Assembly (NCBI GenBank): GCA_035517655.1
Contig: DATIYJ010000063.1
Coordinates: forward strand, 1 to 36,227
DNA from: Nitrospiria bacterium
Lineage (GTDB): Bacteria > Nitrospirota > Nitrospiria > JACQBZ01
Reading direction: 5' to 3'
DNA length: 36,227 nt
This document shows, piece after piece, positions 1 to 36,227 of this stretch. Position numbers and translations under genes: made by a program. The notes beneath the pieces were generated by a model, which ran no database searches, had not been told where the DNA came from, and saw nothing but the letters and a program-made list of their open reading frames with translations. How positions within the stretch are numbered: position 1 is the first letter of the stretch; the number at the start of each line of letters is the position of its first letter.

Positions 1-18
1 CAATCCGTCTGGTGCTTT

Positions 19-46
19 GTAGGGGCGTATTGCAATACGCACCTAC
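19..46. repeat. GTAGGGGC-type palindrome, copy 1
   Basis: The two 13-base arms (GTAGGGGCGTATT and AATACGCACCTAC) are inverted complements with one mismatch around a 2-base centre. The copy is preceded by TTT and followed by GG, as is the larger copy at 1587-1654, so both belong to one family of intergenic palindromes. Confidence 0.6.
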
Positions 47-62
47 GGCGATTTGAATTATC

Positions 63-84
63 GGGCAGGCGCCGGGCCCTGCCC
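63..84. repeat. GGGCAGG/CCTGCCC palindrome
   Basis: A perfect 7-bp inverted repeat, GGGCAGG (63-69) and CCTGCCC (78-84), encloses a GC-rich loop. No U tract follows on either strand, so it is not an obvious intrinsic terminator. It may be a second kind of dispersed palindrome. Confidence 0.4.
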
Positions 85-238
85 CCACCCCCTATATATA
101 TAATGATGCAGATCGAATATATTCGTCCTTTTGGCTGCCCGTGACGAGGGTTATGACGGTCTTCTTTCGGGCCAAGACACGACCCCATGACGGCATACGG
201 ATGCGACGATGAGAAAATTTCGGCAGGACAGCGGGACG

Positions 239-267
239 ATTGTACTAAAAATCCCGGGAAAGAACAA
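239..267 (-). promoter_or_regulatory. sigma70-type promoter pointing left
   Basis: On the minus strand there is TTGTTC (262-267), a 17-bp spacer and TACAAT (239-244). It lies just downstream of the proS stop and would drive a gene beyond the left edge of the window. No target is visible here. Confidence 0.35.
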
Positions 268-304
268 GGAAGCGATGAAGGCGGGAGTTCGCTTCGCGGA
301 CCGT

Positions 305-1576
305 TCAGGCTTCGGCGGGTTTCGCGTCCGGCAGGACCAGCTTCTTGACGAGATCGATCACTTCGTCGGTCGCGACCTTCCGAATTTTTCCGTCGCGCCG
401 ATCCTTGAGCTCTACCAGTCCGTCGGCCAGGTTTTTATCGCCGATGATGACCTGGTACGGAATGCCGATCAGGTCGGCGTCGTTGAACTTCACCCCGGGC
501 CGCTCCGACCGGTCGTCGATCAGGACCTCCACGCCGTGGTTGGACAGCGTCCCGTAGATCAGCTCCGACGTGATCATCACGCGCTCGGACTGGTCGTTGA
601 CCGGGACGACATGCACCTGGTAAGGCGCGAGCGGAAGGGGCCAGACGATCCCCTTGGTGTCGTGGTTCTGCTCGATCGCGGCCGCGGCCGTCCGGCCGAT
701 CCCGATGCCGTAGCAGCCCATGACGCTCAAGGCCTCCTTGCCGTTATGGTCCAGAAACGTCGCCTTCATCGCCTCGCTGTATTTCGTCCCGAGCATGAAG
801 ATGTGGCCCACTTCGATCCCGCGATGGGTGATGAGCCGTCCCTTGCAGCGCGGGCAGGCCTTGCCCTTCGTTTTCTCCACGTTGGCCGCGAAACCGCAGG
901 AGTCGCACGCGACCAGGCTGTCTTCGCCCGTCTCGGCCAGGACCATGAACTCCTGGGAATAGGTCCCGCCGATCACACCGCTCTCCGCCTCGACCGGCTT
1001 GAACTTCAGTCCGCACCGCTCGAAGATCCGGTGGTAGGCCTGGCCCATTTTATCGTAACTGGCCTTGGCGCCCTGCTCGTCGCGGTCGAAGCTGTAGGCG
1101 TCCTTCATGAGGAATTCGCGGCCGCGCATCAGCCCGAAGCGGGGGCGGATCTCGTCCCGGAACTTGGTCTGGATCTGATACAGAATCTGGGGCAGGTGGC
1201 GGTACGATTTGACCTCGGCCCGGACGAGGTCGGTGATCACTTCCTCGTGCGTCGGCCCGAGGCAGAACTCCCGCTCGCCGCGGTCCTTCAGCCGGAGCAG
1301 TTCCTTGCCGTACTCGCCCCAGCGGCCGGTCTCGTGCCACAGCTCGGCCGGCTGGACCATCGGCATCAGCAATTCCTGCGCGCCGGCGCGGTTCATTTCC
1401 TCGCGGACGATCCGCTCGACCTTCCGGATCACCCGGAGGCCCAGCGGCAGGTAGGTGTAGATGCCGGCCGCGACTTTTCGGATCATCCCGGCGCGGATCA
1501 TCAGCCGGTGGCTGACGACCTCGGCCTCGACCGGCTCCTCGCGCAACGTGGGGATTAATAATTTTGAATAGCGCAT
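305..1576 (-). CDS. proS: prolyl-tRNA synthetase without the editing insertion
   Basis: This enzyme charges tRNA-Pro with proline in the cytoplasm. The 423-aa product shows class II motif 2 with [10 protein letters not shown] around residues 139-148, motif 3 with GIGIGR at 290-295, and a C-terminal anticodon-binding domain from about 320. Standard bacterial ProRS is near 570 aa because a cis-editing INS domain of about 180 aa sits between motifs 2 and 3. Here ANVEKT (231-236) is followed after four residues by CPRCKG (241-246), so that domain is missing exactly. Four cysteines (224, 227, 241, 244) are thereby brought together as a possible metal ribbon. It is the last gene of the uppS-to-proS operon, separated from ispG by a palindromic element. 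The ATG start lacks a clear Shine-Dalgarno sequence. Confidence 0.95.
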
Positions 1577-1586
1577 AATGTCATTT

Positions 1587-1654
1587 GTAGGGGCGATCCT
1601 CGTGATCGCCCTTGTCCGTGCAGATGATAGGGCGAATACAAGATTCGCCCCTAC
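1587..1654. repeat. GTAGGGGCGA nested palindromic element, copy 2
   Basis: This 68-bp element is bounded by perfect 10-bp inverted ends, GTAGGGGCGA (1587-1596) and TCGCCCCTAC (1645-1654). Inside are two smaller hairpins: GGGCGAT/ATCGCCC (1591-1597/1605-1611) and GGGCGAA/TTCGCCC (1630-1636/1644-1650). It fills almost the entire 80-bp gap between ispG and proS, so it must be transcribed in the operon mRNA, just upstream of the proS start. Confidence 0.75.
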
Positions 1655-1656
1655 GG

Positions 1657-2736
1657 TTATTTTTGATTCGTTTCCCTTTCCTTCGCCATCGCCTCGACCT
1701 CGGCCACCAGGACGTCGGCCATCTCGGACTCGGACACCTTGCCGACGATCTTCCCGCGCTTGAACAGCAGGCCGCCGTCTTTGCCGCCCGCGATGCCGAT
1801 GTCGGCCTCCATGCCCTCGCCGATCCCGTTTACGGCGCAGCCGAGGATCGAGACGTTCAACGGCGCCTTGATATGGGACAGCCGCCGCTCAAGCTCCCCG
1901 ACCAGCTTGAACATGTCGAACTCGAGCCGGCCGCAGGTGGGACAGGCGATGAAATTGATCCCGTGATGCCGAAGCTCCAGCGCTTTCAAGATCTCGAAGC
2001 CGGCCTTCACCTCCTCGACCGGATCGGCCGCGAGCGAAACCCGGATCGTGTCCCCGATCCCCCCGCCCAGCAGCAGCCCCATCCCAACGGCCGTTTTGAT
2101 GCTCCCCGCGAAGGCCGTCCCGGCCTCGGTGATCCCGAGGTGGAGCGGGTAATCCGTCTTTTTTGAGATCAGCCGGTAGGCCTCGACGCAGAGGCCGACG
2201 TGCGAGGCCTTGAGCGACAGCTTCATCTCGTAGAAGCCCAGCTCCTCCAGCATCCCGATCGCCCGCAGCGCCGATTCGACCATCGCCTCGGCCGTGGGAT
2301 AGCCGTATTTTTTAAGCAGGTCCTCCTCCAGCGATCCGGCGTTGACCCCGATCCGGATCGGGATGCCCCGGTCCCGGCAGGCCGCCGCGATCTGCGCCAC
2401 GCGGTCCTTCCCGCCGATGTTGCCCGGGTTGATCCGGATGCAGTCGACGTAGGGGGCCGCGTGGAGCGCGAGGCGGTAGTTGTAATGGATGTCGGCGACG
2501 AGGGGGATGCCGATCCGGGCCTTGATCGTTTTCAAGGCGCCGGCGGCGGTCTCGTCCACCACCGCCACGCGGACGATCTCGCAGCCGGCCTGCTCCAGCC
2601 GCCGGATCTGGTCCGCCGTCGCGTCGACGTCCCGCGTGTCCGTGGTGGTCATGGACTGGACCGAGATCGGGGCGTCGCCGCCGATCGCGACGCCGCCCAC
2701 CGTGATCGGCCGTGTTTTCCTTCGTTCGATCCTCAC
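1657..2736 (-). CDS. ispG: 4-hydroxy-3-methylbut-2-enyl diphosphate synthase
   Basis: IspG (GcpE) carries out the penultimate step of the MEP isoprenoid pathway, reducing methylerythritol cyclodiphosphate to HMBPP with a [4Fe-4S] cluster. The 359-aa product has the TIM-barrel N-terminus ([20 protein letters not shown]) and the C-terminal cluster domain: CPTC at about 264-267, then GCAVNG near 299 followed by the GEG glutamate that serves as fourth ligand. The length is normal for the short bacterial form. The start is GTG, 23 bp downstream of the rseP stop, with only a weak G-rich Shine-Dalgarno. Its neighbour dxr catalyses an early step of the same pathway. Confidence 0.96.
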
Positions 2737-2759
2737 TTCAAGCGCCCCCGTCCCGTCGG

Positions 2760-3884
2760 TCAGCCCGGCTTTCCGAACAGCCGGATGATGTCGTTATAAA
2801 AGGCCAGGGCCATCAACAGAAGAAGCAACGCGAGGCCGATTTGCTGCGCGATCTCCCGTTTCCGTATGCTCAACGGACGCCCCAGGACGGCCTCGATCAC
2901 GAAGAACAGGAGATGGCCTCCATCCAATACCGGGATCGGAAGGATGTTCATCACGCCCAGCGTGATGCTCAGGATCGCGATCAGGAAGAGCAGACCCCCG
3001 ATGCCCTGGGAGGCGGCCTGGCCCGACATCTGGCCGATCAGAATCGGCCCGCCGATGTTGTCCATCGAGAGCCTTCCCTGAACGAGCCGGACCAGCCCCT
3101 CCACCGTCAGATAGGTCCATTGCCACGTGGCCTGAAACCCCTTGAGGACGGCATCGAGGGGATTCGCGGCCTGGATCTGGGCGCCGCGGGGGTTCTTCCC
3201 GATCCCGATCTGACCGACGGTCTTCTGCCCCTCCTCGGTCTCGACCGTCTTCGACGCCGGCGTAACCGTCAGGATCAAACTCTGATGGTCCCGCTCCACC
3301 GTGATCGTCAGGGGCTTTCCGGCGCTGCCGTAGATGATATCGGTCATTTGCGCCCAGGTCGATATTTTTCGGTCGCCGATCGAAACGATCCGGTCCCCCG
3401 CTTTGAAGCCGGCCGCCTGGGCCGGGGATTTCTCGATCACGGTCTCGACCACCGGCATCAGGCTGTCGAAATTCGGCACGTACATCGGGATGCCGATCGA
3501 GAGAGATCCGGTGAAAATCAGATAGGCCAGGAACATATTGAAGACCGGCCCGGCCGCCACGATCAGGATCCGTTTCCAGACCGGCGCGAGTGAAAAGGAA
3601 CGGGCCCGGTCTTCCGGGGAAAGCGCCGGCGCCTCCTCCCCCTTCTCGGGCTCTTCGCCGAAAAGCTTCACGTAGCCGCCCAGCGGAAGCGCGGAGATCA
3701 GGTATTCGGTCTCCCCGACCGTCCGGCCGATCAGCTTCGGCCCGAAGCCCAGCGAGAACTTCAGGACCTTGACCCCCAGACGACGGGCCGCCAGGAAATG
3801 GCCCAGCTCGTGAAAAAAGATCAAGACGCTGAGAACAACGAGGAAATAAAACAGGTTGTAAAGAAAATGAACGACGGATTCCAT
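2760..3884 (-). CDS. rseP: RseP-family site-2 zinc metalloprotease
   Basis: This is an inner-membrane intramembrane protease of the S2P/M50 family, which cleaves membrane-bound regulators such as anti-sigma factors and clears signal-peptide remnants. Of 374 aa, the first membrane segment carries the HELGH zinc motif (residues 25-29). A PDZ domain spans roughly 140-220, and the second active-site motif with PIPVLDGGHL lies near 317-326, followed by further hydrophobic segments. Only one PDZ domain is apparent, whereas the E. coli protein has two. The ATG lies 9 bp after the dxr stop, with AAGGAG within the dxr end. The uppS-cdsA-dxr-rseP order is a common bacterial arrangement. Confidence 0.93.
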   Translation of the reverse strand: MESVVHFLYNLFYFLVVLSVLIFFHELGHFLAARRLGVKVLKFSLGFGPKLIGRTVGETEYLISALPLGGYVKLFGEEPEKGEEAPALSPEDRARSFSLAPVWKRILIVAAGPVFNMFLAYLIFTGSLSIGIPMYVPNFDSLMPVVETVIEKSPAQAAGFKAGDRIVSIGDRKISTWAQMTDIIYGSAGKPLTITVERDHQSLILTVTPASKTVETEEGQKTVGQIGIGKNPRGAQIQAANPLDAVLKGFQATWQWTYLTVEGLVRLVQGRLSMDNIGGPILIGQMSGQAASQGIGGLLFLIAILSITLGVMNILPIPVLDGGHLLFFVIEAVLGRPLSIRKREIAQQIGLALLLLLMALAFYNDIIRLFGKPG

Positions 3885-3893
3885 GCTGCGTGC

Positions 3894-5069
3894 TTACTCC
3901 TTTTCTCCGACGGACTTGGACGCCCGCTCCCGACCCCAGCGGTCGGCCTCGAGGACGTCCTCCAGGCTTTTCACGGCCAGGGGAACGTGCGCGTCCATTG
4001 TTTTTCGTATCAGCCGGGCGATCTCCAAAAAGCCGATCCGCTCTTCGAGATAGGCCCGCACGGCCACTTCGTTGGCGGCGTTCAACACGGCCGGAAGCGT
4101 CCCGCCGATTTTAATCGCCTCGTACGCGAACCCGAGGCAGGGAAATTTTTTAAGATCCGGCGGCTCGAACGTCAGCGACCTGACCCGGGTCAGATCCAGG
4201 GCGGGAAGACCGAGCGGCAGCCGTTCCGGATAATTGAGCGCGTAGGCCAGCGGCCCGCGCATGTCCGGGACGCCCATCTGGGCGATCACGGAACCGTCCA
4301 GGTACTCCACCATGGAATGGACGATGCTCTGCCGGTGAATGACGACGTCGATCCGGTCCGGCGGCATATCAAAGAGCCAGTGGGCCTCGATCACCTCCAG
4401 GCCCTTGTTCATCAGCGTGGCCGAATCGATCGAGATTTTCGATCCCATCCGCCAGACGGGATGCCGGAGCGCCTGGGCCGGCTTGATCACGCGTCGCTTT
4501 CGGACCGGCAGGTCGAGAAGCGGCCCCCCCGACGCCGTCAGGATGAGCCGGCGCACGTCCCGCCGGCGCTGGCCGGACATCGACTGAAAAATGGCGCTGT
4601 GCTCGCTGTCGACCGGCAGAAGGGTAATTCCCTGTCTTCGGGCTTCCTGCTGAAGAATCGATCCGGCCATCACCAGCGGTTCTTTGTTGGCCAGCGCCAT
4701 CGTCTTTTTCGCCCGGATGGCCTCGAATGTCGGAACGAGTCCCGCCGACCCCACGATGGCCGAGACGACCAGATCGGCGTCGGCCAGCGTGGCCACCCGG
4801 ACCAGGCCTTCGATCCCGGACAGGACTTCGATCCCAGGATTTCGCAGGTCCGGAAGATCCCGGCACTGCCGGCGCAGGCGTTCCGCGGCCGCCGGGTCCG
4901 CCAGTGCGACGCACCGGGGGCGGAAGCGCCGAATTTGACCCAGAAGTTTATCACCGTTGCGCCCGGCTGTCAAACCCACAACCCGGAAGCGATCCGGAAA
5001 GTCCGTCACCAGCCGGAGGGTGTTGGTCCCGATGGAACCGGTTGAACCCAAGAGAACCAGTTTTTTCAT
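3894..5069 (-). CDS. dxr: 1-deoxy-D-xylulose-5-phosphate reductoisomerase
   Basis: Dxr (IspC) converts DXP to methylerythritol phosphate with NADPH, the first committed step of the MEP pathway. The 391-aa product has the NADPH-binding GSTGSIGTNTL at 8-18, the metal and substrate region DSEHSAIFQ near 152-162, the LTASGGP loop near 180, and the MGSKISIDSATLMNKGLE segment near 206-224, all intact. It is separated from cdsA by a single base, suggesting translational coupling. Together with ispG in the same operon it ties precursor supply to the undecaprenyl and lipid genes upstream. Confidence 0.97.
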   Translation of the reverse strand: MKKLVLLGSTGSIGTNTLRLVTDFPDRFRVVGLTAGRNGDKLLGQIRRFRPRCVALADPAAAERLRRQCRDLPDLRNPGIEVLSGIEGLVRVATLADADLVVSAIVGSAGLVPTFEAIRAKKTMALANKEPLVMAGSILQQEARRQGITLLPVDSEHSAIFQSMSGQRRRDVRRLILTASGGPLLDLPVRKRRVIKPAQALRHPVWRMGSKISIDSATLMNKGLEVIEAHWLFDMPPDRIDVVIHRQSIVHSMVEYLDGSVIAQMGVPDMRGPLAYALNYPERLPLGLPALDLTRVRSLTFEPPDLKKFPCLGFAYEAIKIGGTLPAVLNAANEVAVRAYLEERIGFLEIARLIRKTMDAHVPLAVKSLEDVLEADRWGRERASKSVGEKE

Positions 5070-5070
5070 T

Positions 5071-5892
5071 TTAAATCACGATCACCCGGCCGTATTGTTT
5101 CACCCAAAGCAGATAATAATAGAACAACGGCGTCGTGAAGATCAGGCTGTCCATCTTGTCCAGGATGCCGCCATGGCCCGGCAGAAAATGGCCGGAATCT
5201 TTCACCCCGGCGCTGCGCTTGAACATGGATTCCGTCAGATCGCCCATCTGACCCAACACGCCCAGCAACAACCCCAGGAACAAACCGTCGTAGACCGAAA
5301 GAAACGGGAGAAACCATTGTCGGGCCAGGACCGCGGCCAGGATGCTGGCGGCCAGTCCTCCGACGGCCCCTTCGACCGTCTTGCCGGGGCTGAGCCGCGG
5401 GGCCAAAGGGCGCCGCCCGAAGCCCTTTCCGATATAGTAAGCCCCGGTATCGCCGGCCCAGGTCACCAGGAACAAAAAGAAGATGAGATACTCCCCCTGT
5501 TCGAGACCCCGGAGCAGGATCAGATGCCCCAACAGCCAGCCGACGTAGAAGACCCCCAGCGCCGCCACGGCCGTGTCGCCGAGGGTCGTCGCCATGTCCT
5601 GATACGTCGCCAGCTGGTACAACAACCCGGCCATTCCCAAGGCCGTCAGCACCTCCCGATCCGAGAAAAAACCCTGTTCGTAGAAATGTCCCACGATCAG
5701 CCCGCCGCAGAGCAAGCCGAACAGGATCAGTCCCCGTTTCCCGGCCGGAAAATAAAGACGGTAGAACTCCAGCTGGCCGAGCAGAACGCCGAACAACACG
5801 ACAATGAAAAAGGCCGCCGGGGGAAGGTATTTGACTAAAATGAAGAAGAGCGGAAGGAAGAGGACGGCTGAGATCACGCGCTTTTGGTGCAT
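5071..5892 (-). CDS. cdsA: phosphatidate cytidylyltransferase
   Basis: CdsA makes CDP-diacylglycerol from phosphatidate and CTP, the branch point of phospholipid synthesis, in the inner membrane. The 273-aa product is strongly hydrophobic with about seven or eight membrane segments. It carries the family signature region: WAGDTGAYYIG, SPGKTVEGAVGG near 168-179 and PGHGGILDKMDSL near 235-247. Its ATG overlaps the uppS stop codon (TAATG), so the two are probably translationally coupled. Confidence 0.95.
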   Translation of the reverse strand: MHQKRVISAVLFLPLFFILVKYLPPAAFFIVVLFGVLLGQLEFYRLYFPAGKRGLILFGLLCGGLIVGHFYEQGFFSDREVLTALGMAGLLYQLATYQDMATTLGDTAVAALGVFYVGWLLGHLILLRGLEQGEYLIFFLFLVTWAGDTGAYYIGKGFGRRPLAPRLSPGKTVEGAVGGLAASILAAVLARQWFLPFLSVYDGLFLGLLLGVLGQMGDLTESMFKRSAGVKDSGHFLPGHGGILDKMDSLIFTTPLFYYYLLWVKQYGRVIVI

Positions 5893-6707
5893 TAACCTTG
5901 TCTCACCCCGCGTCGCGGAGGATTCTGGTTTTTCACCAGGCCGAAACGACGCTCCCGCTGCTGATAATCGATCAGGGCCTCCAGAAAATCACGCCGTCGG
6001 AAGTCCGGCCACAGGGTCGGCGTGAAGTAGAGTTCGGTATACGCCATCTGCCAGAGAAGGAAATTGCTGATGCGGGTCTCTCCGCTGGTCCGGATCATGA
6101 GATCGGGGTCCGGCAGGTCGGCCGTGTTCAGGTACTGACCCACCAGCGCCTCGTCCACCGCCTCCCGCGTGAACAGGCCCTTCTGAAGATCGTCGTACAG
6201 CCTTAACATCGCCTCGACGATTTCGGCCCGGCCCCCGTAGCTCAACGCGATCGTCAACACCATTTTTTCATTGGACAACGTGGCCGACTCGGCCGCGCGG
6301 ATCCAGTGGGCGACGGAGGCCGGCAGGCGGTGGATCTGGCCGATCGTCTTAAAGCGGATCCGGTGTTCCATGAGCGAGGCCATTTCTTTCTGGAGGTATC
6401 CTTCCAGCAGCGTCATCAGCTCGTTCACCTCGTCCTGGGGGCGTTGCCAGTTCTCCACCGAGAACGCATAGATCGTCAGGGCATAGATCCCCAGTTCCCG
6501 GCAGACCGTCACCGCGTCCCGGACGGAACGGATTCCCTCGCGATGGCCGGCGATCCGGGGCAGTCCCCGCATCTCGGCCCACCGCCCGTTGCCGTCCATG
6601 ATGATGGCCACATGCCGCGGGAGGCGGGCCCGGTTCACCAGCGCCTGAAGCTGGGGGTCGCCCAACGGTTCGTTGCCTATTCCGATTTTCTTCAACGGGT
6701 TTTCCAT
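5892..6707 (-). CDS. uppS: undecaprenyl diphosphate synthase (cis-prenyltransferase)
   Basis: UppS condenses isopentenyl diphosphate onto farnesyl diphosphate to make the C55 carrier lipid for peptidoglycan and O-antigen. The 271-aa product has the signature HVAIIMDGNGRWAE near residues 31-44, with the catalytic Asp in MDGNGR, and the later region with RTSGETRISNFLLWQ that binds pyrophosphate. It is the first gene of the six-gene operon; its promoter lies at 6732-6760. No strong Shine-Dalgarno precedes the ATG. Confidence 0.96.
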   Translation of the reverse strand: MENPLKKIGIGNEPLGDPQLQALVNRARLPRHVAIIMDGNGRWAEMRGLPRIAGHREGIRSVRDAVTVCRELGIYALTIYAFSVENWQRPQDEVNELMTLLEGYLQKEMASLMEHRIRFKTIGQIHRLPASVAHWIRAAESATLSNEKMVLTIALSYGGRAEIVEAMLRLYDDLQKGLFTREAVDEALVGQYLNTADLPDPDLMIRTSGETRISNFLLWQMAYTELYFTPTLWPDFRRRDFLEALIDYQQRERRFGLVKNQNPPRRGVRQG

Positions 6708-6731
6708 GGGGTTTTCCAGGACGCTTTTTCA

Positions 6732-6760
6732 AGCATACAACACTAACACAGTCCGGTCAA
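6732..6760 (-). promoter_or_regulatory. promoter of the uppS-proS operon
   Basis: On the minus strand there is TTGACC (6755-6760), a 17-bp spacer and TATGCT (6732-6737). The predicted start lies about 18-20 nt before the uppS ATG. Placed right after the gltD terminator, it makes the two operons independent. Confidence 0.7.
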
Positions 6761-6784
6761 AATTCATAGCGCCGTCGGAAGTTC

Positions 6785-6816
6785 AAAATAAAAACGGGCG
6801 ACAGGTTGGGTCGCCC
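6785..6816 (-). terminator. rho-independent terminator of gltBD
   Basis: Reading the minus strand, a perfect 7-bp GC-rich stem GGGCGAC/GTCGCCC with a 7-nt loop (6796-6816) is followed by G and then TTTTTATTTT. It lies about 37 bp after the gltD stop codon. Confidence 0.85.
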
Positions 6817-6852
6817 CGGAAAAATCCGACTCCTCGAACCGGACGGAAACAC

Positions 6853-8299
6853 TTATCGGACGGCCGCGCCGGCGGGCGCGCGCGCGCGAAGGTATTGATC
6901 GATCCCTTTCGCGGCGTCGCGGCCCTCCCGAATCGCCCAGACGATCAGGGAGGCGCCCCGTTTCATATCGCCGGCGGCGAAGACCCCTTCGACGCTGGTC
7001 ATCTGATTTTCATCCACCGCCACATGGCCGCGCGCATCCAGCCCGACCCCGAGATCCTCCAGCAGGCCCGTCCGCACCGGACCGGTGAAACCCATCGCCA
7101 ACAGAACCAGATCGGCGTCCAGCTCGAATTCCGTTCCGGGCATCTCCACGAACCGGGTGCGTCCGGACGGGTCCGTCTTCATCTCGACCCGCACCGCCTG
7201 AAGCCGGCTCACCCGCCCGTCCCGGCCGGAAAACCGTTGGGTGGAAACGCTCCATTCCCGCCGGCAACCTTCCTCGTGCGCGTGGGACGTCCGGAGCATC
7301 ATCGGCCAGAGCGGCCACGGCGTCGACGCGGCCCGGCTCTCGGGCGGCTGGGGCAGGAGCTCGAACTGATAAACCTCCTTCGCCCCCTGGCGGTGCACGG
7401 TTCCGAGGCAATCGGAACCGGTGTCCCCCCCGCCGATGATCACCACGCGTTTATCCTTGGCCGTGATCCGGACCGACGGATCGATCGCGTCGCCGGCGTT
7501 GATCTTGTTTTGCTGCGTGAGGTAATCCATGGCGGGATGGATTCCGGAAAGTTCCCGGCCGGGCACCGGAAGCTCGCGGGCCGTCATCGCGCCGCCGCAC
7601 AGGCAGACGGCATCGAAGCGCTTCCGCAGCAGATCCGCCGGAAAATCGGGGCCGACATCCACACCGGTCTTGAACGCGACCCCCTCCGCGCGCATCTGCT
7701 CCAAGCGGCGGTCCAGGACCGATTTTTCCATTTTGAAGTCCGGGATGCCGTACCGAAGCAGACCGCCGATCCGGTCGGCCTTCTCGAAGACCGTGACCGC
7801 GTGTCCCGCGCGGGCCAGCTGCTGCGCGGCCGCCAGGCCGGCGGGGCCGGATCCGACCACGGCCACGGCGTACCCGGTCGGCTTCTCCGGGAGAACCGGC
7901 GTCACCCAGCCCTCGTCGAAGCCGCGGTCGATGATATTCCATTCGACGATCCGGATGGCCACCGGATCCTCGATGATCCCCAACACGCAGGCCGACTCGC
8001 ACGGTGCCGGGCAGAGCCGCCCGGTGAACTCCGGAAAATTGTTGGTGGAATGAAGCATCTTCAACGCGTCCTTCCACCGCCCCTGAAAAACAAGATCATT
8101 CCAGTCCGGAATCATGTTCTGGACCGGACAGCCGTTGTTGCTCTGACAGAACGGCACGCCGCAATCCATGCAGCGGGCGCCCTGGGCCTTGAGCGCTTCC
8201 TCGGAAATCGGCCGGTAGAACTCCCGCCAGTCATGGACCCGCTCCTCGACCGGTCTCCGCTTGGGGCCCTCCCTCCGGATCTTTAAAAATCCCTTGGGG

Positions 8300-8307
<8 letters not shown>
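6853..8307 (-). CDS. gltD: glutamate synthase small (beta) subunit
   Basis: GltD passes electrons from NADPH through FAD and Fe-S clusters to GltB for glutamate formation from glutamine and 2-oxoglutarate. The 484-aa product has an N-terminal cysteine-rich domain (Cys 46, 49, 54, 60 and 99, 103, 107), an FAD-binding [10 protein letters not shown] at 152-161, an NAD(P)-binding [10 protein letters not shown] at 291-300, and the C-terminal AMGFTGP motif. The ATG lies inside the end of gltB (8-bp overlap, ATGGGTGA), which indicates translational coupling. A terminator follows. Length and motifs are normal. Confidence 0.96.
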
Positions 8308-12832
<4,525 letters not shown>

Positions 12833-12838
12833 CTACTT

Positions 12839-12867
12839 AAAATACTAAAAACCGCCCTCGGTGTCAA
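12839..12867 (-). promoter_or_regulatory. strong promoter of gltBD, predicting a leaderless mRNA
   Basis: On the minus strand there is a consensus TTGACA (12862-12867), a 17-bp spacer and TATTTT (12839-12844). Only six bases (AAGTAG) separate the -10 box from the gltB ATG, so the likely +1 is the A of ATG. The -35 box overlaps the stop codon of the DUF3300 gene. Confidence 0.75.
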
Positions 12868-13502
12868 TCATTTTTCCGGTAACTGCGGCGATATTTAAGA
12901 CATTTCGGGGCGTGTTGAACGTTCGCGAGCCTGTTCTGGAAGAAGATGACCATTGGATCGTAGAACGGCACGTAGAGGCACTGAGGATTCGCCGGCCAGA
13001 TCGCATAATATCCGGGCTCGACGATCACTTCCTGCTCCGGGGTCGAGACCAGGTTCCCCTGCGCATTGGCCATCGCCCGCAGGCGTTGGACGGATTCCAT
13101 TACATCGGTGGATTGGTTCACGTAGGCTTGCCCCAAGGCGGTGGTCCAATCCATCTTGTCCGCCATCATGTCGAGGACCGCCGGATAATGCGCCACCGCT
13201 TTGACGCTGACGTCCCATGGCTGATCGTCGACGCCATCCTGTCCGTAGGCGCGCACATACCGCGCCGCTTCATCAATCTGATCCAGAAAAGTCGCGGCCG
13301 GGAGCATCTGGGCCAGCAGCGGATCGGGATAAAGCGCGATGGGCGCCAGCAGATTGTCCAACTGCTCCGGAGAGTAAGTCGCGTAAGACGACTCATCCTG
13401 GGCCAGGGCAACGGCGCCACGGAGTCCCGGGCTTTCCCCGCCCCCGAGCGGCGGCTCGCTTAATAAGCACAGCACGGCCGATACGATCAAAATATATCGC
13501 AT
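12864..13502 (-). CDS. DUF3300 protein, apparently truncated at the C-terminus
   Basis: The 212-aa product starts with a probable signal peptide (MRYILIVSAVLCLLSE, processing before about 35). It then shows the DUF3300 core: the YSPEQLDNLLAPIALYPDPL segment near 43-62, LPAATFLDQI, and the PANPQCLYVPFYDP segment near 170-183. DUF3300 is a family of secreted or periplasmic proteins of unknown function. Family members usually continue well beyond the VPxYDP motif; here the last 30 residues are basic and look unrelated, and the stop falls inside the gltB promoter. A deletion or frameshift that trimmed the gene is likely. A Shine-Dalgarno (AAGGA) precedes the ATG. Confidence 0.75.
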   Translation of the reverse strand: MRYILIVSAVLCLLSEPPLGGGESPGLRGAVALAQDESSYATYSPEQLDNLLAPIALYPDPLLAQMLPAATFLDQIDEAARYVRAYGQDGVDDQPWDVSVKAVAHYPAVLDMMADKMDWTTALGQAYVNQSTDVMESVQRLRAMANAQGNLVSTPEQEVIVEPGYYAIWPANPQCLYVPFYDPMVIFFQNRLANVQHAPKCLKYRRSYRKND

Positions 13503-13552
13503 GACCTCATCCTTGTCGTCCGGGATCGTTCGTCTTCTTTGAGTCGACCGAA

Positions 13553-13561
13553 ATTATAGCA
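13553..13561 (-). promoter_or_regulatory. extended -10 promoter of the DUF3300 gene
   Basis: The minus strand reads TGCTATAAT, a consensus extended -10 element, about 50 bp before the DUF3300 ATG. No good -35 box is visible at 17 bp, as is usual for extended -10 promoters. Confidence 0.55.
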
Positions 13562-13654
13562 TAACCGTCCGGGACCGGATCTACTCACGTATTTTATACG
13601 GCCCTGCGCGTTCACCGATAGAGAACGTCCTAAACGAGCCTGGCGGCTGTCGCT

Positions 13655-15229
13655 TCAATCAGGCGTCCTTGAACCCGACCGGATGCCGTGAACCAAACCG
13701 GACGGCGCTCCGGGAGCTTCTTTGTCGGCATCCGACCAACCGCCTCCAAGAGCGACAAAAAGCGCGACGGTGTCCTGCAACCGCTGGGCGTGCGCCTGGA
13801 GATAACCGATCTTCGCCTGATGGTACTGATCGTTTGCGACTAGAATTTGCAAATAGCTGGCGACGCCCGCCTGGTAATTGGCCTGCACCAACCGCAAGGC
13901 GTGCTCCGATGCATCGAGCGCTTGAGCCTGGGCCTGCACCGCTTCGGCGTCATGTTCCAAGGCCCGGAGGGTGTCGGCCACTTGAGCGAACGCGCTCAGG
14001 ACGGATTGACGATAGTTGGCCAGAGACTGCTGGTACGCTTCCATGGCCGCTTTCCGCTCAAACCATAACGTCCAGCCATGGAACAGCGGGGCCGTAAGGT
14101 TCGCGCCCAGGCTCCAAAAGCCGCTCGTCGACTTGAAGAGATCGGGTGCCGAGGTGTTGTTCAATCCGTAACTGCCGTTCAACGTGAAGCTCGGGAACAA
14201 CGCGGCCGTGGCCACGCCGATATCGGCGCTCGCGCTATGCAGCAGAGCCTCGGCCGCGAGGATATCGGGACGTTGATGGACCAACTCGGAGGGTAGGGTA
14301 ATCGGCAGGTCGCCCGGAAGCGTGAGGTCGGCCAACTCGATCTGGATCGGATCCCATTCCGCGGGTACGCGACCGACCAGCGTGGCCAGCAAATGCTCCG
14401 CCTCGCTCCGCCTCTGCTCCAGCGGTGGGAGCGTTGCTTCCGTAGCCGCGAGCTGAGTTCGGAGGCTCAGAACATTCAAATAGGGCACCGTGCCCGCCTG
14501 CGCCTGTACTTCGGTAATCCTGACTTGTTCCTTCAGTAAACCGATGATCTCCTCGGTAGCCTTGATCTGGGTCGTGTAGGCCGCAAGAGCGATTACGGTA
14601 TTCACAATATTTCCCGACAGGGAAAGGTATGTCGCCAGAACCGCATCGCGTTGAAAATCCACCTGGGCTTCCAGGCTCTCTACGGCGCGGCGATTACCGC
14701 CGAATACGTCGAGAGAATAGCCGACCGTAGCCGAGAGCGTGTAGAGATTAAAGAGGCTGGCCGGGGCACTGCTGCCAATGCGGGCCGGGGAGAACTTCTG
14801 GCGCTCAGCGCCCAAATTGCCGTCCACTTCCGGATAAAACACCCCATAACCGGCCAGCAGGTTGTTCTGGCTTTGGCGCAACCGAGCTTGTGCTGCATGA
14901 AGATCCGGATTTTCCGTGACCGCCTGGTTGATCAGGGCATCCAGTTTTGTCGAGTTAAGAAAGCGCCACCAATCCCCGGGCATCTTACCACCCGGTTCAA
15001 AGTGCTGGGCCTGACCGTCTGCTGAAATGCTTGCGGTCGGCTCTGTGCCATGGGTGTAGCGGTCGACGGGCGGCGGCTTGGGACGAACAAAGTCCGGTCC
15101 CAGGGCACATCCCATCGCCGACAGCAGGCCGACCGTGCACAGACAGATCCTTCCGACCTTTCTTCGTGTTTTGGCCGCCGGGGCGCCCGCCGCTCTACAG
15201 GCCTTCCGAAGTCCTTCGTTCCGTTTCAT
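13655..15229 (-). CDS. TolC/NodT-type outer-membrane efflux lipoprotein
   Basis: This is the outer-membrane channel of a tripartite exporter. The 524-aa product has a basic N-terminus, a hydrophobic segment and a lipobox-like LSAMGC followed by ALGPDFVRP, the usual beginning of mature NodT-family channels. Two OEP repeats follow, rich in Ala, Gln and Leu coiled-coil sequence (for example NPDLHAAQARLRQSQNNLL and the QYHQAKIGYLQAHAQRLQD region). Its ATG overlaps the stop of the adaptor gene (ATGA), with GGAGAG upstream, so translation is coupled. It is the last gene of the four-gene efflux operon. The substrate cannot be told from the sequence. Confidence 0.9.
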   Translation of the reverse strand: MKRNEGLRKACRAAGAPAAKTRRKVGRICLCTVGLLSAMGCALGPDFVRPKPPPVDRYTHGTEPTASISADGQAQHFEPGGKMPGDWWRFLNSTKLDALINQAVTENPDLHAAQARLRQSQNNLLAGYGVFYPEVDGNLGAERQKFSPARIGSSAPASLFNLYTLSATVGYSLDVFGGNRRAVESLEAQVDFQRDAVLATYLSLSGNIVNTVIALAAYTTQIKATEEIIGLLKEQVRITEVQAQAGTVPYLNVLSLRTQLAATEATLPPLEQRRSEAEHLLATLVGRVPAEWDPIQIELADLTLPGDLPITLPSELVHQRPDILAAEALLHSASADIGVATAALFPSFTLNGSYGLNNTSAPDLFKSTSGFWSLGANLTAPLFHGWTLWFERKAAMEAYQQSLANYRQSVLSAFAQVADTLRALEHDAEAVQAQAQALDASEHALRLVQANYQAGVASYLQILVANDQYHQAKIGYLQAHAQRLQDTVALFVALGGGWSDADKEAPGAPSGLVHGIRSGSRTPD

Positions 15230-16311
15230 TTCTCTCCGATGTACACGTCCACCAACTGACCGGGATATACATGAATATCCTTGGGGCGCTGAAACCTGAA
15301 GATCACCGGCAAGACGCGCACGTCAACCCTTTCCGTCCGCTGATTCGATAGCTCAATTTTGGGGGATACGTAAGGCTGTACCCGGACAAATTCCAGAGGA
15401 ATGCTGGTATCGGTGCCTCGAATGAACATCCGCGCGCTCATTTGAGAGGCTTGGGGCAGTCTATGGATGAGGATCTCGTCGATATAACATCGGATGCCGA
15501 TATACTCTTCCGAACTGCCCATGACGATGACGGGGCTAAATCCCTGCGTGTAGGTCTCGTAGGCACCCTGCGAGGAGATGTAGCCGCCCACCGCGGCCGC
15601 GATGGATAAAATCACCCCATCGGCCGGGGCGGTGAGGGTGTACTTCGCCAAGAGAGCGTTTGAGGCCGTGTAGGCTTTGGACAACGCATTCGCCTGCTTC
15701 TCCTGGCTTTGGACATCGTAACTCCAGGCGCCGGCTTTGGTGAGTTCATACTGCCTCTCGACGACTTCGAGATTGGCCTTGGCGACATTGACGGTATTCT
15801 CCGCGTTGTCCAAGGTATCCTTGCTCACGGACTGCGGGTCCAGTTCAAACGACCTCAATTGCTTGGCCAACTGGTCCTGCGCACTTTTCAGGTTTGCGCG
15901 GGCCAACTCTACCTGGGCCGTGGCCACTTCCAAGGTTTCTTTTCTTGGCTGGGCCCTGAGTTCTTCCAGCAAGGAGAGGGCCGCCTCGGCTTGAGACTTC
16001 TGCTGCTCGGCCGTAGCCCTTTGAACCGAATCATCGATTTTCAGCAGAGGGGTTCCCTTGTTCACGATATCTCCTTCGGCCACCAGAATTTGTGTGACCC
16101 TCCCGGAGACTTCAGGGTACAGGTTGATATTTTCTCCGGTGGATTGGTAGCTTTCGATGATGCCATTGACATAGATGCCTTTTTCGTAGGGATTCGTGGC
16201 GGGGTTGAACACGGGAGGCAGCGGCTTTTTTTGAATGCCGTACACATAGGCGCTGATCAACCCCGCGATGATCCCCAGGACCGAGAGGAAAAAGACCACC
16301 CTATTTCTCAC
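15226..16311 (-). CDS. HlyD/DevB-type periplasmic adaptor (membrane fusion protein)
   Basis: The adaptor links the inner-membrane ABC transporter to the outer-membrane channel. It has one N-terminal membrane anchor (VVFFLSVLGIIAGLISAYVYG), a lipoyl half (YPEVSGRVTQILVAEGDIV), a long coiled coil of about 100 residues, a second lipoyl half (LTAPADGVILSIAAAVGGY) and a beta-barrel region. I chose the GTG at 16311 (361 aa) because AGGGAGG lies just upstream; a longer frame from a TTG at 16338 has no ribosome site. The chosen start overlaps the end of the ATPase gene by 11 bp. The arrangement of adaptor, ATPase and DevC-like permease matches DevBCA exporters. Confidence 0.88.
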   Translation of the reverse strand: MRNRVVFFLSVLGIIAGLISAYVYGIQKKPLPPVFNPATNPYEKGIYVNGIIESYQSTGENINLYPEVSGRVTQILVAEGDIVNKGTPLLKIDDSVQRATAEQQKSQAEAALSLLEELRAQPRKETLEVATAQVELARANLKSAQDQLAKQLRSFELDPQSVSKDTLDNAENTVNVAKANLEVVERQYELTKAGAWSYDVQSQEKQANALSKAYTASNALLAKYTLTAPADGVILSIAAAVGGYISSQGAYETYTQGFSPVIVMGSSEEYIGIRCYIDEILIHRLPQASQMSARMFIRGTDTSIPLEFVRVQPYVSPKIELSNQRTERVDVRVLPVIFRFQRPKDIHVYPGQLVDVYIGEK

Positions 16312-17005
16312 CGGGACCTCCCTTGATGACCCCCGCAATCTTTCCGTCTTCCATCTTTAAAATTCGATCCGAATACTCGTAGATCCGATCATCATGGGTC
16401 ACAATGATAATCGACCTTCGTTCGTTCAGGACATTCCGCTTGATGAAATCGACAATTTTTCTTCCCGTATCCCCGTCCAAAGATGCGGTCGGTTCGTCAA
16501 ACACCAGAATATCCGGACGGCCGGCAATCGCTCTTGCAATCGCCACCCGTTGCTGCTCACCGCCGCTCAGCTTGACCGGAGGAAGATGCGCCCGTTCCTT
16601 GAGGCCCACGATTTCCAAACATTCGGCCGCCAGCTTGATCGCTTCATTCCAGTCCTGTTTTTTTAAAATCAGGGGAATGGCCACATTTTCAACGGTGGTC
16701 AGTCTTGGAAACAGATGATAATCCTGAAACACGAAACCAATCGTATTGAGCCTGAAATCCGCAATCTGCTCGCTGGTCAGGTTCCAGATCTCCTTCTCCT
16801 CCACCACGACGGATCCCGAATTCGGTTTCAGAATTCCAGAAATCATACTCAACAATGTGGTTTTGCCGCTTCCCGACGGCCCGACGATGTACAGCATCTC
16901 CCCGAAGTAGGCTTCAAAGCTGGCTTCCCTCACCGCAATAGTTCTGGCCGCTCCCTCTCCAAACCATTTGACCAGCTGGTCCGCTTTCACCGCCAAATTA
17001 GCCAA
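16301..17005 (-). CDS. ABC transporter ATPase of the LolD/MacB/DevA group
   Basis: This subunit powers the exporter. It shows Walker A GPSGSGKTTLL, a Q-loop in FVFQDYHLFPRLT, the signature LSGGEQQRVAIARAIAG, Walker B ILVFDEPTASLD and the H-loop IIIVTHDDRIYEYSD. The frame extends to a TTG at 17059, but that would overlap the permease by about 50 bp without a ribosome site. A TTG at 17005 or GTG at 16990, right after the permease stop, gives a more usual N-terminus (NLAVKADQLVKWFGEG). The start is therefore uncertain; the function is not. The gene is AT-richer than the gltB region. Confidence 0.88.
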   Translation of the reverse strand: MANLAVKADQLVKWFGEGAARTIAVREASFEAYFGEMLYIVGPSGSGKTTLLSMISGILKPNSGSVVVEEKEIWNLTSEQIADFRLNTIGFVFQDYHLFPRLTTVENVAIPLILKKQDWNEAIKLAAECLEIVGLKERAHLPPVKLSGGEQQRVAIARAIAGRPDILVFDEPTASLDGDTGRKIVDFIKRNVLNERRSIIIVTHDDRIYEYSDRILKMEDGKIAGVIKGGPGEK

Positions 17006-17006
17006 G

Positions 17007-18143
17007 TTATCCCCGGAAGATATCAAAGGGTTCGATCTTAAGGACTTTGCGAATTCCAATATAGCTTGAAGCGGCGATAATGATGAGGACCATGATCAGC
17101 GCGAGACCAAGGTTTCCGTACCGGATCGTCGCCGCATAATCCGGCAATCTCAGCTTGGCAATGGCGATTAATAGAGCGCACAGGCCGACCCCCAGACCAT
17201 ATCCGGTCAAACCCGTAAAAGCCGCTTGAAACAGGATCATGTAAATGAGTTCGTGTTCTTTAGCCCCGATCGCCTTGAGTGCGCCGAATTTCTCAAGATT
17301 CTCCAGGATAAACGTATAAAAGGTCTGGCCGGAAATCGACAGCCCCACGATGAAGCTGATGATCGTCATAATGAATAAATTTGTTCCTAAACCTGTCTGG
17401 AATATATAAAACCTGCTTATTTTTTGAACAAATTCTTCCTTCGTCAGGGCCCGGTAGCCAAGTTGTTCCACCTGTTTTTCAATGTAGGGTATGACTTCAT
17501 TGCTCTTCGGCTCGACCATAATGTAGGAGATCGTAAATCTTGTAGAGGGAATGTACTGGAGCGCTCTGTTAAAGGTCGTGTATAGAGTTGGGACCCCAAA
17601 CAACCCGCTTACAGGCACTGTGGCAATCCCGACGACAACGCCCAGGTGGTCGTTTAATTCAAATTCCGAACCGATCTTGGGATTTTCGAGCTTGCCGAAC
17701 TCCGCATCCTTAACAACGATAAATGAGTTTTCTGCAAAGATGTCCTCGATATGTCCTTCCAGAAGCTCCGGCCGGCCGTACAGAGTGGCGTCGTCCAACC
17801 CGATCACGCTAACCGATTGATAGAGACCGCTTCGGAGCTTCAACAGGGCCCCTCCGGAATATAATGGCACGGCATAATTGACTCCGTTAATACTGCGAAC
17901 ATAATCCAGCACATAATCCGGAATCGGGATGGTATTGGCCACCGTATTGACCGCCGGATCCATCACCCAGATTTTGGCTCCGATATTGGTGACGGTGGCG
18001 GACGACCGGGACAGGATTCCGGAAAACAGAGAGGTCATCTGAACCATCAAGAACGCGGCAAACGCGATCCCGACGATCAGCGCTGAAAATTTCGCCCGGT
18101 CGTTGACCAACAATTTATATGCGATTTTTAGGATCCCTATCAC
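17007..18143 (-). CDS. FtsX/DevC-type ABC transporter permease
   Basis: The 378-aa inner-membrane permease has one N-terminal membrane segment (SALIVGIAFAAFLMVQMTSL), a large periplasmic domain of about 220 residues, and three C-terminal segments. These include GALKAIGAKEHELIYMI, the FtsX-family coupling region, and end with IRKVLKIEPFDIFRG. This matches the DevC and MacB-like mechanotransmission group rather than importers. It starts with GTG preceded by AGAGGA. It is the first gene of the efflux operon. Base composition is clearly low for the window: 17341-17400 has 25 G or C in 60, against 41 in 60 at 9001-9060 in gltB, which suggests transfer. Confidence 0.88.
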   Translation of the reverse strand: MIGILKIAYKLLVNDRAKFSALIVGIAFAAFLMVQMTSLFSGILSRSSATVTNIGAKIWVMDPAVNTVANTIPIPDYVLDYVRSINGVNYAVPLYSGGALLKLRSGLYQSVSVIGLDDATLYGRPELLEGHIEDIFAENSFIVVKDAEFGKLENPKIGSEFELNDHLGVVVGIATVPVSGLFGVPTLYTTFNRALQYIPSTRFTISYIMVEPKSNEVIPYIEKQVEQLGYRALTKEEFVQKISRFYIFQTGLGTNLFIMTIISFIVGLSISGQTFYTFILENLEKFGALKAIGAKEHELIYMILFQAAFTGLTGYGLGVGLCALLIAIAKLRLPDYAATIRYGNLGLALIMVLIIIAASSYIGIRKVLKIEPFDIFRG

Positions 18144-18252
18144 GGATCCTCTCGCAGGACACTGACATCCAACGCGTCACTCCCTGGGCTCCCAGATTTT
18201 CTTTAAAGCGTCCAAAGGTACAAATGGGAACTGGATCATAAAAAAACCACTC

Positions 18253-18270
18253 TTTAGCAAGTACGCTAAA
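18253..18270. promoter_or_regulatory. operator-like palindrome TTTAGC-N6-GCTAAA
   Basis: Two perfect 6-base half-sites TTTAGC (18253-18258) and GCTAAA (18265-18270) overlap the -10 box of the leftward efflux promoter. The geometry suits a dimeric repressor of TetR or MarR type. No such regulator is encoded in the window. Confidence 0.45.
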
Positions 18271-18287
18271 TCAGACGCGATTGTCAA
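18258..18287 (-). promoter_or_regulatory. promoter of the efflux operon
   Basis: On the minus strand there is a consensus TTGACA (18282-18287), an 18-bp spacer and a weak TACTTG (18258-18263). The predicted mRNA has a leader of about 105 nt before the permease GTG. A strong -35 with a poor -10 under a palindrome fits a regulated promoter. Confidence 0.45.
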
Positions 18288-18361
18288 GAGAAGAGAATCA
18301 AATTCTCAATGCGTGGGAGAATAAGTCTGTCTAGGATGAACGGTGAACTTCCGACCGATCC

Positions 18362-18390
18362 TTGATAAAAAAAGGCGGCTGCCCTATAAT
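18362..18390 (+). promoter_or_regulatory. sigma70 promoter of the zinc-ribbon / thioredoxin / kinase genes
   Basis: TTGATA (18362-18367), a 17-bp spacer and a consensus TATAAT (18385-18390) lie about 40 bp before the ATG of the zinc-ribbon gene. That ATG is preceded by AAGGAG. Confidence 0.75.
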
Positions 18391-18429
18391 GACTCAAATC
18401 ATCTATAATATAGGAGCAAGGAGACTTTC

Positions 18430-18753
18430 ATGGCCAAGGAACTGAGCGAGCACGGATACGATCGGGAAGAAGAATATTTCTACAAAAAAAACAAAGAACT
18501 CCTGGACAAGATGCGCGCCGAGCTGGATGCCAAGCGGGCCGAGCAGGAGGCCAAGGGCGCGCAGAATCCGCACTGGATGAAATGCCCCAAATGCGGCCAG
18601 GACATGGAAGAGGTTCCTCTGGCCGGGATCAAGGCGGACCAATGCACGAACTGCATGGGGATCTATTTCGACAAAGGAGAGTTGGAACTTCTCCTGGGTT
18701 CGCAGGAGCCCAAAGGATTTCTGGGCGGCCTGAAACGGCTATTTAAAAGATGA
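18430..18753 (+). CDS. TFIIB-type zinc-ribbon protein
   Basis: The 107-aa soluble protein has a charged, probably helical N-terminal half (residues 1-45, rich in Lys, Glu and Ala). It then carries a zf-TFIIB ribbon with Cys 52, 55, 72 and 75 in CPKCGQDME and CTNCMGIYFDKGELE. Such proteins are common in bacteria but their role is unknown; the ribbon binds zinc and the FDKGEL tail is typical of the family. The last four bases overlap the next gene (ATGA), so it is coupled to the thioredoxin-like protein. Confidence 0.85.
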   Translation: MAKELSEHGYDREEEYFYKKNKELLDKMRAELDAKRAEQEAKGAQNPHWMKCPKCGQDMEEVPLAGIKADQCTNCMGIYFDKGELELLLGSQEPKGFLGGLKRLFKR

Positions 18754-19286
18754 GACTGCCGATCGGCGAAAAGGGCCCCGATTTTTCCCTGCCCGGAGTG
18801 GACGGCAAGACCTACACCTTGCAAAGCTTCTCGGGCAAACCCGTCCTGGCGGTGATGTTCACCTGCAATCACTGTCCCTACGTCCAGGCCTACGAAGACC
18901 GTCTGATCGCGATCCAGGAAGACTATGCCGACCGCGGCGCGCAACTGGTGGCGATCAACGCCAACGAAACAAAAAATTATCCGGAAGACAACTTCCCCAA
19001 AATGGTCGAACGGGCCAAAACCAAAGGCTACAACTTTCCTTACCTAAGAGACGAAGACCAGTCCGTCGCCGAAGCCTACGGCGCCCATTACACGCCCGAG
19101 ATCTTTGTCCTGGATCGGGAACGTCGGCTCCGTTACACCGGCCGGATCGACGACAACTGGCAGAACCCGAAGGCGGCCAAATCCCGAGACCTTCGCGACG
19201 CCATGGAGGCCCTGCTCGACGGGCGCGCCGTTTCCCAACCGGAGACGCACGCGTTCGGATGCACCATTAAGTGGGCTAAACCGTAG
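18750..19286 (+). CDS. thioredoxin-like AhpC/TSA family protein
   Basis: The 178-aa protein has a thioredoxin fold of the AhpC/TSA-Redoxin group: PDFSLPGVDGKTYTL, the redox motif CNHC (Cys 39 and 42) in VMFTCNHCPYV, and the cis-Pro region AHYTPEIFVLD. A third conserved cysteine lies near the end (AFGCTIKW, Cys 171), as in other members of this subfamily. There is no signal peptide, so it is probably cytoplasmic. The exact substrate is unknown; a thiol-disulfide or peroxide role is inferred from the fold. It is translationally coupled to the zinc-ribbon gene, and the kinase starts 25 bp downstream. Confidence 0.88.
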   Translation: MRLPIGEKGPDFSLPGVDGKTYTLQSFSGKPVLAVMFTCNHCPYVQAYEDRLIAIQEDYADRGAQLVAINANETKNYPEDNFPKMVERAKTKGYNFPYLRDEDQSVAEAYGAHYTPEIFVLDRERRLRYTGRIDDNWQNPKAAKSRDLRDAMEALLDGRAVSQPETHAFGCTIKWAKP

Positions 19287-19311
19287 CAGGCAAGACCCTC
19301 CGGAGAGCCAA

Positions 19312-21732
19312 ATGAAAGAGGGCGACCGTTTTCAACGGGCGTTTGAGGATGCCGCCATCGGCATGGCCCTCCTGGCCGTGGAGCCGCTCGGCCGATACAT
19401 CGAGGTCAATCCGACCTTCTGCCGAATGACCGGTTACACGCGGGAAGAACTGCTCGCCCGAAATTTCCAAAGCATCACGGCCTCTCAAGACATCGACAGG
19501 AACGTCGAGCAGTTGCAACCGCTCTTGCGGGGAAGCATCCCCTCCATCCAACTGGAAAAACGGTACGTCCGCAAAGACGGAGGTTTGTTTTGGGTCCGCT
19601 TGAACGTTTCCCTCGTCCGAGACGACCGGGCCCAACCCTTGTACTTCATTGTCCAAGTCGAAGACATCGACGACCACAAACAGACGGAAGAGGCGTTGCG
19701 CGACTCCGGTCAACTCAATGAACAAATCATTCGGAGCGCCCGCGAAGGCATTGTTGTTCATGATCGCGAGCTGCGATACCGGGCCTGGAATCCCTACATG
19801 GAGGAGATGACCGGCCTGCGGTCGGAGTGGGTGTTGGGAAAACATCCCCTCGAGCTGGTTTCCATTCAGCGAGAGCACGGAAGACACATCCTGACCGAAG
19901 AAAACGTAAAAGAAATCCTGGACGGCCTGACCCGGGCCATGGCCGGCGAAACCGTCACGCGGCGGGACCTCGCGGTGATGTTAAAACAGGCCGGGCAAAC
20001 AACGTGGAACTCGGTCCGATACGATCCGCTTAAAAACGCGCAGGGCGAGATCACGGGTGTGATCGTCACGGCGAGGGACATCACGGAGCGCAAGCGGGCG
20101 GAAGAGGCCTTGCGGGAGTCGGGTCAATTCAACCAGCAAGTGGTCGCCAATGTCCGAGAGGGCATCATCGTTTATGATCGCGATTTGCGGTATTTGGTTT
20201 GGAATCCGTTCATGGAGGAGCTGACCGGCTTGCGGGCCGAGAAGGTTCTGGGGAAACGGCCGAGGGATTTATTGTCGATTTACCAAGAGGAGCACGGCAA
20301 GCTTCTGATGGAAAAAGAGACCGTGGAAGCCATCGAGGCCAGCATCCAACGGGCGATGGCCGGGGAGACTTTTTCGTATCTGGATATCCCGTTTTTGATC
20401 AAGCCGTACGGCGAGACGGGCTGGACCTCGGTGCGGTACGGTCCGTTCCGCAACGCCCAGGGCGATATCGTCGGCGTCATCGCAACGGTGAGGGACATCA
20501 CCGAGCAGAAACACCTGGAGGAACAGCTGCGCCATGCCCAAAAACTGGAAGCGGTCGGCCAATTGGCCGGAGGGGTCGCGCACGAATTCAACAACATGCT
20601 GACGGCCATCATGGGGAATCTCGACCTGGCGATCGATCAAATACCCGCGGCATCGGATCAGCGGTCCATCCTGACCGCGGCGTTGCAGGCGGCCCGCCGG
20701 GCCGCGTCGCTGACGCAACAGTTGCTCACCTTCAGTCACCGGAGTCCCATGGACCTTCAACCCCAGGACCTCGGCGCCATAGCCAACGACGTCGCGCACC
20801 TCCTGCGCCAAACCTTTGATCGACGGATCGAGGTCACGGTCCACGCCGCCGGAGACCTCTGGACGGTTCTCGCGGATGCCGGGCAGATGCACCAAGTGAT
20901 CATGAACCTCTGCGTCAACGCACGGGATTCCCTGGTCGACTGCATAAACGGAGCGGTTCGGGAACCCGTTCCGGCCGGCTGGGCCCCCCGCATCGTCATT
21001 GCGGCGGAAAACGTCCGGATCGATGACGCCTACTGCAAGCTGCACCTCGACGCCCGGCCCGGAGAATACCTTCGCTTCTCGGTCAACGACAACGGCTACG
21101 GCATCGAAGAAACGATCAGCCATCGCATTTTCGAACCGTTCTTCACCACCAAAGAAGTCGGACGGGGCACGGGACTCGGCCTGGCCACGGTTTACGGAAT
21201 CATGAAGCAGCATCAAGGCTGGATCGATCTGTCCAGCGCCAAATTTAAGGGTACGACCTTCAAGCTCTATCTCCCCCGCACCCACCGGACGGCGGGCCCG
21301 ACGCCCCCGAAGGCCGCGCGGGGAGAAGAGCCCGCGCGCGGGACCGAAACCATCCTGTTCGTCGACGATGAAGCCCCCATTCGCCGCCTGGGCCAGACGA
21401 TCCTGGAGCATCACGGATATACCGTGCTGCTGGCCAAAGACGGCGAGGAAGCGATCGAAGTTTTCAAGCGGGAACACGGCCGGATCAACCTGGTCGTGCT
21501 GGACTTGACGATGCCCCGCATGTCGGGACATGAGGTTCTCAGACAGCTTCTTCACCTGGACCCGGCCATGCGCTTCCTGATCTCAAGCGGCCATCAAACG
21601 CCGGGGACCTCGACCGAACTCCAGAATCTCGGGATGATCGATCTCGTCCCCAAACCCTACAGCCCAGACGAACTCGCGCACAGCGTGAGAAAGCTCCTGG
21701 ACGCCGCCCTCCCTCCGAGAGAAGTTCGGTAG
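19312..21732 (+). CDS. hybrid histidine kinase with three PAS domains and a receiver
   Basis: This is an 806-aa cytoplasmic sensor kinase with no membrane segment. Domains in order: PAS-PAC 1 (about 10-122), PAS-PAC 2 (about 133-258), PAS-PAC 3 (about 270-395), dimerisation H-box GGVAHEFNNMLTAI with His near 424, an HATPase domain ending in GRGTGLGLATVYGIMKQHQG (near 616-635), and a C-terminal receiver (about 677-800) with phospho-acceptor Asp in VVLDLTMPRMSG and Lys in VPKPY. PAS 2 and PAS 3 are close copies of each other. The ATG at 19312 has GGAGAG upstream; an open frame extends 69 codons further back into the preceding gene without support. The signal is unknown. Confidence 0.92.
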   Translation: MKEGDRFQRAFEDAAIGMALLAVEPLGRYIEVNPTFCRMTGYTREELLARNFQSITASQDIDRNVEQLQPLLRGSIPSIQLEKRYVRKDGGLFWVRLNVSLVRDDRAQPLYFIVQVEDIDDHKQTEEALRDSGQLNEQIIRSAREGIVVHDRELRYRAWNPYMEEMTGLRSEWVLGKHPLELVSIQREHGRHILTEENVKEILDGLTRAMAGETVTRRDLAVMLKQAGQTTWNSVRYDPLKNAQGEITGVIVTARDITERKRAEEALRESGQFNQQVVANVREGIIVYDRDLRYLVWNPFMEELTGLRAEKVLGKRPRDLLSIYQEEHGKLLMEKETVEAIEASIQRAMAGETFSYLDIPFLIKPYGETGWTSVRYGPFRNAQGDIVGVIATVRDITEQKHLEEQLRHAQKLEAVGQLAGGVAHEFNNMLTAIMGNLDLAIDQIPAASDQRSILTAALQAARRAASLTQQLLTFSHRSPMDLQPQDLGAIANDVAHLLRQTFDRRIEVTVHAAGDLWTVLADAGQMHQVIMNLCVNARDSLVDCINGAVREPVPAGWAPRIVIAAENVRIDDAYCKLHLDARPGEYLRFSVNDNGYGIEETISHRIFEPFFTTKEVGRGTGLGLATVYGIMKQHQGWIDLSSAKFKGTTFKLYLPRTHRTAGPTPPKAARGEEPARGTETILFVDDEAPIRRLGQTILEHHGYTVLLAKDGEEAIEVFKREHGRINLVVLDLTMPRMSGHEVLRQLLHLDPAMRFLISSGHQTPGTSTELQNLGMIDLVPKPYSPDELAHSVRKLLDAALPPREVR

Positions 21733-21743
21733 AGACAACCCTC

Positions 21744-21772
21744 TTGATCATCCCGTTCGACGCCTGTATAAT
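21744..21772 (+). promoter_or_regulatory. promoter of the YggX-like gene
   Basis: TTGATC (21744-21749), a 17-bp spacer and a consensus TATAAT (21767-21772) lie just after the kinase stop. The predicted leader is about 180 nt and includes the palindrome at 21910-21937. Confidence 0.65.
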
Positions 21773-21909
21773 GAACCTCGCTCTTCTGCGAATACCGAAC
21801 GAACAACGTGAGCGGGACGGGGAGGCGGATCAGATGCAAGATGCAGGAGGATGGATGCCGGTGAAAAATCGCTTCATCACCCGCATCCTTCATCCGGGAC
21901 GAAGCCCCC

Positions 21910-21937
21910 GTAGTCGGGCGGCGACGCGATCCCCTAC
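21910..21937. repeat. GTAGGGG-type palindrome, degenerate copy 3
   Basis: Read on the minus strand this is TTTGTAGGGG, then a GATCGCGTCGCC core, ending in CTACGG, with the same ends as copies 1 and 2 but poorer internal pairing. It sits in the 5' leader of the YggX-like gene, 20 bp before the start codon. Confidence 0.4.
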
Positions 21938-21957
21938 AAAATAGATCGGAGGAACGA

Positions 21958-22209
21958 ATGGCCGAAGTGAAGTGCGTGCATTGCGGACTGACCCGCGAGG
22001 GAATAACGGGATACGCCTACGGAGGACAGCTCGAAGCCGAGATCAAGTCGAAGATCTGCGGCGTCTGCTGGCAGGAATGGAAAGGCATGTCGATCAAGAT
22101 CATCAACGAATACCGCCTGGACCTCAACGATCCTCACGCCAACAAGATCCTCATGGATCAAATGCGGGGCTTTTTGAACATGCCCAGCGCGGAAGGCCAG
22201 CCCAAATAA
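21958..22209 (+). CDS. YggX-like Fe(II)-trafficking family protein with two CxxC motifs
   Basis: The 83-aa product aligns by eye with the Fe(2+)-trafficking/oxidative-damage-protection family (E. coli YggX): an EG near 14-15, an AEI..KIC..CW..W segment, then INEYRLDLNDPHANKILMDQ and a final MRGFL. In the E. coli protein these are LGKRIYNEIS, WAQWQ, INEKKLN and MVNFLF. E. coli YggX has a single conserved cysteine. This protein has four, as CVHC (6, 9) and CGVC (34, 37), which could make a metal-binding or redox site. GGAGG precedes the ATG. The neighbouring sensor kinase and thioredoxin-like gene suggest an oxidative-stress context, but that is inference. Confidence 0.75.
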   Translation: MAEVKCVHCGLTREGITGYAYGGQLEAEIKSKICGVCWQEWKGMSIKIINEYRLDLNDPHANKILMDQMRGFLNMPSAEGQPK

Positions 22210-22224
22210 CCCGTCCATGGAAGC

Positions 22225-22929
22225 CTAGCCGTACCGGTCTTCCGTCCAGGGATCGGCGCCGTTGGAATATCCCCGCACCTCCCAGAAACCCGGACGGTCT
22301 TCCGCAAGGAAGGCCATCGCCTTGATCCATTTCGCGCTTTTCCAGGCATAGCGTTTCGGGATGACCATGCGCGCCGGCCCGCCGTGCTCGATAGACAAGG
22401 GCTGTCCGTTCCAGCGATGGGCGATCAGGACGTCGTCGTCGTTCAATACCGACAACGGAACGTTGGTGGAATAGCCGTCGTGCGAGGTGAAGAGCACATG
22501 CTTCGCCCCGGGCTTCGGCCGGACCACGTCGAGGAGATGCTTGAAGGACACCCCTTCCCAGCGATTGTCGAAGGTGCTCCAGGTCGTCACGCAATGAAAG
22601 TCCGTCAAAAGCGCGACCTGCGGCTGGGCCATGAAGTCCTGCCAATCCCATGTCACCGGATTCTCGACCAAGCCCTGGACATCGAGCGACCATTTTTCAA
22701 GCGGCACCTCGGGCTGGAGGCCGAGGTCCAGGACCGGGAAGCCCTTCGCCAAATGCTGACCGGGGGGCAGCCGGGGCTTCTCCCTGGATTGTGCGTCGGG
22801 GTTTTGCCGCACCGAAACCCCTTCTTCCCGGCCCTGCCCGTCCGGCAGGCGGGCCTGCGGCGTGAGTCCCCGCTTCTCGCGCGCCCATTCTTCTTTTTTC
22901 TGAATCAGTTTATCTTTGGGATCGCTCAT
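22225..22929 (-). CDS. sulfite oxidase-fold molybdopterin enzyme (YuiH-like, cytoplasmic)
   Basis: The 234-aa protein belongs to the oxidoreductase molybdopterin-binding family. The Mo-ligating cysteine is Cys113 in DFHCVTTWS, and the pterin-binding regions are recognisable: FDNRWEGVSF, LFTSHDGYSTNVPL, and the LSIEHGGPARMVIPKRYAWK stretch. The C-terminal dimerisation domain of true sulfite oxidases is absent, as in YedY and YuiH. Unlike YedY there is no Tat signal peptide; the N-terminus is charged (KDKLIQKKEEWAREKRG), so it is likely cytoplasmic. The substrate is unknown. A MoaB gene lies 10 kb away. The start is ATG without a Shine-Dalgarno but with a -10 box 8 nt upstream. Confidence 0.88.
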   Translation of the reverse strand: MSDPKDKLIQKKEEWAREKRGLTPQARLPDGQGREEGVSVRQNPDAQSREKPRLPPGQHLAKGFPVLDLGLQPEVPLEKWSLDVQGLVENPVTWDWQDFMAQPQVALLTDFHCVTTWSTFDNRWEGVSFKHLLDVVRPKPGAKHVLFTSHDGYSTNVPLSVLNDDDVLIAHRWNGQPLSIEHGGPARMVIPKRYAWKSAKWIKAMAFLAEDRPGFWEVRGYSNGADPWTEDRYG

Positions 22930-22937
22930 CGCGTTTC

Positions 22938-22966
22938 ATTCTAACATCAGCCATGCTCCTGTTCAA
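22938..22966 (-). promoter_or_regulatory. promoter of the molybdoenzyme gene, near-leaderless
   Basis: On the minus strand there is TTGAAC (22961-22966), a 17-bp spacer and TAGAAT (22938-22943). Eight bases separate the -10 box from the ATG, so the mRNA would begin within one or two bases of the start codon. It lies back to back with the ABC-F promoter. Confidence 0.65.
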
Positions 22967-22985
22967 GATTGCTTCATCCCGCAAG

Positions 22986-23015
22986 TTGACATATCGTCGC
23001 CGAACCCTTTATATT
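22986..23015 (+). promoter_or_regulatory. promoter of the ABC-F gene and its leader RNA
   Basis: A consensus TTGACA (22986-22991) is followed by an 18-bp spacer and TATATT (23010-23015). The expected start is near 23022, giving a 5' leader of about 175 nt before the ATG at 23197. Confidence 0.7.
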
Positions 23016-23021
23016 AGTTAA

Positions 23022-23196
23022 TTTGAACGACAATTCTATGCGGTGGGTGGCGCAGGCGGGCGCCCCATCCGACCGCAACGCAAAAGCCAAGGGCTCTTTT
23101 GTGGGGTTCCCCTTATCAATTATCGGAGCATGCCAAGTGAGGACGGATGGGGCTGCCGAAGGACAGGACCCGCCAATGGAGCAGGATTAAACACGA
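23022..23196 (+). ncRNA. structured 5' leader RNA of the ABC-F gene, unknown class
   Basis: The leader folds on paper into a closed multi-branch structure. P1 pairs GGCGGG (23055-23060) with CCCGCC (23169-23174). P2 pairs the ten bases GCCCCATCCG (23062-23071) perfectly with CGGATGGGGC (23144-23153), 72 bases apart. P3 is a hairpin TGCC-GAA-GGaCA (23154-23165) between P2 and P1. Inside P2 lie AAAAGCC/GGCTcTTTT (23082-23100) and a G4/C4 hairpin (23103-23112). There is no U tract after it, so it is not a simple intrinsic attenuator. I do not recognise it as a known riboswitch. The boundaries are inferred from the promoter and start codon. Confidence 0.5.
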
Positions 23197-25152
23197 ATGA
23201 TATCCATTCAACAGATTTCAAAACGCTTCGGCGGACGCGTGCTTTTTAAAGACGCGTCGCTCCGGATCGGGATTGATGACCGCGTGGCGCTGGTCGGGCC
23301 GAACGGAGCCGGGAAAACGACGCTGATCGAGATGATCGCCGGCCGGGTCTCGCCCGACAGCGGAACGATCGCGATCAACAAAAAGGCCGTGATCGGCTAC
23401 CTGACGCAGGAGTTGGAGGCCCACCGGGGCAAAACCGTTCTGGAAGAAGTCCTGTCCGGCGGCGCCGACGTCTCCTCCATCGAACATCATCTGCGTCTTT
23501 TGGAAGAGGAGATCGCGACGGCCTCTCCCGAAGCGGCCGAGGAGCTGCTCCGGCACTACGGGGAACTCCAGTCAAAGTACGAGCATCTGGGCGGGTATTC
23601 GCTCGAGGCCCGCGCCCGGGAGATCCTGTTCGGACTCGGTTTCAAGGAAAAGCAGCTTTCACGCCCGATGGAGGAGCTCTCCGGAGGCTGGCGGATGCGG
23701 GCCGCCCTCGCGCGACTGCTCCTATCCGGACCGGACCTTCTGCTCTTGGATGAACCGACCAACCATCTCGATCTGGAGTCGGTCATCTGGCTGGAAGGGT
23801 TCCTGGCCGACTACGCCGGCGCGATCCTGCTGATCTCCCACGACCGGAATTTCATGAACCGGCTCGCGACCCGCGTGGTGGAAGTCGACCGGCAGCAGTT
23901 GATCTCGTATGCAGGCAATTACGACCAGTTTGTCGCGGCCAAGGCCCAGGCGCAGGAAATTCTCGATGCGACCGCCAAGAACCAGCAGAAAAAGATCGAC
24001 CAGACCCAGGCCTTCATCGATCGTTTCCGGTACCAGGCCACGAAGGCCCGGCAGGTCCAGAGCCGGATCAAGATGCTGGACAAGATGGACAAGGTCGATA
24101 CGGCCCCGGAGCAGAAACGCGTCCGGTTCTCGTTTCCCGATCCGCCCCGGAGCGGAGAATCGGTCATCCGCTTGATCGACCTCGACAAATCGTACGACGG
24201 GAACCCGATCTACCGCGGGTTGAACGTCGAACTGCGCCGCGGCGAGCGGATCGCCCTGGTCGGCCCGAACGGGGCGGGGAAATCCACCCTGCTCAAGCTC
24301 CTGGCCGGCGTTCTTCCCTTCGAAAAAGGCGAGCGCCGCCTGGGCCACAACGTCACCCTGGCTTACTACGCGCAGCATCAACTCGAACTTTTAAACCCGA
24401 AAAACACCGTCCTGGATGAAATCACCGGGGCCGCGCCGCTGGAAGAGCAGTCGTTTCTCCGCGCGATCCTCGGACGCTTCCTGTTTTCCGGCGACGACGC
24501 GAAGAAGAAAGTGGCCGTCCTCTCGGGCGGGGAGAAAAGCCGCCTGGCCCTGGCCAAGATGCTGATCCGCCCGGCCAATCTTCTCCTGATGGATGAGCCG
24601 ACCAACCATCTGGATATTCCTTCCCGGGACGTTCTGGAAGAGGCCCTCGGCGGTTATTCTGGGACGATCGGGTTCATCACGCACGACCGGCATTTCATCC
24701 GGTCCGTGGCCAACAAAATCATCGAGGTCCGGAACGGAGAGGTCACCTCCTACGGCGGGGACTACGATTACTATCTCTATAAGAAGAAGGCCGCGGCGGA
24801 AGGCCCGTTCCCGCCTTCCGCCGGAGGCGCACCGGCGGCGACCGCAGCGGTCCAAACGACCAAGGCGCGGAAGACCAAGGAGCAGAAACGGGCCGAGGCG
24901 GAAGCGAGAAATCGGTTGTACCGGGAGAAAAATCCGGTCAAGGAACGGCTGTCCCGGATCGAGTCGGAAATCGACGAGGCCGAGACGGTCTTCAAAAATC
25001 TCACGGCCTCGCTGGCCGATCCGGAATTATACCAGGATAAGAAACGGTTTTTTGAAACGGTGGACGCCCACGCGCGGGCGCAACGGCGGGTCGAAGAATT
25101 GACGGCCGAGTGGGAACAATTATCGGCCGCAACGGCCGAATCAACATCATAA
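23197..25152 (+). CDS. ABC-F family ATPase (ribosome-associated type)
   Basis: ABC-F proteins are soluble twin-ATPase factors that act on the ribosome E site (translation regulation, stalled-ribosome rescue or antibiotic protection), not transporters. The 651-aa product has domain 1 with Walker [12 protein letters not shown] (about 34-44), signature [14 protein letters not shown] (about 162) and Walker [13 protein letters not shown] (about 181-192). A charged linker of about 80 residues (240-320) follows. Domain 2 has [11 protein letters not shown] (about 356), [13 protein letters not shown] (about 443) and [12 protein letters not shown] (about 462). A C-terminal basic, then coiled-coil, tail (about 545-651) resembles Uup/YheS types. 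Preceded by a structured leader, its expression is probably controlled at RNA level. Confidence 0.93.
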
Positions 25153-25536
25153 CCTTCTAAACAACGCCACCAGATCGCTGAAGCCGGACGCTTTCAGACG
25201 CCCTTCCGCCATCAGCCGGACGGCCTCTTCCTTCGCCTTCGCCCGTCCCGCGCCCTTCGATTGTGGTCTCTCGTGCTCGGCCGCGATCCGGAGCGCCGCG
25301 TTAAAATCCTTCTCCAGCTTGTCCTTCACGATCGAATTTTTTTCGAGCCGCGGCAGGAGCGAAGCCCAAATCTGCCGGAGCTGCTCGGCAAACTGTTCCG
25401 GCGTGAACTGCTCCACCGCCTTTTCCCCGGCCGCCGGCTGGAGCGACTTCCATAACAAGGTATAGAACCGCGTGAGCTCTGCGGCCAGTTCGAGAAATAT
25501 CCGGTCTTTGGAAGAATCGTTCAATGGTCCAGACAT
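25147..25536 (-). CDS. small helical protein of unknown function
   Basis: I do not recognise this 129-aa protein. It is predicted mostly helical and soluble, with an acidic and hydrophobic N-terminal half ([39 protein letters not shown]), a basic, Ala-rich stretch ([20 protein letters not shown]) and a short C-terminal segment ([11 protein letters not shown]). It starts 6 bp after the transketolase gene, so the two probably share an mRNA. Its 3' end overlaps the convergent ABC-F gene by 6 bp. The codon pattern matches the neighbours and the frame looks genuine. Confidence 0.7.
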
Positions 25537-25542
25537 GAATTT

Positions 25543-26481
25543 CTAACAGACGGTCTCGATGGCCTCGACAATGGCGCGGGCGGTCAGGCCGTACCGCTCA
25601 AGCAACTGGGCCGGCGTCCCGGACTCGGCGTAGGTGTTCTTCAGGCCGACGAACTCCATCGGAACGGGGTGGTTTTGAACAACCACCTGGGCGACCCGGC
25701 TGCCCAGACCGCCGTCGGTCAGGTGCTCTTCCGCCGTGACGATGGCTCCGGTCTCCCGGGCGGCGGCCACGATCGCCTCTTCATCGAGCGGTTTGACGGT
25801 GTGCATATCGATCACGCGGACATCGATCCCCTTGGCGACGCACTGTTCAGCCGCCTCCAGCGCTTCCCAGACCAGCATCCCGATCGCGATGACGGTGACA
25901 TCCCTGCCCGGACGGAGGAGTTTGGCGCGGCCGATCTCAAACGGCTCCCCCGGCGCATAGATCAAAGGGACGGCCGGACGGCCGGTCCGGATGAAAACCG
26001 GGCCCGGATGCTCCGCCGCCCGTTTCACGAGCGCGCGCGTGGCCACCTCATCCGCCGGGACGAGAACCGTGAATTTGGGAAGGGAGCAGGCCAGCGCGAG
26101 GTCCTCCACGGCCATCTGCGAAGCGCCGTCCTGGCCCAGGCTGATCCCGCTGTGCGACCCGCACAATTTCACGTTCAGGTGAGGGTTCGCGACCGACATC
26201 CTTAACTGGTCGTAGGTCTTGCACATGAGAAAGGCCGAGAAGCTGGAGGCGAACGGAATTTTTCCGCAGGCGGCGAATCCGGAGGCCGCCGAAACCAGGT
26301 TCGCCTCGGCGATGCCGAAATTAAAAAACCGCTCCGGAAATTCCTTGCCGAACGCCCGGCTCTTGGTCGAGCCGGAGACGTCGCCGTCCAGAACCACGAC
26401 GTCGGGATTTTCCTTTCCGAGCTCGGCCAGCGCCGCCCCATAGGCGTCCCGCGTCGCCAGACCCATTTTCTTCTCGCGCAT
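25543..26481 (-). CDS. transketolase, C-terminal half
   Basis: The 312-aa product covers the pyrimidine-binding and C-terminal domains of transketolase. It has the FFNFGIAEANLVSAASGFA segment with the catalytic Glu near residue 59, HSGISLGQDGASQMAVEDLA, VLVPADEVATRALVKRA, and the C-terminal TAEEHLTDGGLGS. Split transketolases are encoded as an N-terminal (ThDP-binding) and a C-terminal subunit, normally adjacent. Here the N-terminal half is missing from the window: upstream is the divergent acs, downstream an unknown gene. I start at the ATG at 26481, preceded by AAGGAGG. A longer frame to 26571 runs through the promoter. Confidence 0.85.
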   Translation of the reverse strand: MREKKMGLATRDAYGAALAELGKENPDVVVLDGDVSGSTKSRAFGKEFPERFFNFGIAEANLVSAASGFAACGKIPFASSFSAFLMCKTYDQLRMSVANPHLNVKLCGSHSGISLGQDGASQMAVEDLALACSLPKFTVLVPADEVATRALVKRAAEHPGPVFIRTGRPAVPLIYAPGEPFEIGRAKLLRPGRDVTVIAIGMLVWEALEAAEQCVAKGIDVRVIDMHTVKPLDEEAIVAAARETGAIVTAEEHLTDGGLGSRVAQVVVQNHPVPMEFVGLKNTYAESGTPAQLLERYGLTARAIVEAIETVC

Positions 26482-26542
26482 GGTTACAAGAACCTCCTTA
26501 TGATGATCCGCAAAGGATGCTTTTTCCTGAAACGCGGCTCTG

Positions 26543-26571
26543 ATCATAATCGCGCGCGGCCGGGATGTCAA
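26543..26571 (-). promoter_or_regulatory. promoter of the transketolase-half gene
   Basis: On the minus strand there is a consensus TTGACA (26566-26571), a 17-bp spacer and TATGAT (26543-26548). The start is expected near 26536, leaving a leader of about 55 nt with AAGGAGG before the ATG at 26481. Confidence 0.75.
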
Positions 26572-26599
26572 GTCGTTCGCGCGGGGGGCGCCGGGCCGG

Positions 26600-26629
26600 T
26601 TGACAAAGTCCTTCGGGCTACACTACAAT
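26600..26629 (+). promoter_or_regulatory. promoter of acs
   Basis: A consensus TTGACA (26600-26605), 18-bp spacer and TACAAT (26624-26629) lie 80 bp before the acs ATG. They are divergent from the transketolase promoter, 28 bp away. Confidence 0.7.
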
Positions 26630-26708
26630 AGCCGCGTTTGTACCGGCATGGATCCAACGCACGATCACACCCATCCTCTCGCCTTATAGGAGCATCCGGA
26701 GGTCACCC

Positions 26709-28658
26709 ATGGCTCAACCAACCATTGAATCGGTGTTGAAAGAGCACCGTGTATTCAAACCCCGAGCCGCCTTCAGCCGCTGGGCCCATATTAAAAGTCT
26801 GAAGGAATACAAAAAGCTCGCCCAGTCGGCCGAATCCAAACCGGAGGCTTTTTGGGCCCGGATCGCGGCCGAACTCCATTGGTTTAAGAAATGGAAGAAG
26901 GTCCTTCGGTGGGAGCCTCCCTTCGCCCGGTGGTTCGTGGGGGGAAAGATCAACATCGCCTACAACTGCATCGACCGTCACCTTCAGACCTGGCGACGCA
27001 ACAAGGCCGCGATCATCTGGGAAGGCGAGCCCGGCGACACCCGGGTCCTGACCTTCCAGGAACTCCACCGGGAGGTCTCAAAGTTCTCCAACGTGCTCAA
27101 GCAGCTGGGCGTTCGGAGCGGCGATCGCGTCGCGATCTACATGCCGATGGTTCCGGAGCTCCCGGTCGCGATGCTGGCCTGCGCCCGCATCGGAGCCACC
27201 CACAGCATCATCTTCGGCGGATTCTCGGCCGAGGCCTTGAAAGACCGGATCAACGACGCCCAGGCCAAGCTCCTCGTCACGGCGGACGGAAGCTACCGCA
27301 AGGGCGCGATCGTCCCCCTGAAAGAGAACGTGGACAAGGCCCTGACGCAGACCCCCACCATCGAGAAGGTCGTGGTGGTCCGCCGCGTCGGAATGAACAT
27401 CCCGATGGAGCCGAACCGCGACCACTGGTGGCATGAGATGATGAAAGAAGCGTCGGCCGTCTGCGAGGCCGAGCCGCTGGATTCCGAACATCCCCTGTTT
27501 ATTCTTTACACCAGCGGGACAACCGGCAAACCGAAGGGGGTCGTGCATTCCACCGGCGGGTACCTGGTTCAAACGTACATCAGCAGCAAATGGGTCTTCG
27601 ACCTGAAAGACGAGGACACCTACTGGTGCACGGCCGACATCGGCTGGGTCACCGGCCACAGCTACATCGTCTACGGGATCCTGGCCAACGGCGTGACCTC
27701 GGTCATGTTCGAAGGGGCCCTGACCCATCCGGGTCCCGACCGGGTCTGGGAAATGATCGAAAAATACCGCGTGAATGTTTTCTACACGGCCCCGACCGCG
27801 ATCCGGGCCCTCATGAAGCTCGGGAACCAATGGCCCGAGAAGCACGATTTGAGCAGCCTCCGACTGCTGGGCACCGTCGGAGAGCCGATCAACCCCGAGG
27901 CCTGGATATGGTACAACACCGTTGTCGGAAAAGGCCGCTGCCCCATCGTGGACACCTGGTGGCAGACCGAAACGGGGGCCATTTTGATCACGCCGTTGCC
28001 CGGCGCGATCCCGACGAAGCCCGGATCGGCCACCCTGCCCTTCCCCGGCATCGCGGTGGACGTCGTCAACAAGGACGGCACGCCGGCCGGCCCGGACCAA
28101 GGGGGGTATCTGGTGATCAAGAAGCCGTGGCCGTCCATGCTCCGGACGATCTACGGCGATCCGGAGCGGTACAAATCCCAGTACTGGAGCTTCATCGAGG
28201 GCTGCTACTTTTCCGGCGACGGCGCCCGGCGCGACAAGGACGGCTATTTCTGGGTCATGGGTCGCGTGGACGACGTGATCAACGTCGCGGGTCATCGGCT
28301 GGGCACCATGGAGATCGAGAGCGCGCTGGTCAGTCATCCGACCGTGGCCGAGGCGGCCGTGGTCGGCAAACCGGACGATCTGAAGGGAACGGCCGTGTCG
28401 GCGTTCGTGACATTGAAAACCGGAAACGCCCCTTCGGAATCGTTGAAAGAGGATCTCCGCAACCACGTCGTGAAAGAAATCGGAGCCATCGCCCGGCCGG
28501 ACGAGATCCGGTTCGCCGACAGTCTTCCCAAAACGCGCAGCGGCAAGATCATGCGCCGGCTGCTCCGGGACATCGCATCGGGAAAAACAACCGTCGGGGA
28601 TACCACAACGCTGGAAGATTATTCCGTCCTGACCAAACTGATGAAGGAAGAGGAGTAG
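26709..28658 (+). CDS. acs: acetyl-CoA synthetase
   Basis: Acs activates acetate to acetyl-CoA through acetyl-AMP. The 649-aa product is full length. It has the AMP-binding P-loop [11 protein letters not shown] (about 267-277), [14 protein letters not shown], the WWQTETG adenylate motif near 417-423, the hinge [13 protein letters not shown] near 517-529, and the acetylatable catalytic Lys in [15 protein letters not shown] (near 611). This lysine is the target of Pat/CobB control in other bacteria. GGAGG precedes the ATG. It probably forms a single-gene unit, although the dehydrogenase gene follows on the same strand after 171 bp. Confidence 0.96.
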
Positions 28659-28803
28659 GCAAGTGGCCGCCGCGGCCGGGCGCGAGGGGGCGGCTAATCC
28701 GTTTCTCGATCTACGATTTACGTCGTCTGGCGGTGCCTTTTAGTGAATCGAGCATGGCAAACCGCACCTAAGGGAAATCGGAACCCTCGAAAGCTCAACG
28801 GAG

Positions 28804-28820
28804 GGGGCGACGCGAGCCCC
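28804..28820. repeat. GGGGC/GCCCC hairpin, degenerate copy 4 of the palindrome family
   Basis: GGGGC (28804-28808) and GCCCC (28816-28820) flank GACGCGA, followed by TAAC. The core resembles the GCGACGCGATCCCC of copy 3. It ends 9 bp before the dehydrogenase ATG, where a ribosome-binding site would be expected, and no other Shine-Dalgarno is visible. Confidence 0.35.
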
Positions 28821-28829
28821 TAACATCCA

Positions 28830-29858
28830 ATGAAAGCGGTCGTTTTTCACGAGCACGGCGGTCCCGAAAAATTGGTCTACCAGGAGGTCCCGACCCCGTC
28901 GCCCGGAGAGGACGACGTCCTGATCCGGGTCAAGGCCTGCTCGATCAATCACGTGGACATCTGGGTCCGTCAAGGCATCCCGGCCTACCGGACCGCGTTG
29001 CCGCACATCTCGGGCTGCGACGTCTCCGGCATCGTGGAAGCGATCGGACGGAACGTCACCGGGGTCAGCCCGGGCGAAAAAGTGTTTGTGGCTCCGGGGC
29101 TGAGCTGTTTCCGATGCGCCTACTGTCTTTCGGGACAGGACAACATGTGCATCGCGTACAAAATCGTCGGCGCCCATACCAACGGGGGCTACGCCGAGTA
29201 CCTCAACGTTCCCGCGATCAATGTGATCACGATGCCCGGCACCCTCGGTTTCGAGGACGCCGCCTCCTTCCCGCTGGCCTTTCAAACCGCCTGGCATATG
29301 CTGATCACGCGGGCGGAGCTCAAGGCCGGACAGGAGGTGCTGGTGCTGGCGGCCGGAAGCGGGATCGGCATCGCGGCGATCCAGATCGCGAAACTGGCCG
29401 GGGCCTGGGTGATCGCCGCGGCCGGCCGGGACGACAAGCTGGAAAAGGCCAAGGTTCTCGGGGCGGACGAGGTGATCAATTACCGACGGGAGGACTTCTC
29501 GAATAAGATCCGCGAATTCACCGGGGGAAAAGGCGTCGACGTCGTTTTCGAACACGTCGGCCCGGAGACCTGGGAAAAGAGCCTCACCTCGCTGGCGAAA
29601 AACGGGAAGCTCGTGACCTGCGGCGCCACCTCCGGACCGGAGGCCAAGACGGATCTTCGATACATCTTCTCGCGGCAGCTCTCGATCATCGGCTCGATGA
29701 TGGGGACGCGAAGCGATCTCCTGGAGGTGACCAAGCTGGTCGAGATCGGAAAGCTCAAGCCGGTGATCGATTCGGTCTTTCCCCTGAGCGAGGCGCGCAA
29801 GGCGCAGGAACGGATGCTGGACCGGAACAACTTCGGGAAGCTGATCCTCGTTCCCTAG
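28830..29858 (+). CDS. zinc-lobe medium-chain dehydrogenase (quinone oxidoreductase-like)
   Basis: The 342-aa member of the medium-chain dehydrogenase/reductase superfamily has an N-terminal GroES-like domain and a Rossmann fold with VLVLAAGSGIGIAAIQIAK near 170-188. The structural zinc lobe is intact, with four cysteines in SCFRCAYCLSGQDNMC. The catalytic zinc ligands look lost: Asn replaces Cys in CSINHVDIW, and Cys replaces His in ISGCDVSG. That pattern fits an NADPH-dependent quinone or enone reductase more than an alcohol dehydrogenase. The substrate is unknown. There is no visible Shine-Dalgarno; a palindromic hairpin sits just upstream. Confidence 0.85.
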   Translation: MKAVVFHEHGGPEKLVYQEVPTPSPGEDDVLIRVKACSINHVDIWVRQGIPAYRTALPHISGCDVSGIVEAIGRNVTGVSPGEKVFVAPGLSCFRCAYCLSGQDNMCIAYKIVGAHTNGGYAEYLNVPAINVITMPGTLGFEDAASFPLAFQTAWHMLITRAELKAGQEVLVLAAGSGIGIAAIQIAKLAGAWVIAAAGRDDKLEKAKVLGADEVINYRREDFSNKIREFTGGKGVDVVFEHVGPETWEKSLTSLAKNGKLVTCGATSGPEAKTDLRYIFSRQLSIIGSMMGTRSDLLEVTKLVEIGKLKPVIDSVFPLSEARKAQERMLDRNNFGKLILVP

Positions 29859-29891
29859 CCGACGGCCGAACCCCTCCCTCCTCCTCTTCCC

Positions 29892-29920
29892 TTGCGATGT
29901 CCGATCGGATCGAGTATAAT
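29892..29920 (+). promoter_or_regulatory. promoter of the CBS-domain gene
   Basis: TTGCGA (29892-29897), a 17-bp spacer and a consensus TATAAT (29915-29920) lie 40 bp before the ATG. Confidence 0.7.
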
Positions 29921-29959
29921 GCGGCCCATCCTTGATCCCAGACGGAGGCGGAGCGCGTC

Positions 29960-30358
29960 ATGTCCTTGGCCCATTTAATGAATCGAGAGATGAAAACGAT
30001 TTCCAACACTACGACGATCCAGGAAGCGGCGCGGATCATGGGGGTCCAGAAAATCGGCTCGCTGTTCGTGGAAAAAGACGGCCACTTGGCGGGAATTCTG
30101 ACCGAGACGGACATCGTCCGCAAGGCCGCGGCCAAGGGACTCGATCTCAAGAAAGAGACGGTGGATTCCATCAGCAGCAAACCGATCATCTCGATCGAGA
30201 TCGTCCGGTCGCCCCAGGATGCGTTCGATCTCATGGGCGAGTTGAGGGTGAGACATCTGGGGGTCACCGAGCGCGGGAAGATCGTCGGAGTCATGTCGGT
30301 CCGCGACCTGCTGGTCCATTTCAAGAAACAAAGCGAGCCGCGCATGGGGATCGACTAA
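29960..30358 (+). CDS. twin CBS-domain protein
   Basis: The 132-aa soluble protein consists almost entirely of two CBS motifs forming one Bateman module. CBS1 spans about 7-58 (LMNREMKTISNTTTIQEAAR ... GILTETDIVRKAA) and CBS2 about 70-122 (ISSKPIISIEI ... GVMSVRDLLVHFK). Such stand-alone modules usually bind adenine nucleotides and act on a partner. No obvious partner is adjacent, since the downstream gene is convergent 7 bp away. It has its own promoter, so it is a single-gene unit. Confidence 0.9.
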   Translation: MSLAHLMNREMKTISNTTTIQEAARIMGVQKIGSLFVEKDGHLAGILTETDIVRKAAAKGLDLKKETVDSISSKPIISIEIVRSPQDAFDLMGELRVRHLGVTERGKIVGVMSVRDLLVHFKKQSEPRMGID

Positions 30359-30365
30359 TAGGACG

Positions 30366-30785
30366 TTATTCTTCCCCCGATCGCAGCGCCGTCCGTTCGC
30401 GCTTTTTGGCCGCGTGATGCCGCTTGTTCGCCAGCATCTTTTCCTTCGCGCGGCGCGAGCGTTTCCTTTTCTGCCGCCGGATTTTCTCGATCCGTTGCCG
30501 CTCCGCGCTGAGCGCGCCCAGCCGCTCCCCTTCGATCCGGTTGAGCAACAATCGCCTCGCCAGAAACCGGTTCAATCCCTGCGATCGCGCCTCCTGGCAT
30601 TTGACCGTGACTCCGGTCGGACGATGGAGCAGCACGACGGCGGTCGAGGTCTTGTTGACGTTCTGTCCCCCCGGACCGGATGAACGCACGAACGACTCGT
30701 CCAGGTCCTCTTCCCGGACGCCGAGCCGGTGCATCCGTTCGACCAATTGTTTATGCTTGGGGGCTGAAACGGGAAAGATCGGCAT
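30366..30785 (-). CDS. short GGQ release-factor-like protein
   Basis: The 139-aa protein carries the RF-1 catalytic domain with GGQ at residues 39-41 (SSGPGGQNVNKTSTAV). It then has a strongly basic C-terminal tail rich in Lys and Arg (about 95-135), as in ArfB/YaeJ and mitochondrial MTRFR-like proteins. It lacks the stop-codon-recognition domains of RF1 and RF2. The likely role is peptidyl-tRNA hydrolysis on stalled ribosomes. It is probably the last gene after the VOC gene, 56 bp away. Whether it is a true ArfB or the prfH/MTRFR type cannot be settled by eye. Confidence 0.85.
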   Translation of the reverse strand: MPIFPVSAPKHKQLVERMHRLGVREEDLDESFVRSSGPGGQNVNKTSTAVVLLHRPTGVTVKCQEARSQGLNRFLARRLLLNRIEGERLGALSAERQRIEKIRRQKRKRSRRAKEKMLANKRHHAAKKRERTALRSGEE

Positions 30786-30841
30786 GACCTTCTAACGCCG
30801 ACGCCTTCGATCGGGGCGGGCGGATCATAACCCGTCGGGGG

Positions 30842-31357
30842 TTATTTCTTTCTGGCCGTCCCGGCCTTCGCGTCCTTGTCTAAACCCTTTGTCGAAGCCA
30901 TGAGGCGTTTGACGTTGTTGACGGAGAAGCTCTTGCTGCCCTTGCGTTGGATGATCTCATGAATAATTCCGGTCTCGGGGGCCGGTTTCGTGAAGATCTG
31001 GGTCAACTCCTCGCTGTCCAAAACATCCTTCGTGGTGAATTGTACCCCTTTTTTCTTCATATCGGCCACTTCTTTTTTAATATCCTCCACGGCATAGGCG
31101 ATATGATGCAGCGCGTTGCCGTGCTGCTTCACCCACTCCCGGACCACGCCGCCCTCCCCCACGCCCTCGCTGATGAAGACCGAAATTCCCTGGCCGTCTT
31201 TCGCCTTGAGCGCCGCGCAGCGGGCCTGGGTGTTGTCGTCGAAGTCGATGAAGAAACGGTCCGTCACTTCGAAATCCATGACCTCGGTGTAAAACGTCAA
31301 GGCCTTCTCCAGATCCGCGACGCGGAACGCGATGTGATCGATATGTTTGCCCGCCAT
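30842..31357 (-). CDS. VOC-fold protein resembling the C-terminal half of HPPD
   Basis: The 171-aa protein is a single vicinal-oxygen-chelate unit. Candidate metal ligands are His8 (HIDHIAF), His85 (ALHHIAYAV) and Glu134 (IHEIIQR). The segment IFTKPAPETGIIHEIIQRKG and the following SFSVNNVKRLM match the C-terminal metal-binding half of 4-hydroxyphenylpyruvate dioxygenase (compare its EIIQR and GNFKALF pattern) better than lactoylglutathione lyase. The N-terminal HPPD half is absent, and the last 20 residues are a basic tail. It starts 4 bp after the dehydrogenase gene, so the two probably act in one pathway. The substrate is unknown. Confidence 0.8.
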   Translation of the reverse strand: MAGKHIDHIAFRVADLEKALTFYTEVMDFEVTDRFFIDFDDNTQARCAALKAKDGQGISVFISEGVGEGGVVREWVKQHGNALHHIAYAVEDIKKEVADMKKKGVQFTTKDVLDSEELTQIFTKPAPETGIIHEIIQRKGSKSFSVNNVKRLMASTKGLDKDAKAGTARKK

Positions 31358-31361
31358 CGTC

Positions 31362-32567
31362 TTACTCCTTCGTTGTGCGGTCTTTCTTACGATACGCCAT
31401 CTTCTCTTTCACCGTCATTCCCCGCCGGTGCAATTCCTTCACAAACGGCCCGGCCGGAACGGCCGTCTCCAGCGGCACGACCCCTTTCTCCCGGATCTCT
31501 CCGCGGGCCAGCATCGCGGCGACAATCCCCGTTGAAAAGCCGGTTGTTCGTTCCATGGCCGAGAACCCGGTGGCGGGATCATGGAATTCGAGCATCTCCA
31601 GAACAACCTCGGCCGGCTTTCGGTTTTTCTTCCCCCGGCAGACCACGCGAAGGACGACCAGATCCCGATCCTCCGGAAACGCGATTCGATCCTTGACCAC
31701 TTCGATGAACAGATCCCTGGGAACGATCGGCGTTCCCTTGACCACCACGGACCTTCGATCCAGCAGCCCCAGATCGCGGAGCAGCTTGATCTTCTCATAA
31801 TGACCCGGGTACCGGACCGTCTTGTAGCCGTAGGATTTCAGCCGCCCCTCGAAGGTCCACGGACAGGTCGACGTGGCCCCGGCCGTTACGAACGCTTCGC
31901 AAGGCCCCAACGGCTTCGGCAACCGGATCTCCTCCAATCCGGTGAAGCTTTCGATTTCGGTCACCTTTCCGTTTAGGAGGACATAGGCCCTCCCGAAATA
32001 GTTGTTGAGCATTCCCTCCAAATTGAAAACAAGCCGGTAACCGAGGGGCGGTTTCGGGATTTGTGGAAGCCCGCCGCATCGAATCTCGACCGAACCGGTT
32101 TCATCCAGCCGTTCCATCCCGTAGACCGCGAGGATATTGTTCATCCCGGGCGCCAGGCCGCAGTCCGGGACGATCGAAACGCCCGCCGCTTTCCCTTCGC
32201 CCGACAGCCGGCGCATCTCCTGGACCGCCGCGATGTCGCCTCCGAGATCGCACATGGATACGGCCGCGTCGATCGCGGCCCGGGCGATCGGAGGGTTATA
32301 ATAGTAAGGCACCGCGCTCACCACGACGGCCGCACGGCGCAAGACATGGACCAATTCGTCATGATTCTGGACCCGGACCGCCCCGGCTTCAAGCCGCGCG
32401 GTGTTGGAGGAAGGCAGCAAGCGGCGGAGGCGTTCGACCGATTTTACGGCCAAGGCCTCGTTCGCATCGGCCAGAACGATCCGCTCCGCGTCGCCGAACA
32501 GGGCGAGGTCATAGGCGCAGGCCGTTCCCTGCCGCCCCGCGCCGAGGATAACATAGCGATAACCCAC
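31362..32567 (-). CDS. saccharopine dehydrogenase-family enzyme, lysine 6-dehydrogenase-like
   Basis: The 401-aa product has an N-terminal Rossmann fold (VILGAGRQGTACAYDLA, residues 6-22) and the family's long middle and C-terminal domain: PDCGLAPGMNNILA, LVFNLEGMLNNYFGRAYVL and TCPWTFEGRLKSYGYKTVRY. This resembles bacterial L-lysine 6-dehydrogenase and related proteins. Saccharopine reductase and carboxynorspermidine synthase are more distant possibilities. The start is GTG, with GGAGG 6 bp upstream. Its promoter is at 32592-32620, and the VOC gene follows 4 bp downstream. The reaction is inferred from family only. Confidence 0.82.
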   Translation of the reverse strand: MGYRYVILGAGRQGTACAYDLALFGDAERIVLADANEALAVKSVERLRRLLPSSNTARLEAGAVRVQNHDELVHVLRRAAVVVSAVPYYYNPPIARAAIDAAVSMCDLGGDIAAVQEMRRLSGEGKAAGVSIVPDCGLAPGMNNILAVYGMERLDETGSVEIRCGGLPQIPKPPLGYRLVFNLEGMLNNYFGRAYVLLNGKVTEIESFTGLEEIRLPKPLGPCEAFVTAGATSTCPWTFEGRLKSYGYKTVRYPGHYEKIKLLRDLGLLDRRSVVVKGTPIVPRDLFIEVVKDRIAFPEDRDLVVLRVVCRGKKNRKPAEVVLEMLEFHDPATGFSAMERTTGFSTGIVAAMLARGEIREKGVVPLETAVPAGPFVKELHRRGMTVKEKMAYRKKDRTTKE

Positions 32568-32591
32568 TCTCCACCTCCATCGATACTATTA

Positions 32592-32620
32592 AGTTTAGAA
32601 GGCATTGGAACAAACGTCAA
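32592..32620 (-). promoter_or_regulatory. promoter of the lysine-dehydrogenase-like / VOC operon
   Basis: On the minus strand there is TTGACG (32615-32620), a 17-bp spacer and TAAACT (32592-32597), about 25 bp before the GTG start. Confidence 0.65.
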
Positions 32621-32711
32621 GGTGCCGCGTGAACGGGCGATTTCAAGACTCTTTTGCGGTCGGGCCAAACCGAGTGCAAGTCCGGGATTTAAAGAGAGGC
32701 CTTCGGGATGA

Positions 32712-33215
32712 TCAGCGATTCACTTCGCGGATGAGATGGCCCAGTTCGGGCAGGATCAGTTTTTCCATGGCCAGGCGGACGGCCGCTTCGGACCCGGGGA
32801 TCGAGATCAGGACCCTTCCCCGATAGGTTCCCGCGACCGCGCGACTCATCATGGCGGCCGAACCGATCTCGTGATAACTCAAAGAACGGAACAGCTCGCC
32901 GAAACCGTCCAGTCGTTTCTCCAGCAATCCCGCCACCGCCTCATAGGTGCCGTCCCGTTTCGAAATGCCGGTGCCGCCGCTTAGGATCACGGCTTGAACC
33001 TCCGGGCGATTCGCGAGGACCGCCAGAAGTTTTTGAACCTCGGCCGGATCGTCCTTGACCCAATGCGAGGACGCGACGCGATGCCCCCGATCCGCAAGAA
33101 GCTTCCGGATCAACGCGCCGCCCGTGTCCGTCTCGGACGTGCGCGTATCGCTCACCGTCACGACGGCGCAACTCACGACGGAGGGCGCCCGGGCTTTATG
33201 CTCATCGTGCCCCAT
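32712..33215 (-). CDS. moaB: MoaB/Mog-family molybdopterin adenylyltransferase
   Basis: MoaB/MogA proteins adenylylate molybdopterin before molybdenum insertion. The 167-aa product has the MPT-binding core: VTVSDTRTSETDTGG (19-33), ILSGGTGISKRDGTYEAV (77-94), GFGELFRSLSYHEIGSAAMM, and IPGSEAAVRLAMEKLILPEL at the end. The length is normal. AGGA precedes the ATG. It follows the [2Fe-2S] ferredoxin gene by 37 bp, probably in the same transcript. The nearest molybdoenzyme in view is the sulfite-oxidase-fold protein at 22225-22929. Confidence 0.92.
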   Translation of the reverse strand: MGHDEHKARAPSVVSCAVVTVSDTRTSETDTGGALIRKLLADRGHRVASSHWVKDDPAEVQKLLAVLANRPEVQAVILSGGTGISKRDGTYEAVAGLLEKRLDGFGELFRSLSYHEIGSAAMMSRAVAGTYRGRVLISIPGSEAAVRLAMEKLILPELGHLIREVNR

Positions 33216-33252
33216 CGGAATCCTAAACGTCCCGGATTGGATCAGGAAACGG

Positions 33253-33582
33253 CTAAGGTCCCCAGACCGCGTCGGGAAGGAGCAGCCGCTTCACGGGTTG
33301 CCCTTTGATGACATGCTGCTCCAGGATCTCGGCGACGTCGTTGGGCGTGACCTTCTGGTACCAGACGCCGTCCGGATAGACCACGACGGTCGGCCCGAAG
33401 GCGCAGGGGCCCATGCAGGACGATTCCGTGACGATCAGCTTGAAGACCAGATTCAACCGCGCCGTCTCCATCATGAAGCGCATGAAGACTTCCTTCGATC
33501 CGTTCCCGCTGCAGGAACCGCGGGGATGATCCGGCGGCCGGGACTGGGTGCAGACCAGAATGTGATGTGTCGGTTTCGGCAT
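33253..33582 (-). CDS. thioredoxin-like [2Fe-2S] ferredoxin
   Basis: The 109-aa protein has the four-cysteine pattern of thioredoxin-fold [2Fe-2S] ferredoxins and NuoE-like domains: Cys11 (LVCTQSRP), Cys24 (RGSCSGNGS), and Cys56 and Cys60 (SSCMGPCAFGPTVVVYPDG). It is soluble and probably cytoplasmic. It lies 12 bp after the Rieske gene and before moaB, so the two small iron-sulfur carriers are made together. The partner enzyme is not in the window. Confidence 0.9.
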   Translation of the reverse strand: MPKPTHHILVCTQSRPPDHPRGSCSGNGSKEVFMRFMMETARLNLVFKLIVTESSCMGPCAFGPTVVVYPDGVWYQKVTPNDVAEILEQHVIKGQPVKRLLLPDAVWGP

Positions 33583-33594
33583 GATCGCTCCTCT

Positions 33595-33903
33595 TCAGGT
33601 TAGGGCCACCTTGATCTGGCCGTCCTCGATCTTGACCGAATACGTCCTGACGTTCCTGGACGGATTCGTGGTGCAGACGCCCGTTTTAACATTGTACTTC
33701 CAGCTGTGCCAGGGACAGATCACGGTATCCCCCTCCAGCATCCCTTCCCCCAAGGGCCCCCCTTGGTGGACGCACATATTGTCGATCGCGTAAAAATTCC
33801 CGTTCAGATTAAAAAGGGCCACCTCGTTCCCGTCGACCTCCACCACGCGGCCTTCACCGGGGGATAGATCCGCGGTCTTGGCCACGGCCACGTACTCGCT
33901 CAT
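33595..33903 (-). CDS. Rieske [2Fe-2S] ferredoxin
   Basis: The 102-aa soluble protein has both Rieske ligand pairs: Cys44-x-His46 in MCVHQGGPLGEG and Cys63-x2-His66 in ICPWHSWKYNV. It lacks a membrane anchor and signal peptide. It resembles small Rieske ferredoxins and the NirD-type subunit of nitrite reductase; no large subunit is adjacent. AAGGAGG lies upstream of the ATG. It is the first gene of the Rieske-ferredoxin-moaB set, behind the promoter at 33994-34022. Confidence 0.92.
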   Translation of the reverse strand: MSEYVAVAKTADLSPGEGRVVEVDGNEVALFNLNGNFYAIDNMCVHQGGPLGEGMLEGDTVICPWHSWKYNVKTGVCTTNPSRNVRTYSVKIEDGQIKVALT

Positions 33904-33993
33904 CGCGCGTTACCCTCCTTTACAGACGAATTCCACAGTATCCGGAACGATCGAGGCGGACAGCCCGCATCGCCCGCGGAATAAATGAGTTGT

Positions 33994-34022
33994 ATTTTAT
34001 AAGAATGCCGTGGGCTGTTCAA
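33994..34022 (-). promoter_or_regulatory. promoter of the Rieske-ferredoxin-moaB genes
   Basis: On the minus strand there is TTGAAC (34017-34022), a 17-bp spacer and TAAAAT (33994-33999), about 90 bp before the Rieske ATG. Confidence 0.55.
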
Positions 34023-34076
34023 TCAAAAAATAGGGGGCCGTCCTTTCGAAGGGCCGCGGCGGCCGGGCGCAGCCTC

Positions 34077-34104
34077 TTGATTTTTTGCGAAAAAGTCTTA
34101 TAAT
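34077..34104 (+). promoter_or_regulatory. promoter of the HNH gene
   Basis: TTGATT (34077-34082), a 16-bp spacer and a consensus TATAAT (34099-34104) give a leader of about 38 nt. The leader has no Shine-Dalgarno. A second -10-like TATAAA (34138-34143) lies 5 bp before the ATG but has no -35. Confidence 0.6.
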
Positions 34105-34148
34105 AAAGCGGAACGAATCTTATTGGTTACGGTCGTTATAAAAACACG

Positions 34149-34706
34149 ATGGAAATGACGCTACTGCTAAATACGACCTACGAGCCGCTGCGGGTGGTGC
34201 ATTGGAAGCGGGCCATTACGCTGATGTGGCAGGAAAAGGTGGAGGTCCTTGAGGTTTACGAGAAGGAGATCCACGCCGTCTCGATCACGATCAAGCTCCC
34301 CTCCGTCATCCGTCTGCTGAAGCTGATCCGCGTAAAGGACAGCCACCACGCCGTGAAGTTTTCCCGCGCCAATATCTTCGCGAGAGACAAGCACCGCTGC
34401 CAGTATTGCGGCCAGAAATTCCGAACCGAGGAGTTGACCTTCGACCATGTGATCCCGATCTCGCGCGGCGGCAAAAAGGCCTGGGAAAATATCGTCACGG
34501 CCTGCCTGGTCTGCAACAACCGCAAGAGCGGCCGCACGCCGGACGAGGCCTCCATGCGCTTGATCAAACAACCCGTCAAACCCAAATGGAGCCCCACCTT
34601 TACGATCACGATCGGACTCAAGACCTTCCCCGAAAGCTGGCGGGATTATCTCTACTGGAACGTCGAACTGGACCTCGACCGGATGGAGATCGATCCCTCC
34701 GCGTAA
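34149..34706 (+). CDS. HNH endonuclease-family protein
   Basis: The 185-aa protein has a helical N-terminal half (LLLNTTYEPLRVVHWKRAI), then a zinc-supported HNH fold: CQYC (84-87), LTFDHVIPISRGG (97-109, with Asp99-His100), WENIVTACLVCNNRKSG (112-128, with Asn113, Cys119, Cys122). This small type is widespread and single-copy in many bacteria, not linked to restriction or phage genes; its cellular role is not known. The start codon has no Shine-Dalgarno. Neighbours give no clear partner. Confidence 0.9.
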   Translation: MEMTLLLNTTYEPLRVVHWKRAITLMWQEKVEVLEVYEKEIHAVSITIKLPSVIRLLKLIRVKDSHHAVKFSRANIFARDKHRCQYCGQKFRTEELTFDHVIPISRGGKKAWENIVTACLVCNNRKSGRTPDEASMRLIKQPVKPKWSPTFTITIGLKTFPESWRDYLYWNVELDLDRMEIDPSA

Positions 34707-34773
34707 CATCCCGCATCCTCGAAGCGCCCAACCCTCCATGTCGTCCGGTTCCTGTCGCAAGGGAAAGCCGGTG

Positions 34774-34782
34774 TGTTATAAT
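34774..34782 (+). promoter_or_regulatory. extended -10 promoter of the MTH1187-like gene
   Basis: TGTTATAAT (34774-34782) is a consensus extended -10 element, 27 bp before the ATG. The -35 region is poor. Confidence 0.6.
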
Positions 34783-34808
34783 AGTGTTTCCTACAAGGAG
34801 AAGAGACG

Positions 34809-35117
34809 ATGGTTTTGCTGGAGTTCAGCATGTCCCCTCTGGGGAAAGGAGAGAGCGTCGGGAAATATGTCGCCCGCTCTTTGGACATCATCGACCGGTC
34901 CGGCATCGAGTACCGGCTCAATCCGATGGGGACGGTGATCGAAGGAGACTGGGATCGGGTGTTCGGCGTCGTGAAACGGTGCTTCGAAACCATGAGAAAG
35001 GACTGCAACCGGATCTCCGTCAGCATCAAGGTCGATTACCGGAAGGGCCAGCGCGGAAGGCTGAGCAGCAAGACGGCCAGCGTCGAAAGGCGATTGAAAC
35101 GAAAATTAAAAACGTAG
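34809..35117 (+). CDS. MTH1187/YkoF-like thiamine-binding protein (former DUF77)
   Basis: The 102-aa protein matches the MTH1187 family: VLLEFSMSPLGKGESVGKYV near residues 2-21, IEYRLNPMGTVIEG near 33-46, and the VKRCFETMRK helix. Family members adopt a ferredoxin-like fold and some bind thiamine or its pyrimidine part. The C-terminus (RRLKRKLKT) is basic. AGGAG precedes the ATG. It appears to be a single-gene unit; no thiamine synthesis or transport gene is adjacent. Confidence 0.88.
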   Translation: MVLLEFSMSPLGKGESVGKYVARSLDIIDRSGIEYRLNPMGTVIEGDWDRVFGVVKRCFETMRKDCNRISVSIKVDYRKGQRGRLSSKTASVERRLKRKLKT

Positions 35118-35165
35118 GATAGCGGCCGCGACGCGAGACCCTGCTGAATTGGCCCGGCGAGCACT

Positions 35166-35312
35166 TTATGGATCCGAACAGTCGCGCATCGAGCCGCAGT
35201 TCCGGCAGATCCATTTGCAATGGATCGAGATCAGCGGGTACCCGCACCGATCGCAGCGTGGAGAAGACGTTTCATCCGAAGGAGGGCCGTCCCTGTTTTG
35301 GGGAGCTTCCAT
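35166..35312 (-). CDS. 48-residue zinc-ribbon protein
   Basis: A small minus-strand gene with a striking cysteine pattern: Cys20, 23, 32, 36, 39 and 45 in PRCDRCGYPL, IHCKWICRNCG and MRDCSDP. The spacing and the Gly after each CxxC or CxxxCxxC group look like a real metal ribbon rather than an antisense shadow. No gene lies on the other strand here. An ATG at 35312 lies 7 nt from a -10 box, so the mRNA may be leaderless; an in-frame ATG at 35357 would add 15 residues but lies upstream of the promoter. I recognise no function. Confidence 0.65.
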   Translation of the reverse strand: MEAPQNRDGPPSDETSSPRCDRCGYPLISIHCKWICRNCGSMRDCSDP

Positions 35313-35319
35313 GATTGTA

Positions 35320-35349
35320 AGTATACCGTCCGTGCCGATCCAGAAGCAA
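35320..35349 (-). promoter_or_regulatory. promoter of the 48-residue zinc-ribbon gene
   Basis: On the minus strand there is TTGCTT (35344-35349), an 18-bp spacer and TATACT (35320-35325), with the ATG starting 7 bases further on. It lies head-to-head with the TPR gene. Confidence 0.5.
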
Positions 35350-35377
35350 GGAGACAAACCGCATCGGGGTGGGAGCC

Positions 35378-35869
35378 ATGACAGAAGAACGGGAGGACGA
35401 ACGGAAACAGGCGGTCGAGCTTTTTAAAAAAGCCTACGGGCTCCAGATGAACGGGGCGCTTGAAGAGGCCTGCGATTTTTACAAAAAGTCCATCGCAATC
35501 TACCCGACGGCCGAAGCCCACACGTTCCTGGGCTGGACCTACAGTTTCATGGGACGGTATGATGACGCCATCCAGGAATGTCACAAAGCCATCGAGATCG
35601 ATCCGGATTTCGGAAACCCCTATAACGACATCGGGGCCTACCTGATCGAGAAAGGGCAACTCGATGATGCGGTTCCCTGGCTTGAAAAGGCGACGAAGGC
35701 GCTCCGCTACGAAAGTTACTGTTTTCCTCATCATAATCTCGGGCGCGTCTGGGAAAAGAAGGGGGAATGGTATCGGGCGATGGAAGAATACCAGAAGGCC
35801 TTGAAGGCCAACCCGGATTACGTCCTGGCCGCGAAGGCCTTGGGCCGGATCAAAGGAATGCTGAACTGA
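35378..35869 (+). CDS. tetratricopeptide-repeat protein
   Basis: The 163-aa soluble protein is made of about four TPR units, for example AHTFLGWTYSFMGRYDDAIQ, PYNDIGAYLIEKGQLDDAVP and HHNLGRVWEKKGEWYRAMEE, each with the Gly, Tyr and Ala positions of the repeat. It is a likely protein-protein interaction scaffold. I chose the ATG at 35378 with a G-rich Shine-Dalgarno (GGGGTGGGAG) over the GTG three codons upstream. The receiver-like gene starts 14 bp downstream, so the two may work together. Confidence 0.88.
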   Translation: MTEEREDERKQAVELFKKAYGLQMNGALEEACDFYKKSIAIYPTAEAHTFLGWTYSFMGRYDDAIQECHKAIEIDPDFGNPYNDIGAYLIEKGQLDDAVPWLEKATKALRYESYCFPHHNLGRVWEKKGEWYRAMEEYQKALKANPDYVLAAKALGRIKGMLN

Positions 35870-35883
35870 ATAGGTTGTCTGCC

Positions 35884-36227
35884 ATGCCGAACCCAAGCGT
35901 CCTCCTCGCGATCACCGATCTTTTTTTCCTATCCAAAATCAGAACGGCCCTGGAAACCCAGGGCTGCGCCGTCCGGGTCGCCGCGCAGTCGCAACGGATC
36001 ATTAAAGAGGCGCTTGACCAAAAGCCGTCCCTGATCATTTTGGACCTTTCCCTGTCGACCGTGGATCCCGTGCAACTTATCCAAGAACTACGGCGGATTC
36101 CCGAGCTGAATCACCTTCCGGTTCTGGGCTACACGAACCACACGCAGGTCCCGAACTGGGAAGAAAAAATAAAAGACAATAAAACAAAAGTGGTACCAAA
36201 TTCATATATATCGTCAAATATAAACAG
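35884..36227 (+). CDS. receiver-like (degenerate response regulator) protein, cut by the window end
   Basis: 114 codons are present and the frame runs off the window. The N-terminus VLLAITDLFFLSKIRTALE and the LIILDLSLS strand (Asp54) form a CheY-like fold. However, the acidic pair of true receivers is reduced to one Asp (Asp12), and the conserved Lys in VVPKS is Asn (VVPNSYIS). It therefore resembles stand-alone pseudo-receivers with a DLFF motif. The last 60 bases are very AT-rich although they still encode the expected receiver pattern. It is co-directional with the TPR gene. Confidence 0.75.
   Translation, partial: MPNPSVLLAITDLFFLSKIRTALETQGCAVRVAAQSQRIIKEALDQKPSLIILDLSLSTVDPVQLIQELRRIPELNHLPVLGYTNHTQVPNWEEKIKDNKTKVVPNSYISSNIN

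Follow-up and report, generated by a model that had tools for sequence, protein, structure and literature searches.

A Dispersed Hairpin Repeat of Nitrospirota and Methylomirabilota Probably Forms the Leader of an ABC-F ATPase Gene

Introduction

Is the structured region in front of an ABC-F ATPase gene of a Nitrospiria bacterium a regulatory RNA of this gene, or is it a part of something broader? The question is raised by a 175-nt leader located at 23022–23196 of the analyzed stretch of DNA (36,227 nt of contig DATIYJ010000063.1, hereafter the window; all features of it given below are on the + strand). A sequence-only reading of the window had described the region as an unclassified leader RNA that could sense translation stress or a ligand. 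In this work we compared the leader with related genomes. The best reading of the results is that it represents one copy of a new family of a known sort, a dispersed hairpin repeat comparable to REPINs or MITEs. Tempting as it is to see a drug-sensing leader in front of a resistance-like gene, this view gives way here to that of a broad family of repeats.

Results

Promoter and Leader of the ABC-F Gene

The gene itself (23197–25152) encodes an ABC-F ATPase of 651 aa, as supported by orthologue comparison. It is preceded by the promoter TTGACA-18 nt-TATATT (22986–23015), which agrees with the consensus at 11 of 12 positions. Because a matching -35/-10 pair was found upstream of the orthologous genes in five other genomes of the same bacterial family, this promoter, already recognized in the sequence-only reading, is very probably real. 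The hairpin element described below is expected to be part of the ABC-F mRNA as its leader. Two other statements of that reading also held: no U-tract terminator was found in the leader, and the leader is unclassified, since a search of Rfam 15 with gathering and loose thresholds gave matches at chance level only and none above the gathering cut-off.

The folding energy of the whole 175-nt leader was no better than that of shuffled sequences (z -0.71), and energy was therefore rejected as a proof of structure. It was sequence comparison, not energy, that revealed the structure.

Structure of the Element

The core of the element (type I, ~131 nt) occupies positions 23043–23173 and is the sole significant match in the window to the covariance models R1 (131.6 bits) and R2 (48 bits). 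It is closed by helix P1 (23043–23048 paired with 23168–23173), supported by covariation, with the sequence GUGGGU/ACCCGC in the window copy and GCGGGU/ACCCGC in the family. P1 is followed by an asymmetric internal loop GG/ACAGG, whose conserved ACAGG strand (23163–23167) lies directly 5' of the 3' side of P1, and then by helix A (23055–23058 paired with 23154–23157), a 5' bulge, helix P2 (23062–23071 paired with 23144–23153) and an apical arm (23079–23137). Helix A may have any sequence provided that it is paired: compensatory changes were revealed in several size classes, and in Nitrospira relatives it is different but still paired. P2 is also paired and mostly variable in sequence, while the apical arm, as comparison of copies revealed, is variable and occurs in several kinds and length classes.

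P2 is the exact 10-bp pairing noticed earlier in the window, and it is conserved by compensatory change; when the leader was dinucleotide-shuffled 300 times, a perfect stem of at least 10 bp appeared in 6 cases (~2%). The 6-bp stem proposed to enclose it (23055–23060 with 23169–23174) is indeed complementary in its letters, but the closing stem of the family is P1. The third hairpin, which was thought to form a three-way junction, falls in the variable apical part and does not covary, so the junction was rejected as a conserved structure.

The core is flanked by two outer arms. The left one (23017–23042) is a decayed terminal inverted repeat, ACTAATACAAACGAC...TGACATC, recognized by comparison with loci L002, L023, L028 and L148. 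The right one (23174–23194) is a remnant of GATGGAACAGGATTAAAGTCGTTTGTATTAGT, as seen by comparison with L023, L054 and L002. It contains the motif AGGA (23183–23186), located 10 nt before the start codon, which is likely the ribosome-binding sequence of the gene and would in this case be supplied by the right arm of the repeat.

Compensatory changes have preserved the fold, with covariation in both P1 and P2. We counted 25 two-sided compensated cells versus 7 in shuffled data in alignment A2, and 114 versus 42 in shuffled and 2–11 in slid data in alignment A3 (27 diverse copies aligned by MAFFT). In alignment A4 (64 copies), which was fitted to the covariance model and leans toward it, 270 such cells were found versus ~90 in shuffled and 12–21 in slid data, with two-sided change in 21 of 25 pairs and 94.9% paired. 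Type I alone gives slight covariation, because its frame hardly varies. Compensatory changes in helix A and P2 come from the copies of other types, and in Nitrospira-like copies helix A is wholly different yet paired (CAAUGAGC/GCUCAUUG, CGUCGGC/GCCGACG, CGCCGACC/GGUCGGCG), while P1 and GG/ACAGG are almost fixed. The hairpin frame of the family is thus strongly supported by comparison of the copies.

Copies, Types and Outer Repeats

The element proved to be multicopy and dispersed. Its 3' frame GGGCTGCCGNAGGACAGGACCCG, with no more than 3 mismatches, occurs 28 times in the genome of the window (G000, 2.65 Mb), which gives at least 28 copies there, and its reversed control does not occur at all. 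BLAST comparison of the leader with relatives gave at least 13 matching places in its own genome and additional ones in six genomes from this bacterial family. Over the relatives, 83 distinct places match the 3' frame with at most 5 substitutions, including two, L065 and L074+831, that are located inside predicted genes and are probably due to chance.

The copies are alike in GCGGGTGGCCGNAGGCGGGGC...GGGGCTGCCGNAGGACAGGACCCGC and differ in between. Core lengths are ~132, 128, 103, 99 and 84 nt, and there is also a 41-nt form devoid of the central arm. Complete copies from this bacterial family and from one Methylomirabilota genome (G315, a MAG from groundwater) carry the outer inverted repeats ACTAATACAAACGAC / GTCGTTTGTATTAGT and are ~160–200 bp long; they are short, non-coding and dispersed and possess terminal inverted repeats, in the manner of MITEs. 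In one Methylomirabilota genome, near-identical copies occupy several unrelated places.

It should be noted that two contigs of G000 (C3 and C58, loci L056 and L156) break off within or near one of the copies, and faulty assembly may account for the short form at L056. As repeats break assemblies, the copy numbers obtained from draft genomes are lower bounds. The copy at L068 (857–1060) has a tandemly duplicated right end, GAGGACAGGACCCGCGCCTTTGCAACAAGATTAAAGAG, probably resulting from slippage.

Taxonomic Range

The search with model R1 extended the family to Nitrospira-like genomes (a label that we use for the f2/g4 genomes, with a presumed genus name). With model R2, when ten candidates per genome were scored, the family was revealed in at least 62 of 396 Nitrospirota genomes, belonging to at least 18 of 169 genera. 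It was also found in 21 of 95 genomes of Methylomirabilota, a count that takes in several weak or contig-edge matches by score (loci L236, L240 and L243 begin at a contig end). Carriage by phages or plasmids was rejected, since exact core patterns did not match viral contigs and blastn did not reveal the element in plasmids. A literature search, outside of which lay most subscription papers and preprints, returned no published description of the family.

The ABC-F Site in Related Genomes

Six close orthologues of the ABC-F gene share 86–100% amino-acid identity, and the promoter is common to all of them. The element is present in only two of the six leaders, that of G000 and that of G004, which belongs to another genus. 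It is missing in G001, G002, G003 and G005 despite the matching promoter, which contradicts the idea of a dedicated ABC-F leader. Since most close orthologues do without it, the element is not a dedicated switch of this gene. In G002, G003 and G005 the leaders are short and do not contain the left outer arm of the repeat. The leader of G001 bears a different insert in place of the element, apparently another repeat family that would have settled at the same spot. Within this insert (L129, 330 nt before the start codon, gene strand), the stretches AAAATTCCCC... and GGGGCGACGTGAGCCCC resemble stretches located inside or beside the copies L046 and L026.

The copies of G000 and G004 have the same truncated right end, ...GGATTAAACAC, and therefore go back to a single event, by descent or transfer. 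Their 3' frames are identical at 36 of 36 positions, whereas the third codon positions of the ABC-F gene are merely 60% identical between the two genomes. This is more than passive decay would leave and could mean that the frame has been kept by selection, gene conversion or transfer.

Location and Orientation of the Copies

According to a simple codon-usage gene finder, the copies are intergenic, and many of them directly follow a stop codon and have co-directional genes on either side. Their neighbours are functionally unrelated and share no theme: they encode ThiC, a dihydrolipoamide dehydrogenase-like protein, KsgA, TldD/PmbA, a RarA/MgsA-type ATPase, NuoF, ArgH, NuoL and Lgt and, in a second set, a HIT protein, DapF, a di-haem peroxidase, an ABC ATPase and a solute-binding protein. 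The occurrence of the same element at unrelated genes, at ~50 sites and in both sense and antisense orientation, does not support the suggested sensing of translation stress or a ligand.

When orthologous sites were merged, 50 distinct sites remained in this bacterial family: 26 on the same strand as both neighbours (++), 9 opposite to both (--), 9 between divergent (-+) and 6 between convergent genes (+-). The sense bias (26 versus 9) has a p value of 0.006. Among the Nitrospira and Methylomirabilota copies the bias is reversed (27 -- versus 6 ++, with orthologous sites kept in). Such biases hint at constraints beyond mere insertion.

In the Nitrospira and Methylomirabilota copies (those outside this bacterial family), the window-sense strand shows 27 G-U against 5 A-C, a count weakened by the fact that the covariance-model search may favour G-U. 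As these copies are mostly antisense, the excess gives a weak hint that the folded form is one particular strand and not host mRNA.

Exchange of the Middle Part and Palindromic Flanks

Comparison of orthologous sites revealed that the middle of the element can differ while the arms are the same: at L028/L052, the G001 copy is of type IV and the G000 copy of type I, and at the single site L012/L122/L070 types I, IV and the minimal form all occur. It looks as if the middle had been exchanged while the position stayed. A central arm type that differs per species at a constant position was observed at these two sites and at L025/L050/L119.

P1 is often extended by locus-specific pairing of the flanks: at least 6 bp of it was found in 15% of copies versus 1.1% of re-paired flanks, an excess that is overstated because orthologous sites and shared outer inverted repeats were included. 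In the alleles of one Nitrospira site that contain the element, it is preceded by the sequence ...CGAGAATGGTGA, almost an inverted copy of the end of the adjoining gene, and this arm is missing in those fetched relatives that lack the element there. This suggests, without proving it, that the palindromic arm arrives together with the insertion; the inverted gene-end copy would point to an unusual, fold-back-primed insertion. No target-site duplication was recognizable, and the palindromic ends obscure the boundary.

Genes of a possible mobilizing enzyme were looked for as well. Y1 transposases are encoded in G000, G001 and G004, with no copy of the element adjoining them, and the remaining element loci contain no Y1 relatives. 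RAYT neighbours were therefore rejected. A parent insertion sequence with the same inverted repeat was not found either: the inverted-repeat motif was matched at 19 fetched places, of which 18 adjoin a core of the element, and in the locus of the exception, L158, there is no second end to match. The REP tags GTAG, GGAG and CGTC are not enriched in the flanks.

Discussion

We consider it quite probable that the ABC-F leader goes back to the old insertion of a dispersed repeat that is non-autonomous, hairpin-shaped and a member of a new family. Its likeliest mode of spread would be that proposed for REPINs, mobilization in trans by an enzyme encoded elsewhere that recognizes the folded single strand. 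In the lineage of the window, a copy is located between the conserved promoter and the start codon of the ABC-F gene, so that its RNA copy makes up the present 5' leader, and its right arm probably provides the ribosome-binding sequence. If ABC-F expression is affected at all, the effect would be incidental, exerted on translation by a stable hairpin that precedes the start codon. Against insertion stand the failure to find an autonomous partner or a clear target-site duplication, the 36/36 identity of the frame at the ABC-F site and the orientation biases.

The sequence of the helices is largely free, while P1, GG/ACAGG, the bulge and the apical motifs are fixed, a pattern as expected for a site read by a protein on a single strand. 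Tentatively, the family could represent an undescribed class of structured nucleic acids common to the two phyla and read single-stranded, as ssDNA or as its own RNA, by a dedicated protein.

A specific form of the insertion explanation, a REPIN family driven by a RAYT that was missed or is non-adjacent, seems doubtful. REPINs are hairpins with conserved ends, a variable spacer and compensatory changes that are probably moved by RAYT (PMC3116915). The element is similar to the REPIN/REP-RAYT systems (PMC3116915, PMC2817692, PMC6006769) in its size and in being a non-coding, multicopy, extragenic hairpin with these same features and with suggested mobilization in trans as ssDNA. Nearly every copy has an invariant GTGG beside helix A on its top strand, which recalls the GT(A/G)G head of REPs, and Y1 transposases are present in three of the genomes. 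However, according to the published description two inverted REPs always flank a RAYT gene (PMC2817692), which is not the case here, the tags are not enriched, and the nearly invariant GTGG stands at the 5' end alone, the other end being GTCC on its own strand. Furthermore, the conserved internal loop GG/ACAGG and the bulge belong to the element, and its hosts are Nitrospirota and Methylomirabilota. With unflanked Y1 genes and a one-ended head, the family is therefore to be called REPIN- or MITE-like, and its membership in the RAYT system is not supported.

Bacterial MITEs, including ERIC and Correia (PMC10969869), are similarly short, non-coding, intergenic, transcribed with their neighbours and strongly folded, and in the bacterial family of the window the element also has outer inverted repeats. 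In contrast to MITEs, these repeats are common only to that bacterial family and the Methylomirabilota copies of one genome, while the Nitrospira flanks are locus-specific. Moreover, neither target-site duplication nor parent insertion sequence was seen, and the two phyla share a conserved core structure. BOX elements are likewise intergenic and combine conserved end modules with an exchangeable middle. No kinship in sequence or structure was seen between our element and pneumococcal BOX elements (PMC3049150), and its middle is one apical arm of several alternative kinds and not a set of tandem modules.

It is unlikely that the element is a functional RNA of host transcripts, maintained by selection at numerous genes and disseminated through recombination, for instance an intercistronic or 3'-end hairpin that stabilizes, processes or separates mRNAs. 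Such a role would agree with the frequent position of copies just behind a stop codon within co-directional gene pairs, the orientation biases, the deep structural conservation and the preserved frame at the ABC-F site. However, the favoured orientation is opposite in the two groups, the sites are not kept across close relatives, and folding of host mRNA predicts the reverse of the G-U excess described above, although the latter argument is weak. A dedicated cis-regulatory leader (attenuator, riboswitch or antibiotic-responsive RNA) is highly improbable: the promoter is conserved and the element, with a perfectly conserved 3' frame, occupies the same site in two genera, but four of the six orthologous leaders do not have it, it occurs at unrelated genes in all orientations, and it has neither a terminator nor an Rfam family.

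The preferred explanation, an inserted dispersed repeat, adds a family outside Rfam 15 to the environmentally important Nitrospirota and Methylomirabilota, and its strong covariation provides a ready model for annotation. How it spreads can be tested by comparing genomes, since orthologous sites differ in its presence, the apical arm is exchanged at fixed sites and the flanks are palindromic.

Finally, unrelated-looking folded inserts were observed in different species at one Nitrospira site, in the intergenic stretch to the left of the query match (L248–L277). They include this element, the TTCGTTAAACGTTAAC type, the GAAGGGCGGTGGGC type and others, and the site is a hot spot for palindromic repeats.
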